Shown here: positions 1 to 64,000 of the stretch, one piece after another
Layout of the letters: each line of letters opens with the position of its first letter
Numbering within the stretch: position 1 is the stretch's first letter
DNA from: Anaerolinea sp.
GTDB taxonomy: Bacteria > Chloroflexota > Anaerolineae > Anaerolineales > Anaerolineaceae
DNA: 64,000 bases
Reading direction: 5' to 3'
NCBI GenBank assembly: GCA_020725865.1
Contig: DYEC01000019.1
Coordinates: 1-64,000, forward strand
Translations under genes and position numbers: made by a program
The notes under the pieces: model-generated
The model's database searches: none
What the model saw: the letters and a program-made list of their open reading frames with translations, nothing else
Told to the model about the DNA's origin: nothing

Positions 1-60
1 CGAAGGCGTTCCGCCAACTGATTTACAGTTAGTCCCCGTTGGCCACTTGGGTAACCGCCC
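1..60 (-). tRNA. tRNA-Tyr (GTA), 3' part outside the window
   Basis: Read on the minus strand, the sequence starts with acceptor GGGCGGT, then a D arm, an anticodon loop CTGTAAA (anticodon GTA, tyrosine) and the beginning of the long class II variable arm. The T arm and 3' acceptor strand lie beyond base 1. The anticodon stem has one A-C mismatch (ACTAA against TCAGT). It lies 86 bp downstream of tRNA-Thr and probably shares its transcript. Confidence 0.85.
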
Positions 61-72
61 GCACTTGAGCTG

Positions 73-137
73 TTGCCAGCTCGCAGGTGAGATTGTTCTT
101 TGAGACAATTTTGCAGATCAATCTCACTTGCCAGCTC
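73..137. repeat. Inverted and direct repeats between two tRNA genes
   Basis: The tRNA spacer has a perfect 9-bp inverted repeat (GTGAGATTG at 87-95 and CAATCTCAC at 119-127) and a direct repeat TTGCCAGCTC at 73-82 and 128-137. In the tRNA precursor the inverted arms could form a hairpin, perhaps relevant to processing. No function can be read from sequence alone. Confidence 0.5.
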
Positions 138-146
138 ACAACCTGA

Positions 147-217
147 GCCGACGATGGGAGTCGAACCCATAACCGACCGCTTACAAGGCGGTTGCTCTGC
201 CGTTGAGCTACGTCGGC
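147..217 (-). tRNA. tRNA-Thr (TGT)
   Basis: A complete cloverleaf reads on the minus strand: acceptor GCCGACG pairs with CGTCGGC, the D stem GCTC pairs with GAGC, the anticodon stem ACCGC pairs with GCGGT around loop CTTGTAA (anticodon TGT, threonine), and the T stem ATGGG pairs with CCCAT. It is 71 nt long and CCA is not encoded. A good promoter lies upstream at 259-287, so this tRNA and the following tRNA-Tyr are probably one transcript. Confidence 0.95.
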
Positions 218-258
218 GAACGACAAGCAAATTGTTAAACAGCAAATCAGCGCGCGCT

Positions 259-287
259 ATTATACCAAACCAATTATATAAAGGCAA
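259..287 (-). promoter_or_regulatory. Promoter for the tRNA-Thr/tRNA-Tyr transcript
   Basis: On the minus strand TTGCCT (282-287) is followed after exactly 17 nt by a perfect TATAAT (259-264). The box lies about 40 bp before tRNA-Thr. This is the best sigma-70 type promoter in the window. Confidence 0.75.
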
Positions 288-385
288 GGTTCGCGCCTTA
301 CTTTTTATTGCATTTTTTCGCCTTATTGGCATAAACACACCTCTCTTGAGACCTTCAACAAACCTAACAAACCCAAATACCTGCA

Positions 386-394
386 TGGTATAAT
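386..394 (+). promoter_or_regulatory. Extended -10 promoter of glyQS
   Basis: TGGTATAAT matches the extended -10 form TGnTATAAT. No good -35 is seen, as is common with extended -10 promoters. The predicted start of transcription near 401 gives a leader of about 29 nt holding the GGAG ribosome-binding site at 421-424. Confidence 0.55.
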
Positions 395-429
395 CACTTT
401 TCCAAAAACTGTCTACTCCTGGAGAATAC

Positions 430-3429
430 ATGCCAAAGGCTCTTGATTTTCAATCCATCATGCTCACTTTGCAGCATTTCTGGGCTGAACACGGCTGTCT
501 CATCTGGCAGCCTTATTATACACAGGTGGGTGCTGGAACAAATAACCCCGCTACAATTCTGCGCGTTCTCGGCCCGGAGCCATGGAACGTTGCTTATGTT
601 GAACCTTCGATCAGGCCAGATGATGGGCGCTATGGCGAAAACCCTAACCGGCTGCAACAACATTATCAGTTTCAAGTCATCCTCAAACCCGACCCCGGCA
701 ATCCCCAAGAGCTTTATTTGCAATCGCTGGTAGCATTAGGAATTGATCCACGCCGGCATGACATCAGATTTGTAGAGGACAACTGGGAATCGCCTGCTTT
801 GGGCGCTTGGGGATTGGGCTGGGAAGTCTGGCTTGATGGACAGGAAATTACGCAATTTACCTACTTTCAGCAGGCAGGCGGAATGCAGCTTGATCCTGTC
901 TCGGTTGAAATCACCTATGGGCTGGAGCGAATCGCTATGCCTTTACAAGGGGTGCGCAATTTCAAAGATATTCGCTGGAACGAGCGTTTCACTTATGGTG
1001 ATGTGAACCTTCAGGGTGAGCAGGAGCATTGCAAATACTACTTTGAACTAGCAGATGTTGAACGTGTCCAGAAAATGTATGAGCTGTTTGAAGCAGAGGC
1101 AGAAAACGCTCTGGCGCATGGGCTGATCCTGCCGGCGCATGATTACATTCTCAAATGCTCGCACACGTTTAACATTCTGGATACGCGCGGCGCTATTGGG
1201 GTCACCGAGCGACAGGCTTTCTTCGCACGGATGCGTGACCTCTCGCGTCGTGTGGCTGAAGCCTATCTGGCAGACCGGGAACGTCAAGAATATCCTTGGC
1301 TACCGGCAGAAATTACAACAACGAAAAGTAAAAACGGTGCTTCAGTATTTAACATACCAGTTGTAACTGCACAAAGCATTGATTTTTTGCTGGAAATCGG
1401 TACTGAAGAGCTGCCCGCCGGCGACTTGCAATCAGCTCTTGACCAGCTCGCCGAGCGTGTCCCAGTCTGGTTAGATGAGTTGCGGCTTACACACGGCGAG
1501 GTGCAGATATTAGGAACACCGCGTCGGCTGGTTGTATACGTTAAAGACCTCACCACACGCCAGACAGACCGCCAAACAATTTACAAAGGACCGCCAGCCA
1601 ATCGCGCCTTTGACATGACCGGTCAACCGACACCCGCTGCTGAAGGGTTCGCCCGCAGCAAGGGCGTTGCCGTCGCTGACCTTGAGGTGCGCGAAATTGA
1701 TGGCGGCAAATATGTGGTCGCACTGGTACATGAAGCCGGTCGCCCAGCTGCCGAAGTGCTTTGTGAAGCGCTCCCTGGACTGGTTGCCAGTATTCATTTC
1801 GATAAACCAATGCGCTGGAATAGCAGCAATGTTTTCTTCTCCCGCCCCATCCGCTGGCTTCTGGCTTTATTGGGTGATGAGGTGATTCCCTTCAGTTTTG
1901 CCGGAGTATATAGCGGGCGAAAGACGCGTGGACTGCGGTTCTATGAACCTGAAGAGTTTGAAATTCGGGACATTCCGGACTATTTTCAGACACTTGAATC
2001 TCAAGGTATTTTGATCAATCCTGAGATGCGCCGCCAAAAAATCAGTGCACAGGTGCAACAACTGGTACAGAAAGCGGGAGGTCACCCTGTTTATGACGAG
2101 GACTTGCTGGACGAAGTTACTCATTTAGTAGAGGCACCAACTGCTTTTCTGGGAAAGTTTGAAGAGTTATATCTCAATCTGCCGCCGGAAGTGCTGGTTT
2201 CGGTAATGAAAAAACATCAAAGATACTTCCCAGTCTGGTCAAAAGACGGTGGACTTCTGCCTTTCTTTATTGGTGTGCGAAATGGTGATGAGCAATTCTT
2301 AGATGTTGTCACCGATGGAAATGAACAGGTCATTCGCGCCCGTTTTGCCGATGCATCTTTCTTTATCAACGAAGACCTCAAACACAAACTGGAAGATTTC
2401 CTGCCGCGTCTGGGTACGTTGATGTTTCAGACAAAACTTGGTTCGATGCTCAACAAATCACAACGTATCGAAAAGCTGGTTGAACTTTTGATGCCTTTAT
2501 TGAATCTGTCACCGGATGAGGCAAACACGGCGCGCCGTGCTGCCAGACTGTGCAAAGCGGATTTGGTAACCCACATGGTGATCGAAATGACCTCGTTACA
2601 AGGTATCATGGGACGCTACTACGCACTGAAATCTGGCGAGACGCCGGCTGTGGCACAGGCAATATTCGAACACTACTTGCCCCGCTTTACAGGCGACAAC
2701 CTGCCCGAAGGCAACGCCGGCCTGCTGATTGGATTGGCTGATCGGCTAGATACACTAGCAGGTCTATTTGCTGCCGGTCTGGCACCTTCAGGGACAAAAG
2801 ACCCATTTGCACAGCGACGAGCTGCATTAGGACTGGTGCAGTTGCTGATCGCCCGCGATCTCGATTTTGATCTGCGCAACGGGTTGGCAGAAGCCGCCAG
2901 CTTGTTGCCAATCCCAGCCAGATCAGAAAGCCTCAAAGAGTGCTTAGACTTCATTGCCGGACGGCTGCGCGTGATGCTGATAGATCAAGGCTACCGCTAT
3001 GATATCGTAGACGCGGTGCTGGCAATTCAGAAGCATAACCCGGCAGGCTGTATGCGAGCAGTTAGAGAACTATCCGAGTGGGTTGCGCGCCCGGACTGGC
3101 ACACAATTTTACCGGCTTTTGCGCGCTGTGTGCGTATCCTTCGCACTCAGCCGGGTGAATACACCTTACGACCGGAATTGTTTGACACTGAAGAACAGGC
3201 GTTATATCAAGCACTGCAGAAAGCCGAAAATACCGCCCGCCGCCCTGGATCCGCAGCGGATTTCTTGATAGCCTTTGAGCCAATGATTCCGGCAATCAAC
3301 CGCTTTTTCGATCAAGTTTTAGTGATGGCTGAGGACATGGATATACGCGCCAACCGCTTGGCATTGGTCCAACGTATTGCTAATCTAGCAGCTGGTGTGG
3401 CTGATCTATCCTTACTAGAAGGATTTTAA
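430..3429 (+). CDS. glyQS: Glycyl-tRNA synthetase, fused alpha and beta chains
   Basis: Charges tRNA-Gly with glycine in the cytoplasm. Residues 1 to about 300 are the catalytic alpha chain, with the family segments [13 protein letters not shown] near the N terminus, GAGTNNPAT, and [10 protein letters not shown]. After a short linker the beta chain begins near residue 316 with the typical [14 protein letters not shown] and runs to a C-terminal DALR-like anticodon-binding region ([14 protein letters not shown]). Most bacteria with this tetrameric enzyme type carry glyQ and glyS as separate genes; here they are one 999-residue frame without a break. The ATG is preceded by GGAG at a 5-nt spacing, and an extended -10 box lies upstream. 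It diverges from the tRNA-Thr/tRNA-Tyr unit and converges with the lipoprotein gene ending at 3443. Confidence 0.96.
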
Positions 3430-3442
3430 TCCCCGGTTGTCT

Positions 3443-4861
3443 TCAATATGGCAATGGGATCAGCCAGTAATTTTCTCCATCCCCTTCTGCCGTCCAACCG
3501 GTCAGGTCGTTGTTCTCAACCTTAATCTTCCACCACACCCAGCCATCGGTGCAAACCGGACCTTCAATGAGCTGCATGCGCGTGTACGGTCCAATTTCAC
3601 CCACAATTTTCGCATGCAAATTTGGTTCCACGCGAACCCGGTTTGGAATTGGCGGTGACGGATTCACTTCTGCAAAATCACCCAGGCGGAATTGGGTCGG
3701 ATAACTTCCCTGACAAACCTCCCCAGGTGGCAGTTTGGGTACCGGTGTGGCGGTAGGCTGTAAACGCCGTCCTGTTTCAACCTGTGCTATGAGCTGACCA
3801 CTCATCGGATCAATCCGGTATAGCCGCGCTTCCAGCGGACTGTGCGCCCAAATAGCTTCTTCTGAAGTGATCAGTTCAGTCAATTCTGCACCCGTCCTCG
3901 CCAGTGCAGTAACGGTCAATGTTGCCGCATCCACACGCACAACATCCCCACTGTGCAACGCTACCCAAATGTTGTTGTCATCTGCAACCAGATCCAGCGG
4001 GTAATCACCCTCCGCAGCCACGTCAATAACCTGCAAAATCCGCCCATCCTGTGGATCAACACGATAAATATAGTGCGAACGGCGGTCCTGGGAGATAGTG
4101 TAGATACCGCTGGAGTGGACCGCAAAACGTGCGAACTGATGAACATACTCTGTTGAAGGAACTGCTCTGGGAAGAGTGACGTTCATCATTCGATTGGGGT
4201 CAACATGCCCTAACAGCGTAAAAACGTCCATCGCCTGCAATACCCATGCCCCTGTTCTATCCACCACTGCCTGAAAAGGCTGTGCTTGTAAGGGATATAG
4301 AGCAATGATGGAATCGCCTTGTGGAGCAAGGCGCGCCAGATTGGCAATGCCCTTGCCCTGTGCTTTGCTCAAACATGCCCAAACTCCCCCCATGCCTCCA
4401 GCAATGCAACGCACCCCACCCTCCAGAAATGCTTGCCGGGCAGTTTCCTGCCCGGTGAGAGGATCTATGCGGCTGATGAACGTTTCACCAGGCTTGCTCT
4501 GATAGAGCCAGATCGCTCCCTCGCCAACTGCCACGCCGCCCGGATCCGCTGAAAGGCGGATATGCGCAAACACACTGTTCACCGCCGGGTCGATGCCAAC
4601 CAGCGCCGGCTCGGCAGGGTTAATCAGCCACACTCCAAGACCACCCGATTCTCTGGGAGCAACTTGCACCACGACTGATGTTTCATCGAGGATAGCCGTC
4701 ATTGTAGTCCCGGTTAGCCAAGAGGATTCGGGCGTCAGAGTTTTATCGATATCAGACTGTGGTTGTTCTATCGTGGACTCAGGCGTTAACGGTTGACCTG
4801 GTATTTCACAACCCGTCAGACATAATAACATCATTAGAGGAAGCCAAAAACGTAGTTTCAT
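3443..4861 (-). CDS. Lipoprotein with propeller-like repeats and C-terminal SH3-type domain
   Basis: I do not recognise a named family. With the ATG at 4861 the protein has 472 residues and starts with a lipoprotein signal ending in LTGC (Cys18). A longer GTG start at 4888 is possible, but AGAGG sits 8 nt before the ATG, so the shorter form is preferred. The middle contains repeated segments such as AEGAIWLYQ, GGVWACLS and DNNIWVALHSGDVVRVD, resembling streptogramin-lyase or YVTN-type beta-propeller blades. The last 75 residues, with RVRVEPNLHAKIVGEI and DGWVWWKIKV, look like a bacterial SH3 (SH3b) domain, which often binds cell-wall material. The probable location is the outer face of the membrane. 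It converges with glyQS, 13 bp apart. Confidence 0.75.
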   Translation of the reverse strand: MKLRFWLPLMMLLCLTGCEIPGQPLTPESTIEQPQSDIDKTLTPESSWLTGTTMTAILDETSVVVQVAPRESGGLGVWLINPAEPALVGIDPAVNSVFAHIRLSADPGGVAVGEGAIWLYQSKPGETFISRIDPLTGQETARQAFLEGGVRCIAGGMGGVWACLSKAQGKGIANLARLAPQGDSIIALYPLQAQPFQAVVDRTGAWVLQAMDVFTLLGHVDPNRMMNVTLPRAVPSTEYVHQFARFAVHSSGIYTISQDRRSHYIYRVDPQDGRILQVIDVAAEGDYPLDLVADDNNIWVALHSGDVVRVDAATLTVTALARTGAELTELITSEEAIWAHSPLEARLYRIDPMSGQLIAQVETGRRLQPTATPVPKLPPGEVCQGSYPTQFRLGDFAEVNPSPPIPNRVRVEPNLHAKIVGEIGPYTRMQLIEGPVCTDGWVWWKIKVENNDLTGWTAEGDGENYWLIPLPY

Positions 4862-5015
4862 GGGCAATACCTCTGCCAAAAAACTCACTTTCTTGATTAG
4901 AATATATCACGTCAAAACTCAAGTGCTCCTATATTATCCCACGCAAACAATTGAAAAGACAAAAAGAAACCACCTTCTTGCAGATTTTCCGAGTAACCGT
5001 TAAAGTTATTCTATA

Positions 5016-7568
5016 ATGACGCTCAACCACCGACAAAAACTCAGCTTCAATTTATTTTTTTCTCTTACTGCGCTAGAAAGCCTTTTTGTCTTTCAAACAT
5101 TGCTTGTCATCCCTGCCGATCCGAGACGCGCCGTGCTGGGTGGTTACTCCCCACTCCGTCTGGGAATGCTGGCAACAGTCTTCTTGATTGGCATCGGTTG
5201 TTTGTTCTTTCTTGTACTGCTCAATTACCGTAGCCGCTCGCCCAATGCGCTTTTATGGCTGAATCGGTTTTTGGTACAACATGACCGTGCCTTTTGGGTT
5301 CTGCTACTGATGCTACTTGCTAGTTATGCCATTCACTTTCTAAACGGAGCGCTGGTCAGTGGGCGCTTTTCCGAAGCCCAGGCTATTGCGCTGCGGCTGG
5401 CACCAATTTTAAGTTGGGCAGGATGGCTCAGTTTCAAATCGGCACTTTTACTGACGTTGGCTTATTTAGATATTCAATCATTGAGCAGTTTCTGGCGCGA
5501 ACAAAAAGAAGTGTTACGGCTAAGCCTGCTTTGCATAATGATATTGCTGCTCGGTTTTGGGTTTTTAGCAATCAGCAAGGTGGGATTTGTGCCCCATGCA
5601 GTAGACTGGTTTTACCCCAACGCGCCCGTGTTGGCTTCGCAGGTCTGGACAAGTTTGGCCCTGGGTATCATCATGCTCTGGCTGTCACCGCGACTGCCCT
5701 GCCATTGGGTTGACATTTTTCTAGCTGGCATCCTGTGGCTGGCTGCGGTATCGCTCTGGCAGACTGCCCCATTAAACCCAAGTTACTTTAATCCACAGCC
5801 AGTACCGCCGAACTTTGAATATTACCCATACTCTGATGCAGCAGATTATGACTTAAGAGCACAAACGCTGCTGATTGGCGAGGGATTTGGCGGACATGAA
5901 CTCATATTCCGCCCACTGTATGTCTTTTCACTGGCAATTTATCATTCCCTGGTTGGCCAGAACTATGAAAAAACTATGCTAATTCAGGTCATGGTACTGG
6001 CGTTTTTGCCAGTGATTATCTATTTTCTTGGTAAAGCGTTGCACAGCCGTCTGGCGGGTCTTCTGGCGGCGTTATTCATTCTGTCACGCGAGCGCAACAA
6101 CATAGCCTTGGGTGGCATGATTCACGGCGCCCATGCTCATGCCCGTCTAATGATGACAGATGTGCCAACGGAGTTGGGAGTGGCATTGATTGCTCTCTTA
6201 ACCGTACTATGGCTGCAACAGGTTGAGCGCCGCCGTTGGCTGCCACTGTGGCTAGGCGGTGCGTTCGGAGCTTTGATTTTAGTCCGCACTCAGACCATCT
6301 TTTTGCTGGCAGCGGTTCTTATCGTCAGCGCTGTTGTTTTTATCAGGCAACGAGCGCGCCTCTGGGCAACAACCGTTTTACAAATTATTTTGGGGATGGC
6401 TTTGTTTCTTGCGCCTTGGGTAGTGCGCAACTACTATATCTCTGGCATGTGGGTATTGGAGACGGCTCCCTCCGTTCAACTGGCTTACGAAGCGCGCTAC
6501 ATTACCGGCATGCAGGACACTGCACCCCTGCCCGGTGAGCGGGGTGATGCCTATAATGCCCGCCTGACTCGCACTATCCGAGACTATATGTTGACTCATC
6601 CAATTGAAACTGTTCGATTTACGATGGAGCACTTCTTTCATAACGAAGTCAATATGATCCTAAGCCTGCCGCTTAGCAATGACCATAATGGGCTCAAAGA
6701 TTATGTCACCCGTCACGAGTTCTGGTTCAGTCCAATTGAACAACCACCAGTCGCTAATGAACAGATAATGTTGGGAATCAATCTGGTTGTGATCGGCATC
6801 GGTCTGGGTGCAACACTTCTGCATCGTGGTAATTCTTCATGGCTGTTGTTGCTTCTTAACGTTTGCTATAATCTCAGTACAGCCTTGGCACGGCGTTCGG
6901 GTGGTCGCTTTTTCCTGCCAGGAGACTGGGTGGGCATTTTCTTTTATGCTCTGGGATTGGCACAAATCTTAATATGGCTAGCCCTATTATGGAAGGTAAA
7001 CCTTCCCTTCTTCATGAGCATTGTAGATGCATCAGACTCGATTACACTCCCTAAGCTCTCGCAGGGTCGCCACAGCCTCCTCCGTGGGGCTTCGGTAGGA
7101 GTCAGTGTGCTGGTGGTTGGAGCACTGTTACCGCTTGCCGAATTAGTTGTTCCACCCCGCTATGCACAAACCGCGCAGCAGGTCATCCAAACTGCACCCT
7201 TCACCAATACGGACCGGTTTCGTCTGCTCAATATTTTGGACATGCCAGAAACAGTAGCTTATTATGGTAGAGGCATATACCCGCGCTATCTGAAAGCCGG
7301 TGAAGGACTGCGTTCTTCAGAACCCTATCGAGACCAGGACCGACTGCGCTTTGAAATTATTGGAGCGCAATCCAATGAGGTATTTCTGCCATTGGCAGAG
7401 CCGCCCGTTTTCTTCCCAAGCGGTAGCGATGTGATAGCAATTGGCTGTATTGACAAGGGTTATCTGGATGCGCTGGTTGTCATCGTTCTGAATGATACAG
7501 ATAATTATTTTTACTGGCGTTCCAAAACAGTTCAACCTCCACCTTGTACGGCAACAACCGCGCCGTGA
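5016..7568 (+). CDS. Polytopic membrane glycosyltransferase (PMT/ArnT-like)
   Basis: A large 850-residue protein with roughly 12 or more hydrophobic segments. The layout resembles GT-C fold glycosyltransferases of the dolichyl-phosphate-mannose/ArnT superfamily: an acidic stretch after an early membrane segment (PYSDAADYDLRAQTLL, about residue 270), then a run of membrane helices, then a soluble C-terminal part (from about 720). Members use lipid-linked sugars on the outer face of the membrane, for example to glycosylate proteins or lipids. The sugar and acceptor cannot be told from sequence. There is no Shine-Dalgarno before the ATG, and a TATAAT overlaps the start codon (5012-5017), so the start is uncertain. 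No other in-frame ATG lies close by. Confidence 0.7.
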   Translation: MTLNHRQKLSFNLFFSLTALESLFVFQTLLVIPADPRRAVLGGYSPLRLGMLATVFLIGIGCLFFLVLLNYRSRSPNALLWLNRFLVQHDRAFWVLLLMLLASYAIHFLNGALVSGRFSEAQAIALRLAPILSWAGWLSFKSALLLTLAYLDIQSLSSFWREQKEVLRLSLLCIMILLLGFGFLAISKVGFVPHAVDWFYPNAPVLASQVWTSLALGIIMLWLSPRLPCHWVDIFLAGILWLAAVSLWQTAPLNPSYFNPQPVPPNFEYYPYSDAADYDLRAQTLLIGEGFGGHELIFRPLYVFSLAIYHSLVGQNYEKTMLIQVMVLAFLPVIIYFLGKALHSRLAGLLAALFILSRERNNIALGGMIHGAHAHARLMMTDVPTELGVALIALLTVLWLQQVERRRWLPLWLGGAFGALILVRTQTIFLLAAVLIVSAVVFIRQRARLWATTVLQIILGMALFLAPWVVRNYYISGMWVLETAPSVQLAYEARYITGMQDTAPLPGERGDAYNARLTRTIRDYMLTHPIETVRFTMEHFFHNEVNMILSLPLSNDHNGLKDYVTRHEFWFSPIEQPPVANEQIMLGINLVVIGIGLGATLLHRGNSSWLLLLLNVCYNLSTALARRSGGRFFLPGDWVGIFFYALGLAQILIWLALLWKVNLPFFMSIVDASDSITLPKLSQGRHSLLRGASVGVSVLVVGALLPLAELVVPPRYAQTAQQVIQTAPFTNTDRFRLLNILDMPETVAYYGRGIYPRYLKAGEGLRSSEPYRDQDRLRFEIIGAQSNEVFLPLAEPPVFFPSGSDVIAIGCIDKGYLDALVVIVLNDTDNYFYWRSKTVQPPPCTATTAP

Positions 7569-7672
7569 AGCTTGCCAACGCTGTCTGCATAAAGTATGAT
7601 AGAGAAAAGAGAAAATTGCAGGTGTGTTTCTTCACCCTTATGTAAAAATCTTTTACCTCACTGTCTGGTATC

Positions 7673-10240
7673 TTGTACGTACAGGTTGCTGTTAACCTCC
7701 CGCTAACTAGCGGGGTCTTTGATTACCATCTGCCATCCGAACTGGAAGGTCAGGTACAGCCCGGCTGTCTTGTGGTTGTTCCATTCAGCCATCAAACTGT
7801 TCAAGGTATAGTCTTGCGGCTGAAGGAAAGCACTTCGTTGTTGGAGACGCGTCCGGTCGAGGCACTGCTTGACCCTCAACCAGTGCTGACAAAAACACAA
7901 ATAGCGCTAGCTCAGGTTCTTGCAGAGGAGACACTCGCGCCGCTGGCGAGCTGTCTGGACAATATGCTTCCACCCGGTCTCAGCCAGCACGCCGATAGTG
8001 AATATTCCCTGAGATCCGGCAAGCCACTCAAAGAAGAGATAGAACTTTCCCCTTTTCAGCGTAAACTGCTGGCATTGATCCGAGAGCGAGGTGCTCTTCG
8101 TGGAAGACAGATTGCTGCTGCTTTCCCTCGTCGGGAATGGAAGCCCGCCGCACAGTCTCTGGTGCGTTGGGGCTGGTTGCAAAGTCGTCCAGTGTTACCA
8201 CCGCCCAGTGTTCGACCACGCCTGACACGCACGGTGCAACTCAGCGCCTCGCCGGAGATGCTGGAAGCAAACTGGGGAAAACTGGGGCGCGGCGAAGCGG
8301 GCGTGCGCCGTCAGGCTATGATTCGTTTCCTTCAAAACGAGGGGGGGACTGCCGATGCCGCCTGGGTTTATGCCGCCAGTGGGGGCAACCTAGCGGATTT
8401 GAAACATCTGCAGAAATTGGGATTGGTTGTATTAAGTGAAGGTGAGGTTTGGCGCGATCCGCTCGAATCCATTGAAAGTACACCGCAAACACCTCCGCAT
8501 TTAACCTCAGATCAGGAATCCGCCTGGCAGCAGATTAAAACCGGAATTCAATTGGCAATCCAAAGGCAGCCGATTTCCCCCTTTCTTTTGCATGGTGTCA
8601 CCGGCTCCGGCAAAACCGAGCTTTACCTGAGAGCAGTAGAAGAAACTCTGCGGGCAGGACGGCAAGCAATCGTTCTTGTGCCGGAAATTGCTCTGACACC
8701 ACAAACAGTGCGCCGTTTTCTGGCGCGCTTTCCCGGTCAGGTGGGATTAATTCACTCCCGCCTCTCTCCCGGCGAACGTTATGACACTTGGCGGCGGGCG
8801 CGGCAGGGATTGCTTTCGGTCATCGTCGGCCCGCGCAGTGCCCTGTTCACCCCTCTACCGGACCCCGGTCTGATTGTAGTGGATGAATGTCATGATGACT
8901 CATACTATCAAAGTGAAAATCCGCCTTATTATCATGCCGTTTCAGCCGCCATCATCTACGCGCGCTTGGCAAGTGCAGTTCTAGTGCTGGGTTCTGCCAC
9001 TCCCCCTGTCCACCTAACCTTTCGAGCGGAACGGGAAGGCTGGCACATTCTCAAACTGCCATTGCGCATTCTGGCACATCGTCAGGCAGTAGAGAATCAG
9101 CTCCAGCGATTAGCGGGGCACCCCGCCACCCAACAAGGATATAACCCAACGCAAATAAACCAAAATGGCGACAGCGCCGCTTTGCCCCTGCCGCCTGTAC
9201 AGATTGTGGATATGCGCCATGAGCTAAAGATGGGAAACCGTTCCATCTTCAGCCGAGCTTTACACAATGCCTTAACACAAACACTAGAGCGTAGGCAACA
9301 AGCTATCTTATTTCTCAACCGCCGCGGGCGCGCCACTTTTGTGTTTTGCCGCGAATGTGGCTATGCCCTACGTTGCCCGCGTTGCGACTTGCCGCTCACC
9401 TTGCATACAGACCCGCGAGGCAACCTTGAAGAAATACTGATCTGCCATACCTGCAATTATCAGCGCAAACCGCCACGTAAATGTCCCGAATGTAGCAGTC
9501 CTCATTTCCGCATGTATGGTCTTGGCACAGAGAAACTGGAAAGCGAGCTACTGGCTCAATTCCCATCTGCCCGCGTACTGCGCTGGGATGCCGACACCAC
9601 GCGCCACAAGGGTGCCCATGACCTGATCCTCTCGCATTTTGTGCGCCATCAAGCAGATATCCTGATTGGAACACAGATGCTTGCCAAAGGATTGGATTTG
9701 CCACTGGTAACGCTGGTGGGCGTGATACTGGCAGACGTCGGCTTGAATTTTCCCGATTTTCGCGCCAGTGAGCGTACGTTTCAGCTTTTGACACAGGTAG
9801 CCGGACGCGCCGGGCGTAGCCCGCTGGGCGGGGAGGTGATTTTGCAAACTTTCCAGCCCGACCATCCTGCCATCCGGTACGCCGCACAACATGATTATGA
9901 AGGTTTTTACCGTCAGGAATTAGCTGCCCGTCAGCGAATTGGCTATCCGCCCTTTAGTCGCCTGTTACGATTAACCGTGTTTCATGCTGACGCTCAGGTT
10001 GCAGCGGATAGTGCCTTACTTGTAACACAGCAGCTTCAACGTTGGATTGAGTTGGGAGAGCATCACGCCACCGAGATCATCGGTCCGGCGCCGTGTTTCT
10101 TTTCCCGACAACGAGGACAATATCGCTGGCAGGTTATTTTGCGCGGTCCTGAGCCAGCAGAGGTGCTGAAAGGACATTCCCCGGAAACGCTGGCGGGCGC
10201 GACACTACATATCGAGGTTGACCCTCCGAACCTGCTTTAA
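7673..10240 (+). CDS. priA: Primosomal protein N' (replication restart helicase PriA)
   Basis: A 3'-to-5' helicase that recognises stalled forks and reloads the replicative helicase. The N-terminal 3'BD reads VAVNLPLTSGVFDYHLP. The Walker A motif GVTGSGKTELY lies near residue 307, followed by a DExH box in the form DECHDDSYYQ (E. coli has DEEHD), LGSATPP, and the late motifs GTQMLAKGLDLP and QVAGRAGR. Eight cysteines in CRECGYALRCPRC and CHTCN...CPEC (about 558-615) form the paired zinc sites typical of PriA. The length, 855 residues, is above E. coli PriA (732). The start is TTG with no clear Shine-Dalgarno; only a few residues precede the conserved N-terminal strand, so the start is probably right. 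It converges with the phospholipase D gene, 2 bp apart. Confidence 0.95.
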   Translation: MYVQVAVNLPLTSGVFDYHLPSELEGQVQPGCLVVVPFSHQTVQGIVLRLKESTSLLETRPVEALLDPQPVLTKTQIALAQVLAEETLAPLASCLDNMLPPGLSQHADSEYSLRSGKPLKEEIELSPFQRKLLALIRERGALRGRQIAAAFPRREWKPAAQSLVRWGWLQSRPVLPPPSVRPRLTRTVQLSASPEMLEANWGKLGRGEAGVRRQAMIRFLQNEGGTADAAWVYAASGGNLADLKHLQKLGLVVLSEGEVWRDPLESIESTPQTPPHLTSDQESAWQQIKTGIQLAIQRQPISPFLLHGVTGSGKTELYLRAVEETLRAGRQAIVLVPEIALTPQTVRRFLARFPGQVGLIHSRLSPGERYDTWRRARQGLLSVIVGPRSALFTPLPDPGLIVVDECHDDSYYQSENPPYYHAVSAAIIYARLASAVLVLGSATPPVHLTFRAEREGWHILKLPLRILAHRQAVENQLQRLAGHPATQQGYNPTQINQNGDSAALPLPPVQIVDMRHELKMGNRSIFSRALHNALTQTLERRQQAILFLNRRGRATFVFCRECGYALRCPRCDLPLTLHTDPRGNLEEILICHTCNYQRKPPRKCPECSSPHFRMYGLGTEKLESELLAQFPSARVLRWDADTTRHKGAHDLILSHFVRHQADILIGTQMLAKGLDLPLVTLVGVILADVGLNFPDFRASERTFQLLTQVAGRAGRSPLGGEVILQTFQPDHPAIRYAAQHDYEGFYRQELAARQRIGYPPFSRLLRLTVFHADAQVAADSALLVTQQLQRWIELGEHHATEIIGPAPCFFSRQRGQYRWQVILRGPEPAEVLKGHSPETLAGATLHIEVDPPNLL

Positions 10241-10242
10241 CC

Positions 10243-11385
10243 TCAAGGAATAGCACGGGCGTAGATCCGCCCAAACTCGGCTTCATATATTTCCGCCAGC
10301 GCTTCATTATGAATGATGAGTAAATTTTCCTCGTTATACCGTTCTGCTCCGTTGGTGAAATTATACGAACCCGTCACAACTGTTCTGCCGTCTACGATGA
10401 TCACTTTATGGTGCATTTGACCTTCTAATCCGTCCAGACGTACATCCAGACCAGCCTGGCGCATCCGCTCATATTCCCCGCCCTGATTACTTTCAACCTG
10501 TTGCCTTTCCATCACGCCGCGCACTTCCACACCAGCCTCAGCGCGTTCGATCATCGCCTCTGCCAGAGCGTCGTTGGTGAAAGAGTAAGCCAGAAAAAGA
10601 ACCCGCTCCTGCGCACTGTTTACCAGTGTGACCAGATGAGCCAGTGTTTTATCCTCAGGTGAAAAGTAATTTTCTATCTCAATGCCACTTGTCTCAACAA
10701 ATGGATAAGGTGTATTGCGGCGCTTGGCATCACCAAAATTGCCCGCAAACATTTCCTCAAAATCGGTCAGGTAATTTCGGACAATACCTGGATTTCGTAA
10801 CATCAGAATATTATTATGGTCATCATACGTTCCGGTGTTGGTTAGATTCAATGATCCGGTCCAAACCTCTGTTTCATCAATAATCCAATATTTGTTATGC
10901 ATTAGACTCTCAAGCTGATCACCAACAATAGGGATGCCGTTATCCATCAACCGTTGTGGTTGTTTGCCATCCATCGCATTGCTTTCCATTACCACCCGTA
11001 CCTGTAAACCACGTTGCTTAGCACGGATTAGCGCATCAGTGATGTTATCTAGGCTCAGGTTATACATTGCCATCCCCAGGCTGAATCTTGCTTGGTCTAT
11101 TGCCTGTACCAGTAGTACATCCAGACCGCCCTGACGCAATTGCGTTTGCGGAGAATACGGATCTGTAAAGAAAGCACTTAATTCCAATGCATTTTCGCTA
11201 TTCAAGGAATTATCAATGGGCAAGTGTACTTCCCAAAAGGCAGGTGCCACCGTTTGAGTTATCCAATCTGCCATTTCATTTGCGTTCTCAAAAGTCGTAC
11301 AGGAGAGTAAAACAGCAAAGGCAACAAATAAAATCACTCCTAACAGCCAGCTTTGATACTTTTGCTTAATATGCCCAGCCTGCAT
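10243..11385 (-). CDS. Phospholipase D family lipoprotein (two HKD motifs)
   Basis: A phosphodiesterase of the PLD superfamily, which includes lipases, nucleases and phosphatidyl transferases. Two catalytic HxKx4D motifs are complete: H163-K165-D170 (HNKYWIID) and H325-K327-D332 (HHKVIIVD), each followed by the usual TGS.N(L/F)T. One chain therefore holds a full active site. The N terminus has a hydrophobic segment ending in LLSC (Cys29), suggesting a lipoprotein outside the membrane. The chosen ATG at 11385 has GGAGA 5 nt upstream; the longer form from 11397 has no ribosome-binding site. The overall pattern resembles extracellular PLD-type endonucleases, but the substrate is not readable. 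Confidence 0.85.
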   Translation of the reverse strand: MQAGHIKQKYQSWLLGVILFVAFAVLLSCTTFENANEMADWITQTVAPAFWEVHLPIDNSLNSENALELSAFFTDPYSPQTQLRQGGLDVLLVQAIDQARFSLGMAMYNLSLDNITDALIRAKQRGLQVRVVMESNAMDGKQPQRLMDNGIPIVGDQLESLMHNKYWIIDETEVWTGSLNLTNTGTYDDHNNILMLRNPGIVRNYLTDFEEMFAGNFGDAKRRNTPYPFVETSGIEIENYFSPEDKTLAHLVTLVNSAQERVLFLAYSFTNDALAEAMIERAEAGVEVRGVMERQQVESNQGGEYERMRQAGLDVRLDGLEGQMHHKVIIVDGRTVVTGSYNFTNGAERYNEENLLIIHNEALAEIYEAEFGRIYARAIP

Positions 11386-11620
11386 GAGATTCTCCATAGT
11401 TCACAGATTGTCAAAGAGAAGACTTGTTGATCACAGTAAGCAACCGATAAACAGCAACAAACTACCTCAAGCAAAACTCAACCTAATGTATCCCGTTCAA
11501 TAAAGCAAAGAATCTTGAACTTCAACTGGGAAGCATTATACTTGGATAAGACATAGCCTGCATGGAACATCTTACCTAATATGAGCCAGCTTTATTAAAA
11601 CTTCACCCCAGGAGCCAATC

Positions 11621-12316
11621 ATGAAAACAATCGGTTTAATTGGAGGTATGAGCTGGGAATCATCCAGCGAGTACTACCGCATCATCAACGAAGCCGTCAA
11701 AGCAAAACTTGGCGGACTGCACTCAGCAAAATGCATCCTATATTCGGTGGATTTTGCCGAGGTTGAAATCCTTCAGCGGCAAAATAGATGGTCAGACGCG
11801 GCAGAAATTCTGATCGGCGCTGCCAAAAGTCTCGAAAACGGCGGGGCAGATTTCTTGATCATTTGTGCTAACACCATGCACAAGGTGGCAGATGATATTC
11901 AGGCACAAGTCCGCATCCCACTGCTGCACATTGCCGATGTGACTGCGAAACAGGTCAAACAGGCTGGCATCCGCAAGGTCGGCTTGCTAGGAACACGATA
12001 CACGATGGAGGAAGACTTTTACACAAAGCGGCTCAGAGATAAATTCACCCTGGATGTGCTGATTCCAAATGCTGAAGATCGTCAATTCGTCAATCAGGTG
12101 ATTTTCGATGAACTTGTGCTTGGCAAAATTTGTCAATCCTCAAAAAGGCAATTTATTCACATCATCGAGAGACTGGTTAACAAAGGCGCAGAAGGGATTA
12201 TTTTGGGGTGCACTGAAATTGGATTGCTGATAAAGGATGAGGATTGTCGTGTGCCAATCTTTGACACCACGAAGATTCACGCGCTAGCTGCAGTCGATTA
12301 TTCTCTGTCAGGTTAA
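11621..12316 (+). CDS. Aspartate/glutamate racemase family protein
   Basis: A cofactor-independent amino-acid racemase of the aspartate racemase family, probably making D-aspartate. The fold signature GLIGGMSWESS starts at residue 6. The two catalytic cysteines are present: C82 in CANTMH and C197 in GCTEIG. At 231 residues the length is normal. AGGAG precedes the ATG at a good distance. The gene stands alone between AT-rich spacers (11386-11620 and 12317-12524) in which I find no other feature. D-aspartate could serve peptidoglycan cross-bridges, but nothing adjacent confirms this. Confidence 0.88.
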   Translation: MKTIGLIGGMSWESSSEYYRIINEAVKAKLGGLHSAKCILYSVDFAEVEILQRQNRWSDAAEILIGAAKSLENGGADFLIICANTMHKVADDIQAQVRIPLLHIADVTAKQVKQAGIRKVGLLGTRYTMEEDFYTKRLRDKFTLDVLIPNAEDRQFVNQVIFDELVLGKICQSSKRQFIHIIERLVNKGAEGIILGCTEIGLLIKDEDCRVPIFDTTKIHALAAVDYSLSG

Positions 12317-12524
12317 GAAAATAAAACCAGCGGATATCAGAAATGAGCCCTCCACTCGTAAAATAAAGAAATCTATTTGGTTGTATTATCGAATATGCAA
12401 GTCACTGCAACAAAGATTGGTTATACTACATCAACCCTGATCCAAAATTAATACTGCTATTCTAGTCATTTGAAGTTACAGACACTTAAAGCACAAACCA
12501 CCAGATATCGCCGTGACCATGCGT

Positions 12525-13331
12525 TCAGTCTGGCAAAAGCGTTTTCATCTGCTTGTAAATCAATTTTGTTGCATAGTGTGGATTCAACCTATAAACCAAA
12601 TCCATAAATCTGGCATCAGACCCCACCAAAACCCTATAGCGGTCCTGTTCAATGCCATCAAGTATGATTTTGGCAGCTTTTTCAGGTTCGAGTGTCTTTA
12701 TTGAACTGCCCACCTCCGCTTGTGGCAAACTTTCTACCACGCCGGAGTTCACCGCAATATTTGTGCGCACTGCGCCCGGAAAAACAACGGTTACCCTCAC
12801 GCTCGTACCAAGCAGTTCCGAATATAATCCTTCTGTCAGAAGCTTTACTGCTGCTTTTGCAGCTCCGTAAACAGTCTGACCGGGAACCGGCAGGAATCCA
12901 CCCATACTGGTTATGTTTGTGATATGTGCTTCCGGTCGTTCCAAAAGATAAGGCAGAAACGCCTTGATCATGTAAAGCGTTCCGTAGAAATTGACTTTCA
13001 TAACCCGTTCAATCGCTTCGTAATCTAGTTCTTTGAGCTTAACAAAAGGTTGGATAATACCAGCGTTATTGATAATACCATCAACCACCCCATGTTTAGA
13101 AAGAACCTGATTAGGAAGTGCGTCTACAGCACCTCTGTCTGTGACATCTACTCGATGGGTGCTTATTTTATCTTTACGATCCCCTGACAGATCAACCGTC
13201 TCTTTCAAAGCAAAATCGTTAATATCAACCGCAGCAACGCTTGCGCCACGCCTGAGAAGTTGTAAAACAAGCTCACGCCCAATGCCGCTTCCCCCGCCAG
13301 TCACAACCACGACTTTATTTTTAACCCTCAT
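12525..13331 (-). CDS. Short-chain dehydrogenase/reductase (SDR)
   Basis: An NAD(P)-dependent oxidoreductase of the classical SDR family, 268 residues. The cofactor motif TGGGSGIG is at 11-18, NNAG at 88-91, and the catalytic residues are N114, S142, Y155 and K159 (YGAAK). Aspartate at the end of the second strand (AAVDIND) favours NAD over NADP. The substrate is unknown; similar enzymes act on polyols, steroids or fatty acyl chains. The gene is monocistronic and faces away from the long gap at 13332-13872. GAGAG lies just before the ATG. Confidence 0.88.
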   Translation of the reverse strand: MRVKNKVVVVTGGGSGIGRELVLQLLRRGASVAAVDINDFALKETVDLSGDRKDKISTHRVDVTDRGAVDALPNQVLSKHGVVDGIINNAGIIQPFVKLKELDYEAIERVMKVNFYGTLYMIKAFLPYLLERPEAHITNITSMGGFLPVPGQTVYGAAKAAVKLLTEGLYSELLGTSVRVTVVFPGAVRTNIAVNSGVVESLPQAEVGSSIKTLEPEKAAKIILDGIEQDRYRVLVGSDARFMDLVYRLNPHYATKLIYKQMKTLLPD

Positions 13332-13872
13332 TTCTCTCGCCTTCCATTTGAGCTACAAGTAAAAATTCTAGTCTGATTAATTGAGTAAACAATATCCTTT
13401 GTTGCACGAAGCCATTTAGCGAAACGTTTATTGCTTTTGAGATAATTATAATACTATTTAGACCTTAATAGTATATATTTTATATGATAAGTCTATACAG
13501 GTTGTGCTTATATTCAAAATTCCCTCGAAGATCACGACAATCCATAAGGAGCATCAGGAATCCCCAATGGTGGCAAGCAGCAGACTAAAAAACGCTTGAA
13601 TTCTGTCCCAAAAATCACTACACTAAGAAGGCAGACTTTTTGAAATGGAAAGGGCAAATGTCGGGCTATTTTATTTCAGCCGAAGAGGTCGAAACACAAC
13701 ACTTCGATTTGGCAAATCTAAAATGGATGAGCGCACCGGCACATTACCAGTACACAAAAGCAAAGTGCCGGTATGATATTCTTGTCGTCCAGCAAAGAAT
13801 ATCTCCTGCATAAGCATCCTGGCACAGAATAAACTCATAAACGCTTTATTTATTCCAAGAAAGGAGCCGCGT
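13332..13872. other. AT-rich 541-bp intergenic region
   Basis: I find no convincing gene here. The stretch is clearly more AT-rich than its surroundings, especially 13435-13500, and carries the dyad described at 13451-13474. The last 15 bases hold AAAGGAG, the ribosome-binding site for the gene at 13873. It separates the SDR gene from the divergent Tm-1-like pair and so must hold both promoters. Confidence 0.5.
13451..13474. promoter_or_regulatory. Dyad symmetry, possible operator
   Basis: ATACTATT (13451-13458) and AATAGTAT (13467-13474) form a perfect 8-bp inverted repeat with an 8-bp spacer. The spacing puts the arm centres 16 bp apart, roughly one and a half helical turns. Lying between divergent genes it could bind a dimeric regulator. 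No T-run follows, so it is not a terminator. Confidence 0.35.
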
Positions 13873-15084
13873 ATGACAAAAACTGTTGTAATCGTAGGTG
13901 CCTTAGATACCAAAGGTAAAGATTTTGCTTATGTTCGAGATCTCATTAAAAACACGGGGCTGAAAACACTGGTGGTGGATTTTGGTGTCATGGGTGAACC
14001 GGTTTTCACGCCTGATATTTCGCGTGCCGAAGTTGCCCGGGCCGGCGGTGGTGATCTGGCTTATCTAGCCAGCGGCGAACATAAAGACGAAGCCATGCAG
14101 GTCATGGCAAAGGGCCTGGCGGTTATCGTCCGTAAATTGTACGATGAGGGCAAACTGGATGGCATCCTTGGCATGGGTGGCAGCGGCGGCACATCAATTG
14201 CCACCACTGCCATGCGCACACTACCGGTCGGCGTCCCCAAAGTGATGGTGTCCACTGTCGGCGGCGGCGACGTATCCGCCTACACCGGCAGCAAAGATAT
14301 TATCTTCATCCCCTCGATTGTGGACGTGGCGGGCTTCAACCGCATTAGCCGTGTCATCTACACCAATGCAGCGGGTGCAATTGTTGGTATGGTAAAAATG
14401 GAAAAACCTGCTACAGCCGCCGACAAACCGCTTATCACCGCTTCAATGTTTGGCAATACCACCAAATGCGTAGACCAAGCGCGCAGCATTCTGGAAGAGA
14501 ACGGCTATGAAGTGCTTGTGTTCCATGCTACAGGAACGGGCGGCAAGACAATGGAAAGCCTGATCGCCGATGGTCTCATTACCGCCTCTCTGGATATCAC
14601 CACTACAGAATTGGCAGATGAGGTCTGCGGCGGTGTACTTTCGGCTGGACCAGACCGCATGATGGCTGCGGCAAGAGCAGGCATCCCTGCAGTACTGGTG
14701 CCGGGCTGTGTGGATATGTGCAACTTCTGGGGGGTTGATACCGTACCCGAAAAATACAAAGGGCGCAAACTCTATCAGTGGAACCCAAACGTGACCCTTA
14801 TGCGCACCAATATCGAAGAAAACATCAAAATCGGCGAGATGATCGCCAACGCTGCCAACCAATCCAGAGGTCCAGTCGCCATCCTCATACCGCTCAAAGG
14901 TGTCTCCATGCTGGACAGCCCCGGCGGTGATTTCTGGGATCCAGAAGCCGACCAAGCTTGTTATGATGCAATTAAACGTAACCTAAAACCGGGTATACCG
15001 GTCATCGAAATGGACCACAACATCAACGATCCAGAGTTTGCCAGTAAAGCAGCTGAATTGCTTCTGGAGATGCTGAAAAAGTAA
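13873..15084 (+). CDS. Tm-1-like ATP-binding domain protein (UPF0261)
   Basis: A 403-residue member of the UPF0261 family, which corresponds to the N-terminal half of the tomato Tm-1 resistance protein. Conserved segments seen include [13 protein letters not shown] at the N terminus, GMGGSGGT (101-107), and STVGGGDVS. In the plant protein this part is an ATP-binding fold. Its bacterial role is not established. AAAGGAG lies 5-6 nt before the ATG. The next gene, 17 bp downstream, encodes the other half of the Tm-1 architecture, so the two very likely act together. Confidence 0.85.
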
Positions 15085-15101
15085 ACATTCAGGAGGAACA
15101 T

Positions 15102-15932
15102 ATGGCTATTTCTCGCGAAGAAATCCTCAAGCGCCTGCGCGCTCAGGTGGCGGCAGGTAAACCGATTGTTGGATGCGGTGCAGGTACCGGTATCAGCGCC
15201 AAATGCGCCGAGGCCGGTGGCGCTGATCTGATCATCATCTACAACTCCGGTCGTTACCGCATGGCAGGGCGCGGCTCGCTGGCAGGCTTAATGCCCTATG
15301 GCGATGCCAACGCCATCGTTGTTGAGATGGCTTCTGAAGTCCTGCCAGTGGTTAAAAACACCCCGGTCCTGGCGGGCGTGTGCGGCACCGATCCTTTCCG
15401 TTTGATGCCCGTCTTTCTCAAACAGCTCAAGGAAATCGGTTTCTCTGGTGTACAAAACTTCCCTACCGTTGGATTAATTGACGGCAACTTTCGCGCCAAC
15501 CTGGAAGGTACCGGCATGGGCTATGACAAAGAAGTGGAAATGATCCGTCTTGCCCACGAGCTGGACATGTTCACCTCACCTTATGTCTTTGACCCTGATC
15601 AAGCGGTAGCAATGGCAAAAGCCGGCGCTGATCAGCTTGTGGCGCATGTTGGGCTGACCACTTCCGGCACAATCGGTGCAGCGGTGGCATTGACGCTCGA
15701 CGAAGCAATCAACCGGGTGATGGCAATCGCGGAAGCCGGCAAGAAAGTGCGTTCCGAAATTCTGGTGATTTGCCACGGCGGACCATTTGATGAGCCGGAA
15801 AATGTCGGTAAGGCGCTGACACGAATGCCGGGCGTGGTAGGCTTCTTTGGCGCTTCCAGCATAGAACGGCTACCCACCGAGCGCGCCATTACTGGTCAGG
15901 TGCGCGACTTCAAGGGTCTTAAGCTGGCATAA
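15102..15932 (+). CDS. TIM-barrel protein of the phosphoenolpyruvate hydrolase-like family (Tm-1 C-half)
   Basis: A 276-residue TIM-barrel protein matching the family often annotated as phosphoenolpyruvate hydrolase, which is the C-terminal half of plant Tm-1. Typical segments are [21 protein letters not shown] near residue 20, [15 protein letters not shown], and [11 protein letters not shown] near 225. AGGAGG precedes the ATG. The catalytic activity of the family is not firmly known. The pairing with the upstream UPF0261 gene at 17 bp supports a two-subunit enzyme or complex. Confidence 0.85.
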
Positions 15933-15937
15933 AGGCG

Positions 15938-16696
15938 TTAACGCCGGACTTCTTCCACCTCCGCATACCAACGCAGGCGCGTGCCGATCCGGTCACGCGC
16001 CTGCCATGCCAGCGTCTTCGGTGCGGCATCCATTACACGGCGCAAATCACCAATGCGTGAGGTAATCGCCGAAACCTGCATATCTTCCAGTATAACTTCC
16101 TTCTTCGCTAGCAGGGTTTCCAGCTTTTGCAGAGTCAGGTTAATGGTGGTGTATAACCCCCAATCTCTGGCACACAGTGAAGCAATGACAGCACCGTTGA
16201 TTTGGGCTTTATCCCTATCACCAACCGGATAATCCAGCAGTAACGCCAGCAAATCCAGTACGTCCTTATGGTTTAGCTCAACGATCTGTGCTTTGGTAAG
16301 AAACAGCTCTGCCAGCGGCAGGGTAAATGGTTCGATCGTCAGTCTTTCACCAAGCGGGATTTTGTGACACATCTCAAAATCGCCGACGAAAACATCCACA
16401 AACCGCTGGTTCGTCTCATCATAATACTGCTGGCGGCGGTCACCGTTGAGTGTATTCAACTGACGGTTGGCAGTGTATCCGTGCGCATGGAAGAACTCAT
16501 CTAATCGTTGCCCGCCTGCCCGATCGGTTAACACATCTATATCAGCATATGAACGCCGCAAGGCAGAGAGGCGGGTGGAGGGGCATTGCAAATGTATCGC
16601 CAACCCACCCACCAGCCGCAGGTGAATGCCCATCTGCTCTGCAAGCGTAATTACGCGTCGCGCTTCATCTGTAATTTCGGGTAATGTCTGGTTCAT
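15938..16696 (-). CDS. Nucleotidyltransferase-fold protein (AbiEii-like)
   Basis: The N-terminal half shows the minimal nucleotidyltransferase signature: LVGGLAIHL with G30 and G31, and ADIDVL with D52 and D54. This resembles stand-alone nucleotidyltransferases related to AbiEii toxins, but no antitoxin partner is next to it. The C-terminal half is helical and unrecognised. The frame could start at 16750, overlapping the permease; I prefer the ATG at 16696, 13 bp after the permease stop, which suits an operon. Length is 252 residues. Whether it is a toxin, a tRNA or antibiotic nucleotidyltransferase, or inactive cannot be decided. Confidence 0.65.
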   Translation of the reverse strand: MNQTLPEITDEARRVITLAEQMGIHLRLVGGLAIHLQCPSTRLSALRRSYADIDVLTDRAGGQRLDEFFHAHGYTANRQLNTLNGDRRQQYYDETNQRFVDVFVGDFEMCHKIPLGERLTIEPFTLPLAELFLTKAQIVELNHKDVLDLLALLLDYPVGDRDKAQINGAVIASLCARDWGLYTTINLTLQKLETLLAKKEVILEDMQVSAITSRIGDLRRVMDAAPKTLAWQARDRIGTRLRWYAEVEEVRR

Positions 16697-16709
16697 ACCC
16701 TGCAGAGAA

Positions 16710-18356
16710 TTATTCAACCGGAATTTCCTGATGCACCTTGCGAATATCAATACCCATTGAACGACGATAGAGCCTAAAACCCCAGTAAATCGCCGTTGCT
16801 AGCAGATAATTGACCAACATGAAAACCACCGAGCTGGTATTTTTTAATCCGATGCCGTACAACTCCAGCGGATCGAAAAGCCACAAGTAGAGCAGGAAAA
16901 TCAGAAAAGCCGCAAAGACCACACCCGCCACACTGATCAGCGGCAAACCCAGCACTTTATATTTAGCAATCGGCGAAGCCTCATACAAATCTTTTTTGCG
17001 ATAAGGCAGAAGAATGGCAGCAATTGTTGAGCCTAGATACGTCACTGCAATCACTAATGTTGAATCCAATGTCAGCGATCGGAAATTGAACACATTCCAG
17101 GAAAACAACGCAGAAACGATAATCGAGGGAATGACCATTAGCAGCAGGGCATATATCGGTGTGCGCGTTCTGGGGTCAACTTCTGCCACCTTTTCTGGGA
17201 GCAAGCGGTCAAAGGCAGCCGCAAAGATAACACGCGTTGAACTCAAAAAGACCGTTCCTGACCAGCCAAACCACCAAAAGCTCATCATCAAAACTACCAT
17301 CAACTGCACCAGGCGGCTTTGGGTCATAAAAACTGCCAACAGGGCAGGATAGGGCCAGATGGGCAATGGTGGTGCTTGATCAGTATAACCCCATGCATAA
17401 TTCCACCATGCACCGTTGGCACGCACATAAAAGTCCCAGGTGAAGGTCTTAGAAACCAGCAAGAAAAATACTACACCAAGAAGTGTGGTTACGATCAGAG
17501 CACCCGCCATACCCCAGAAATTGCGTTTGAAATCGGTCGCCCCGCGCACCTCGCCGTACAGGGTTGATCCCCAGTTGGGCCAGAGGTTGAAGAAAACAAT
17601 GAACGGCATTGCCAGCAAAATCGCCCGCAACGTTCCCCCGGTTAATGGCAAAACCGCACCCGCAGTTTCACCAGCCGCCAGCGTGGCATTGTAGACATCC
17701 GGGGGTGCACCAAACAGCTCCGATGCCCGATTTGTCAGACCAGCCTGAAAACTCTGTGAATTTCCAAAGAGCAGTAAACCAAATACAATCAGCAAACCAA
17801 TCATTCCAATAATAAAGGAAATTCTCTGGATTCGCGCATACCACTTCATCCCCAGTGCAATATACACCGCCGCAATCAGACAGACCAACAACGAAGCCAG
17901 AAACATCCCAGCATTGGTCTGCCCGAACCATAGAGCTGCCTCGCGCGCCCCTAAAATACCCAGCACCGGCGTTAGGAAGATATGGCGCAGCATGTCTCCA
18001 TACAGGGGCACCCATAACCAGAGAATAAACCACCAGCCGGTCACCGCCAGCACAAAGCCGATGCCGCCGCCCAGGATGCGGCTCTGCCAGACATAATCAC
18101 CGCCGGAGCGCGGCATCACCGCCACCAGAGCGGCATACACCACACATTCCGCCAGAATAAAGACGGCACTAATCAGCAATGTGGGCAGCATCCCACCTTC
18201 CAGAAAATACATCTGCGAGAAAATATACAGCCCCAGCGTGACCAGATTGATGGAAAACGTGGCATAAATGAACGCATCCCAAACCGACCAGGCTCTCACC
18301 AGACCGGTCGCTTTGCGGACAAACAAAGATGACAGGTCAGCCTCCGATTTCGCCAT
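16710..18356 (-). CDS. APC-superfamily amino-acid permease
   Basis: A 548-residue integral membrane protein with about 12 hydrophobic segments. The first helix region (SVWDAFIYATFSINLVTLG) and the conserved PRSGGDYVWQSRI after helix 2 mark the amino acid-polyamine-organocation superfamily. It probably imports an amino acid or amine by proton symport. An excellent ribosome-binding site, GAGGAGG, precedes the ATG. The nucleotidyltransferase-fold gene follows 13 bp after its stop and is probably co-transcribed. A loop of about 60 residues between helices 7 and 8 (VRANGAWWNYAWGYTDQ) is longer than usual. Confidence 0.85.
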   Translation of the reverse strand: MAKSEADLSSLFVRKATGLVRAWSVWDAFIYATFSINLVTLGLYIFSQMYFLEGGMLPTLLISAVFILAECVVYAALVAVMPRSGGDYVWQSRILGGGIGFVLAVTGWWFILWLWVPLYGDMLRHIFLTPVLGILGAREAALWFGQTNAGMFLASLLVCLIAAVYIALGMKWYARIQRISFIIGMIGLLIVFGLLLFGNSQSFQAGLTNRASELFGAPPDVYNATLAAGETAGAVLPLTGGTLRAILLAMPFIVFFNLWPNWGSTLYGEVRGATDFKRNFWGMAGALIVTTLLGVVFFLLVSKTFTWDFYVRANGAWWNYAWGYTDQAPPLPIWPYPALLAVFMTQSRLVQLMVVLMMSFWWFGWSGTVFLSSTRVIFAAAFDRLLPEKVAEVDPRTRTPIYALLLMVIPSIIVSALFSWNVFNFRSLTLDSTLVIAVTYLGSTIAAILLPYRKKDLYEASPIAKYKVLGLPLISVAGVVFAAFLIFLLYLWLFDPLELYGIGLKNTSSVVFMLVNYLLATAIYWGFRLYRRSMGIDIRKVHQEIPVE

Positions 18357-18448
18357 TTTGAGCCTCCTCTACTTGTGTTGTTTTACTGAACAGGAACGAA
18401 TTGATTATACAGCAAATAAATTCTCCTTCAAATGCCAAAAGTAAAATA

Positions 18449-18457
18449 TGCTACAAT
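18449..18457 (+). promoter_or_regulatory. Extended -10 promoter of the subtilase-sortase unit
   Basis: TGCTACAAT fits the extended -10 pattern TGnTAnnAT. It lies 33 bp before the GTG start at 18491. No good -35 element is visible. Confidence 0.4.
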
Positions 18458-18490
18458 GTGTTTGTATCAGCAAATGGGCAGAAATAACCT

Positions 18491-20908
18491 GTGCAGAAAA
18501 TCTACCTCAATCTTGTTCCTTTATCCTTTGTAGTTCTTTTAGCGCTTCTTCCGCTCCGGCCACACCAAGCCCAAAACCGGGCCTCCAGTCAACCGCCATC
18601 AATCTCCGCTCCTTATGCCCCCGGCCAGCTTGTGGTGGGCTTGATGGACGGCTATACCGCCGATATGCTGGAATTACCGCAGGGCGCAGTGCTTTCGCCG
18701 CTGGAAAGCGAACTGCAGACACTCAATGCAGTTATTGTCAATGTACCAGCCGGACAAGAAGAGAGTTACCGCAATCTGTTACTACAAAAACCAGGAGTGC
18801 TTTACGCCGAGACCAACTTCCGCGTTCAGGCGTTGACAATTCCGAATGACCCGCTCTGGTTACCTTCTGCCTATACACCGGATGGGCAATACGGTCCTCA
18901 GCGCATTCAAGCCCCGGATGCATGGAATATCACGCAGGGAACAAACGACGTTATAATCGCTGTTATTGACTCCGGCATTGATTCCTCTCACCCAGAATTC
19001 AAGGGACGATTGTTGCCCGGTTATGATTACGTTGAAGATGACTGGACACCGCAAGACCGTTGCGGGCATGGTACACACGTCGCCGGCATCATTGCCGCTA
19101 ACGGCAACAATGCTTACGGCATTGCCGGCATGGACTGGAACGCCCGCATCTTACCGGTACGCGTACTGGATGCTTCTTGCGGCGGGACAATCAGCGATCT
19201 GGCAGAGGGATTGATTTTTGCCGCCGATATGGGCGCCCGTGTCATTAACTTGAGCGTCGGTACACCCTTTTTCAGCCGTCTGCTGGAACATGCCAGCTAC
19301 TATGCCTACCAGCATGGCGCGGCACTCTTTGCCGCTATCGGAAATCTCTGCTCTTTTTCCGGACAAGTAGTTTATCCCGCATACTTTTCGTGGGTCATGG
19401 CAGTCGGCGCCACCGACCAGCTTGATAAGCGTAATTCAATCTCCTGCACCGGAGACCATCTGGATGTGATGGCGCCAGGCACCGATATCTTATCCACTGC
19501 ACCGATGGCAGGCGAACTCTTGCCTCTATATGGTATGACACATAAGTTCAGCCTTCTTTCCGGCACTTCAATGGCAACTGCATTTGTTTCCGGAGCGGCA
19601 GGCTTACTTGCCAGTCAACCCGGCTTTGACACTCCAACAAAAATCTACACTGCATTGACCAGCACTGCCCGCGACCTGGAAGCGGCGGGTCGCGACGATA
19701 ACACCGGCTACGGACTAATACAGGTGGCAGACGCACTCAATTCCACCCCCGGCGGACCGCCGCCTCCGCCACCTGCTGCAACGGTCGAATACGATTTCCT
19801 TGATTCCACGCGTTGCAGCAACGTTACCTATCAGTGGCGCGCCATACCCCACAACTGGAGAGGATATCCAGCCGGCTCATTTATCCCGCTTTTCGGTGAT
19901 AATGTTTCCACAAATATCACACTGCCGTTCACCTTCGACTTTGGCGGCAATAGCTACAACAGTGTAACTGTCTCGTCAAATGGCTATCTGGCATTCGATG
20001 GGATTGGCGAAAAGTTGGGTAACACACAAGCCACCAATTTCCTCATTCCACTGCGAAACGGCGGCGTTACCTATGGTTCAGACGCGTTTCTAGCGCCTTT
20101 CTGGGATGATTTAAAAGTTGATCCGTCTTCTATGAACCCCTCGGCAATATATGCGGCTACGCTGGGTAGTGCCCCCAATCGTGAGTTTGTCGTTGAATGG
20201 TATCGTGTACCCCAATCTGGCACTGCGTTTTCCTCGCTCACCTTTCAGGCAATCTTACGTGAGAACAGCAATCGGATCATCTATCAGTATAAAGAAATGA
20301 AAGGTGATGTTTCTTCCTCAACCATTGGACTGGAATACAACGAGGGATATAACGGCATTCAAGTGGCATATAACCAATATGGCGCGGTAAAGAACGGCCA
20401 GGCGGTCTACTTTTACCCCTATCCAGCAGGCAATCCGCGCACTGTACCCGCCTGTCAAACAACTACCACCGCCAACAGTGTTGGCAAGACTATACTTTTT
20501 CCGCCGTTCTGTCTGGAAATTCCGTCCGGTTTGCTTCCAGCTACACCGGATACCACCGTTCGTATGTCTGTATTCTCTTATTTTCCGCCCTCCAGCCGCC
20601 AAACAGGTGTCCCCATCGGGCGCTACAGCGAGATCACACTCGATCCCACCCCTCGACCGCCGCTTAGCCCGCCGCCGCGCGTCTGCTACTATTACACTGC
20701 GGGTGATCTGGTCAAAGCCGGCGGCGACCCGCAGAATCTATTCCTTGCTGTGTTTGACAGTCAGACTCGCCTGTGGGAACATCTGCCCACCTCGCTTGAT
20801 ACAGTCAACAACCGCATTATCGCCAATGTACCGCATTTTTCCATCTTTGGTGTATTTACAATCGCCCAGCCAGAATCACTACCGGTCACCGGGGGGAAAC
20901 TCCGCTGA
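18491..20908 (+). CDS. Secreted subtilisin-like serine protease (S8) ending in LPVTGG
   Basis: An 805-residue exported peptidase. A hydrophobic signal segment (residues 5-22) is followed by an inhibitor-I9-like propeptide (about 40-115) and the catalytic domain with D160 (VIDSGID), H193 (GHGTH), oxyanion N285 and S360 (SGTSMATAF). After a proline-rich hinge (GGPPPPPPA, about 420) comes a beta-rich region with VSSNGYLAFDG and FLAPFWDDL, as seen in nidogen-like extracellular domains. The chain ends LPVTGGKLR: a sortase-type LPxTG motif but without the hydrophobic segment that normally follows. The sortase gene starts 12 bp later. The start is GTG without a clear Shine-Dalgarno. A run of six G just before the stop is a possible site of sequencing error, but neither shifted frame gives a membrane segment. 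Confidence 0.88.
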   Translation: MQKIYLNLVPLSFVVLLALLPLRPHQAQNRASSQPPSISAPYAPGQLVVGLMDGYTADMLELPQGAVLSPLESELQTLNAVIVNVPAGQEESYRNLLLQKPGVLYAETNFRVQALTIPNDPLWLPSAYTPDGQYGPQRIQAPDAWNITQGTNDVIIAVIDSGIDSSHPEFKGRLLPGYDYVEDDWTPQDRCGHGTHVAGIIAANGNNAYGIAGMDWNARILPVRVLDASCGGTISDLAEGLIFAADMGARVINLSVGTPFFSRLLEHASYYAYQHGAALFAAIGNLCSFSGQVVYPAYFSWVMAVGATDQLDKRNSISCTGDHLDVMAPGTDILSTAPMAGELLPLYGMTHKFSLLSGTSMATAFVSGAAGLLASQPGFDTPTKIYTALTSTARDLEAAGRDDNTGYGLIQVADALNSTPGGPPPPPPAATVEYDFLDSTRCSNVTYQWRAIPHNWRGYPAGSFIPLFGDNVSTNITLPFTFDFGGNSYNSVTVSSNGYLAFDGIGEKLGNTQATNFLIPLRNGGVTYGSDAFLAPFWDDLKVDPSSMNPSAIYAATLGSAPNREFVVEWYRVPQSGTAFSSLTFQAILRENSNRIIYQYKEMKGDVSSSTIGLEYNEGYNGIQVAYNQYGAVKNGQAVYFYPYPAGNPRTVPACQTTTTANSVGKTILFPPFCLEIPSGLLPATPDTTVRMSVFSYFPPSSRQTGVPIGRYSEITLDPTPRPPLSPPPRVCYYYTAGDLVKAGGDPQNLFLAVFDSQTRLWEHLPTSLDTVNNRIIANVPHFSIFGVFTIAQPESLPVTGGKLR

Positions 20909-20920
20909 TCTGTCCACGCC

Positions 20921-21592
20921 GTGAAGCCGTTTCCCCTTGTTTTTTTACTGACGTTTGTATTGAATGCTTGTGTTGCAGAGCCAGCTCGGCGCGCCGTACC
21001 ACACACACTGCCAGCGCCGCAGGAGTATCGCCTCACCCGCACGCATGTGCCCTCACCTGCCCCATCAGATACCCCCCTGCCGACCGCTTCCCCACTGCCC
21101 GGTGATCCCGAAGGCGCTGCCAGAGCAGCTTTCGGCAACCGATTGATCGAACAGATCAGCATTCCAGCAATCAACGTACTGGCGCCGGTCGTTCCCGTTG
21201 GCTGGTCGCCTGATCCGCAAGACCCGCATAATATCCAGTGGGGCACGCCGCGCGCCCGCGTCGGCTGGGCACTTAACAGCGCTTTGCCCGATGACCCTGC
21301 CGGCAACGTAATTCTCTTTGGACACAATAATATTGATTCATCTGTCTTTCGCAATCTGTACCAACTCAAGCCCGGTGACCGTGTCCACCTGATTACCGGG
21401 CAAGGACAATATACCTATCAGGTCAGTGAGGTGACCATCCTGCCCGTGCAGGACGCATTACAGGAACGCCTCATTTTTGCCGAGAACATGCGCCCGACAC
21501 GCGCCCCGCGTCTGACGCTGATCTCCTGCTGGCCACCCACCGACAACACCCATCGCGTCATCGTCGTTGCCTATCCGCAGATTCTTCCGTAA
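20921..21592 (+). CDS. Sortase-family transpeptidase
   Basis: A 223-residue sortase. The catalytic triad is visible: H135 in FGHNN, C203 in TLISCWPP and R212 in HRVIVVAYP. Sortases cut surface proteins at LPxTG-like motifs and attach them to the cell wall. The first 17 residues (PLVFLLTFVLNAC) are hydrophobic and end in Cys, so this may be a lipoprotein signal rather than the usual membrane helix; the -2 residue N is not typical. A proline/threonine-rich linker (20-62) separates it from the catalytic domain. The gene starts with GTG 12 bp after the subtilase stop, so the two are coupled and the subtilase is the obvious substrate candidate. Class cannot be assigned with certainty. Confidence 0.9.
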   Translation: MKPFPLVFLLTFVLNACVAEPARRAVPHTLPAPQEYRLTRTHVPSPAPSDTPLPTASPLPGDPEGAARAAFGNRLIEQISIPAINVLAPVVPVGWSPDPQDPHNIQWGTPRARVGWALNSALPDDPAGNVILFGHNNIDSSVFRNLYQLKPGDRVHLITGQGQYTYQVSEVTILPVQDALQERLIFAENMRPTRAPRLTLISCWPPTDNTHRVIVVAYPQILP

Positions 21593-21633
21593 ACGCGCCA
21601 GCCCCCTCTTCTGCCAAACACTTCCGCCAGAAT

Positions 21634-21662
21634 AAAAAGGGGCTGTCTAAAGCGACAGCCCC
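21634..21662 (-). terminator. Rho-independent terminator of the second subtilase gene
   Basis: A perfect 9-bp stem (GGGGCTGTC at 21639-21647, GACAGCCCC at 21654-21662) with a 6-nt loop. On the minus strand the stem is followed by TTTTT, so it ends the subtilase transcript that stops at 21685. In the plus direction there is no T-run. Confidence 0.85.
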
Positions 21663-21684
21663 GAAAGCCAGTATAAGCATCACT

Positions 21685-24597
21685 CTAATAGGGGTCGTCA
21701 TTCCCATAAGGGAAACTACCCATGTCCATATTCGTATCGTTAACACACTCAGCCTCAGCCAGTAGAGAAGCGTCACCCGTCCAGTTTGGTTGTGTGCCGT
21801 CCAGCGTCAAGGCGTGCCACCAGGACACCTCATCGTCCGTGCAAACAATATCGGTCGGTTTCAGTGTTTTGACGATTTTGCCGTAAATCCAAATGCGTAG
21901 CACGGGATAAGCATAATCATCCCCGTCTGTATCCAGATAGCGTTTTGGTACACCTACACCACCATCTTGTTGATACCAGCGGCCGCCGCCCCAGTCCTTG
22001 CTGTAATCGGTCACCCATAACTGATACTTGGGTGCGCTTGAGTCAGAATAAGGCTTATAGTAATACGGCTTATAAATCTTGAATCCATTGAAGAGCCCGC
22101 TGTATGGACCGTACTTTACCGTAATTGTTTCACTGGGTGAAAGCAGATTACCCATTGGATCAATCAGGACTTCTGCGCCGCCGTCAAAACGGTGCGCCGC
22201 ATAGGGCGAGAAAGCATTGGCAAATCCTGTGGGCATAAATTTTGAAGGATCCAGAAGTGTCCCTGCACCGAGGAAATTGTCTGCCAGTGTGGGTTCGGTG
22301 TTGGGGTCTTCGCCATTAGGCGTGTTTGCCAGCAGTAGCCCAGAAGGTGCACCAACGATACCGCCACGCGTTCCCAGAGGATTCACATTGAGGTAATAGT
22401 CCCCGCCATTGTCTGGTGGCAACCAGAGGAACATATCCAGATTTGCCTCCGGGTTGATCCAATCCAGCACGAAGCTGATCCCATCTGCCGACCGCGGCAG
22501 GCTGACGCTGTTATATGGATCACTCCACAGTGTTCCAGCCCGAATGCCATTGATCCCAGCACCAGCCATCACGTTAAATGTCGTCATACCGGATGTGGCA
22601 CCGGCAAAAGATACATCGAGACGGTAATCCCCAATTCCAGTGTTTGGGTTAACCGGCAGGTTGATCAGCATCACCCGTGAATTGCTGACGGTGGTCATGG
22701 CGCTGTCGCGTAGCAGGATTTTCCCAGAGGGGTCATTCAATTGGTATGCGTACACATAAGCCTTGTTGACCGGCAAACCGGTCAGCGCATCTTTTACTTC
22801 CGCCACAATACCGCCGCGCTTCATCGCTTTGGCAATGTTCAAATAGCGTGCTACCGACGCTTCCTCTGCCATGTTAACTTCCCCATCCCATTCCCCAGGT
22901 GTTGAACCTGTCCATCCGGGCCAGCAATAGGGCGCCATGATGGTATCCGGCTCACCATCCCCATCGCGGTCAAAAGGTACACCATACTCAACCGGCTCGC
23001 CATTGGCATCGGTATGTTCTGCTGGATTGTTGTACCCCTTGCGATAATCAAAGGTGGCGGTAAAGTTATGCCCATCTACGGCAAATTCCAGTACGTCGCT
23101 GTTATTTATGCTTGTTAATTCACCTTTCGTCCAAGTATGGCGGGCGGGCAGGTTCACCGCCGGAATGATGCTCATCACCCGAGCTGCTGCCGCTGAAACA
23201 TACGCTGCCGACATCGAAGTGCCACTCAAATAATCGTAACCCGCCGCAACTGGCTCACTGGCGTTACTGTTCAGGGAAAAAGGCGCATTATAGGGTGTCG
23301 TAGAGAAAATTGAGTCCCCTGGGGCAATCAGATCCACCCATAACCCGTAATTGCTGCCGATGGCATCTTTTTCCCGTTTCAGCCCAGTCGCACATTGCTC
23401 TGTTGCATAGAATTCATTATCATCATAGCTTCGGTCACCATCCCTATCTACCCAGAGCTGATAAAATGAAGGCGCCCGTCCGCCGCCCACAGAAATCACC
23501 GCATCGGCAATGTTATTATCCGCATTGTTCGGACCCTTGTTATTTGCATTTGACCATGCGGCCGGATAAAACGGCGTACTACCGGATTCGTTCCCCGCGG
23601 CAGCGACAATCAACTTACGGTTCTGATTGATCGGCCCATTCGCTAATAGATTACTGGGATTAACGGCATAATTCATCACGTCCCATACCAGCTTATCCTT
23701 TGCCGTTGAGCCAAAGCTCATATTAATCACGCCCACGGAAGCATTGCGGGCGCAATAGAGCAGCCCTGCCGCTACACTGTAGCTGCTGCCATAACCCTGC
23801 GCATTCAATACCTTGACTGCAAGCACCGAGCGGTTCGAGATGCCCATAGCTGTATTTGCACCATTATTCAGCTTGGCAGCGATAATCCCCGCCACGTGTG
23901 TGCCATGACCGTTATCATCATCCGAATAGGCATCACCGTTAACAAAGTCATAGCCGTTGACTACCCTGCCGCTCAAATCCGGATGTGTGCGCTGAACACC
24001 GGTATCCAGCACACAGACGGTTGGTGAGGCACTGGTATTATTCCAGATCAAATCCGCCTGCACCCGATCCCAGCCCCAGAATCGGCCGCTTGGAAACTCA
24101 TTGGGAAAAACAGGAGTGGAAGACTTGCGGTAGGGGCGAGCTAGTTGTGAAACTTGGTCCCAAGTCAAACGCTCCATTCCGCCCTTTATGCTTGGTGCAT
24201 CATACCCATCTGTCACTAAAGCGTCGCCTATAATACTGTCAGCTTTTTCCGGAAACCAGTACTGATAATTGGGCTGTGCCCAAACCACCTGTCCGGCTGA
24301 AGCAAGTGCCCGTGCCACTGCTTCTACATCAATTGACGGAGCGAAGCTTAACAAGGCGAAGCGGTCATAGCGGTCTGTCACTGCCGCGCCCACCTGGCCC
24401 GCAAGCGCAGTTGCCTGCGCCTTGTACTGGGCATTTGTCATACCCGGTGCAAAGACAACTACTACCTCACCGGGGATATAAGGAGCATTAGGGTCAATTT
24501 CTACCTGTATTGGCTGAGCCAATGCATCATGAACTGGAAGTATTCCTATCAGCATTCCCAGCACTGCCAGCAACTGTATTACAATTTTCACCTTCAT
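21685..24597 (-). CDS. Large secreted subtilisin-like protease (S8)
   Basis: A 970-residue exported peptidase. The ATG at 24597 has AAAGGAG 8 nt upstream, better than the ATG at 24615 which overlaps that site. A signal peptide (to about residue 27, ALA) is followed by a propeptide and a catalytic domain with D198 (LDTGVQ), H231 (GHGTH), N336 and S461 (SGTSMSAAY). An unusual acidic insertion rich in Asp and Asn (about 352-420, with VDRDGDRSYDDNE) may bind calcium. The C-terminal 480 residues hold further beta-type domains, including a segment with DRDGDGEPD and a region similar to carboxypeptidase regulatory domains (EVKDALTGLPVNKAYVYAY). No LPxTG motif is seen. It is the last gene of a minus-strand series beginning with the LuxR-Kelch regulator. 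Confidence 0.88.
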   Translation of the reverse strand: MKVKIVIQLLAVLGMLIGILPVHDALAQPIQVEIDPNAPYIPGEVVVVFAPGMTNAQYKAQATALAGQVGAAVTDRYDRFALLSFAPSIDVEAVARALASAGQVVWAQPNYQYWFPEKADSIIGDALVTDGYDAPSIKGGMERLTWDQVSQLARPYRKSSTPVFPNEFPSGRFWGWDRVQADLIWNNTSASPTVCVLDTGVQRTHPDLSGRVVNGYDFVNGDAYSDDDNGHGTHVAGIIAAKLNNGANTAMGISNRSVLAVKVLNAQGYGSSYSVAAGLLYCARNASVGVINMSFGSTAKDKLVWDVMNYAVNPSNLLANGPINQNRKLIVAAAGNESGSTPFYPAAWSNANNKGPNNADNNIADAVISVGGGRAPSFYQLWVDRDGDRSYDDNEFYATEQCATGLKREKDAIGSNYGLWVDLIAPGDSIFSTTPYNAPFSLNSNASEPVAAGYDYLSGTSMSAAYVSAAAARVMSIIPAVNLPARHTWTKGELTSINNSDVLEFAVDGHNFTATFDYRKGYNNPAEHTDANGEPVEYGVPFDRDGDGEPDTIMAPYCWPGWTGSTPGEWDGEVNMAEEASVARYLNIAKAMKRGGIVAEVKDALTGLPVNKAYVYAYQLNDPSGKILLRDSAMTTVSNSRVMLINLPVNPNTGIGDYRLDVSFAGATSGMTTFNVMAGAGINGIRAGTLWSDPYNSVSLPRSADGISFVLDWINPEANLDMFLWLPPDNGGDYYLNVNPLGTRGGIVGAPSGLLLANTPNGEDPNTEPTLADNFLGAGTLLDPSKFMPTGFANAFSPYAAHRFDGGAEVLIDPMGNLLSPSETITVKYGPYSGLFNGFKIYKPYYYKPYSDSSAPKYQLWVTDYSKDWGGGRWYQQDGGVGVPKRYLDTDGDDYAYPVLRIWIYGKIVKTLKPTDIVCTDDEVSWWHALTLDGTQPNWTGDASLLAEAECVNDTNMDMGSFPYGNDDPY

Positions 24598-24718
24598 CAG
24601 TTGATCTCCTTTCATAAATGCATAGAGGCTATTCAGACGGCATCATGGTACACAACCGAGCTTAACGACTTGCAATAACGCCACAAATTACAAACACCTT
24701 ACCATACTAAGGAATCTG

Positions 24719-25192
24719 CTAGGGGTGCAATCTCAACTCTCCTACATCCAGCACCTTATCCGATTCCACAGTAATTACCAATATTTCCTGCCGTGCATCC
24801 ATCGCCAGTCTGCCCTCCTGAGCCGTTGGTCCAACCACCAGCACATACTGCCCAGGCGGTACGCCCTTCAACACAAAAGACCCATCCGCTTCAAGGCGGA
24901 TATGTGGATGGCGGTCCACCTCCAGCATGAAAAACCCTTTACCATCCTGCCCGGCGTAATACGGCGCCGCGTAGAGATAGAGCTGCTCATTCCGCCAGTA
25001 CTGTCCTGCATCCTTCACCTGACCGATGATTACACCCAATCCCGGGGCAGGAGTGACGGGCGGGAGCAACACATGCCCAGCCGGCACACACCCCGCCACC
25101 CAAACAACCAATAAAAACAGTGAAGCCGCCATTATCCCCTTCGACGCCAAAAGCTTTCTGGTGGAATGACCGGACTGACAATTCCATTTCAT
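24719..25192 (-). CDS. Small lipoprotein with carboxypeptidase-regulatory-like fold
   Basis: A 157-residue protein with a hydrophobic segment ending in VAGC, a likely lipoprotein signal. The mature part contains LEADGSFVLKGVPPGQYVLVVG, cut here to its key feature: the G-x-F-x-L-x-G-V-P-P-G-x-Y pattern of small beta-sandwich domains found in carboxypeptidase regulatory-like repeats. The chosen ATG at 25192 lies 7 bp after the stop of the gene before it, suggesting translational coupling. An alternative ATG at 25132 has AAGGGG close upstream and would give a shorter signal. Function unknown; it is probably surface exposed. Confidence 0.65.
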   Translation of the reverse strand: MKWNCQSGHSTRKLLASKGIMAASLFLLVVWVAGCVPAGHVLLPPVTPAPGLGVIIGQVKDAGQYWRNEQLYLYAAPYYAGQDGKGFFMLEVDRHPHIRLEADGSFVLKGVPPGQYVLVVGPTAQEGRLAMDARQEILVITVESDKVLDVGELRLHP

Positions 25193-25199
25193 AGACAGG

Positions 25200-26663
25200 C
25201 TATTTGATAAATACCAAACCGGAGTAATCTTCACCCAACACATTATAGCCGCTTAAATCAGTTACTCGCTGGATGCGCGCCATACCGACAATTGGCTGAT
25301 CCGACTCGACCAGTGCTGCACCCAGAAAACCCGCCGCCCATTCGTCAATTGCTCCTGCTGCCGAGGGATTGCTACTGCGCTTGGCAAATGAAGGCACCGG
25401 GTTAGATGCAAGATTTTCCTGTTGAATCAGGCTGCCATCCCGACCGTAGTAGTTGATTAGCAAGATATTTGCCGGATTTTCGCCGATATTCACCATCGAA
25501 AGGAACGTTCGTTCTCCCTTTTCACGCGCTTCGTAGACAACGTAAGGGAAGCCTACTCGATAGCGCCCATCGCTGCCAGCCTGAGGCGGTGTTTGCCCGC
25601 TGAAAGCTGTCATCAGCCCGTCTTTACTGATCGTTTTCCCCACTACCGCAATCGGCCCGGAACTACGGACGACTCCTGTCAGGGATCGCCCGGCAACAAT
25701 ACCACTCTTACAACCGTCCACCGTTGCGCGTCCCCATGCGGGGATTTGGATGTACTCTGTTGCGCCGGGATAAACCACCGCTAGAGAACCATTGCCAGGA
25801 TCATAATAAGACACCTGCACGTTTGCAGGTGCCCCCTGAGTGTTTTGGATGTAATAGCGCGTGGTTTGCTCGGAAGAGCCGTATTTACACATAGCACTAA
25901 TCATAAACCATTCATTGTAAACGCCCGGAGAACCCTCATAAGCATATGCTTTACGCCCGCCAGCCTGAATATCCTGAACAGCCGCCACCAGACGCGCATC
26001 CGCATTGGTAGTAACCACTTTCGACTCGATCACCAACGAGCCGTCAAAGGGTTGAGGAAAACCTGGAATACTGCTTGCCAGCTCAGATACATTCTTGATA
26101 AAGGTGCGCTGTGGCTGTAGGGTTGGGTTGGTTGGATAGAGATATTCGGTGCCATCCGGGGTATAAAACTTTAACGTCAGACGCACTTGATTGTTGTCTA
26201 CATTCTGAATACCAACACGGGTATCAAAAGCTCCGAGCTGAACCGCCGGTAAAAAAAATTTTGCCAGCCCCACATTTCTGCTGTCAAACCCTGTATACAG
26301 TATAGGACTGTACGGATTATCCGGGTCACTCACCTGACGATAAAGCGTCATCAACGGCACCGTGGCACTAACCACCGCTGAACCCTTAAAACCCTCATCG
26401 AATAAAACCGAACCAACCAGGATCACACCCGATTGATACGGCTGTAATGGCTTAATAGCAGCCGAAGGAATCATTTCTCCGCTTGTCCTATAATAAACCA
26501 CGTTAATCTCATCACCCTGCGGTGAAACTGTGTCCATCGGATTGAAATAGGCAATGGTGGATTTCCAGATGGATGTGCCGGCATGTGCAGGTTGAGCTGA
26601 AGACGGCTTCAAGGAAAGAACTAAAACGAGGGTAAAGAATAAAATCAATACGCGTTTGCTCAT
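25200..26663 (-). CDS. Secreted beta-rich protein of unknown function
   Basis: I do not recognise this family. With the ATG at 26663 (GAGG 5 nt upstream) the product has 487 residues and a clear signal peptide ending near PAHA (about residue 28). The longer frame from 26723 has no support. The mature protein has no membrane segment and is made of repeated short beta-type units such as VRLTLKFYTPDGTEYL, NVQVSYYDPGNGSLAVVY and NILLINYYGRDGSLI, each about 110-130 residues apart. These look like tandem immunoglobulin-like or similar sandwich modules. It lies between the LuxR-Kelch regulator and the small lipoprotein on the same strand and is probably a surface or extracellular structural protein. 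Confidence 0.6.
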   Translation of the reverse strand: MSKRVLILFFTLVLVLSLKPSSAQPAHAGTSIWKSTIAYFNPMDTVSPQGDEINVVYYRTSGEMIPSAAIKPLQPYQSGVILVGSVLFDEGFKGSAVVSATVPLMTLYRQVSDPDNPYSPILYTGFDSRNVGLAKFFLPAVQLGAFDTRVGIQNVDNNQVRLTLKFYTPDGTEYLYPTNPTLQPQRTFIKNVSELASSIPGFPQPFDGSLVIESKVVTTNADARLVAAVQDIQAGGRKAYAYEGSPGVYNEWFMISAMCKYGSSEQTTRYYIQNTQGAPANVQVSYYDPGNGSLAVVYPGATEYIQIPAWGRATVDGCKSGIVAGRSLTGVVRSSGPIAVVGKTISKDGLMTAFSGQTPPQAGSDGRYRVGFPYVVYEAREKGERTFLSMVNIGENPANILLINYYGRDGSLIQQENLASNPVPSFAKRSSNPSAAGAIDEWAAGFLGAALVESDQPIVGMARIQRVTDLSGYNVLGEDYSGLVFIK

Positions 26664-26744
26664 ACACGCCTCACACAAAAATAGCTTTTTGTCAGCATAC
26701 CGCAAAGAATGTCGAAAAGTCAATAATGCTTTTGGAGTATTATG

Positions 26745-28055
26745 CTAATCAATAAACGGTACAAGCTGGGTATAAAGCGCCTGATAAACCTGATGGCTGT
26801 CACTCAAACCATTCACTTCTCCCCCAAGCACATGCACCCGTCTGCCGAGGGCAATTACCCCCGGAAAGACACCCACTCCATGCAGTGGCTGTTCCAGTTC
26901 CGCCCAGCTTTCCTGCTGTAGTAGATATTCTAGCGCCGGAAGAACGTTTTCTTCATCCTCCCCGGTGCGACCGCCAAAAAGAAAAAGCGCATCCGTCAGG
27001 CTCACTGCACCCATTCCAAAGCGTCCCTGCGGTAATTCAACGCCTTTCTGCCAGGGATCATCGCCACTTCGGTCGCGTTGCGGATAATAAACCAATGTTT
27101 CGCTCAAAGCCTGCTCGCCATCAAAGCCGCCGATCACAAGCAACTTATCCATCATCACAGCCACCGCGGCATAGCGTCGCCCTCTCGGCATTGGACTGCC
27201 CCGGCTCCAAGTATCCTGAACTGGATCATAAATCAACACACTCTTCTGCACCGCTGTCCCATCCCAGCCGCCGAATAGATACAACTGTCCTTCAAAAGTC
27301 GCCAGCGCGTAATCACTGAGCGGCACTGGCAGCATAGCACCTTCTTCCCAAATGTCCCGTCGCGGATCATAAATATCCAAACGCGCTAACGGCTGACCAT
27401 CCCCTCCGAGACCACCAGGAACGTATATCTTTTCCCCTAAGAGCACCGCCTGAATGCCGCGCGATGCCACCGGACGAGGACGAAGCTCTTGCCAACGTTG
27501 CTCGTCGGGCAAATAACGCAAACCAGAAGAGGTAACTCTTCCTGGTATCTGCCCACCAACCAGATACAATGCGCTCTCATAGGCACAGGCAGCAAAGGCA
27601 CTTCGCGGCTCTGGAAGCGGTGCACCTTCCATCCAGCGCTGCAAACCGCCGGGTGTCACCTTATACAGAGCACCATTTCCGGTCGGAACACCCGGTCTCA
27701 CCGGTATAACAGTGCGCAGTTCATATATCAGAATGATCAGCAAAATCAGCGGTATTAGAATCACCGCGTTCCAAATGTTGAGCTTTTTAGGGCTCGCTTT
27801 CTCAAGAATTGCAGATTGGGTCACGCTTTCAATTGGCATTGTAGTGTTATCCACAAGTCTGTTTTGAATAGCATAGTAAGTCGCAGCGGTGCGTGAATCC
27901 ACTTGCAACTTTTCATAAATATTGCGCAAATGAACCTTAACCGTATTGGGGCTGATTTTCAAACGCAAGGCAATCTCTTTGTTGCTGGCGCCGGTTGCCA
28001 CCAGCTGCAGGATTTCCCGCTCGCGTTCGCTCAATTCCACCATATTTTCAGCCAT
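26745..28055 (-). CDS. Membrane-anchored LuxR-type regulator with extracytoplasmic Kelch propeller
   Basis: A 436-residue one-component regulator. Residues 7-62 are a LuxR/GerE helix-turn-helix (LSEREREILQLVATGASNKE, then ISPNTVKVHLRNIYEKL). A single membrane helix follows (94-112, IWNAVILIPLILLIILIY). The rest is a Kelch beta-propeller, with blades such as ALYLVGGQIPG, KIYVPGGLGGDG, QLYLFGGWDG, KLLVIGGFDG and ALFLFGGRTG. The topology implies DNA binding inside and sensing outside, analogous to ToxR-type proteins. The frame could open at 28139, but the HTH begins just after the ATG at 28055. There is no Shine-Dalgarno; TATAAT lies 6 nt before the ATG, so the mRNA may be leaderless. The genes downstream on the same strand encode secreted proteins, likely targets or partners. 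Confidence 0.85.
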   Translation of the reverse strand: MAENMVELSEREREILQLVATGASNKEIALRLKISPNTVKVHLRNIYEKLQVDSRTAATYYAIQNRLVDNTTMPIESVTQSAILEKASPKKLNIWNAVILIPLILLIILIYELRTVIPVRPGVPTGNGALYKVTPGGLQRWMEGAPLPEPRSAFAACAYESALYLVGGQIPGRVTSSGLRYLPDEQRWQELRPRPVASRGIQAVLLGEKIYVPGGLGGDGQPLARLDIYDPRRDIWEEGAMLPVPLSDYALATFEGQLYLFGGWDGTAVQKSVLIYDPVQDTWSRGSPMPRGRRYAAVAVMMDKLLVIGGFDGEQALSETLVYYPQRDRSGDDPWQKGVELPQGRFGMGAVSLTDALFLFGGRTGEDEENVLPALEYLLQQESWAELEQPLHGVGVFPGVIALGRRVHVLGGEVNGLSDSHQVYQALYTQLVPFID

Positions 28056-28061
28056 ATCTCG

Positions 28062-28067
28062 ATTATA
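28062..28067 (-). promoter_or_regulatory. -10 box immediately before the LuxR-Kelch start codon
   Basis: A perfect TATAAT on the minus strand ends 6 nt before the ATG at 28055. A weak -35 (TTGGTA) precedes it at 15 nt. If used, transcription would begin at or next to the ATG. Confidence 0.4.
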
Positions 28068-28219
28068 GCCTGCTTCCGGATATACCAAATTTTTTAATTG
28101 TGCTATAAATAAGGCGTAACACATCACCAGAAAAAGCACACATCTACATTGATGGAATCTTTTCCACCGCCCAATCTGAGAACGAGAAGATTACAGACTG
28201 GTGATATCTCCAGAATAAA

Positions 28220-28240
28220 AAGGAGGTGATGCGGTTGTAG
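28220..28240 (+). promoter_or_regulatory. Perfect Shine-Dalgarno without a normal gene
   Basis: AAGGAGGTGAT (28220-28230) is fully complementary to the usual 16S rRNA 3' end. Behind it lie only a four-codon frame ATG-CGG-TTG-TAG (28229-28240) and, at the ideal 8-nt spacing, a TTG directly followed by TAG. It sits 68 bp before the BMP lipoprotein gene, which has its own GAGGAG site. It may be a ribosome standby or minimal leader ORF, or a chance match. Confidence 0.35.
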
Positions 28241-28307
28241 AAAGCGCTTCTCAAACCTGTTTTATTCCCCTGCTAGCAATAAATCTATACCCTCGAGGAG
28301 AAACGAA

Positions 28308-29393
28308 ATGAAAAGCACGTTTTTGCGTTTCAGTGTGTTGGTTATTTTGGTTGCCCTGCTGATAGCTGGATGTGCCCCAGCTGCAACACCGCAGACCATA
28401 GAAGTCACGCGTATCGTACAAGGCACCCCTGAAAAAGTGGAAGTGGTCGTTACCGCCACTCCACAACCTGAAGCCCCCGAACCACCCTTCAAAGTCGCCG
28501 TGATTTTACCTTCTTCCAAGGACGATCTGGAGTGGAGTCAATCGTTATATGAAGGTCTGATCAAACTTCAGAATGAAATGGGAGCGGACAAACTGGAAAT
28601 TGCTGTCACGGAAAACATGTGGAAAGTACCAGATGCTGCCGCGGCTGCCCGTGATTATGCCTCCAAAGGCTACAATCTGGTCATCACACATGGTGCGCAA
28701 TACGGCACATCACTTCAGCAAATCGCCCCTGAGTTCCCGGAGACTAGCTTCGCTTGGGGTACGACCACCGAGACTTTCCAGAAAGACGGCATCAACAACA
28801 TCTTTGCCTATCAGCCTGAAGCCCAGCTGGGCGGCTACGTGCTTGGCACAATGGCTGCCATGATGACTAAAAAGGGTGTACTGGGCATCACCGGACCAAT
28901 TGAAGCGGGCGACGCGCGTCTGTATAACAAGGGCTTTGAGATGGGTGCCAAAGCCGCTAAGCCGGACGTCAAAGTCTATATCAGCTATACTGGATCATTC
29001 TCTGATGTTTCACTAATGGCAGCTTCAGCAGAAACGCATATTCAGAACGGTGCTGATGTGTTAACCGGCACATCCCAATCCATGGTAGGCGCGATCGGTG
29101 TCTTGAAAGACAAGGATATTTACTGGTTTGGCTCTGCCTGGGATCAAATCAACCTGGCACCGAAAAACACTGTGGCTTGTCTGATTTACCGCTGGGATGT
29201 CCTGTTGCGTGATATGATTCAGAGCAACAAAGCTGGCGTTCCGGGCGGCAAAGCCTACTTCCTGACCTTCAAAAACGGTGGACTGGAAATCAAATACAAT
29301 GATGCCATCCAGATACCTGCCGAGGTGAAAGCCGCTGCCGAAGCAGCCATCCAGGGCATCAACGACGGAACAATCAAAGTCGAAATTCAGTAA
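28308..29393 (+). CDS. BMP-family substrate-binding lipoprotein (PnrA/Med type)
   Basis: A 361-residue solute-binding protein of the basic membrane protein family, whose known members bind purine nucleosides for ABC import. The lipoprotein signal ends in IAGC (Cys22), followed by a linker with IEVTRIV repeats typical of Chloroflexota lipoproteins, then the binding domain from about residue 64 (FKVAVILPS). Conserved parts include DYASKGYNLVITHGAQYG, GITGPIEAGDARLYNKGF and NGADVLTGTSQS. GAGGAG lies before the ATG. No permease or ATPase gene follows; a strong terminator at 29423 ends the unit, so the transporter must be encoded elsewhere or the protein has a sensing role. Confidence 0.88.
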   Translation: MKSTFLRFSVLVILVALLIAGCAPAATPQTIEVTRIVQGTPEKVEVVVTATPQPEAPEPPFKVAVILPSSKDDLEWSQSLYEGLIKLQNEMGADKLEIAVTENMWKVPDAAAAARDYASKGYNLVITHGAQYGTSLQQIAPEFPETSFAWGTTTETFQKDGINNIFAYQPEAQLGGYVLGTMAAMMTKKGVLGITGPIEAGDARLYNKGFEMGAKAAKPDVKVYISYTGSFSDVSLMAASAETHIQNGADVLTGTSQSMVGAIGVLKDKDIYWFGSAWDQINLAPKNTVACLIYRWDVLLRDMIQSNKAGVPGGKAYFLTFKNGGLEIKYNDAIQIPAEVKAAAEAAIQGINDGTIKVEIQ

Positions 29394-29422
29394 TTCAACC
29401 TGTTTAGTGGATAAGTAACAGA

Positions 29423-29456
29423 GGCGGCGGGTCTTTTGCACCCGCCGCCATTTTTT
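29423..29456 (+). terminator. Rho-independent terminator after the BMP lipoprotein gene
   Basis: A perfect GC-rich 10-bp stem (GGCGGCGGGT at 29423-29432, ACCCGCCGCC at 29440-29449) with a 7-nt loop is followed by A and TTTTTT. It lies 30 bp after the stop codon. Confidence 0.92.
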
Positions 29457-29471
29457 AGTCTTTTATTTTTG

Positions 29472-30578
29472 CTAAAAAGGAAACTGATATTGCGTCAACC
29501 CCAGTTCATGTTGCATGATTTTGATCTCTTTCTGGAGGTTGGGAACAATCGGCACACCCTCACGACGCACTCGCTGTTCATTCTCATATTCCTTTTCCCC
29601 AGCCGTATAAATCCGGGTCTGTCCCGGTGCCTTGCGAGAAGCACGCAATTCGCGCAGGATTTCGCCAACATTATGTTTAAATTCTTCCAGTGGCACAAAA
29701 CTCTCAATATTTATCGCCATAAAGAAATGACCAACGCGAAAATGGGTTTTACTGCCATCCGGGGCAACACCTGTTAACTGGTACAGAAATGCGCCGCTTT
29801 GCAAAGCAGAGGAAAGAATTTCCACCATCGTTGCTAAACCATAGCCCTTATGCCCCCCCAGCTCTTCACCGGCGCCGCCCAATGGCAGAAGCGCTGCCGT
29901 CTCTTTGGTTAAACCAGTCAGAATTGCAGAAGAATCGGTCAGAAAGTTACCATCCTGACCGATCACCCAACCCGCCGGCGTGGGAAGCTCTTTACGTTCC
30001 AACGTCTCGATCTTGCCGCGCTGGGTAATTGAGGTAGCTGCGTCAAAAAGAAACGGGAAAGGCTCATCCGTAGGACACCCAAAAGCAATCGGGTTCGTGC
30101 CAAGCATTGGTTGAACACCAAAGGTCGGCGCAATTGAGGGGCGAGCGTTGGTAAAACTCATCCCGATCATCCCTTCCTGAACTGCCATCAGCGGATAATA
30201 ACCATCAATGCCAAAATGCGTGGAATTACGCACTGCCACCGAGCCCATTCCAACCGAGCGAGCCTTTTCAATCGCCAGTTTCATTGCCCGATAACCGACT
30301 ACCATACCAACACCATGATGGGCATCTACTGTAGCTGTAGCGGGAGACTCGCGCACAATCTCGAAACGAGTCACCGGTAAATGTTGTCCGCTCTTCAAGC
30401 GGTCATAATACATCTTTAGGCGTCCAATGCCATGCGACTCAATGCCGCGCAGATCAGAAGCAATTAAGATATCAGCGCTGATTTCAGCATCTTCTGCCGG
30501 AACACCACAACCAACCAGAACATCACGCATAAAAGAACGAAGAACATCCCAAGCAATATAACAGGTTTGATCAGCCAT
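29472..30578 (-). CDS. Malate/L-lactate dehydrogenase family oxidoreductase (Ldh2 type)
   Basis: A 368-residue NAD(P)-dependent dehydrogenase of the Ldh2/MDH2 family, unrelated to classical Rossmann lactate dehydrogenases. Members reduce or oxidise 2-hydroxy acids such as malate, lactate, ureidoglycolate or sulfolactate. Family features seen: DLRGIESHGIGRL near residue 45, VRNSTHFGIDGYY near 118, and GGAGEELGGHKGYGLA near 235. The ATG at 30578 has GGAG at a 7-nt spacing; the TTG at 30584 is too close to that site. The exact substrate is unknown. It converges with the BMP gene across the terminator, and the response regulator lies just upstream on the same strand. Confidence 0.88.
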   Translation of the reverse strand: MADQTCYIAWDVLRSFMRDVLVGCGVPAEDAEISADILIASDLRGIESHGIGRLKMYYDRLKSGQHLPVTRFEIVRESPATATVDAHHGVGMVVGYRAMKLAIEKARSVGMGSVAVRNSTHFGIDGYYPLMAVQEGMIGMSFTNARPSIAPTFGVQPMLGTNPIAFGCPTDEPFPFLFDAATSITQRGKIETLERKELPTPAGWVIGQDGNFLTDSSAILTGLTKETAALLPLGGAGEELGGHKGYGLATMVEILSSALQSGAFLYQLTGVAPDGSKTHFRVGHFFMAINIESFVPLEEFKHNVGEILRELRASRKAPGQTRIYTAGEKEYENEQRVRREGVPIVPNLQKEIKIMQHELGLTQYQFPF

Positions 30579-30605
30579 TATCAATCTCCAACCTATCTAA
30601 AATTA

Positions 30606-31001
30606 TCAGGGGCTCTGGTATCTTAATTCTTTAGTCTTTGGCAGATAGCGATTGATTAACGCCAGTAACCTCTCGGCTTCAATTGGCTTGCAAAGATAAC
30701 TATCACAGCCATACTGTGTCACCATCCGTCTGGCGGTTTCTTCTGGCCATGCAGTAACCACCACAATTGGAATGTTCGCCACATCCGGCATCGTTCGCAG
30801 ATAGCCAGCCAGCGTCTTACCATCCATATCCGGCAATCCAAGATCCAGAAGAATGACATTCGGCCGGTTATCCACTGCCATCTGGATACCCTCCTCCGCT
30901 GTGCGTGCCCACAGAACATTATATCCAAAGGGGGATAAAAGCCGCTGAACCAGTGTCGCGCTGTCAGCAACATCTTCAATCAGGAGAACCGTAAAAGACA
31001 T
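30606..31001 (-). CDS. Single-domain response regulator
   Basis: A 131-residue CheY-like receiver without an output domain. The acidic pair E9-D10, phospho-acceptor D53 (LLDLGLPDMDG), the conserved Thr in VVVTAW and the Lys in CKP are all present, so it should be phosphorylated. The ATG at 31001 is preferred over 31010 because the receiver begins directly there and AAAGG lies upstream. No histidine kinase gene is near, so the partner is elsewhere. The stop lies 27 bp before the dehydrogenase start, so both may share a transcript. Confidence 0.88.
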   Translation of the reverse strand: MSFTVLLIEDVADSATLVQRLLSPFGYNVLWARTAEEGIQMAVDNRPNVILLDLGLPDMDGKTLAGYLRTMPDVANIPIVVVTAWPEETARRMVTQYGCDSYLCKPIEAERLLALINRYLPKTKELRYQSP

Positions 31002-31113
31002 AGATCGCACACCTTTTACAAACAGAATTAAACAAAATTATAGTACCGTTTCCAACACGTGTCACTCAATACTGGAAAAGTAAAAAATATAAAAGCCTCT
31101 TGCCTGCGCCTTT

Positions 31114-31122
31114 TGCTATAAT
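31114..31122 (+). promoter_or_regulatory. Extended -10 promoter
   Basis: TGCTATAAT is a perfect extended -10 element, 69 bp before the start at 31191. No -35 at the right distance is seen. Confidence 0.5.
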
Positions 31123-31190
31123 AGTTATATTGCACTGAAGCTCCAAACATCACTGGCACGCGATGCTGGAAAATCTGGAGAATGGGGAAG

Positions 31191-31589
31191 ATGGGACGCT
31201 TTGCAGACCTGGCTGATAACGCCACAGAGCGCCTTAACTTCTGGGCGCAATTTCAACAACTTGCTTGGCAGTTGCTCAATGAGATCAACGAAGACCTGCT
31301 CGGTCAGCTTGGACATATCGAAACTGATTTTCTGCCCGGCGGTGATAACCTCCAGCCTTTTCTGACCAAACCTAACTATTGCCTGCTTTACGAAGTGAAT
31401 GACCACTTCCCCTGTATGATTTCAATATGCGTTACCCCTAAGGGCGATCGTCTGCGCGTGCGTGCCCGCTTTCGCGAAACGCTAGTTAGAGCGCAGGACG
31501 TACAAATTCGGAGCGAACAGACAGCAGAACTGGAACTGGCTTTGCGCAATATGCTGATCTGGTTGCTGGATCAGGGTTTAACGCAATAA
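31191..31589 (+). CDS. Hypothetical protein, 132 residues
   Basis: I do not recognise a family. The product is soluble, with an amphipathic helical N-terminal part (about 1-45), a central beta-like part (CLLYEVNDHFPCMISICVTP), and a helical end (LELALRNMLIWLLDQGL). An ATG at 31182 is also in frame, but GGAG touches it; from 31191 the purine-rich GGGGAAG is well placed. It diverges from the response regulator and has its own extended -10 promoter, which supports a real gene. Confidence 0.6.
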   Translation: MGRFADLADNATERLNFWAQFQQLAWQLLNEINEDLLGQLGHIETDFLPGGDNLQPFLTKPNYCLLYEVNDHFPCMISICVTPKGDRLRVRARFRETLVRAQDVQIRSEQTAELELALRNMLIWLLDQGLTQ

Positions 31590-31630
31590 ACCATAATGCG
31601 AATAGCCCAGCGCAAAATTCTAATGTCCGC

Positions 31631-31639
31631 TGATATAAT
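31631..31639 (+). promoter_or_regulatory. Extended -10 promoter of the Pcs-like gene
   Basis: TGATATAAT matches the extended -10 consensus and lies 40 bp before the ATG at 31679. The -35 region is not recognisable. Confidence 0.5.
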
Positions 31640-31678
31640 CATGCCATTATCACATCCGGAAGGAAACAGGGCGTTTTT

Positions 31679-32431
31679 ATGAAAAGACCTCGCATTCGCA
31701 GAGAAATCACTAATCCCAAATTACTCACTATCCGTGCTTGGGCAGTGCATGTATATACAAGTCTGGGTCTGCCGTTCGCTTTGCTGGCAGCGCTTGAAAT
31801 CCTGCGCGGTAATGCGCAGATGGCATTTGTGTATCTCGGTATTTGCAACGCTATTGATACTACCGATGGAACGCTGGCGCGCGCTTGGAAAGTGAACGTG
31901 TGGGCAGCCCAGTTTGACGGGCGCAAGCTAGATGACATTATTGATTACATCACTTACGCTTTCCTTCCGTTATTGTTGGCTTACCGCTTTGAACTGATTA
32001 GCGGCACAGCTGGCCTGGTGACGGCATTCATTGTACTGATAGCAGCAGTGTATGGTTTCTGCCAGAAGGTAGCCAAAACCGTGGACGGTTACTTCACTGG
32101 TTTTCCAAATTACTGGAACTTTGTCGTTTTCTATCTTTACTTGCTCAAAACACCCCAATGGGCAAATATGATCATCTTGCTTACCCTAGCAGTTTTGGTC
32201 TTTGTTCCGGTTAAATACCTGACTTTCAGCAGTAAGGTCATGCGGCCGCTGACCACTGTTGTCGCTTCGTTGTATGGCGGCGTATTGATCGTCATGTTAG
32301 TGCTGTTTGATAAAATACCCTTGCCCTGGATTCTGGCTTCGCTGATATTCCCTGTATACTATTTTGGAGTTTCGGTCTACTTATACCTTAAAGGTATCAC
32401 TGACCACCACTCCGAAGGTAAGGCGGATTAA
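31679..32431 (+). CDS. CDP-alcohol phosphatidyltransferase, phosphatidylcholine synthase-like
   Basis: An integral membrane enzyme of phospholipid synthesis, 250 residues with about 6-8 membrane helices. The catalytic motif is D60-xx-D63-G64-xx-A67-R68, then 12 residues, G81-xxx-D85-xxx-D89. The spacing of 12 between AR and G is that of phosphatidylcholine synthase (Pcs), which joins choline to CDP-diacylglycerol; most other CDP-alcohol enzymes have 8. Its length also matches bacterial Pcs (about 240). I therefore infer a Pcs-like enzyme, though another polar head group is possible. An extended -10 promoter lies 40 bp upstream and AGGG 7 nt before the ATG. No choline transport gene is nearby. 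Confidence 0.75.
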   Translation: MKRPRIRREITNPKLLTIRAWAVHVYTSLGLPFALLAALEILRGNAQMAFVYLGICNAIDTTDGTLARAWKVNVWAAQFDGRKLDDIIDYITYAFLPLLLAYRFELISGTAGLVTAFIVLIAAVYGFCQKVAKTVDGYFTGFPNYWNFVVFYLYLLKTPQWANMIILLTLAVLVFVPVKYLTFSSKVMRPLTTVVASLYGGVLIVMLVLFDKIPLPWILASLIFPVYYFGVSVYLYLKGITDHHSEGKAD

Positions 32432-32657
32432 TTTCAAGCCTCGTCTTAACCAAACATGCAAAATACAGAGTAAAAAATCTGTTCAGTCCAGCAATATTTT
32501 TCTGTCAGTTCATCAAACAAACCCTAACCAACTTGATAACAACTATTCCATCCAAAAACACAGGTCGACTTTGGTGTCAAAACAAGCGCAAAGACCAGTG
32601 GAACGAAAACTCCCAAAACCGGGTAGATTTGGCACCTGAATAACAGCAATAGCTCTC

Positions 32658-33353
32658 ATGAAAATCAATCCCGTTGCTATTCGACAAGCAACCCCCAAAG
32701 ATGCCCAAGCTCTCGCTATGCTAAAGAAAAGCATATGGCCAGAGGAAGAAAGCGAACCACGTAAAATTACCGCCGCCCTCTCCCACCCCGACCATAAGAC
32801 GTTTGTTGCAGAGACTGATGAGCAGCTCATTGGTTTTGTGGATGGATTTTGTACCCTCTCCGCGAGGGGTAATTTGCGTTGGGAAGTGGATTTGCTGGGC
32901 GTTGCGCCTGCATGGCGGGGACATGGGCTGGGCGGACACCTGACACGTGCTTGTCTTCAAGCCGGCCAAAAACACGGTGCTGTATTGGGGCGTGCCTTGA
33001 TACAGGTTAATAATGTGGCCAGCCAGATCACGTTCCGGCAATTGGGATTTATCTCGCAGACAATGGTTTACCGGCTTTACATCACTCGAACACCAATCGC
33101 TGAGCATTTTCCTTCCCCTCATGCACATCTGGTTTCAGTGGTTACTTTCAATTATTGCGGCGTATGGCTGGAAGAAAGCTATAGTCCAACTGCATTTCTC
33201 GCTGCACGCACAGCCCTTAGCAACCCAGTCAACGAACTGGTCGGGGTACTAATCCCTGAAGATCAACCTGAAAGCATACAGTTCGCCGAGAAGCAAGGGT
33301 TCAGTTTTGTTGATTTGTACCAATGGTGGCAAATTGAACTAAAAACATCCTGA
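32658..33353 (+). CDS. GNAT-family N-acetyltransferase
   Basis: A 231-residue acetyl-CoA-dependent acetyltransferase. The acetyl-CoA loop RGHGLGG is at 87-93, after the strand EVDLLGVAP. The GNAT fold covers about residues 6-145; the last 80 residues form an extra domain that may be a second, degenerate GNAT-like half. The acceptor substrate is unknown. No Shine-Dalgarno is visible before the ATG. The 226-bp spacer before it (32432-32657) shows nothing I can name. Confidence 0.8.
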   Translation: MKINPVAIRQATPKDAQALAMLKKSIWPEEESEPRKITAALSHPDHKTFVAETDEQLIGFVDGFCTLSARGNLRWEVDLLGVAPAWRGHGLGGHLTRACLQAGQKHGAVLGRALIQVNNVASQITFRQLGFISQTMVYRLYITRTPIAEHFPSPHAHLVSVVTFNYCGVWLEESYSPTAFLAARTALSNPVNELVGVLIPEDQPESIQFAEKQGFSFVDLYQWWQIELKTS

Positions 33354-33381
33354 CTTCTTCTTCCCTCTTGATGGAAAGCGG

Positions 33382-33390
33382 TGATATACT
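33382..33390 (+). promoter_or_regulatory. Extended -10 promoter of the lipoprotein gene
   Basis: TGATATACT fits TGnTATAnT and lies 42 bp before the ATG at 33433. The box is flanked by a short imperfect dyad (GGTGATA and TATCGCC). Confidence 0.45.
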
Positions 33391-33432
33391 TATCGCCACT
33401 TAATCCCTCCATAGTAAATAAGGAAAATCACT

Positions 33433-34218
33433 ATGTCCTATCGAAACGTACTGCTGGCAACAGCGATCCTCACCCTGATGGTAACAGCCTGCACACCGGC
33501 TACCCCTGTCGCACCGCAAGTTGTTGAGGTTACCCGCGTTGTTCCACAGACCGTTGTTGTCACGCAAATCGTTGAGATCGAAAAAATCATTATTGCCACC
33601 TCTGAACCCACCCAAACCGTCCAGGAAACAATCACTGCTGAACCGCAAGCCACTCCAGACAACCAACCTGTTTTCAGCGCATGGTGCACTAAACAATTCA
33701 CCTCTCCACAGGATGTTGCTCAAAATGGCCAGGCAGCACAGGATGCTGATATTGCTTATGAGGAAGATGGCAAGCTGATCCTGCATACTGAGCGATCCTA
33801 CTGCGCCTTTTTCTTTACCTTTGGCACTGAATTGCCAAAAGGTGTTCATCTGGATTTTTATGACACCCGTCCAGATCCCTGGGCTTCATTGGAACTCACA
33901 CCAACTACAAGCAACCTGGCAATGGGATATGCCTTGAGTAATAACCCTTATATTGTGAACCCGCCTTATTGGGAAATTACTTACAAACTCTCTTTGAAAG
34001 ATTCCAATGGCAAAGAGCTTTGGAACCGTGACGTAACGTTCAAACGAAGCTGGACTCCCAAGCCATGCTATGGTGGTATGTGGCCTGATGCAGCCACACT
34101 GAAGTGCCCCGCTTTGCCCGAGGTACATCCCTGGGACCCCTGGTACGGATACGATACTCCCTACGATGGCAAGCCGGGCAATCTTCAGGAAGATTGCGGG
34201 AACGACCCATCCTGTTAA
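33433..34218 (+). CDS. Lipoprotein of unknown function
   Basis: I do not recognise the mature domain. The 261-residue product has a lipoprotein signal ending in VTAC (Cys20), a valine/threonine linker with VEVTRVV and VVVTQIVEI (about 29-55), a second Thr/Pro/Glu-rich stretch, and a globular part from about residue 78. This part has six cysteines (CTKQF, YCAFF, KPCYG, LKCPA, EDCGNDPSC), which may form disulfides outside the cell. The C-terminal 45 residues are rich in Trp, Pro, Tyr and Asp (HPWDPWYGYDTPYDG). The gene is monocistronic: own promoter at 33382 and a terminator at 34241. Confidence 0.7.
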   Translation: MSYRNVLLATAILTLMVTACTPATPVAPQVVEVTRVVPQTVVVTQIVEIEKIIIATSEPTQTVQETITAEPQATPDNQPVFSAWCTKQFTSPQDVAQNGQAAQDADIAYEEDGKLILHTERSYCAFFFTFGTELPKGVHLDFYDTRPDPWASLELTPTTSNLAMGYALSNNPYIVNPPYWEITYKLSLKDSNGKELWNRDVTFKRSWTPKPCYGGMWPDAATLKCPALPEVHPWDPWYGYDTPYDGKPGNLQEDCGNDPSC

Positions 34219-34240
34219 ATAATCGCTTTTGGCTTAAATT

Positions 34241-34275
34241 TATCAGGGACGGCTAATACCCGCCCCTGATATTTT
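34241..34275 (+). terminator. Probable terminator after the lipoprotein gene
   Basis: TATCAGGG (34241-34248) pairs with CCCTGATA (34264-34271), extended by a CG pair across one mismatch, and is followed by TTTT. It lies 22 bp after the stop. In the minus direction the stem is followed by AAATTTAAG, a poor U-tract, so it probably serves the plus strand only. Confidence 0.65.
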
Positions 34276-34300
34276 CTTACAGGATAGAGTAGCGAGTTAA

Positions 34301-35572
34301 TCATCCGCTCCAAAAGCGAAACAGGCTAAAACCATAAAACACGATCTGCGGATCAAGCCGTAAAAAGCGAACTAACCCCATCACAAGCGCAAAAAACCCC
34401 CGGCTGACCGGTGTATTGTAGAAAAACAACAGCAGAAAAATAAAAAAGGCAAAACGGCTGACAATTGCACCAATTTCCTGCCAGCGTAATGGCAAATATG
34501 GTGCAATAATTCCATACCCATCCAACCCCGGCAATGGTAGCAAATTAAGCAACAAAGCTGTCACTTGTAGAAAAGCTAGAAACGCCACCGCGCTCCAAAA
34601 CTCCGGACGGATTTGCCAATCAGAAAGCGCAAAACCGGTCAGGAAAGGGATAGAGAGCACCAGCGCACACAACGCTGTCATCATTGGTCCTGCTGCAGAA
34701 ACCAGACTGCGCATCCGCCGATCAGTGATTGCTGCCATGTTGATATAAACCGCTCCCCCGGGTAAACCGATCCCACCGGAGATGAGGATCAACAAAGGGA
34801 AAAGAATGCTCAATAGCCATTGGGTGTACCGTAAGGGATTGAGTGACAAATATCCTTGAGCTGCCACCGAAGTATCGCCGCTGTTGTATGCAGTTAAAGC
34901 ATGCCCAAACTCATGCAGACAAAGCGAGACAATCCATCCTCCTGCAACAAACAAAAACACCGGCACACCGCCCTTTAACAAGCGGGTGAAAGCCAGCAGC
35001 CCGGCAAGCAGGGTGAAACCAACCAGACCCAGAAAAACCGGACTGATCGATAACGAAGGAAGTGCAAACGCCTTCAAAAGCTCAATAGAATCGGTGGATG
35101 GCCGTGAGACGAAAATGGGACGTTCCCGTACTGGTGGAGACGAGGGCGAGCGTGCCGAAAACAGGGATTCCCGGACGCCGTTTTGAACCAGAATACGGCT
35201 GACTTCGCTATTGGGGTGACGCAATATGCCCAATAATATCAACGTGGTATCCACATACCCCAGTCTTCGAAAGGCGGCTTCCTTAGTTGCCTCGCGCAGG
35301 ATTGCCTGTGTCTCGGCTGAATAAGGGGGATTAGCAAGCGGTGCTCCAACCGGTTGCAAGCGCCGTAATACGTCTTCTATTTGCTGGTGCATCTTCTCTA
35401 CCGGCAACCCCAATGCGCGCATCGCACGCACCGCGCCACAATCGTAAGTCTTGAGAAGTCCCAGCAGGACATGCTCGGGCAACACTTCGCGAAAACCTTG
35501 CTCACTGGCAAGTTGGGCAGCTAGAATCAGGACAACTCGGGCATCTTTTGTAAATTCAACCTTTAATTCCAT
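34301..35572 (-). CDS. Clp N-domain fused to a site-2 (M50) intramembrane metalloprotease
   Basis: An unusual two-part protein of 423 residues. Residues 5-135 contain two Clp-N repeats (PEHVLLGLLKTYDCG at 32 and YVDTTLILLGIL at 106), the adaptor- and substrate-binding module normally found at the start of ClpC or ClpA. A Ser/Pro-rich linker (140-160) leads to a membrane part with M50 site-2 protease hallmarks: HExxH at H220-E221-H224 (LCLHEFGHA) and the third metal ligand D351 in LLPLPGLDG. The active site is therefore complete and lies within the membrane, while the Clp-N part should be cytoplasmic. Start alternatives are TTG 35584 (GGAG 5 nt upstream), ATG 35575 and ATG 35572. It follows the GGDEF gene by about 48 bp on the same strand and is probably in one operon with V4R and GGDEF. 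Confidence 0.85.
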   Translation of the reverse strand: MELKVEFTKDARVVLILAAQLASEQGFREVLPEHVLLGLLKTYDCGAVRAMRALGLPVEKMHQQIEDVLRRLQPVGAPLANPPYSAETQAILREATKEAAFRRLGYVDTTLILLGILRHPNSEVSRILVQNGVRESLFSARSPSSPPVRERPIFVSRPSTDSIELLKAFALPSLSISPVFLGLVGFTLLAGLLAFTRLLKGGVPVFLFVAGGWIVSLCLHEFGHALTAYNSGDTSVAAQGYLSLNPLRYTQWLLSILFPLLILISGGIGLPGGAVYINMAAITDRRMRSLVSAAGPMMTALCALVLSIPFLTGFALSDWQIRPEFWSAVAFLAFLQVTALLLNLLPLPGLDGYGIIAPYLPLRWQEIGAIVSRFAFFIFLLLFFYNTPVSRGFFALVMGLVRFLRLDPQIVFYGFSLFRFWSG

Positions 35573-35620
35573 CATCACCTGCAATTTTACTCCGATTCAC
35601 GGTATCAACCTACTAAATCA

Positions 35621-37015
35621 TCAAGCCTCATTGACCGCCACCCTGTTGCGCCCATCTTGCTTTGCCCGATACAGCGCCTGATCCGCGCGGTCCAGCAGAA
35701 AATGCAGGGCATTATCCTCTTCTTTGAGTCCGGCAACACCAATGCTGACCGTAACGCTTAATCTACCAGCCTGAGTCTCAAAAGAATATCCCTCAATAAT
35801 CTGCCGTAGCCGTTCTGCCGCCATGCGCGCTTCTTCGGTGTCCGTCTCCGGCATCACAAAGGCAATTTCTTCCCCACCATAACGACCAATGATATCCACC
35901 CGGCGCATGTTTTGACGACACAGTCTGCTCACTTCTTGCAGCACCTGATCACCAACACTGTGACCATACAGGTCATTAACTTTCTTGAAATGATCCACAT
36001 CCAGCATTAAAGCTGACAGCCGACCATGATAACGGCGGGCACGCTCAAATGCTTGATCAGCCACTTCAAAGAAATGCCGCCGATTTGATAGCCCAGTCAG
36101 GCTGTCTGTCGTTGCAAGTTCCTGAAGCTGCTCAAACAAGTGCGCTCTTTCTACAGCTACCGCAGTTTGATCGGCAAGTGTCATCAAACGCCCGGCGTGA
36201 TCTTCTGTGAAAAAACGTGGGGTTGCGCTTAGCAGATTGATAAACCCAATTGTCTCATCTTTGACCACAATAGGCGCGCCCAGATAAGACCGTGTCCATA
36301 AGCTAAAGGGCGTATAAAACCAGTTAGAATGGCGCACATCTTCAAGCATGTAGGGCTGATGGCTGCGTACCATGATGCGCAAAGTGTTAATTTTTTTCAG
36401 TGGCCAACGTGCAGTACGTAGAAGTTCTTCCGTACCAGGAGCCATACGATCAAACCCCCAATGACTGACCACACGTACTGTCTGCCTGCGATCTACCTGC
36501 ATGATGTTGACAGCATCACACGGTATTAACCGAACCACACTATCTAAAACCACGCGAAACACGTCTTTTAATTCAAGAGCGGCATTGAGCGCAGCAGCTG
36601 TATCCCGCATAACCTCTGACAGCAACCGACGTTCTTCTTCAGCCCGGCGAGCTTGCCGTAAGCTTTCTGTCATCTTATTGAAAGAAACCGAAAACTCCCC
36701 CATAAACTCCACACGTTGGGTTAAGTCACCTTCTGCTACCCGTTGTACCTGCCAGGTCAGATGGCGCAGATTTGCCTGTAATGTTTTCAAGTAACCTGCA
36801 AGTGCACCTTTAACTTTCAGCTCTGCTGACAGATCACCCGCTGAGAGTCGCTCAGCAAATTCGCAAATCGCATGGTAATCCTCAATCAGTCTTCCCCATT
36901 CAGTTGCATCTGCGTTCTGCACTGGCAAATCTTCCGGTAAAGGCTCTCCCCGAATGAGCTTCTGGAGGATCTCCAGCCAGTTTTTGGAGCAGGATAACAA
37001 CACTTTATCACTCAT
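35621..37015 (-). CDS. Diguanylate cyclase (HAMP-like, GAF, GGDEF)
   Basis: Makes cyclic di-GMP from two GTP. The protein is 464 residues and has no membrane segment. A HAMP-like helical region without a transmembrane helix covers about 55-125 (AEGDLTQRVEFMGEF), a GAF domain about 145-290, and the GGDEF domain 300-460. The active site is GGEEI at 380-384, a functional variant of GGDEF, and the inhibitory I-site RxxD (R371-D374) five residues before it is intact, so product inhibition is expected. Its ATG overlaps the stop of the V4R gene by 4 bp (ATGA), giving tight translational coupling: the V4R protein is the likely sensory partner. Confidence 0.92.
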   Translation of the reverse strand: MSDKVLLSCSKNWLEILQKLIRGEPLPEDLPVQNADATEWGRLIEDYHAICEFAERLSAGDLSAELKVKGALAGYLKTLQANLRHLTWQVQRVAEGDLTQRVEFMGEFSVSFNKMTESLRQARRAEEERRLLSEVMRDTAAALNAALELKDVFRVVLDSVVRLIPCDAVNIMQVDRRQTVRVVSHWGFDRMAPGTEELLRTARWPLKKINTLRIMVRSHQPYMLEDVRHSNWFYTPFSLWTRSYLGAPIVVKDETIGFINLLSATPRFFTEDHAGRLMTLADQTAVAVERAHLFEQLQELATTDSLTGLSNRRHFFEVADQAFERARRYHGRLSALMLDVDHFKKVNDLYGHSVGDQVLQEVSRLCRQNMRRVDIIGRYGGEEIAFVMPETDTEEARMAAERLRQIIEGYSFETQAGRLSVTVSIGVAGLKEEDNALHFLLDRADQALYRAKQDGRNRVAVNEA

Positions 37016-37533
37016 GCAAGCGCCTTAGCCCAAAAGCGGCAGGTTCGATCACCTGTACACCAGCAGTCTATTTCTTTGACCTGGAAGGGTCTACCTGTAA
37101 AAGATTCAACCAGCGCCGAGATAAAACCTTCATCGTAAACACAAATCTCATAATCCAGTTCAGGAAGTCCGGAGCAATCCAGATCTTCTGATACAGTGAC
37201 CACCAGCTCGCCTTCTTCCATACTGGCTTTTTCAACACGGAAGATGCCAATGGACATTTCGCGCAGGACTTCTTGCAAGCGTCGAACAAACGAATCTAGA
37301 CTATCTACTTCTCCAATATAATGCTGGTAGAAAGCTCGACCTGCTGTATAACCAGCCTGATAAAAAATCTCATCAGTGGCTTCAGTACCGTATCGCTGTT
37401 CCAGCACAGCTCGCAGGGTAAACTGCATCAGCCGATATATTTCCAAACGGGTGGATTTACCCAGATTCGGGCGTCCCTTTTCAAGATCGCCTAACAGTTC
37501 CCAGCGAAACGCATATTTTCTTTCACCTGTCAC
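37012..37533 (-). CDS. V4R-domain sensor protein
   Basis: A 173-residue cytoplasmic protein with a V4R (4-vinyl reductase) domain, a small-molecule-binding fold used in sensors of hydrocarbons and related ligands. The C-terminal signature CWCTGDRTCRFWAK, with the Cys-x-Gly-x-x-x-Cys spacing, and the acidic YEICVYDEGFISALVESFTG are typical. The start is GTG with GAGAGG 6 nt before it. It overlaps the GGDEF gene by 4 bp. The pair looks like a two-protein form of the single-chain V4R-GAF-GGDEF arrangement. The ligand is unknown; the cysteines could also bind a metal. Confidence 0.82.
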   Translation of the reverse strand: MTGERKYAFRWELLGDLEKGRPNLGKSTRLEIYRLMQFTLRAVLEQRYGTEATDEIFYQAGYTAGRAFYQHYIGEVDSLDSFVRRLQEVLREMSIGIFRVEKASMEEGELVVTVSEDLDCSGLPELDYEICVYDEGFISALVESFTGRPFQVKEIDCWCTGDRTCRFWAKALA

Positions 37534-37707
37534 TTTTTACCTCTCGGTAGGAGTCACCGCGCCCTACTGGTGAAGGGTTAACCTCATTTTGTCTTCAAGC
37601 ACACAATTAGAGTATAGCATTACACACTACAAAATAGGATACCCGTGATCTCTGTTACCGAAACCAATAGACTATGCTTAACCAATTGAAAGGGATTCGT
37701 AAAGCTT

Positions 37708-38652
37708 CTATCCTGCGGCGCGAGAACGCAACATGGTCAGCGGCATCAAGGGGCGTACCTGATAGCTATCACAGCAAGCTGGAACGACGATACTGTCAAA
37801 CCGCTCTAACTGTAATGCCCAACCTTCACCTTCTATCTCAGCCCGTCCATCAATAACCGTTAGGGCATGGAAGGAAACCTGACCGGTATTTAATGTCAGC
37901 GATTCAGTGCCGGCAACAATACGCTCCAGCGTAAAATATTCACAGGAAATCAATTCCTGCACCCCCTTACTTTGCAACTGGCCGGCAGGCAAAAACTGCC
38001 TGGGTGCTTGTGGATTTGCAACCAGCAACGACTGATCAATGTGCAATGGCCGCCCTTGACTGGCTGGACGGTTCCAGTCAAAAACCCGATAAGTCAGGTC
38101 GGAAGTTTGCTGAACCTCATACACAAGCACACCAGGACCCAGCGCATGAATTGTGCCCGGGCTGATTAACACACTATCACCTGCTTGCACGGGAGTGTGC
38201 TGCATCAGTTCCAATATCGCACCATTGCGGATTGCCTCTGCCAATTGGGAGCGCGTGACACCAGGAAGTACACCATAAAGTATTTCGGCATTCGGGTCAG
38301 CTTCAATAAAATGCCATGCTTCTGTTTTGCCAAAAAAGCCCGGACCCTCCAAAAGACGTGCTTGTTCATCATTAGGATGCACCTGCAACGACAGCCAGGC
38401 AGCACAGTCCAACAATTTTACCAATAATGGAAAACGCAACCCGGTTTTGGTGACCACCTGCCAGCCAAGCAAATCAGCACCAAACTGTCGACAAACTTCA
38501 GCCAACGTTTTCCCTTCCAACACACCAGAAGCGATTTGGTTGTGTTCGTAAACCACCCAAGCTTCGGCGGTCGGAACACGTTCCGGACGCAAGCGACTTC
38601 CCCCCCATACATATTCACGATATTGCGGGATAAGCTGTAACCCGTGCAGCAT
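37708..38652 (-). CDS. manA: Mannose-6-phosphate isomerase, class I
   Basis: Zinc enzyme that interconverts fructose 6-phosphate and mannose 6-phosphate and so feeds mannose into glycan synthesis. Zinc ligands of the type I family are seen: Q90 and H92 (SLQVHPND), E111 (GKTEAWHF) and H169 (PGTIHALG). The 314-residue length matches the short bacterial forms. The ATG at 38652 has AAAGGA 5 nt upstream; the extra N-terminal residues of the frame from 38694 are not supported. Mannosyl products could be used by the polytopic glycosyltransferases in this window, but that is only an inference. Confidence 0.9.
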   Translation of the reverse strand: MLHGLQLIPQYREYVWGGSRLRPERVPTAEAWVVYEHNQIASGVLEGKTLAEVCRQFGADLLGWQVVTKTGLRFPLLVKLLDCAAWLSLQVHPNDEQARLLEGPGFFGKTEAWHFIEADPNAEILYGVLPGVTRSQLAEAIRNGAILELMQHTPVQAGDSVLISPGTIHALGPGVLVYEVQQTSDLTYRVFDWNRPASQGRPLHIDQSLLVANPQAPRQFLPAGQLQSKGVQELISCEYFTLERIVAGTESLTLNTGQVSFHALTVIDGRAEIEGEGWALQLERFDSIVVPACCDSYQVRPLMPLTMLRSRAAG

Positions 38653-38709
38653 AGTTTTCCTTTGACGATATACATTATAGCAACTCTGTGTCATGATATG
38701 GATTTACAA

Positions 38710-39882
38710 TCAGCTTACAACCTGAAATGTCTTTGAATAATGCCCATACACTTTCCAAGCTTCCCACATGGCGCGAATGTTCTCCGGCGGTACATTACCC
38801 TGGATATTATGTACTGGAGCAAAAACGAAGCCCCCGCCCGGCGCCAGGTCTTCTATCCGGCGCCGAACATCGTTCTTGACCTGCTCTGGTGTTCCAGCCG
38901 TCAATACATGTTGTGTGTCTATACCCCCGCCCCAGAAAACCAGTTCCTTGCCAAATTCCCGCTTGAGTTCCGCAGAATCCATCCCCACAGCGCTAACCTG
39001 CACCGGATTAAGAACCTCAATACCTGCTTCAATCAAATCGGGGATCAGAGGACGAATCGCCCCACAAGAATGGAAGAACAGTTTGGCTTGGGTACGTGCA
39101 TGGATAAAGCTGAACAGCTCTTGATGCAATGGTTTGATCAGGCGACGATACGTTGCAGGTGAGATCAATGGGCGCGATTGCGCCCCCAGATCGTCTGCCT
39201 CAGCTACAACATCCACATTCTCACCCGCTTCGCGCAAGGCGACCTCCCAATAACGCAACTTGATCTCTAGAATCCGCCGCATTAAGCCCACTGCCAGCTT
39301 CTCGTTCACAACCAGGTCGGCATAGAAATTTTCAAACCCGCGCATCCAGGCAGCCAGCTCCAGTATTCCAGAGCACATACAGCTCAGAAATACGCCCAGC
39401 CGCTCCTCCCGCGCAGCATGATGTAATCGCTCCGCCAGCCCTGCATAACGGCTGGTATCTTCAGGATCAGGAAAAGGATAGCGTTCAATATCTGTCAATG
39501 TTTGTGCTTCAGCCAGTGGATGAAAAAACTGATCAAAATACCAGCCGCCTTCTTTGGGCATTTTCCAGCCGATACCCCATTCATCATAAAATCCAACATA
39601 TTCACCCATATCAATCATAGTGCGGCGATAGGTTGAGGCATCATTGGGTGCAACGTAACGCACATCCACGCCCCAAAGTACCCGCAAATCATCGTCTACT
39701 TCAGCAATCTGTTGAAACACATCCATCAGCCTCGTTTCACGAACTGCCAAACCAAGATAATTGCGTAAACGCCTATAAGCTTGTACATGGATACTGCTCA
39801 GGTGCGTTCCGCCAATATCCAGAGGAACATGGTCAGCTTCCTGATGGTTAAGTGCAAGATGTAAGCGAGTACGTGAGTCCAT
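38710..39882 (-). CDS. Uroporphyrinogen decarboxylase (URO-D) family protein, methyltransferase-like
   Basis: A 390-residue TIM-barrel protein of the URO-D superfamily. It has the HSCG motif (near residue 272, FFHSCGAI), a zinc-binding feature of the corrinoid methyltransferase branch (MtaA, CmuA), rather than the N-terminal arginines of true HemE. It probably transfers methyl groups between a corrinoid protein and another cofactor, or acts in a related demethylation. No corrinoid protein or other methyltransferase gene is adjacent, so substrate and partner are unknown. GGAGG lies about 16 nt before the ATG, somewhat far. It lies 57 bp upstream of manA on the same strand. Confidence 0.82.
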   Translation of the reverse strand: MDSRTRLHLALNHQEADHVPLDIGGTHLSSIHVQAYRRLRNYLGLAVRETRLMDVFQQIAEVDDDLRVLWGVDVRYVAPNDASTYRRTMIDMGEYVGFYDEWGIGWKMPKEGGWYFDQFFHPLAEAQTLTDIERYPFPDPEDTSRYAGLAERLHHAAREERLGVFLSCMCSGILELAAWMRGFENFYADLVVNEKLAVGLMRRILEIKLRYWEVALREAGENVDVVAEADDLGAQSRPLISPATYRRLIKPLHQELFSFIHARTQAKLFFHSCGAIRPLIPDLIEAGIEVLNPVQVSAVGMDSAELKREFGKELVFWGGGIDTQHVLTAGTPEQVKNDVRRRIEDLAPGGGFVFAPVHNIQGNVPPENIRAMWEAWKVYGHYSKTFQVVS

Positions 39883-40238
39883 AGGTTATCTTCATTCCTC
39901 CAGCTCTTTAAAAAGCGTCATCGTATTCTAGATGATTCCACCGCATCAACACGCTGATCAGATACCCAACATTTTCGCAGAAATCCTCATGCTGCACATT
40001 TCACATGAAACTATAGCATAGCTATCGCCTCAATTTCAACCAACCTGCGAATGCCTCTATCAACATCTACAGCACATTTCAAATTGCATACCTGGTACAC
40101 AGCCAGCCAGCGCAAAAATCCAGCAATCCTCACACGATTATCCCAACATACCCGTTTCACAAAAGATGTGTGACAATACATTTGTCTTAAAAATCATTAT
40201 ATTGGACAAAATCTCTCTTTTCGACTATCCTTGAGCTC
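39883..40238. other. 356-bp intergenic region between divergent genes
   Basis: Spacer between the URO-D gene (minus) and the M28 peptidase gene (plus). I find no gene or strong hairpin. The last 40 bases hold a candidate promoter (40202-40231). Confidence 0.4.
40202..40231 (+). promoter_or_regulatory. Candidate promoter, leaderless spacing, for the M28 gene
   Basis: TTGGAC (40202-40207), an 18-nt spacer, and TATCCT (40226-40231), ending 7 nt before the ATG at 40239. No Shine-Dalgarno fits between them, so transcription could begin at the start codon. Confidence 0.35.
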
Positions 40239-41273
40239 ATGAAACCGATAAAAAAGAACGTCTATTACTTTTGGCTAATCTTGCTGGTAATACAATTTGC
40301 CTGCAATTTACCAATACGTTCACTACCTTTCAACCGTCCGACCCTTCCCGATCTTCTGGCAAGCACCAACCAGGAAGAATGGGCTGGCTGGATACGCCGG
40401 CTATCCGGCGCCGAAACAGTAATCATCGCTGGTGAGCCTGCTTTAATCACGACCCGCTACAATTATGCCATGTTTACCGGGCAGCCCAACGCACGCGCCT
40501 TCGATTATATACTGGAGCAGGCATCTGCACTCGCGCCTCAGGGGCAAATCGAGATTGATCCCTACCCCTACACGGATGCTGAACGCACTTATACCTGGAA
40601 TAATTTGATCGTTACTCTTCCCGGCAATACCCGACCCCAAGAATCTATATTGCTCACTGCACATCTGGATAGCATTGTCACCCGCCGCGGCAACGCACTG
40701 GAAGCCGCACCCGGCGCCGATGACAATGCCACTGGCGTGGCAACCCTGCTTGAAGGTCTGCGCTTGTTCCCACGCTACCGCTTTGAACGCTCCATCCGTC
40801 TGATATTCTTCAGCGGCGAAGAGCTTGGTCTGGCTGGAAGCAGAGCTTATTTACAGGATCATGACACGACTGGTATGGTTGGGGTGATCAATCTAGATAT
40901 GTTCGGTTATGACTCCAATGGCGATCGCTGCTTTGAGGTGCATGTAGGTACCCTGCCGAATTCGGATATTATTGGCAGAAGCTTCACCGACACCATTCAA
41001 ACTTTTGGATTGAATCTGCACTATGATTATCTGACCAGTGGAGCAACCGATCGCTCCGACCATACTGCATTTTGGGAAAAGAATGTTGGGGCAATTACTG
41101 CGGTGCAAAACTTCTTTGATGATAAACTGCCAGATGGCTGTTTGGATGTAGACGGGACGCCATATTACCACAAACCAGAAGACACCATTGAAAAACTCAA
41201 CCTTTCTTATGGTTTTGACATCGCCCGCGCTGCTCTTCTAACCACTGCACGCCTGGCTGGTCCCCTGGATTGA
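40239..41273 (+). CDS. M28-family zinc aminopeptidase, lipoprotein
   Basis: A 344-residue exopeptidase of the M28 family using two zinc ions. The ligand set is complete: H142 (TAHLDS), D162 (GADDNATG), the catalytic/ligand pair E194-E195 (FSGEELGLAGS), D220 (INLDMFGYD) and a late His in YYHKPEDT. The N terminus is hydrophobic and ends in QFAC (Cys22), so it is probably lipid-anchored outside the cell, where it could finish the work of the secreted subtilases. The start has no Shine-Dalgarno; see the promoter entry. It converges with recO. Confidence 0.9.
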   Translation: MKPIKKNVYYFWLILLVIQFACNLPIRSLPFNRPTLPDLLASTNQEEWAGWIRRLSGAETVIIAGEPALITTRYNYAMFTGQPNARAFDYILEQASALAPQGQIEIDPYPYTDAERTYTWNNLIVTLPGNTRPQESILLTAHLDSIVTRRGNALEAAPGADDNATGVATLLEGLRLFPRYRFERSIRLIFFSGEELGLAGSRAYLQDHDTTGMVGVINLDMFGYDSNGDRCFEVHVGTLPNSDIIGRSFTDTIQTFGLNLHYDYLTSGATDRSDHTAFWEKNVGAITAVQNFFDDKLPDGCLDVDGTPYYHKPEDTIEKLNLSYGFDIARAALLTTARLAGPLD

Positions 41274-41324
41274 GCAATACACAAAAACGGCATCTTTAAC
41301 CTATACCTTCCCGGAGATATCAGC

Positions 41325-42089
41325 TTACCCGTTTTGCTTCCTGATTGAGCGGATAAAGGATGGAACGTTCAGATTACGCTCCAGCAAAAAGGTCAGATAA
41401 TACTGCAAGAGCGCTTCAAGTTCCGAGCGCACCGCCGTCGGAAGACCGACGCGGCGTGCTTCTGTGTAAGTACTGCGCTGGTAATGTCGTAAATACTTTA
41501 ATGCCCGCATTGAAACCGGACGTGCGCCGGCATCCCTTTTCGTACAATTGGGACACAGCGCACCGCCTAACACCGCCGAGAAAAATTGATCCTGTGCAAT
41601 AATCTGACTGCCGCAACCAACGCAGTGAAACAACCGCGGGCGAAACCCTATCACATCCAGCAGACGTACATCATAATAGCGCAGCGCCGGTATTGGGTCT
41701 TCTTCCGTGCAAATTCGTTCCAGCGTTTCTGTGAGCAGTTGATACAACATCGGCGAAGCTTCTTCGTCATAGCTGAAACGGTCCACTAGCTCAACCACAT
41801 AAGCCGCATAGCCAGTGCGGAGCAAATCCTCCCGTAGGGGCAGATAAGCATCCAGTGTCTGTGCCTGGGTGACGATCCAGAGATCGCGTCCGCGTGCAAG
41901 CATTAAAACACTGCGTGTAAATGGCTCAAGATGACCTGCCTTGCGAGAACGTAACCGCCGCACCCCCTTCGCCACCACACGCAATTTACCCACTTCGCGA
42001 GTATAAATTACCAGCAAACGGTCTGCCTCACCCCAATCGCTGTGGCGCAGGATAACTGCCTCAACGCGAATCGAACGCCCTCTTTCCAC
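41325..42089 (-). CDS. recO: DNA repair protein RecO
   Basis: Recombination mediator that works with RecF and RecR to load RecA on gaps and anneals single strands. The N-terminal OB-fold starts at about residue 7 (VEAVILRHSDWGEADRLL), followed by a helical part and a zinc finger with CVGC (about 155) and CPNC (about 177). The length of 254 residues is normal. The start is GTG with AAGGTGA close upstream. It is the last gene of the glmU-corC-cdd-recO series. Confidence 0.93.
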   Translation of the reverse strand: MERGRSIRVEAVILRHSDWGEADRLLVIYTREVGKLRVVAKGVRRLRSRKAGHLEPFTRSVLMLARGRDLWIVTQAQTLDAYLPLREDLLRTGYAAYVVELVDRFSYDEEASPMLYQLLTETLERICTEEDPIPALRYYDVRLLDVIGFRPRLFHCVGCGSQIIAQDQFFSAVLGGALCPNCTKRDAGARPVSMRALKYLRHYQRSTYTEARRVGLPTAVRSELEALLQYYLTFLLERNLNVPSFIRSIRKQNG

Positions 42090-42156
42090 CCTCTCACCTT
42101 AATGGCGGCGAAACTTGATAGCCTACAAATGACCAGCACATCGCGCAAATGCAAAT

Positions 42157-42567
42157 CTATCTGCGCGGTAAATCCGCCGGCGTAAATGCGTCTGGCAACA
42201 AATCTCGGAGTACAGCTTGAGTAATCAGGTTCCCATCCGGGTCGCCAACCAGCACATGGGTATCCAGTCCAAACTCAGCCAGAACCTGACGACAGCCTCC
42301 GCATGGCACTTTAGCGTTCACTGTAACAACCGCAATTGCAGTAAAATGGCGTTCCCCTTCAGAAACTGCCTTGAAAACTGCTACACGCTCTGCGCATACC
42401 GTATGCGGATAAGCAACGTTTTCCACATTGACCCCGGTATAAATTTTGCCCGATTCTGCTAACAACGCCGCTCCTACCGGATAGTTGGAGTAAGGTGCAT
42501 ACGCCCAGCGCCGCGCCTCTGCCGCCCTTTCTAAAAGTTCCTGTTTCAGCTCACTCGTCAATACCAT
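42157..42567 (-). CDS. cdd: Cytidine deaminase
   Basis: Deaminates cytidine and deoxycytidine to uridine forms for pyrimidine salvage. The zinc site is complete: C58 and catalytic E60 in CAE, and C89 and C92 in PCGGC. The 136-residue length is that of the small tetrameric type. A perfect AGGAGGTGATC lies just before the ATG inside the end of corC, with which it overlaps by 17 bp. Confidence 0.95.
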   Translation of the reverse strand: MVLTSELKQELLERAAEARRWAYAPYSNYPVGAALLAESGKIYTGVNVENVAYPHTVCAERVAVFKAVSEGERHFTAIAVVTVNAKVPCGGCRQVLAEFGLDTHVLVGDPDGNLITQAVLRDLLPDAFTPADLPRR

Positions 42568-43840
42568 TGATCACCTCCTGTTCCTCTGCCTCGTCCAGCG
42601 GTGCGCGTTTTGCCCGCACCAGTCGGATGCGTCGTCCGGTGACTTGCTCCACCGTCAGTATCCAGTCTTCAGCACGAATCTGCTCGCCCCCGCTAGGAAC
42701 ACGTCCGATTGCACTGTAAATATACCCACCGAGTGTATCGGCAATCTCTTTGGTCAAATGCGTCCCAACAAGTTCGTTGAAATCATCTAGGTCTATACGC
42801 CCTTGAAAAATGTATTCCCCCGGACCAACCTGTTGATAGGGTTGTTCCTCTGCTGCATCATATTCATCACGGATCTCGCCGACAATCTCCTCAACAATGT
42901 CCTCCAGAGTCACGATACCAGCCATCCCGCCATATTCATCAATCACCACGACCATATGCACACCACGCTCCTGCATCTCGCGCAGTAATTGATCCACTTT
43001 TTTCGCCTCCGGCACAAAATAAACCGGGCGCAGTAATTCGCGCACGGAGACTGGAGGTTGATGTTCTACTTGCAAGCGCAACATATCTTTAGCGTAAAGC
43101 AACCCAATTACATTGTCAATTGTACCTTCATAAACCGGCAGGCGTGAGTGACCAGAAAGCAGAACAGCCTGAACCGCTTCCGGCAGAGAGGTGTTCACCT
43201 CCAGTGCAAATACATCAATTCGGGGCACCATGATCTCGCGGCAAAGGCGGTCACTGAAGTGGAAGATGGAATAAATCATTTCCCGCTCTTCCTTTTCCAA
43301 ACTTCCTTCTTTCTGCCCTTCTTCCACCCATGTCTTGAGAGCGTCTTCGGTCACGGCACCAATCGAGCGCTGTAAAACCTCCGGCGAACCCCAGACTCTG
43401 GTCAAAAGCCAGGAAAGCGGCTGCAGCACCCAAACTAACATTTCTGTCAGCGGCGTCAAACGCAGCGCCCAGCGTTCCACATCACGCAATATCACCCCTT
43501 CAACTGCAAATTCAACGAACAGCAGCACCAGTGCCGCCAGCGCACTGAACAATAATGTGAGCCATAAATTGCCAGCCAACCCAACCGGTTGGATCAATGC
43601 CATCCAAAAAAGCACCAGCAACAAAAAATGCGTACCAACCACTAGCAATCGCAGGGTAGCAGTCAGATAGGGTTTTTCCAGCAATTTCAGTGTGCGTATC
43701 ACCTCATCGGGGAATTGTTCGCGCAGCCCGATCAGGTAAGGTAACCGTACATAGATAAAACTGACGCGCAAAATTGCAAACAGCAAATCCAGCGCCAGAA
43801 ACAACATCAGCAAAAACCAGAGCAGGTTACTGTTTTCCAT
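42551..43840 (-). CDS. CorC/HlyC-type membrane protein with CBS pair
   Basis: A 429-residue protein with an N-terminal membrane part of about four helices (1-150), similar in position to the DUF21/CNNM domain but with low similarity. It is followed by a CBS pair (about 200-320; IMVPRIDVFALEV, VVIDEYGGMAGIVTLEDIVEEIVGEI) and a C-terminal CorC_HlyC domain (340-415, GRIDLDDFNELVGTHL). Relatives take part in magnesium or cobalt efflux, or bind adenosyl ligands in the CBS pair. It overlaps glmU by 14 bp and cdd by 17 bp, so translation is coupled. In many bacteria corC-type genes lie beside cdd, era and recO, which supports the assignment. Confidence 0.87.
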   Translation of the reverse strand: MENSNLLWFLLMLFLALDLLFAILRVSFIYVRLPYLIGLREQFPDEVIRTLKLLEKPYLTATLRLLVVGTHFLLLVLFWMALIQPVGLAGNLWLTLLFSALAALVLLFVEFAVEGVILRDVERWALRLTPLTEMLVWVLQPLSWLLTRVWGSPEVLQRSIGAVTEDALKTWVEEGQKEGSLEKEEREMIYSIFHFSDRLCREIMVPRIDVFALEVNTSLPEAVQAVLLSGHSRLPVYEGTIDNVIGLLYAKDMLRLQVEHQPPVSVRELLRPVYFVPEAKKVDQLLREMQERGVHMVVVIDEYGGMAGIVTLEDIVEEIVGEIRDEYDAAEEQPYQQVGPGEYIFQGRIDLDDFNELVGTHLTKEIADTLGGYIYSAIGRVPSGGEQIRAEDWILTVEQVTGRRIRLVRAKRAPLDEAEEQEVINGIDE

Positions 43841-45203
43841 CTTGTGGAAGATCTTTTTCTTCTGTAACTTTTTTCAAAGGTCTGGCGGGTACACCAACCA
43901 CGACAGTGTTATCCGGCACATCGTGAGTAACGACTGCACCGGCGCCGGTTTTTGCATTTGCACCGATATTCAGCGGCGCTACCAGCATCGTATCACTGCC
44001 AATAAATGTGTTTTCTCCAATGACCGTTTTGTGTTTGCGCACACCATCAAAGTTGCAGGTGATCGTCCCAGCGCCGATATTAACATCCTTGCCAATTGTG
44101 GCATCGCCGATGTAAGAGAAATGTCCCATTTTCACCCCCGGACCCAGATAGGAATTTTTCACTTCGCCGAAATTGCCCATATGTACCCCTTCAGCCAGAT
44201 GGGCACCTTTGCGCAAATGACCATAAGGCCCGATTTCAACATGGTTTTCGACCACCGCCTGTTCCAGCACCGCAGCTAAGATGGTGCAGTCATTACCGAT
44301 CTGACAGTCCTCAATAATTGTATTGGGACCAACGACACAGTTTTGTCCAATCACCGTCTTACCACGCAGATGTGTATTCGGCCAGATAATTGTATCCTGA
44401 CCAATTTGGACATCCGCTTCAATATAGGTTGTCGCCGGATCAACAATCGTCACACCCTCCAGCATCCAGCGCGTATTGATACGGCGGCGCAAAACGGCTT
44501 CAGCCTCTGCCAGATGCACACGCGTGTTAATGCCAATCGCCTCTTCAGGGTCTTTCAAACGAATAGCCTGCACGGTTAGCCCATCGGCTGTCGCAATTCC
44601 AATTGCATCCGTCAGGTAATACTCGCCCTTGGGTGATACCTTAATCTTAGGTAGAGCACTCCACAACCATTCTGCATCAAAACAATAAATTGCAGTGTTC
44701 AACTCTCGAATTGCAAGCTGCTCAGGGGTCGCTTGTGCTTCCTCAACTATATATCCTACTGTATCATCCGCCTTGCGCACCACCCGCCCAAAACCATGCG
44801 GATCAGCCAATTCAACGCTTAACATGGTCACCGGACCCGTATTACTCTCTTGAGTTTCAATCAGGTGCTGATAAGTCTGCAGGGAGATTAACGGCATATC
44901 TGCGGCGGTCACTAAAAGAAGATCGCAGTTTCCTTTCAGCAAAGGCACAGCAACCTGAACTGCATGCGCCGTACCGAGTTGGGGCTGTTGAACCACGCAA
45001 TGTGCCATGCCGCCAATGGCTTTTTCCACTTTATCCGCACCATGACCAATAACAACTACCGGAGACTGTCCGGTAACTGATCGGATGGTCTCTATGGAGT
45101 AATGAATAATTGGCTTGCCAGCCAGCGGGTGCAACACTTTAGGCAGATTCGAGCGCATCCGTGTTCCCTGTCCGGCAGCAAGAATAACAGCAGCAATTTT
45201 CAT
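43827..45203 (-). CDS. glmU: Bifunctional UDP-N-acetylglucosamine pyrophosphorylase / glucosamine-1-phosphate acetyltransferase
   Basis: Makes UDP-GlcNAc, the precursor of peptidoglycan. The N-terminal uridyltransferase domain has LAAGQGTRMRSNLPKVLHP at residue 8, and the C-terminal half is a left-handed beta-helix of hexapeptide repeats carrying the acetyltransferase site (GTGAGAVVTHDVPDNTV near the end). At 458 residues it has the normal length. The ATG at 45203 has GGAG about 8 nt upstream; the frame from 45224 adds seven unsupported residues. It is the first gene of glmU-corC-cdd-recO; the terminator at 45242 separates it from tRNA-Gln. Confidence 0.96.
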   Translation of the reverse strand: MKIAAVILAAGQGTRMRSNLPKVLHPLAGKPIIHYSIETIRSVTGQSPVVVIGHGADKVEKAIGGMAHCVVQQPQLGTAHAVQVAVPLLKGNCDLLLVTAADMPLISLQTYQHLIETQESNTGPVTMLSVELADPHGFGRVVRKADDTVGYIVEEAQATPEQLAIRELNTAIYCFDAEWLWSALPKIKVSPKGEYYLTDAIGIATADGLTVQAIRLKDPEEAIGINTRVHLAEAEAVLRRRINTRWMLEGVTIVDPATTYIEADVQIGQDTIIWPNTHLRGKTVIGQNCVVGPNTIIEDCQIGNDCTILAAVLEQAVVENHVEIGPYGHLRKGAHLAEGVHMGNFGEVKNSYLGPGVKMGHFSYIGDATIGKDVNIGAGTITCNFDGVRKHKTVIGENTFIGSDTMLVAPLNIGANAKTGAGAVVTHDVPDNTVVVGVPARPLKKVTEEKDLPQDGKQ

Positions 45204-45241
45204 CTTTATAACTCCTGTATTCAATCAAAATCAAAAAACGG

Positions 45242-45284
45242 TTAAAAACAAAAGGATTTTGCGCTGCCGCAGGGCGGCGCAAAA
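45242..45284 (-). terminator. Rho-independent terminator of tRNA-Gln
   Basis: A 12-bp stem with one G-T pair (45257-45268 with 45273-45284, loop GCAG). On the minus strand it is followed by TCCTTTTGTTTTT. It lies between tRNA-Gln and glmU. Confidence 0.88.
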
Positions 45285-45314
45285 CCCATTGCCACAAAGG
45301 CAGCTCTGTTCAGG

Positions 45315-45385
45315 CTGGGGCGCTCGGACTCGAACCAAGATCCACAGATCCAAAGTCTGGTGTGCTGCCATTGCACCACGCCCCA
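45315..45385 (-). tRNA. tRNA-Gln (TTG)
   Basis: A complete cloverleaf on the minus strand: acceptor TGGGGCG with CGCCCCA, discriminator G, anticodon stem CCAGA with TCTGT (one G-T/T mismatch at the end) around loop CTTTGGA (anticodon TTG, glutamine), and T-arm GGTTCGAGTCC. It is 71 nt, CCA not encoded. The following hairpin at 45257-45284 terminates it. Confidence 0.95.
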
Positions 45386-45511
45386 ATCATCCCCGAGTCC
45401 GGGTAACCGTATTTTAGCATAGAAAAGCAGATTGTTGTAGGGGCAGAAACAAAAACTTTCGGAGGGATACTTCACGGGTACAATTAAAACCGGATAGCGA
45501 GATAACAAGAT

Positions 45512-46576
45512 TCAACTTTCGCTTTCCGGCGGGGTCAATCCCAACCGTCTGGCTTCGTCATAACTGAGCGCGTCAGAGCTAGTAAAGTTGGCTTCCAAGT
45601 CACTAACCGCCGCTTCCCAAAAAGCATCGGCTTCCTCTCTCTTTAGAAACGCAGACTGAGCAAAAAGCGCCTCAAGGTCTTTTTGCGCCTCTTCAGGTGT
45701 CGCTTCTTCTAGTTCTGACAGCGCCTGAACAATGGCTTCAGGAGGCGCTTCGGCAGCAACTTCAGATGGCGTAATGACGCCCATTTCTGTCAAACAGGTC
45801 AACACATCTGCGTAGACTTTCATCGTTTCCTGCAGCGCCTTGTCCAGTTGCCTTGCCGCATCCTCGCCCTTCAAGACTAACACCAGCGCCAGATCGGCAA
45901 TCGGTGACAGGAACAGATTGAAGTCCTTTCCCTGCCAGACCGATATACAGCGTGCGTTTGCAGGATCAAGTAACCGGGTTACCTTCGCCGTAGCACTCTG
46001 CACCGCCATCAGCAGAGGCACCCAGGCAGTTTCGAAATCAACCACAGGATAATCACCAGCTACCACCACGGCTCTGCCACGTTCATCCAGCAGGATCACT
46101 GCCTGTGCCGAGAGACTTTTCCGTAAACCTGCCAAAATATCAGATAGGCGAACCGGTGGACCCTCCTCTGTCTCAACTGTATCCAAGGCAAATTCCCGTT
46201 CCGTTTCAGGCAACTCCTCGAGAATTGTGCGAACCGCTTCCAAGAAGACCGGCACATCTAGCGGTTTTTGAAAGAATCCCTGCACCCGAAGGGAAGGAAT
46301 AACCTGCTCAAGCTTTTCATCCTTCATCCCGGTGATAAGCAAAATTTTCAGATCCGGATAACGGCGACGCATCTTTTGGACCAATTCAACCCCTGACATG
46401 CCCGGAAGACGAATATCAGCGATCAATAAGTCCACCGCCTGAAAGGCGGCTTCTAAAACCGCCTGTTCCGCTGAAGGCACTACTAGAACCTGCAGATTGG
46501 GTGCTACGGACATCACCGCACTGCGTAGCAATTTTCCAAAATCCAGAGCGTCATCAACTATCAAAATACGTCGCAT
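45512..46576 (-). CDS. Response regulator with roadblock/LC7-like output domain
   Basis: A 354-residue cytoplasmic protein. The receiver domain (1-120) has acidic residues D8-D9, phospho-acceptor D54 (IADIRLPGMSG), a conserved Thr in LLITG and Lys in FQKPLD. A second domain (about 140-265; ILAGLRKSLSAQAVILLDERG, VADYPV-like segment, and DLALVLVLKG) resembles roadblock/LC7 folds of the MglB type, which regulate small GTPases. The last 90 residues are acidic and helical (EATPEEAQKDLEALF). No small GTPase gene is nearby. GAGGG lies 6 nt before the ATG. Confidence 0.8.
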   Translation of the reverse strand: MRRILIVDDALDFGKLLRSAVMSVAPNLQVLVVPSAEQAVLEAAFQAVDLLIADIRLPGMSGVELVQKMRRRYPDLKILLITGMKDEKLEQVIPSLRVQGFFQKPLDVPVFLEAVRTILEELPETEREFALDTVETEEGPPVRLSDILAGLRKSLSAQAVILLDERGRAVVVAGDYPVVDFETAWVPLLMAVQSATAKVTRLLDPANARCISVWQGKDFNLFLSPIADLALVLVLKGEDAARQLDKALQETMKVYADVLTCLTEMGVITPSEVAAEAPPEAIVQALSELEEATPEEAQKDLEALFAQSAFLKREEADAFWEAAVSDLEANFTSSDALSYDEARRLGLTPPESES

Positions 46577-46738
46577 TCCATACCCTCAACAAAAAGGCGG
46601 TTAAGCCCCTTATAGCATAATAAAAAATAAAAAGCAAGAAGAAAAGCTCAACTTAAATTATAATCAATAGATATTATGTTTGAGTCGTTACAAGATCTTG
46701 ATCAAAGCAAAATGGTATCTAGCGAATGAACGACTTCA

Positions 46739-47536
46739 ATGAGAATAATTACTCTCACTACTGATTTTGGCACCCGAGATGGCTACCCCGGTATCATGAA
46801 AGGGGTAATACTGGGAATTTGCCCGCAAGCACAAATTGTGGATATTACTCACGAGATATCACCACAACAGGTGCTGGAAGGAGCATTGACACTGGCACGC
46901 AGCGCGCCTTACTACCCCCCGAATACAGTGCACATTGCTGTAGTAGACCCAGGAGTCGGCACCGAGCGTCGCCCGTTGGCTGCCCGACTGGGGCAACAGT
47001 ACTATGTTTTCCCAGACAACGGTTTGATCAGCGCTGTGTTAATGAAAGTGGAAGAAAAACATCAACCCATTCAAATCGTTCATTTGAACCGTCCGCAGTA
47101 CTGGCTGCCAAATGTGAGTAACGTCTTTCATGGGCGGGATATCTTTGCACCGGTGGGCGCTCATCTTGCTAATGGCACCCCACTATCAGATTTAGGCACT
47201 TCCATTAGCGACCCGTACAGACTGGAGTTACCGACTGTCGAACCTATCCCTAACGGCTGGCGCGGGGCAATCATTCATATTGATCATTTTGGCAATGTTG
47301 CGACCAATCTGCAAGCTGAACATGTGCAGGGCTGGGGCACTTTAGAAGTAAGACTTGTTGGTCAGGTTTATCGTGTTCCTTTGACGCGCACCTTTGGTGA
47401 AAACGAGCCCGGCAAGCTGGTTGCATTAATAGACAGTTCCGGATACCTGGCTCTATGTGTTGTCAATGGCAACGCCGCTGCTCGAATAAACACGCGGCTG
47501 GGAGATAGCATAGAAATTATCTGTAAACCAAAATAA
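46739..47536 (+). CDS. S-adenosylmethionine hydroxide adenosyltransferase (SAM hydrolase, DUF62)
   Basis: A 265-residue member of the DUF62 family, related to fluorinase and chlorinase, whose common members split S-adenosylmethionine into adenosine and methionine using a water molecule. The conserved Asp-Arg-His triad is present: D70 (VVDPGVGTERR), R77 and H131 (FHGRDIFAP), at the positions used for hydroxide activation. Halogenating members lack this triad, so hydrolysis is the expected reaction. The N-terminal TLTTDFGTRDGYPG binds adenosine/SAM. No Shine-Dalgarno is seen. The purpose of SAM hydrolysis in these bacteria is not well understood. Confidence 0.9.
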   Translation: MRIITLTTDFGTRDGYPGIMKGVILGICPQAQIVDITHEISPQQVLEGALTLARSAPYYPPNTVHIAVVDPGVGTERRPLAARLGQQYYVFPDNGLISAVLMKVEEKHQPIQIVHLNRPQYWLPNVSNVFHGRDIFAPVGAHLANGTPLSDLGTSISDPYRLELPTVEPIPNGWRGAIIHIDHFGNVATNLQAEHVQGWGTLEVRLVGQVYRVPLTRTFGENEPGKLVALIDSSGYLALCVVNGNAAARINTRLGDSIEIICKPK

Positions 47537-47719
47537 TAAAGCGACCGGAAATCAGTGTCTCAAAGGCAAAACTGAACTTACTTCGACCATCGTTAGATTT
47601 TGTATATAAAGCTGGGCCCAGAATACTATAACTCGTCTGCCATCCTCATTACATGTATTTCCCAAACAGGCAAAGCAAGCTTTTGTTTACAGAACTGAGA
47701 AAAAAGTCTTTTGCTAAGC

Positions 47720-47725
47720 TATAAT
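47720..47725 (+). promoter_or_regulatory. -10 box upstream of the mrp operon
   Basis: A perfect TATAAT in the 278-bp spacer (47537-47814), 89 bp before mrpA. No matching -35 is visible. Nothing else is recognised in the spacer. Confidence 0.35.
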
Positions 47726-47814
47726 ATTTATCGTGTCCGCCCTTCTTAACTTATTGTGAATTTTCCGAGCAGTCCGTTTTGTAGCAACAAACCCAAACAG
47801 GTTGGCTGTAGACA

Positions 47815-50550
47815 ATGATCTTGCCAGGATATGTACTCTTTTCTATTTCGCTTGCCGTTCTTTCATCGTTGCTTTATCGGCTAATAAAAGAGCGTACAGG
47901 AACTGTATTGGGTTTGTTGATTTTACTCTCCGTCGTTGCGCTTTGGAGCAGGTTGCCACCTCAGAACATCCACAATCAGGTGCTGCATGTTACGTCAGAT
48001 TGGGCGCCACAACTGGGTATCGCCTTATCTTTTCATCTGGATGGGTTGAGCTATCTGATGGTGCTACTGATCGCAGGCATTGGCGGGCTGATCGTTATTT
48101 ATGGCGGCGCTTATCTGGCAGAGCATCCGGCTGTGCCGCGATTTTTAACCATTGTTTTGTTGTTTATGAGCGCCATGCTGGGGCTGGTGTTAAGCAGCAA
48201 TGCCCTGTTGCTGTTTTTGTTCTGGGAGCTAACCAGTATCACCTCATTTCTGCTGATTGGTTTTGACCATGATCGTCCTAACGCGCGCGCTGCCGCCTGG
48301 CAGGCGCTGCTGGTGACTGGCAGCGGTGGACTGGCAATGCTGGCTGGCTTTGCCCTGTTGTTTATCATCAGCGGCACATTTGAAATTCAAGCCTGGATAC
48401 AGCAGGCACCACAGATTAAACAGCATACTCTTGCCCCAACGGCTTTCATCCTCATCCTGATCGGCGCAATGGCAAAATCCGCGCAATTCCCCTTTCACTT
48501 CTGGCTGCCCAACGCTATGGAAGCCCCTACACCGGTAAGTGCCTATCTGCATTCAGCAACAATGGTCAAAGCCGGGGTTTATCTGCTAGCACGCCTGTTC
48601 CCGCTTTTCGGTGACATGCCCATTTGGAGAAACACTGTACCAGTCATTGGGATTATAACGCTCACGGGCGGCGCGCTCTTGGCACTAGGGCAAACTGACA
48701 TCAAACGCGTTCTTGCTTACACCACCGTCGGTGCATTAGGCGGACTGATCTTTTTACTCGGTTTGGGTACGCCAGTCGCCATCAAAACCGTGCCGGTGTT
48801 CTTGTTGGCACATGCGTTATATAAAGGGGGGCTATTTCTGGTTGCCGGCGGTATTGATCATGCCGTCCACAACCGCAACATCACAAAGTTGGGCGGGCTG
48901 TCAAAAGCCATGCCATACACTGCACTGGCAGCCATGGTTTCGGCACTGGCAATGGGAGGAGTGCCTCCATTTCTTGGTTTTATTGCAAAAGAACTGGCTT
49001 ATGAAAGCGTCCTAAAAACAGGCTCCTCCCTGTTGACCGTTCTGGCTGTTGTTGGATTTGCAGCAATGGCGGGGGTTGCCTTATGGCTTGGCTTTGCGCC
49101 ATTCTGGGCAAAGCCATCCGGTGAGTTTCATTCCCATGGTGAAACACCCGCACTGTACCTGCCACCACTCATTCTCGCTCTATTGAGTTTTGCCACAGGG
49201 ATTGTGCCGCAGACAACCGCAAACATAATTATCAAACCTGCTGCCATTGCTATATTGCCGGAAGTCTCTTCTGTGAAGCTGGCACTGTGGCATGGGATTA
49301 CACCGTATTTGCTGCTCAGTGCGCTGACGGTGCTGCTGGCAGGAGCCACGTATCCGTTGCGCCACTCGTTAATAGCATTGGCAGAACGCCTTTGGAACAA
49401 GGTCCGTCTTTTTGGACCGGCAAATCTGTACAACAAAGTACTAGAAACAATTCTTTCTTTTGCTGCCTGGCAGACCCGTATGCTGCAAAGCGGCTATCTG
49501 CGGGTTTACGTGTTATTAATCGCTCTGACTACCATAACTCTTACCATGTACACTGCATGGACGCGGCTGGCTGGTGGATTCCCACTTCCTGACTGGACAG
49601 CGCCACGGTTTTACGATTACATCCTAACCGCTACCATCATTATAGCAGCCGTTGCCGTCACTCGCACCACTTCGCGTCTGGCAACTATCGCTCTGTTGGG
49701 CTCCATCGGCTACAGCATTGCCATTCTCTTTATGCTGTACAGTGCACCGGATTTGTCCATGGTGCAGTTTGCAATAGAAACTCTGACTGTCATTCTATTT
49801 GTGCTGGTCATTTATCGTCTTCCCAAATTTATTCAACGCAGGAGTCGTTTACCCCATGTGCCTGACACGATCATTTCATTAGCAAGCGGAGGTTTAATGA
49901 CTCTGCTCATGCTTCTCGTTTCTTCCCATCCAACGGAGTCCACCATCAGTGATTTTTACACACGGAACAGCCTGCTAAAAGCCTATGGACGCAACATTGT
50001 CAATGTGATTTTGGTAGATTTCCGCGGCTTGGATACAATGGGCGAAATCACTGTGCTGACAATCGCTGCCATTGGTGTAATGGCACTGATTCAATTAACC
50101 CTAAGCGACAGAGACATGCCGTCCATTCCGCAACGCAAGATTCAAAAGTCCATCCTCCTGGAAAGCTCCGCCCTATATATGATGCCATTATTACTGATTT
50201 TCTCTATTTTTCTGCTACTGCGAGGGCACAACAAAATCGGCGGAGGGTTTGTTGGTGGCTTAGTGGCAGCAAGCGCTTTAATGTTATACGCCATCGCTAT
50301 TTCGCCTGATGCCTTACGGCGCTTGATTAGTGTCAAACCACGACTGCTGGTTGCCAGCGGTTTAATAATAGCATTGTTCAGCGGACTGGTTGGTATGGCA
50401 CTGGGAAAACCTTTTATGACAGGACTATGGTTAACACAAACATTTGCAGTGATTGGCAAAGTGGGAACCCCCATCCTTTTCGATGTAGGCGTGTACTTTG
50501 TGGTAATTGGAGTTGTATTGTGGATACTCCTGACCTTCGCAAAGGAATGA
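47815..50550 (+). CDS. mrpA: Mrp-type Na+/H+ antiporter, fused subunits A and B
   Basis: Main proton-translocating subunit of the Mrp cation/proton antiporter, 911 residues with about 20 membrane helices. Residues to about 450 are homologous to NuoL/NuoM, with the conserved lysines in AKSAQFPFHFWLPNAM and HSATMVKAGVYLLARL. The MrpA-specific C-terminal helices follow. From about 775 (SILLESSALYMMPLLLIFS, with GGGFVGGLV) the chain is homologous to MrpB (MnhB), so A and B are one protein as in some other bacteria. It is the first gene of a tightly packed operon with subunits C, D, E, F and G. The start ATG has AGGTTGG about 10 nt upstream. Confidence 0.93.
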   Translation: MILPGYVLFSISLAVLSSLLYRLIKERTGTVLGLLILLSVVALWSRLPPQNIHNQVLHVTSDWAPQLGIALSFHLDGLSYLMVLLIAGIGGLIVIYGGAYLAEHPAVPRFLTIVLLFMSAMLGLVLSSNALLLFLFWELTSITSFLLIGFDHDRPNARAAAWQALLVTGSGGLAMLAGFALLFIISGTFEIQAWIQQAPQIKQHTLAPTAFILILIGAMAKSAQFPFHFWLPNAMEAPTPVSAYLHSATMVKAGVYLLARLFPLFGDMPIWRNTVPVIGIITLTGGALLALGQTDIKRVLAYTTVGALGGLIFLLGLGTPVAIKTVPVFLLAHALYKGGLFLVAGGIDHAVHNRNITKLGGLSKAMPYTALAAMVSALAMGGVPPFLGFIAKELAYESVLKTGSSLLTVLAVVGFAAMAGVALWLGFAPFWAKPSGEFHSHGETPALYLPPLILALLSFATGIVPQTTANIIIKPAAIAILPEVSSVKLALWHGITPYLLLSALTVLLAGATYPLRHSLIALAERLWNKVRLFGPANLYNKVLETILSFAAWQTRMLQSGYLRVYVLLIALTTITLTMYTAWTRLAGGFPLPDWTAPRFYDYILTATIIIAAVAVTRTTSRLATIALLGSIGYSIAILFMLYSAPDLSMVQFAIETLTVILFVLVIYRLPKFIQRRSRLPHVPDTIISLASGGLMTLLMLLVSSHPTESTISDFYTRNSLLKAYGRNIVNVILVDFRGLDTMGEITVLTIAAIGVMALIQLTLSDRDMPSIPQRKIQKSILLESSALYMMPLLLIFSIFLLLRGHNKIGGGFVGGLVAASALMLYAIAISPDALRRLISVKPRLLVASGLIIALFSGLVGMALGKPFMTGLWLTQTFAVIGKVGTPILFDVGVYFVVIGVVLWILLTFAKE

Positions 50551-50554
50551 ACGT

Positions 50555-50971
50555 ATGATTCTATTACTTGCCATTGCTTCTGGAGTATTGTTTGCAACCG
50601 GGATTTATATGCTGTTGCGCCGTAGCCTGGTTAAAATTCTGATTGGGTTGCTGTTACTCAGCTATGCAGTGAACTTGCTACTGTTTTCCTCCGCTAATCT
50701 CGTCCCCGCCAAACCGCCCATTATCCCACTAGGTGAAAGTGCTCCCCCACCCGGTTTTGCGGACCCCGTTCCGCAAGCTCTGATCCTAACAGCAATTGTC
50801 ATTAGTTTCGGCACCATTGCGTTCGCGATGGTTTTAATTCGTCAGTCCCATATTGTCTCTGGAACAGATGACATGAATGAAATGCGTTGCAGTGATCTTC
50901 CTTGTGAAACAGACGAGGTGGTAGACAAACGCGGTATTGAGGTAGACGAAAAGGGAGACATCACAGGATGA
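50555..50971 (+). CDS. mrpC: Mrp antiporter subunit C (NuoK-like)
   Basis: A 138-residue subunit with three membrane helices, homologous to NuoK. The conserved core is GIYMLLRRSLVKILIGLLLL and PQALILTAIVISFG. The C-terminal 35 residues form a charged cytoplasmic tail (DEVVDKRGIEVDEKGD), longer than in many MrpC proteins. It starts 4 bp after mrpA and overlaps mrpD by 4 bp. Confidence 0.93.
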   Translation: MILLLAIASGVLFATGIYMLLRRSLVKILIGLLLLSYAVNLLLFSSANLVPAKPPIIPLGESAPPPGFADPVPQALILTAIVISFGTIAFAMVLIRQSHIVSGTDDMNEMRCSDLPCETDEVVDKRGIEVDEKGDITG

Positions 50972-52449
50972 TTGCTTTTACCATCGTCGCGCCACTCACC
51001 TTTGCGGTTCTAATGCTCGTACTCTCCAATCGCCCCCAAACGCAACGTTGGGTAGCTTTGCTGGCTTCATCAGTTGTGTTTGTCATCGCGATCCTCATTT
51101 TTCGCCGTTCACTGACAATGGGTATTCAAACCATGCAGGTAGGCAACTGGCAAGCACCTTTCGGAATCACATTGGTCGTAGATACGTTCAGCGCGATTAT
51201 GCTGGTTATCAGCGGCACACTAGCGGTTATCCTCGCAGCTTACAGTATTGGACAAATTGACACCCAAAGGATAAAGGCAGGCTTTTACCCCCTATTTTTC
51301 TTTCTGCTGACAGGAGTCAATGGCGCCTTTTGCGCCGGCGACCTGTTTAACCTGTACGTCTGGTTTGAAGTGATGTTAATGGCTTCCTTTGTATTGGTAG
51401 CCCTGGGTGGCGAGCGCATACAAATAGAGGGTGCCGTGAAGTATTTGATCCCCAATCTGCTTGCTTCCACGCTATTCCTTTGCGCGATTGGATTGCTTTA
51501 CAATCTGGTTGGCACCTTAAATATGGCAGAAATGGCAAGCCGTCTGATATACGTGCAGCCGTACGGACAAGTCACTGTAGTGGCAATCTTATTATTGATT
51601 GCCTTTGGTATTAAGTCTGCCATCTTTCCTTTGTTTTTCTGGTTACCAGCTTCTTACCACACACCACCAGTCACCATCACAGCTCTGTTCGCCGGGTTGC
51701 TGACCAAAGTGGGCGTGTATGCTTTATACCGCGTTTTTACGCTGCTTCTTACCCAGGATGTCATTTATACGCATACGCTCATCCTTATACTGGCTGGTTT
51801 TACAATGGTGAGTGGCGTCTTTGGCGCAACCGCCCAGACAGATATGCGACGCCTGCTTTCATTTCACATCATCAGCCAAATTGGTTACCTGTTAATGGGA
51901 CTGGGATTATTCAAGCAAGAAGCGCTGGCAGCTGGTATCTACTTCATGGTGCATGTTATCCTTGCCAAGACAGCGCTTTTCATGGTTGCCGGGATTGTAT
52001 TTGAACTGAAAAGATCATATAGTCTTAAGAAACTGGGCGGATTGTACGCTACAAAACCCTACCTTTCGCTCATGTTTCTGCTGCCAGCGCTTTCATTGGC
52101 TGGCCTGCCACCACTTTCAGGCTTTTTTGCCAAACTGCTCTTGATTGTTGCTGGCTTTGCACTGCAACAATACCTTATTGTGGCAGTTGGTCTATTCGTG
52201 AGCTTCTTTACGCTTTACTCAATGACAAAGGTATGGAATGAGGCATTCTGGAAAAATGATCCAGAGGGCGCTGATGCTAATCAAGGACATGTGAGCATTT
52301 GGTTGTGGGCGCCAACACTTGGGCTGGTAATGCTATCGACTGCTGCGGGGATTCTGGCTGCGCCGTTGTACGACATCTGCCAAATAGCAGCAACACAACT
52401 AAGTGACCCTTCAATCTACATTTCTGGCGCATTAGGGAACATACCATGA
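50968..52449 (+). CDS. mrpD: Mrp antiporter subunit D (NuoN/NuoM-like)
   Basis: A 493-residue, 14-helix antiporter subunit homologous to NuoM/NuoN. The signature [19 protein letters not shown] and [11 protein letters not shown] carry the lysines of the proton path. It begins inside the end of mrpC (4-bp ATGA overlap) and overlaps mrpE by 4 bp, so translation is coupled. Confidence 0.94.
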
Positions 52450-52922
52450 ATCTGTTTTTGGTAAATCTTCTACTAGCAATCGCTTGGTCAGCACTCACCG
52501 GCAGTTTCCAACCTGTTGATCTGTTGTTCGGCTTTTTGCTCGGTTATGTCGTACTCCGGCTCACTTTCCGTTCGAGGCATCCGCATCAATACTTCACGCG
52601 CTTGCCCAGACTTGTTGAATTCACACTTTTCTTTATCAAGGAATTGATTCTGGCAAATCTTCGTATAGCGGTGACGATTTTATCACCTAGAATGCAATTG
52701 CGACCTGGAGTGGTTGCAGTTCCATTGGATTTGAAAACCCGCGCCGGAATTGTTTTTCTGGCAAACATGATTACGCTAACACCCGGCACACTCAGCCTGG
52801 ACATATCAGTTGATCGCAAGATGTTGTATGTCCATACGGTCTGGCTAGAAGATGCAGATAAATTTCGGAATGCTATCAAACAAGAATATGAACGACGTGT
52901 GAGAGAGATTGTTGAGGTTTGA
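52446..52922 (+). CDS. mrpE: Mrp antiporter subunit E
   Basis: A 158-residue subunit with two or three N-terminal membrane helices and a soluble C-terminal part with the family pattern MITLTPGTLSLDIS and LYVHTVWLED. It overlaps both neighbours by 4 bp. The role in the complex is structural or in assembly. Confidence 0.92.
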   Translation: MNLFLVNLLLAIAWSALTGSFQPVDLLFGFLLGYVVLRLTFRSRHPHQYFTRLPRLVEFTLFFIKELILANLRIAVTILSPRMQLRPGVVAVPLDLKTRAGIVFLANMITLTPGTLSLDISVDRKMLYVHTVWLEDADKFRNAIKQEYERRVREIVEV

Positions 52923-53179
52923 TGAATATCTTGTGGAATATCATTTTGCTATTAATCTCGTTAGGATTCATCTGCGCGTTTATTCGACTCTTGCGCGGAC
53001 CGTATCTTCCTGATCGAGTGGTTGCGCTGGATTTAATAAGTGTCATTGCAATGGGTTTCATCGTTGTCTATGCAGTTCGCTTCAATCAGGTCAATTTTCT
53101 GGATGTAGCCATTATTCTTGCACTGATCACTTTTCTTGGCACAGTCGCCTTTGCCTACTATCTGGAGAGAAGGATTTGA
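52919..53179 (+). CDS. mrpF: Mrp antiporter subunit F
   Basis: An 86-residue protein with three membrane helices. The family segment RLLRGPYLPDRVVALD lies after the first helix. It overlaps mrpE by 4 bp and precedes mrpG by 3 bp. Confidence 0.92.
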   Translation: MMNILWNIILLLISLGFICAFIRLLRGPYLPDRVVALDLISVIAMGFIVVYAVRFNQVNFLDVAIILALITFLGTVAFAYYLERRI

Positions 53180-53182
53180 AAC

Positions 53183-53602
53183 ATGCAAGAAATTCTTATC
53201 ATGCTCTTGATGTTATTCGGAGCAGTCTTAATATTCCTTGCTGGAGTAGGTATTCTCAGAATGCCAGATATCTTTTTACGCATGTCAGCAACCGCAAAAG
53301 CCGGCACATTAGGCGTAGGCTTGATTCTGACTGCTGCTGCACTTCATTTTAACGAATTCGGTATTTATACCCGGGTGGTTGCAATCATCTGCTTCATCCT
53401 GCTCACTGCACCTATCGCTGCTCATATCATTGGGCGTGCCGCTTACTTCGATGGTGTTCCACTCTGGGAAGGAACAATACAAGACGACCTCAAAAAACAC
53501 TACCGTATCTCCGATCATGCGCTGTATAGTGGAGAAATACCACCGGAGGAAATTCTGGTACCGCAGAAAGAAGCTGATGATTTTAGTGAGGAACCAGAAT
53601 AA
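53183..53602 (+). CDS. mrpG: Mrp antiporter subunit G
   Basis: A 139-residue subunit, last of the mrp operon. Three membrane helices contain the typical VGILRMPDIFLRMSATAKAG (start of helix 2) and APIAAHIIGRAAY. The C-terminal 45 residues form an acidic tail, ending EEPE, that is longer than in most MrpG. Confidence 0.92.
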   Translation: MQEILIMLLMLFGAVLIFLAGVGILRMPDIFLRMSATAKAGTLGVGLILTAAALHFNEFGIYTRVVAIICFILLTAPIAAHIIGRAAYFDGVPLWEGTIQDDLKKHYRISDHALYSGEIPPEEILVPQKEADDFSEEPE

Positions 53603-53699
53603 ATCCTTACGCTAATTTTGTGGGCACCCACTAACAGACATTTGCCCGCCAGCATATTGTCTTTTCACAAAGGTATAAAACTTCGTTAACCTCCCGTTC

Positions 53700-53727
53700 T
53701 TTACTGTAAATATAGATGTGTTATGAT
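53700..53727 (+). promoter_or_regulatory. Promoter of methylglyoxal synthase
   Basis: TTTACT (53700-53705), a 16-nt spacer, and TATGAT (53722-53727) preceded by TG in the extended -10 position (TGTTATGAT). It lies 63 bp before the ATG, and AAGGAGG is well placed just before that ATG. Confidence 0.55.
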
Positions 53728-53790
53728 AACTAGAAGATAAGCCAATCTGGATATAGTGCATCGAAACAAGCAAAGCGGAAGGAGGTTTCT

Positions 53791-54213
53791 ATGAAAACTT
53801 TAGCCCTGATAGCACATGATGGAAAAAAAGCAGATATGGTCGCCTGGGCAACTTTCAATCGTCAGGTATTAACCCATTACAACCTGGTGGCAACAGCAGC
53901 AACAGCAAAGCTTTTGAAAGAAAAGGTGGGGCTGGAAGTTGAAGCACTCCATCCCGGACCCCAAGGGGGTGATGCCCAGATCGGCGCACGAGTGGTAGAA
54001 CGTCAGGTGGATGCCGTGTTCTTTCTGGTAGATCCGCTGGACAAACATCCACACGAGCCGGATATTCAGGCTCTGCTGCGGCTATGTAATGTTCACAATA
54101 TACCATTGGCGACCAACGTTGCTACCGCTGATTGCATCATCGGCTGGATGGCTCTAGAAAGCGAAAGAGAGTCTGAGCAACAATTGGAAGAAAATAGCAT
54201 CAGCAAGCAATAA
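53791..54213 (+). CDS. mgsA: Methylglyoxal synthase
   Basis: Converts dihydroxyacetone phosphate to methylglyoxal and phosphate, a bypass of lower glycolysis when phosphate is scarce. All catalytic residues known from E. coli are found ten positions earlier: H9, D61 (GPQGGDAQIG), D81, H88 and D91 (HPHEPD). The 140-residue length fits, with a short charged C-terminal extension. An excellent AGGAGG precedes the ATG. It has its own promoter and stands between the mrp and ECF operons. Confidence 0.95.
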   Translation: MKTLALIAHDGKKADMVAWATFNRQVLTHYNLVATAATAKLLKEKVGLEVEALHPGPQGGDAQIGARVVERQVDAVFFLVDPLDKHPHEPDIQALLRLCNVHNIPLATNVATADCIIGWMALESERESEQQLEENSISKQ

Positions 54214-54313
54214 GAACCACTTTGCAACCCATTCCTATCAGGACTTAATCTCCTTCAATCACAAACATCTCACCTCAGGTAAAACTCACAAACCCACTGA
54301 ACTTGCACAGCGA

Positions 54314-54328
54314 GTCCTTGCAAAGGAC
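54314..54328. promoter_or_regulatory. Palindrome before the ECF operon promoter
   Basis: GTCCTT and AAGGAC form a perfect 6-bp inverted repeat around GCA. It ends 4 bp before the candidate -35 of the ECF operon, a good place for an operator. It lacks a T-run and is too short for a typical riboswitch. Confidence 0.35.
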
Positions 54329-54331
54329 GTC

Positions 54332-54362
54332 TTGGTTCTTGCTAAAACTCTGCGTGTATAAT
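54332..54362 (+). promoter_or_regulatory. Candidate promoter, leaderless spacing, of the ECF operon
   Basis: TTGGTT (54332-54337), a long 19-nt spacer and a perfect TATAAT (54357-54362). The box ends 7 nt before the GTG start at 54370 and there is no Shine-Dalgarno, so the mRNA may start at the GTG. Confidence 0.4.
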
Positions 54363-54369
54363 TAGAATT

Positions 54370-55995
54370 GTGAATATCCCACTCGCACTTGAGATTGAAA
54401 ATCTTACTTTCCGCTACCGTAGCCGCACAGAGCCAGCAATAAAAAACATCTCGCTTTCTGTTGCTCAAGGTCAGCTTATTCTGATCGCCGGAGCAAGCGG
54501 ATGCGGCAAAACCACGTTGGCGCGCTGTATCAATGGGCTCATACCGCGCAGTTACAAAGGCGAATTGAGCGGTCGCATTTTGCTACAGGGACAGGACATT
54601 GCCGGTCTGCCACTGGCGCGCATTTCACAACTGGTTGGTACCGTATTACAAGATCCGGAAAGACAGATTTTAGGTACACGTGTCTTGTATGAGGTTGCAT
54701 TTGGACTGGAAAACCTTGGCTTGCCACGAGATGAGATATTGCACCGTGTGGAGGAAGCACTGGATTACTTGAATATCTCCCATTTGCGAGATCGTGAGAC
54801 CTTCAACCTTTCAGGCGGTGAGAAGCAAAAAGTAGCGCTGGCAGGCGTGCTGGCGATGAATCCGAGCATCCTCTTGTTAGATGAGCCGCTTGCCAGCCTG
54901 GACCCGGCTTCGGCACAGGAAGCCCTAGAATTGATTCGCCGCCTGAGCGATGAGGGGATGACCGTTCTGATGGTTGAACATCGGGTGGAGGATGTGCTTA
55001 AAATTCATCCTGATCGTGTCTTGTTCATGATGGATGGTGAGATACGTTACGATGGCGATCCCGATGGGCTGACCAAAGCGGTGGATTATCGTGAGGTCAA
55101 ATTGCCGGCAAAGATGATTATCCAGCGCGCGGCGGCATATCCACCCCCGCCACTTCTGCAAGCCTTGCCGGATGTCATACTGTCAGCAGAAGAAGAGCCA
55201 TTGGTGCGCTTTGAGGATGTCAGCTTTGGCTACGAAGAAGGTCAACGCGTGCTGGATAAAATAAACCTAGATATTCGTCGAGGCGATGTGATTGCCGTTC
55301 TTGGGCCAAACGGCGCCGGAAAAACCACACTGGTCAAACACGCTATCGGCTTGCTCAAACCTAAAAGTGGACGTGTACTGGTGCAGGGCAGGGATACACG
55401 TCACTTGAGCGTGGCAGAGGTTGCCAATACGCTGGGTTACGTCTTCCAAAGTCCCAGTCACATGCTCTTTGCGCCTACGGTACATGATGAACTGGCTTTC
55501 GGTCCAAAAAACCTGGGACACAAACTCGAAGACATCGAAAAACAGGTTGCTGAAGCAGTGGAAATTGTTCATCTCAACGGAATGGAGCAAGACCCGCCAT
55601 TGGCGCTTTCCTTTGGTCAACAGAAACGCGTCAGCATCGCTGCTATTCTTGCCATGCGCTCGCGTATCCTGGTCATGGACGAACCCACCGCCGGGCAGGA
55701 TTACAAGAATTATATGGATTTCATGACCTCCATCGTACAAATGCAAGGGTTTCAAGCCATTCTTTTCATCACTCATGATGTAGATCTTGCCGTGATTTAT
55801 GCCAATCGTGTTCTGCTGGTGAATCAAGGGCGATTGGTAGCGGACGGAAAACCAGAAGAAGTCTTATCCAATTTTGAACGGCTGACCGCCAACCGATTAG
55901 TGCCCACATCGTTACTGCAAGCCAATTTGGAGTATCTTCCACGCGCTGGGCATTTCCTGAGCGCTGAGGCTCTGGCACACCTACCGCCGCCTTAA
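54370..55995 (+). CDS. ECF transporter ATPase with two fused ATP-binding domains
   Basis: Energises an energy-coupling factor importer for a vitamin or trace nutrient. The 541-residue chain holds two ABC ATPase domains, equivalent to EcfA1 and EcfA2. Domain 1: Walker A GASGCGKTT at 41-49, signature LSGGEKQKVALAG, Walker B LLLDEPLASLDP. Domain 2: Walker A GPNGAGKTT near 312, signature LSFGQQKRVSIAA, Walker B LVMDEPTAGQD. In domain 2 the signature has F in place of G. Each has a normal Q-loop (VLQDPE, VFQSPS). The start is GTG. The genes for the S and T components follow. Confidence 0.92.
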   Translation: MNIPLALEIENLTFRYRSRTEPAIKNISLSVAQGQLILIAGASGCGKTTLARCINGLIPRSYKGELSGRILLQGQDIAGLPLARISQLVGTVLQDPERQILGTRVLYEVAFGLENLGLPRDEILHRVEEALDYLNISHLRDRETFNLSGGEKQKVALAGVLAMNPSILLLDEPLASLDPASAQEALELIRRLSDEGMTVLMVEHRVEDVLKIHPDRVLFMMDGEIRYDGDPDGLTKAVDYREVKLPAKMIIQRAAAYPPPPLLQALPDVILSAEEEPLVRFEDVSFGYEEGQRVLDKINLDIRRGDVIAVLGPNGAGKTTLVKHAIGLLKPKSGRVLVQGRDTRHLSVAEVANTLGYVFQSPSHMLFAPTVHDELAFGPKNLGHKLEDIEKQVAEAVEIVHLNGMEQDPPLALSFGQQKRVSIAAILAMRSRILVMDEPTAGQDYKNYMDFMTSIVQMQGFQAILFITHDVDLAVIYANRVLLVNQGRLVADGKPEEVLSNFERLTANRLVPTSLLQANLEYLPRAGHFLSAEALAHLPPP

Positions 55996-56089
55996 CCGCC
56001 GAGTGATACTTGCTGAACAGTTGGGTGTTTCAATCATAAGGTCATCACTGCTTCGTAGCAACTTATTTTTCAGATCAGAGGAGGATTTT

Positions 56090-57022
56090 ATGGATCGTAA
56101 ACTGCTTTCTGTCGTCCTGGCGCTGGTCGCCGTGCTGGTATTCTTTGTCGGCATTGCGTTAGTCGCGCCGCTGATCAACCCCGACCTGCAGCTGGATGAG
56201 ACTGCTCTGCTGCGTTTTGTCTTCGTTGCTATCGGGTTGTTGATTGTGTTTATCGTGTACTGGCTGACCCGCACGCGCAAAATCTGGGAAGTTGGCACAC
56301 GTGAGGTGGTCTATATGGCAATCGGCGCGGCACTGTATGCCATCTTCTCATACCTGTTCAACGGCACCGTCTTTGCTGTGCCTTCAGTCAGCCAAGTTGC
56401 ACTACGTCCGGCAATTGCTATCCCGATGTTCTTCGGATACGCCTTTGGGCCGGCTGTTGGCCTGTTTACCGGTGCAGTGGGCAATATGTTTGGTGACGCG
56501 CTGACCGGTTTCGGGCTTTCGCCGCAGTGGTCGGTTGGAAACGGGCTGGTGGGCATGATTGCCGGTATGGCATGGCTTTTTGAGGACAAAAAGAAAAGCA
56601 TTAACGTTGTTCTGGTTATCAGTATCATTGTCGCCGCAATTGCTACCGTCATCTTCTTCCTCAACCGCAACCAGCCCAATATGTTGTTCTTTGATCCAGA
56701 AAATAACATCTTTGGCGATCAGCAAATCAGCCTCTTCGCCGGGCTTTCTGCACTGGTGGGATTGATCTTGGTGTTGGTGGTGCGTTTTGCTTTTGGTAAA
56801 AACGTAGATGTTGCCGCAGCAGTCACCTGGAGTATGTTGGGCAACTTTCTTGGCATTGGCTTCGCCGCCATCTCGGATATCTGGATCAATGGCTTCCCAC
56901 CGGCAGTCGCCATCGTGGGTGAATTCCTGCCTGCGGCTGGACCGAATATGATATTTGCCGCCATCCTGGTACCAATCCTAGTTGCGGCATACGCAGCGGT
57001 CCAGCGTCAGACCGGACGCTAG
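56090..57022 (+). CDS. ECF transporter substrate-binding (S) component, enlarged
   Basis: The substrate-capturing membrane subunit. From the ATG at 56090, with a very strong GAGGAGG upstream, it has 310 residues; the longer frame from 56003 has no support. Usual S components have about 180-200 residues and six helices. Here two extra helices (about 5-30 and 45-65) precede the core, which begins near EVVYMAIGAALYAIFSYLF and includes LRPAIAIPMFFGYAFGPAVG and GNMFGDALTG. A further loop with NQPNMLFFDPENNIFG interrupts the later part. The ligand is not readable; no riboswitch is seen. It lies between the ATPase and T genes, so it is a dedicated S component (group I type). Confidence 0.85.
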   Translation: MDRKLLSVVLALVAVLVFFVGIALVAPLINPDLQLDETALLRFVFVAIGLLIVFIVYWLTRTRKIWEVGTREVVYMAIGAALYAIFSYLFNGTVFAVPSVSQVALRPAIAIPMFFGYAFGPAVGLFTGAVGNMFGDALTGFGLSPQWSVGNGLVGMIAGMAWLFEDKKKSINVVLVISIIVAAIATVIFFLNRNQPNMLFFDPENNIFGDQQISLFAGLSALVGLILVLVVRFAFGKNVDVAAAVTWSMLGNFLGIGFAAISDIWINGFPPAVAIVGEFLPAAGPNMIFAAILVPILVAAYAAVQRQTGR

Positions 57023-57035
57023 CAATAGCATCATC

Positions 57036-57071
57036 GGGCTTCCGGGGCTTCTCACAAAGTCTCGGAAGCCC
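57036..57071. repeat. Inverted repeat between S and T component genes
   Basis: GGGCTTCCG (57036-57044) and CGGAAGCCC (57063-57071) are perfect 9-bp inverted arms with an 18-nt loop in the 68-bp spacer. No T-run follows. It could limit readthrough or stabilise the upstream mRNA so that S and T are made in different amounts. Confidence 0.55.
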
Positions 57072-57090
57072 AACCTGAACGGAAAAGCTT

Positions 57091-57957
57091 ATGTTAGTCA
57101 CCTGGCGGTACCGAGAACGAAAATCGCTGATACAATCTTTTGACCCGCGGGCGTGGATTATCTTCTTCGCCTGTTTCCTGGCATCCACCCTATTCTTTTG
57201 GGACTTGCGCTATTTGTTATTCTTTACGGCAATCGCGCTACTGACCGTTTTCACTTCTGGGGTCACTTGGCAGGAGTCACGCCGCGCCTGGCTGTTCATC
57301 ACTGGTTTCATTCTCTTTTTCGCCTTCTTCACCTTTCTCACCGGACGCGGCGGCGTGGAGTTGTATCGGGTAGAGCATATTATCGCCCAGTATGCTGCAC
57401 CATTCACAATTTTGGGCTGGCGTCCGACCCTGTGGATCACTGCCGAGCGAATTATGTTCTCCGCCAGTATGATCCTGCGCGTATTTAGTATCGCCAGCAT
57501 GACTATTTTGATTCCTTACTCGCTCAATCCTGCATTGTATGGCGTGACTTTCCGCAAGCTGGGAATGCCAGACAAAATTGCCTACGGCATGGATTTGACC
57601 ATGCGGTTCATTCCAACCTTTGGACGTGATTTCTCACTGACAATGGACGCGCAAAAAGCGCGCGGCTATGAGATCGAAAAGTTAAGCGGCGGTCTGTTCG
57701 AACAGGTGCGCAAACTGGCACCGCTGATTGTTCCAGTAACTATTCACGCTATCATGGGAAGCGAGGACATCATTGACGCTATGGACTTGCGTGCCTTTGG
57801 CATCGGACCACGCACCTGGCTGCAGGAACTCCATTACCGGCAGCGCGATATTGCTCTGATCACCTTTGGTATGATCATGGTACTAACCTCGGCGGCACTC
57901 TCTTTATTCACATATCGGCTCTGGATACCCGAATTCCTGCTCGCACTGGCGCAATGA
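57091..57957 (+). CDS. ECF transporter transmembrane (T) component
   Basis: The scaffold subunit linking ATPases and S component. 288 residues with about five membrane helices. The coupling helices carry the two family motifs: ARG in MDAQKARGYEIE (near 190) and the second, modified, in MDLRAFGIGPRTW (near 235), where Ala-Arg-Gly is replaced by Arg-Ala-Phe-Gly. It follows the S gene by 68 bp and precedes the DUF218 gene by 6 bp. Confidence 0.9.
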   Translation: MLVTWRYRERKSLIQSFDPRAWIIFFACFLASTLFFWDLRYLLFFTAIALLTVFTSGVTWQESRRAWLFITGFILFFAFFTFLTGRGGVELYRVEHIIAQYAAPFTILGWRPTLWITAERIMFSASMILRVFSIASMTILIPYSLNPALYGVTFRKLGMPDKIAYGMDLTMRFIPTFGRDFSLTMDAQKARGYEIEKLSGGLFEQVRKLAPLIVPVTIHAIMGSEDIIDAMDLRAFGIGPRTWLQELHYRQRDIALITFGMIMVLTSAALSLFTYRLWIPEFLLALAQ

Positions 57958-57963
57958 TTCGTT

Positions 57964-58599
57964 ATGCCTGCTTATGATGCTATTCTAATCCCCGGTGGTG
58001 GGGTTCGCGCAGGCGGCGAACTACCACCGTGGTCGCTGGCGCGCCTGCAACGCGCGCTCGAAATCCAAAACGGCGAACTCATAATCACACTTAGTGCCGG
58101 TAGTGTGCATGTACCTCCACCGCTAGACGAGGCTGGATACCCAATTCTAGAATCGGTTGCCGCTGCTCGCTACCTTTTGGCACGGGGAATACCAGCAGAA
58201 CGCATCCTGACCGAAACCTGTTCACTGGATACCATCGGCAACGCTTTATTTGCACGCCTGATTCATATTGATCCGCTACGCCTGCGACGACTTCTCATCA
58301 TCACTTCCGAGTTTCACATGTCGCGTACCGCTTTTATTTTCCGTTGGGTTTTCAGCCTGGATGCACCCCCGGAGAATTATGAACTACATTTCGAAAGCAC
58401 ACCTAACAACGGGATGGATTCAGACACTTTGACCGCTCGAAGGAAAAAAGAAGTGAAAAGCCTAGAACTGGCTCGCGTTGCTAGCCAAAAGATCAAGAGT
58501 CTGGCAGCTCTGCATCGTTGGCTGTTCAGCGAACACAGCGCTTATGCAATTGGAAAGTTGCCCCAACGCGTTCAGGGAAAGAGCAGGAATACATATTAA
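57964..58599 (+). CDS. DUF218 (YdcF/ElyC-like) protein
   Basis: A 211-residue protein of the DUF218 family, seen from ILIPGGG at the N terminus, ETCSLDTIGNALFAR near 83 and TSEFHMSRTAFIFRWVF near 117. Some relatives act in envelope or vancomycin-related processes, others have a putative ligand-binding role; the function is not firmly known. Unlike ElyC and SanA, it has no N-terminal membrane helix and may be cytoplasmic. It lies 6 bp after the T-component gene and so is probably part of the ECF transcript. Confidence 0.82.
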   Translation: MPAYDAILIPGGGVRAGGELPPWSLARLQRALEIQNGELIITLSAGSVHVPPPLDEAGYPILESVAAARYLLARGIPAERILTETCSLDTIGNALFARLIHIDPLRLRRLLIITSEFHMSRTAFIFRWVFSLDAPPENYELHFESTPNNGMDSDTLTARRKKEVKSLELARVASQKIKSLAALHRWLFSEHSAYAIGKLPQRVQGKSRNTY

Positions 58600-58647
58600 A
58601 ACTTCATCTCCCTTACACATTATTAACAAGCTGAAGAAAAGAGCAAC

Positions 58648-60972
58648 ATGAAACAATGGATCACTGCAAAGCTTTTCCCCCTTTTCCTGCCATCATTGCT
58701 ACTCGCGCTTATCATCAGTGCCTCGGTTGCTGGGAGTCTTTACCTGCACCTCTTCCTGATGCAGCCAATCGGCAGGCGAAGGCTGGCTTTCTTGATGCTG
58801 ATGATGACTTCGCTACTACTTGGAACATATCTCGTAATTCGATTGCTGATCCTGCCAGTGTTCGGAAGATTACGAAAAGGGCAACTTGCTTTTGCTTTGG
58901 CAGGCAGTCTAATGAGTGGTCTGTACCTGTTCACCTTTTCACCATGGAAGACACCCGTCCTCTATTTTTCATCAAACCAACTTGAGATTTCAGTGGATGA
59001 TGAGAAAAACCCTCTTTCTGGTGGAACAGCGGTTGAATTATTAGGCTTTAGTGCAGAACGTCAATTCATCAGTTTCTCTGATTTTTCTATTGAAGGCAAC
59101 TGGCAGCGCATCGGCGACCGGATGGTTGCCAGCGGCATACAACCCGCGCGGCTGCGCTGGGAGGGAATCGCCAGAGAAATCATATTAATTTTCAAGACCT
59201 CGCCTGAAAGCGGTATGGTGCGGATAAGCTACGACGGCAAAGAACGGATATATGACCTCTATTCCCCCTCTCCAGATCAACTTTATGTTCATGAGCAGTC
59301 ATCGGTAAGCTTGCCGGGAACACGCTTGCCGGCAATCATTCTCAATGCTATCCCACTGGCATTTCTCATACTGAGTGGGCTATGTGTTATGCTCATAGCC
59401 TGGCCTGGTTTCACAGTAGATAAATACCCCAATACTAGCGAATTTATCCCCGTCCGAAACAGACGCCTCCCGTTTGTATTTGGCTTGTCGGGAAGTGTCC
59501 TACTTTTCGTTGTAAGCCGCCAGTTCGGTTTATGGATCGTAGGCGATTCGGTCAACTATATCAGTGCCGCTCGCCACTTGATCGCAGGCGATGGCTACAT
59601 TGCTTTGAATAGTGACGTGTTCGATTGGTGGCCTCCCCTTTATCCGACCTTACTAGCGCCATTTCAGTTTTTCTCTTTTTTCGAGTCACTAATTGGTATC
59701 AGATGGTTACACGCTCTTCTCTTGGGCGCCATAATTTACTGTACAGGTATTCTGACTCAGCATCTGCTTACGAGCTACAGCCAGTGGTACCATGCCACTA
59801 TCTTATTGCTTATCACTCTTGGTTCACCTCTCACTGAAGCCGCAGTCCATCTGCTTTCTGAACCATTATTTATTTTCTTAGAATTGCTTTTCTTCCTATG
59901 GTTTGCGCGTTTTTTAGAAACCGGACGAACAAAGTATGCTTTGCTTTTTACACTGGCAGCGGCTTTACATGCCCTGACGCGTTACCCCGGAGTGATATTG
60001 ATTTTCACAGGATGTCTGGCTTTACTGCTTTTTCCGGCTGATGGTTTTAGAAAACGGCTGCTACGTAGCTTTCTATTCGGCTTTTTCTCATCAATACCAC
60101 TGACTATGTGGCTGGGGCGTAATTACATTCTGACTAGACTTTTCGCCGGCGTGCGAACCCCAAGTTATCTTACTCTTTCCGAAAACTTACAGCTAACCGG
60201 ACAAACCATTGCTAGCTGGTTCTTTCCAGCATCCTGGAATCCAATCGCGGCTCTGATTTTCTTAGCTTTGCTAGCTATTTCATACACAATTCATTTTCTG
60301 AAACAAAAGCAGAACTTTGTACAATTGTCAAATCAACCTTTGTTTGTGCTGTTGTCAATATATACATTAGCTTATACAGTTTACATGAATGTTACGCTAT
60401 CCGTTTATCACAACGCACAATTGGGCAATCGCCTGTTGTCGCCAATCTTTATCCCTCTATTGCTGGCGCTGGGCTACCTTTTCATAAGAATCAGACACGG
60501 ATTCTCAATTGTTATGAGCTCAAGCTGGCAAAAAAACTGGCTTGGACTGATATTATTGATCACGTTGCTTATTTCCCCAATTGATGCACAATATAAACTG
60601 GCTCAGCGCGAAGTAGTTACTTTCAGCACCGGCTTTTCAATGTACTCTCTGCGGAATAGCGAAACCATAGCTTACCTGCAAAAGAATCCGCTACCTGACG
60701 GGCAAATGATATATAGTAACTGTCACCGCTGTCTTTATGTGTTCGCGAACATTCAGCCGGCTCTACCATATGACAGCAAGGTGCGTGACATGTATTTGAC
60801 ACCTGCCAATCTTCCCCTCTATATTGTTTGGTTTAACGAGGTCCTGCCAGAAGGAGGTATCATTGGAGAACACTACCCGATGCCTGACCCCGGCGAGTTA
60901 CTGGGCATGCCTGTCAAAGTCAAGGAATACGCCTCGTTTTCAGATGGTACAATTTATCTGGTTACGCCATAA
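58648..60972 (+). CDS. Polytopic membrane protein, glycosyltransferase (GT39/ArnT-like)
   Basis: A 774-residue protein. Three or four membrane helices lie in the first 115 residues, followed by a soluble segment (about 115-225), and then from about 230 to 650 a series of about ten helices. After a helix at about 280 comes GDSVNYISAARHLIAGDGY, the acidic loop expected in ArnT/PMT-type glycosyltransferases, and then WWPPLYP. The C-terminal 130 residues are soluble. It is related in type to the protein at 5016-7568, so the genome has at least two such enzymes. Donor and acceptor are unknown. A weak AAGAG lies before the ATG. Confidence 0.72.
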   Translation: MKQWITAKLFPLFLPSLLLALIISASVAGSLYLHLFLMQPIGRRRLAFLMLMMTSLLLGTYLVIRLLILPVFGRLRKGQLAFALAGSLMSGLYLFTFSPWKTPVLYFSSNQLEISVDDEKNPLSGGTAVELLGFSAERQFISFSDFSIEGNWQRIGDRMVASGIQPARLRWEGIAREIILIFKTSPESGMVRISYDGKERIYDLYSPSPDQLYVHEQSSVSLPGTRLPAIILNAIPLAFLILSGLCVMLIAWPGFTVDKYPNTSEFIPVRNRRLPFVFGLSGSVLLFVVSRQFGLWIVGDSVNYISAARHLIAGDGYIALNSDVFDWWPPLYPTLLAPFQFFSFFESLIGIRWLHALLLGAIIYCTGILTQHLLTSYSQWYHATILLLITLGSPLTEAAVHLLSEPLFIFLELLFFLWFARFLETGRTKYALLFTLAAALHALTRYPGVILIFTGCLALLLFPADGFRKRLLRSFLFGFFSSIPLTMWLGRNYILTRLFAGVRTPSYLTLSENLQLTGQTIASWFFPASWNPIAALIFLALLAISYTIHFLKQKQNFVQLSNQPLFVLLSIYTLAYTVYMNVTLSVYHNAQLGNRLLSPIFIPLLLALGYLFIRIRHGFSIVMSSSWQKNWLGLILLITLLISPIDAQYKLAQREVVTFSTGFSMYSLRNSETIAYLQKNPLPDGQMIYSNCHRCLYVFANIQPALPYDSKVRDMYLTPANLPLYIVWFNEVLPEGGIIGEHYPMPDPGELLGMPVKVKEYASFSDGTIYLVTP

Positions 60973-61025
60973 GCACGGGAATAATCAATATCTCTAACCA
61001 CCAGAAAAAGGATAACCACAATAAG

Positions 61026-62021
61026 ATGACTTGGAACGTATTAGGACACGAGTGGGCGGCGCAGTTATTAAAACAACACATGATACGTAAGGCAGTACGT
61101 CATGCTTATCTGTTCACCGGTCCAGAAGGTGTCGGGCGTCGCACGCTGGCATTGCGCTTTGCTCAGGCACTCAATTGCCTTTATCCCCCTGTACCTGGTG
61201 ACCCCTGCGGTACATGTCAAATCTGTCAGCAAACCGGGCGCATGGAAATGGCCGATCTTTCCATTGTGCAGTCCGAACCTGATAGCCATACGATCAAGAT
61301 TGAACAGGTGCGCGACCTGCAACATACCCTTTCTTTGGCACCATATCAGGCTCGCTACCGGGTAGCAGTATTATTACGCTTTGAAGAAGCAACTGCCGCA
61401 GCGCAAAATGCCCTGCTAAAGACGCTAGAGGAACCGCCACAAAAAGTCGTTCTCTTGCTCACTGCCGACGCAACTGAAAACCTGTTTCCTACGATTGTCT
61501 CACGTTGTGAGGTGTTGCGCCTGCGTCCACTTGCGATTGAGCAATTGGCAGAAGCCTTACAAACTTACTGGGAAATCAGCAATGACGAAGCCCGGAAACT
61601 GGCGCACTTGGCAAACGGTCGTCCGGGTTATGCCCTGTTCCTGCATCAAAACCCGCAGATTCTACACCAACTTCACCAATGGAGTGCTGAGGTGTTCGAA
61701 TTGCTAACAGAGTCGCGCCGTGCTCGTTTTGCCTATGCGGAAAAGGTGGCAAAATCACGCGAGGAACTTCGCCCCGTATTGCTGGCATGGCTTTCGCTGT
61801 GGCGGGACGTCATGCTGGCAGCCGGCGGAGCTGATGCGTCACTGAGCAACCTGGAGTTTGAGTCGCAAATTCGATGTCTGGCAGAAACCATTGGTTGGTC
61901 AAAAGCCCGTGCCTGCGTTGCCGGTTTGGAGCAAGCACTGGTACAACTGGACTCAAACGTCAATATTCGCCTGCTGACAGAAAATGTCCTGTTGGATTGG
62001 CCGAGGCAATCTGCTATCTGA
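61026..62021 (+). CDS. holB: DNA polymerase III, delta' subunit
   Basis: Clamp-loader subunit of the replicative polymerase. The AAA+ domain has a P-loop-like GPEGVGRRT (32-40), in which the usual Lys is Arg, consistent with a subunit that does not hydrolyse ATP. A zinc module with C51, C61, C64 and C67 follows, then NALLKTLEEPP and the SRC arginine finger (SRCEVLRL). Length 331 residues. No clear ribosome-binding site is seen near the ATG; an AAAGG lies about 14 nt upstream. Confidence 0.92.
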   Translation: MTWNVLGHEWAAQLLKQHMIRKAVRHAYLFTGPEGVGRRTLALRFAQALNCLYPPVPGDPCGTCQICQQTGRMEMADLSIVQSEPDSHTIKIEQVRDLQHTLSLAPYQARYRVAVLLRFEEATAAAQNALLKTLEEPPQKVVLLLTADATENLFPTIVSRCEVLRLRPLAIEQLAEALQTYWEISNDEARKLAHLANGRPGYALFLHQNPQILHQLHQWSAEVFELLTESRRARFAYAEKVAKSREELRPVLLAWLSLWRDVMLAAGGADASLSNLEFESQIRCLAETIGWSKARACVAGLEQALVQLDSNVNIRLLTENVLLDWPRQSAI

Positions 62022-62163
62022 TTACGAAATCCCTCTTTCAAATATTCATAAATGGTGTATAGTATAGAAAATCGGACTAGCCAATGCAACATGTGATCAG
62101 AAATCAAGCTGCTGTTTGGCAGAGGTTATGTCCGGTAGGAAGAATCAGAGTGGAGGACAGCCA

Positions 62164-63138
62164 ATGGTGACTTTGCGCGAAATGTTACGGGCAGCCAGCA
62201 GAACGTTTGCACTGGGAATTGAGCGCCTTCCCGGTCTCTTGGGGGATGCGGTGATGGTGGCTTATCTGCTCTTGCGAGTCTCGGATTACATCGAAGACAA
62301 TGATGAAATGCCCGCAGAACAAAAAGCTGCTCTGCTCCGGCTCTGGGATCAGGTGCTGGCTGGCGAGCAGGAAGTCAGCCGGTTGCTTGCCCTGATTGGC
62401 GACCCAGAAGAATCAAACCCAGATGGTCTGGTTGCCAGACACGCGGCTGATGTTCTGGCTCGTTTGCGCGCTTTGCCACCTGAAGTGCAGTCACCGATTA
62501 TCAGTAATGTGCGCGATACTACACTGGGCATGGCACGCTGGGTATTGCGCGGTCCACAGGTGGAAAGCGAAGATGACATGGATGATTACATGCACGAAGT
62601 CGCCGGGCGCGTTGGCTATCTGTTAACTCACCTGTTTGCATGGTATTCCTTCACTGTCCGCTTGCACAAAGATGCCCTCATGCCGCTGGCGCGCGAATTT
62701 GGTCTGGCATTGCAAACCGTCAATATCATCCGCGGCTTGCGCGAGGATTATGAACGTGGCTGGATATACGTTCCCAAAAGCTTTTGTGACCGCGTCCATA
62801 TCGCCCGCGAAGATATGTTTCGCCCGGAACACCGTGCCGAAGCCCTGCAGGTGCTGGATATGTTAACCGACAAAGCTGAGCGCCACCTGCGTGCTGCACT
62901 GACGTATATCAAAGCGCTTCCCCCCTGGCAGCACAGCATTCGCTTGTTCTGCATCTACCCGCTGATGTTCGCCGTCCGCACATTGGCAATTAGCCGTCAC
63001 AACGTTAGGGTACTGGAAGATGAGGTCAAAATCACCCGTGAAGAAGTGGCGCGTATCGTCAACGAGACTACACGCTGGGGCTGGTTCAATCCCTGGCTTG
63101 ACCATTACTACAACCGCCTTAAGCGGGCTAGTGAATAG
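62164..63138 (+). CDS. Squalene/phytoene synthase-like enzyme with altered second Asp motif
   Basis: A 324-residue isoprenoid head-to-head synthase family protein. The first aspartate-rich motif is D41-xx-E44-D45 (SDYIEDND). The second is NIIRGLREDYERG, where the usual RD is RG (G191 with E194 and D195), so one metal-binding Asp is missing. The start at 62164 has GGAGG 7 nt upstream; the frame from 62116 and an ATG at 62128 are less well placed. The next gene, 3 bp away on the other strand, is a geranylgeranyl-reductase-type flavoprotein, which fits an isoprenoid lipid or carotenoid pathway. Whether it makes phytoene, squalene or something else cannot be decided. Confidence 0.85.
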   Translation: MVTLREMLRAASRTFALGIERLPGLLGDAVMVAYLLLRVSDYIEDNDEMPAEQKAALLRLWDQVLAGEQEVSRLLALIGDPEESNPDGLVARHAADVLARLRALPPEVQSPIISNVRDTTLGMARWVLRGPQVESEDDMDDYMHEVAGRVGYLLTHLFAWYSFTVRLHKDALMPLAREFGLALQTVNIIRGLREDYERGWIYVPKSFCDRVHIAREDMFRPEHRAEALQVLDMLTDKAERHLRAALTYIKALPPWQHSIRLFCIYPLMFAVRTLAISRHNVRVLEDEVKITREEVARIVNETTRWGWFNPWLDHYYNRLKRASE

Positions 63139-63140
63139 TG

Positions 63141-64000
63141 CTAAATCCCAAAAATATTCCATAATGTACGTGGGGTGAACATCACCAGCGGATCGGACGA
63201 TCCAAAACAGGCATCCACAATCGCCCGCCTTAGGTGTGGTTTTTTTTGAGCGCGCGCCAACAATTGTTCCAGTGTCCCATAACGAAAATAGAACTTTTGT
63301 GCCATATGGTTGAGCATAAGCTGATAACGATACTTCTTTGCCAATGCAGTACGATAATTATTTTGGATTGAGATGCGCGCTACGCGATCACCCTGCAAGC
63401 CTTCCAGAATAGCTTCCGCCGCCAGTTGCGCAGACTCAAGAGCATAATCAATTCCCTCACCTGTGATTGGGTTGACCAGCCCGACCGCTTCCCCCACAAC
63501 AAGAATGTACTCATTACCACTATGGGCTGGAGAAAAATCAGTGCGCAACGCATATCCTTTAATCGGTGCGGTCTGTCTGGCGTGTTTGAGCAGGCGCCGC
63601 AAATATGGGTGCTCCTGTATCAAGCGCTTCAAAAGTGTCGGTTGTGACGTTGGGCTGTCAAAAAACACACCACAACCAACATTCGCAGTTGTCGGCGAAG
63701 TGGGAAACACCCAGCCATAGCCCGGCAACTCCACATCATCAAAAAACAGAACGATGGTATCGTCTAATCCCTCAACATTTTCAAAATACGTACGGGCTGC
63801 ACGATTAATCGGCGGCGGCGCCTGTAACAACCCTAAATCACGCAACAGCGCGCTGTTTGCTCCGGTTGCGATAACTGCCAGCGCGCAGGAAAGCGGCTCA
63901 CGTCCTTGCAAATGAATCTGCACGGTGCCATCCGTTGCCCGGGTGATCATCTCAACCCAGGCATGCGGGAGAAAAGTCGCTCCGGCTGCAAGTGCATGTT
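63141..64000 (-). CDS. Geranylgeranyl reductase family flavoprotein, N terminus outside the window
   Basis: The frame stays open to the window edge (its last visible codons read HALAAGATFLPHAWVEM), so the N-terminal FAD-binding part is missing here. The visible 286 residues include the second FAD motif ILVVGEAVGLVNPITGEGI, with the GD-like aspartate replaced by GE, and the typical reductase core GYGWVFPTSPTTANVGCG. These are marks of the geranylgeranyl reductase family, which saturates isoprenoid chains of chlorophyll, quinones or membrane lipids. It converges with the synthase-like gene, 3 bp apart. Confidence 0.88.
   Translation of the reverse strand, partial: HALAAGATFLPHAWVEMITRATDGTVQIHLQGREPLSCALAVIATGANSALLRDLGLLQAPPPINRAARTYFENVEGLDDTIVLFFDDVELPGYGWVFPTSPTTANVGCGVFFDSPTSQPTLLKRLIQEHPYLRRLLKHARQTAPIKGYALRTDFSPAHSGNEYILVVGEAVGLVNPITGEGIDYALESAQLAAEAILEGLQGDRVARISIQNNYRTALAKKYRYQLMLNHMAQKFYFRYGTLEQLLARAQKKPHLRRAIVDACFGSSDPLVMFTPRTLWNIFGI

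Follow-up and report, generated by a model that had tools for sequence, protein, structure and literature searches.

What does the substrate-binding domain of a Clp unfoldase do at the front of an intramembrane protease? The question is raised by one gene in the window, i.e., in the whole stretch of 64,000 nucleotides of an Anaerolinea sp. contig analyzed here, whose product combines the N-terminal domain of Clp ATPases (Clp-N) with a site-2 protease of the M50 family.

The fusion gene and its Clp-N domain

The gene occupies positions 34301..35572 of the minus strand and encodes a protein of 423 aa. The reading frame has no interruption and begins with a tandem ATG ATG (start at 35572 or 35575), while the plus strand of the same segment contains many stops; the first-pass annotation had placed the locus correctly, the coding strand being the minus one. 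Scans for promoters and terminators returned sites no more numerous than in shuffles. Since several other M50 proteins are encoded in the same genome, the fusion protein is a paralogue and not the sole site-2 protease of the organism.

That a Clp-N domain and an M50 protease reside in one membrane protein, as was initially proposed, was confirmed by Pfam, both families scoring above their cut-offs (Clp_N, 35.2 bits against 20.7; Peptidase_M50, 35.7 bits against 27.2), and by the recurrence of the same order in relatives (see below). The Clp-N domain spans residues about 4-141 (35150..35563, minus strand), and the profile search does find its signal within residues 1-135. The first of the two repeats reported by the first-pass annotation is clear (residues 18-69) and the second is weak by Pfam, yet the two-repeat domain as a whole was recovered by other means: residues 6-133 align to Bacillus ClpC with an E-value of 8.7e-14 (phmmer), and the AlphaFold2 model of residues 3-151 aligns to the N-domains of ClpC1, ClpB and ClpA with Z-scores of up to 21.7 (VIA-align). 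NCBIfam gave ClpB/ClpA-type matches to the N-terminal stretch, all of them sub-threshold, as is expected for an isolated N-domain.

The likeness to ClpC, ClpB and ClpA is confined to this two-repeat fold. Pfam gave no AAA match in the 423-aa protein, which accordingly lacks the two AAA+ modules of an Hsp100/ClpC unfoldase; unlike these ATPases, it is also membrane-anchored and does not conserve their phosphoarginine pockets. Structures 8ad9, 8b9o, 4y0b and 4y0c were among the structural matches of the Clp-N model. They represent mycobacterial ClpC2 and plant ClpT1/ClpT2, in which the Clp-N fold likewise serves without an attached AAA+ ring; those proteins, in contrast to the fusion, are not membrane proteases.

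The protease part and its orientation in the membrane

The Clp-N domain is followed by a linker with many basic residues (residues 142-177; 35042..35149, minus strand, as are all features below), which is partly disordered in the AlphaFold model (pLDDT <50 at residues 144-170), and then by two predicted transmembrane helices, TM1 (residues 178-196; 34985..35041) and TM2 (residues 203-230; 34883..34966), both delimited from the model and charge analysis. TM2 carries the zinc-binding and catalytic motif HEFGH (H220, E221 and H224; 34901..34915). The third zinc ligand, assigned by homology, is D351 in the downstream motif LPLPGLDG (34520..34522). The positions given for these four residues in the first-pass annotation were correct, and all four are invariant in the alignments of 11 and of 30 fusions. 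The protein thus possesses both hallmarks of site-2 proteases, an HExxH motif embedded in a membrane helix and an Asp ligand further along the chain. The conserved stretch between TM2 and TM3 (GYLSLNPLRYT ... GGIGLPGGAVY; 34721..34882) probably corresponds to the re-entrant loop that site-2 proteases insert into the membrane, judging by its counterparts in SpoIVFB and mjS2P (PMC11486902).

Structure prediction, which the first-pass annotation had suggested as a check, recovered both the Clp-N and the site-2 fold. The whole-chain model (pLDDT 88.3) consists of a folded N-domain, the low-confidence linker (residues 144-170) and a helical membrane part, the latter reaching a pLDDT of 93.8 when modelled alone. 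The four top VIA-align rows for the membrane part were all site-2 proteases, namely RasP (Z 10.1), mjS2P (Z 8.6) and SpoIVFB (Z 8.5 and 7.4), and the next one, an unrelated protein, scored 5.7. These Z-scores are moderate, and Foldseek, run with the membrane part alone, gave no significant match, which counts against the assignment; it was VIA-align that resolved the fold. We infer that the fusion protein would perform intramembrane proteolysis.

The positive-inside rule was used for orientation. The linker preceding TM1 contains on average 6.0 Lys and Arg residues, the TM1-TM2 loop 0.5 and the TM3-TM4 loop 0.3, the inner loops being more basic. As the linker is basic and the outer loops are nearly free of Lys and Arg, the N-terminus is predicted to lie inside, i.e., the Clp-N domain would be cytosolic.

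In its architecture the protein differs from both known layouts considered here. With the PDZ-containing group I proteases RseP and RasP it shares the catalytic core, including the intramembrane HExxH and the Asp ligand; however, their extra domain is extracytoplasmic, while that of the fusion is predicted to be cytosolic. With the CBS-containing group III proteases SpoIVFB and mjS2P it shares the site-2 fold, a helix ahead of the one bearing HExxH, the Asp ligand and a cytosolic accessory domain (for the location in SpoIVFB see PMC11486902), but in these enzymes the accessory domain is a C-terminal CBS and in the fusion an N-terminal Clp-N. Pfam scans of the window protein and 30 fusions matched neither PDZ nor CBS, in agreement with the initial claim that these usual partners are missing, and in the model the chain ends after the last predicted membrane helices. 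The protein would thus be a zinc metalloprotease that cuts within the membrane and is laid out like mjS2P and SpoIVFB. Of its about six helices, TM2 would carry HExxH and TM4 would precede the Asp ligand, and a flexible basic linker would join this part to a cytosolic N-terminal Clp-N domain.

Distribution, history and gene neighbourhood

The domain search suggested in the first-pass annotation found the same order across Chloroflexota. There were 13 fusions among 400 genomes in the order sample, 19 among 400 in the phylum sample, and 16 among 396 in the class sample, not counting one truncated at a contig end and four of family f136 (all of these counts include the window's own genome, and the samples partly overlap). 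Both Pfam families were matched in all 30 fusions (E 0.01), while in a set of 22 relatives, half of them picked as fusions and half as M50-only proteins, Clp_N matched exactly 11. An assembly artefact joining adjacent genes, which had been considered as a pitfall, is ruled out by the occurrence of the same domain order in independent genomes. The fusions are scattered over many Chloroflexota families and are only 34-47% identical to the window protein; the best 80 of 497 genome-collection matches added Chloroflexota records from Litorilinea (Caldilineaceae), Ardenticatenales and Herpetosiphonaceae, and no fusion outside Chloroflexota was seen among them. Three of the four f136 members were read, and all three (L206-L208) carry Clp-N before a much longer linker to the membrane part and have an extended C-terminus.

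M50-only relatives are common in family f12 of the same order (mostly 213-230 aa) and were found in Actinomycetota among the same best 80 of 497 matches. Such proteins of Actinomycetota and Chloroflexota, annotated as ‘site-2 protease family protein’, belong to the same M50 subfamily (about 43-51% identity to the membrane part of the window protein) but lack Clp-N. In the plasmid collection the matches were either M50-only, as in records of Rhizobium, Bosea, Nocardia and Amycolatopsis, or Clp ATPases, with no fusion, and relatives were not found in the viral collection. In one record (L010:478-2058, minus strand, genome G029) the M50 part runs into unrelated sequence past the LFFN motif, probably owing to a contig mis-join. 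Separately, a stand-alone Clp-N-like ORF of 198 aa was noted beside an 831-aa Clp ATPase frame in the genome of a relative (G027:C114:22920-23417), and other short Clp-N frames occur in genomes G028 (272 aa), G658 (352 aa) and G601 (314 aa).

Fused and unfused proteins intermingle on the deep branches of trees built from the M50 core, which require four to five changes; since several of these branches carry the fusion, selection appears to maintain it. The f136 fusions fall near the short f12 proteins with weak support. If this placement holds, it would speak for an ancient fusion followed by losses, the root of the tree not being fixed; repeated gain of Clp-N is an alternative that the trees would also allow. 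The Clp-N domain tree is compatible with a single origin of the fusion domains. It lends no support to a recent capture of Clp-N from a local clpC gene, as it does not group the domains of the f42 fusions with local clpC genes.

The fusion gene of the window is directly preceded, on the same strand, by a gene of a GAF-GGDEF diguanylate cyclase (35621-37015, minus strand; 48 bp gap), which is in turn overlapped by a V4R gene (37012-37533, minus strand). The three genes are possibly co-transcribed in the window, and the V4R and GAF-GGDEF unit is not kept beside the fusion in relatives. No neighbour is conserved across Anaerolineae families, and a substrate or partner gene in cis was consequently rejected. 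On the other side, a predicted lipoprotein with an LMVTAC lipobox and no Pfam match (33433-34218, plus strand) is convergent with the fusion gene, and a membrane protein encoded at 31679-32431 (plus strand) contains a DGxxAR...GxxxDxxxD motif like that of CDP-alcohol phosphotransferases, with no Pfam match at E 0.001.

A different neighbourhood was revealed in family f42, where the gene order is clpC ... radA-PIN-ispD-ispF-cysS-rlmB-[fusion]-yacP-pyk and where, in five genomes, a ClpC-type gene of the same strand lies about 20 kb upstream of the fusion. The encoded ClpC-type proteins are about 57-60% identical to those of the window's genome, and all four complete copies contain in their second half a [VIL]GF motif, as is expected of a ClpP-docking loop. 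This arrangement hints at a possible coupling to ClpC(P): Clp-N would cooperate with ClpC or with ClpC adaptors, and either the cut fragment would be handed directly to ClpCP or the adaptors would be shared. Precedents for successive cleavage exist, as the site-2 product of RseA (PMC10202637) and the fragments of RsgI (PMC12203970) are degraded by ClpXP; these, however, employ ClpX, which is devoid of Clp-N. Moreover, co-location with clpC carries little weight because the region holds housekeeping genes, and neither f39 nor the Anaerolineae, the window included, share this neighbourhood. ClpS is absent from the window's genome (the control did match), and the fusions do not conserve the phosphoarginine pockets, which in ClpC serve as a contact site for MecA as well (PMC12583610). 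The tie to ClpC raised in the first-pass annotation thus has its sole basis in the gene neighbourhood of one other family, and we regard such coupling as conceivable but unlikely.

What the Clp-N domain may bind

The N-domain of ClpC possesses two phosphoarginine pockets with the key residues E32 and E106, and a separate hydrophobic groove, present in ClpC and ClpB, to which unfolded polypeptide and certain adaptors bind (PMC12583610). The first-pass annotation had suggested that Clp-N reads phosphoarginine on substrates and thereby gates intramembrane cleavage. The window protein does retain the E32 equivalent (pocket 2), having Thr at position 106, but among the 30 fusions the E106 equivalent (pocket 1) is kept in one and that of E32 in nine, with Asp in three more, whereas Hsp100 proteins of the same phylum have E32 in 9 of 10 and E106 in all nine scored. 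Phosphoarginine reading is therefore not supported for the family, which does not conserve the two glutamates that define this ClpC type of Clp-N. Neither the organism's own genome nor 151 Chloroflexota genomes gave a match to an arginine kinase, although no positive control was matched either. Phosphoarginine sensing can hence be regarded as very improbable.

As for the groove, positions chosen from ClpC1 mutants named in PDB titles were mapped by alignment; positions 80 and 88 are mostly hydrophobic in the fusions, but 92 and 96 are not. Furthermore, the surface of Clp-N varies between families and its most conserved positions look structural. Both observations weigh against a role in substrate binding, as does the existence of M50-only relatives, which indicates that Clp-N is dispensable for retention of the protease part. 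The structural appearance of the conserved positions and the abundance of M50-only relatives fit, instead, a domain that merely stabilises, oligomerises or auto-inhibits the protease and has no specific ligand. However, a folded two-repeat domain has been kept across many families at 34-47% identity, and a passive spacer needs less than that, which makes a mere appendage rather improbable.

Considering the predicted folds, catalytic residues, conservation of the fusion and charge-based orientation, all of them supported by our results, we favour as the probable reading a site-2-type protease whose flexibly tethered cytosolic Clp-N domain binds a substrate or a partner; the activity, the binding and the substrate we infer. 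Clp-N would most likely act as a binding and tethering module, keeping either a partner protein or the cytosolic portion of a membrane substrate near the active-site cleft. Choice of substrate by such tethering could be compared with the role of PDZ in RseP, outside the cell, and of the cytosolic linker and CBS region in SpoIVFB, the linker of which contacts its substrate (PMC11486902). Selection or gating of substrates by the Clp-N front end, as originally proposed, is thus the best-supported reading, with the exception of its arginine-phosphate part.

PDZ and CBS are the accessory domains listed in a review on the site-2 proteases of bacteria (PMC10202637). Like the first-pass annotation, which knew of no characterised protein with the Clp-N-M50 order, we found no description of the pairing in the literature searched, and domain databases may list the architecture automatically. 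Recurrence of the fusion across Chloroflexota suggests a route for choosing or passing on membrane substrates that is undescribed in that literature. A bolder and rather doubtful proposal is that these proteins form a class of their own among site-2 proteases: by recruiting substrates or Clp partners, their cytosolic Clp-N would physically couple intramembrane cleavage to cytosolic Clp proteolysis. In bacterial site-2 proteases, the accessory domains known so far are PDZ outside and CBS in the cytosol, and little is understood of how cytosolic features select substrates. As a natural and conserved fusion to the substrate-binding domain of Clp unfoldases, the protein provides a case in which cytosolic substrate selection can be tested and, possibly, also a direct link from intramembrane cutting to Clp degradation.
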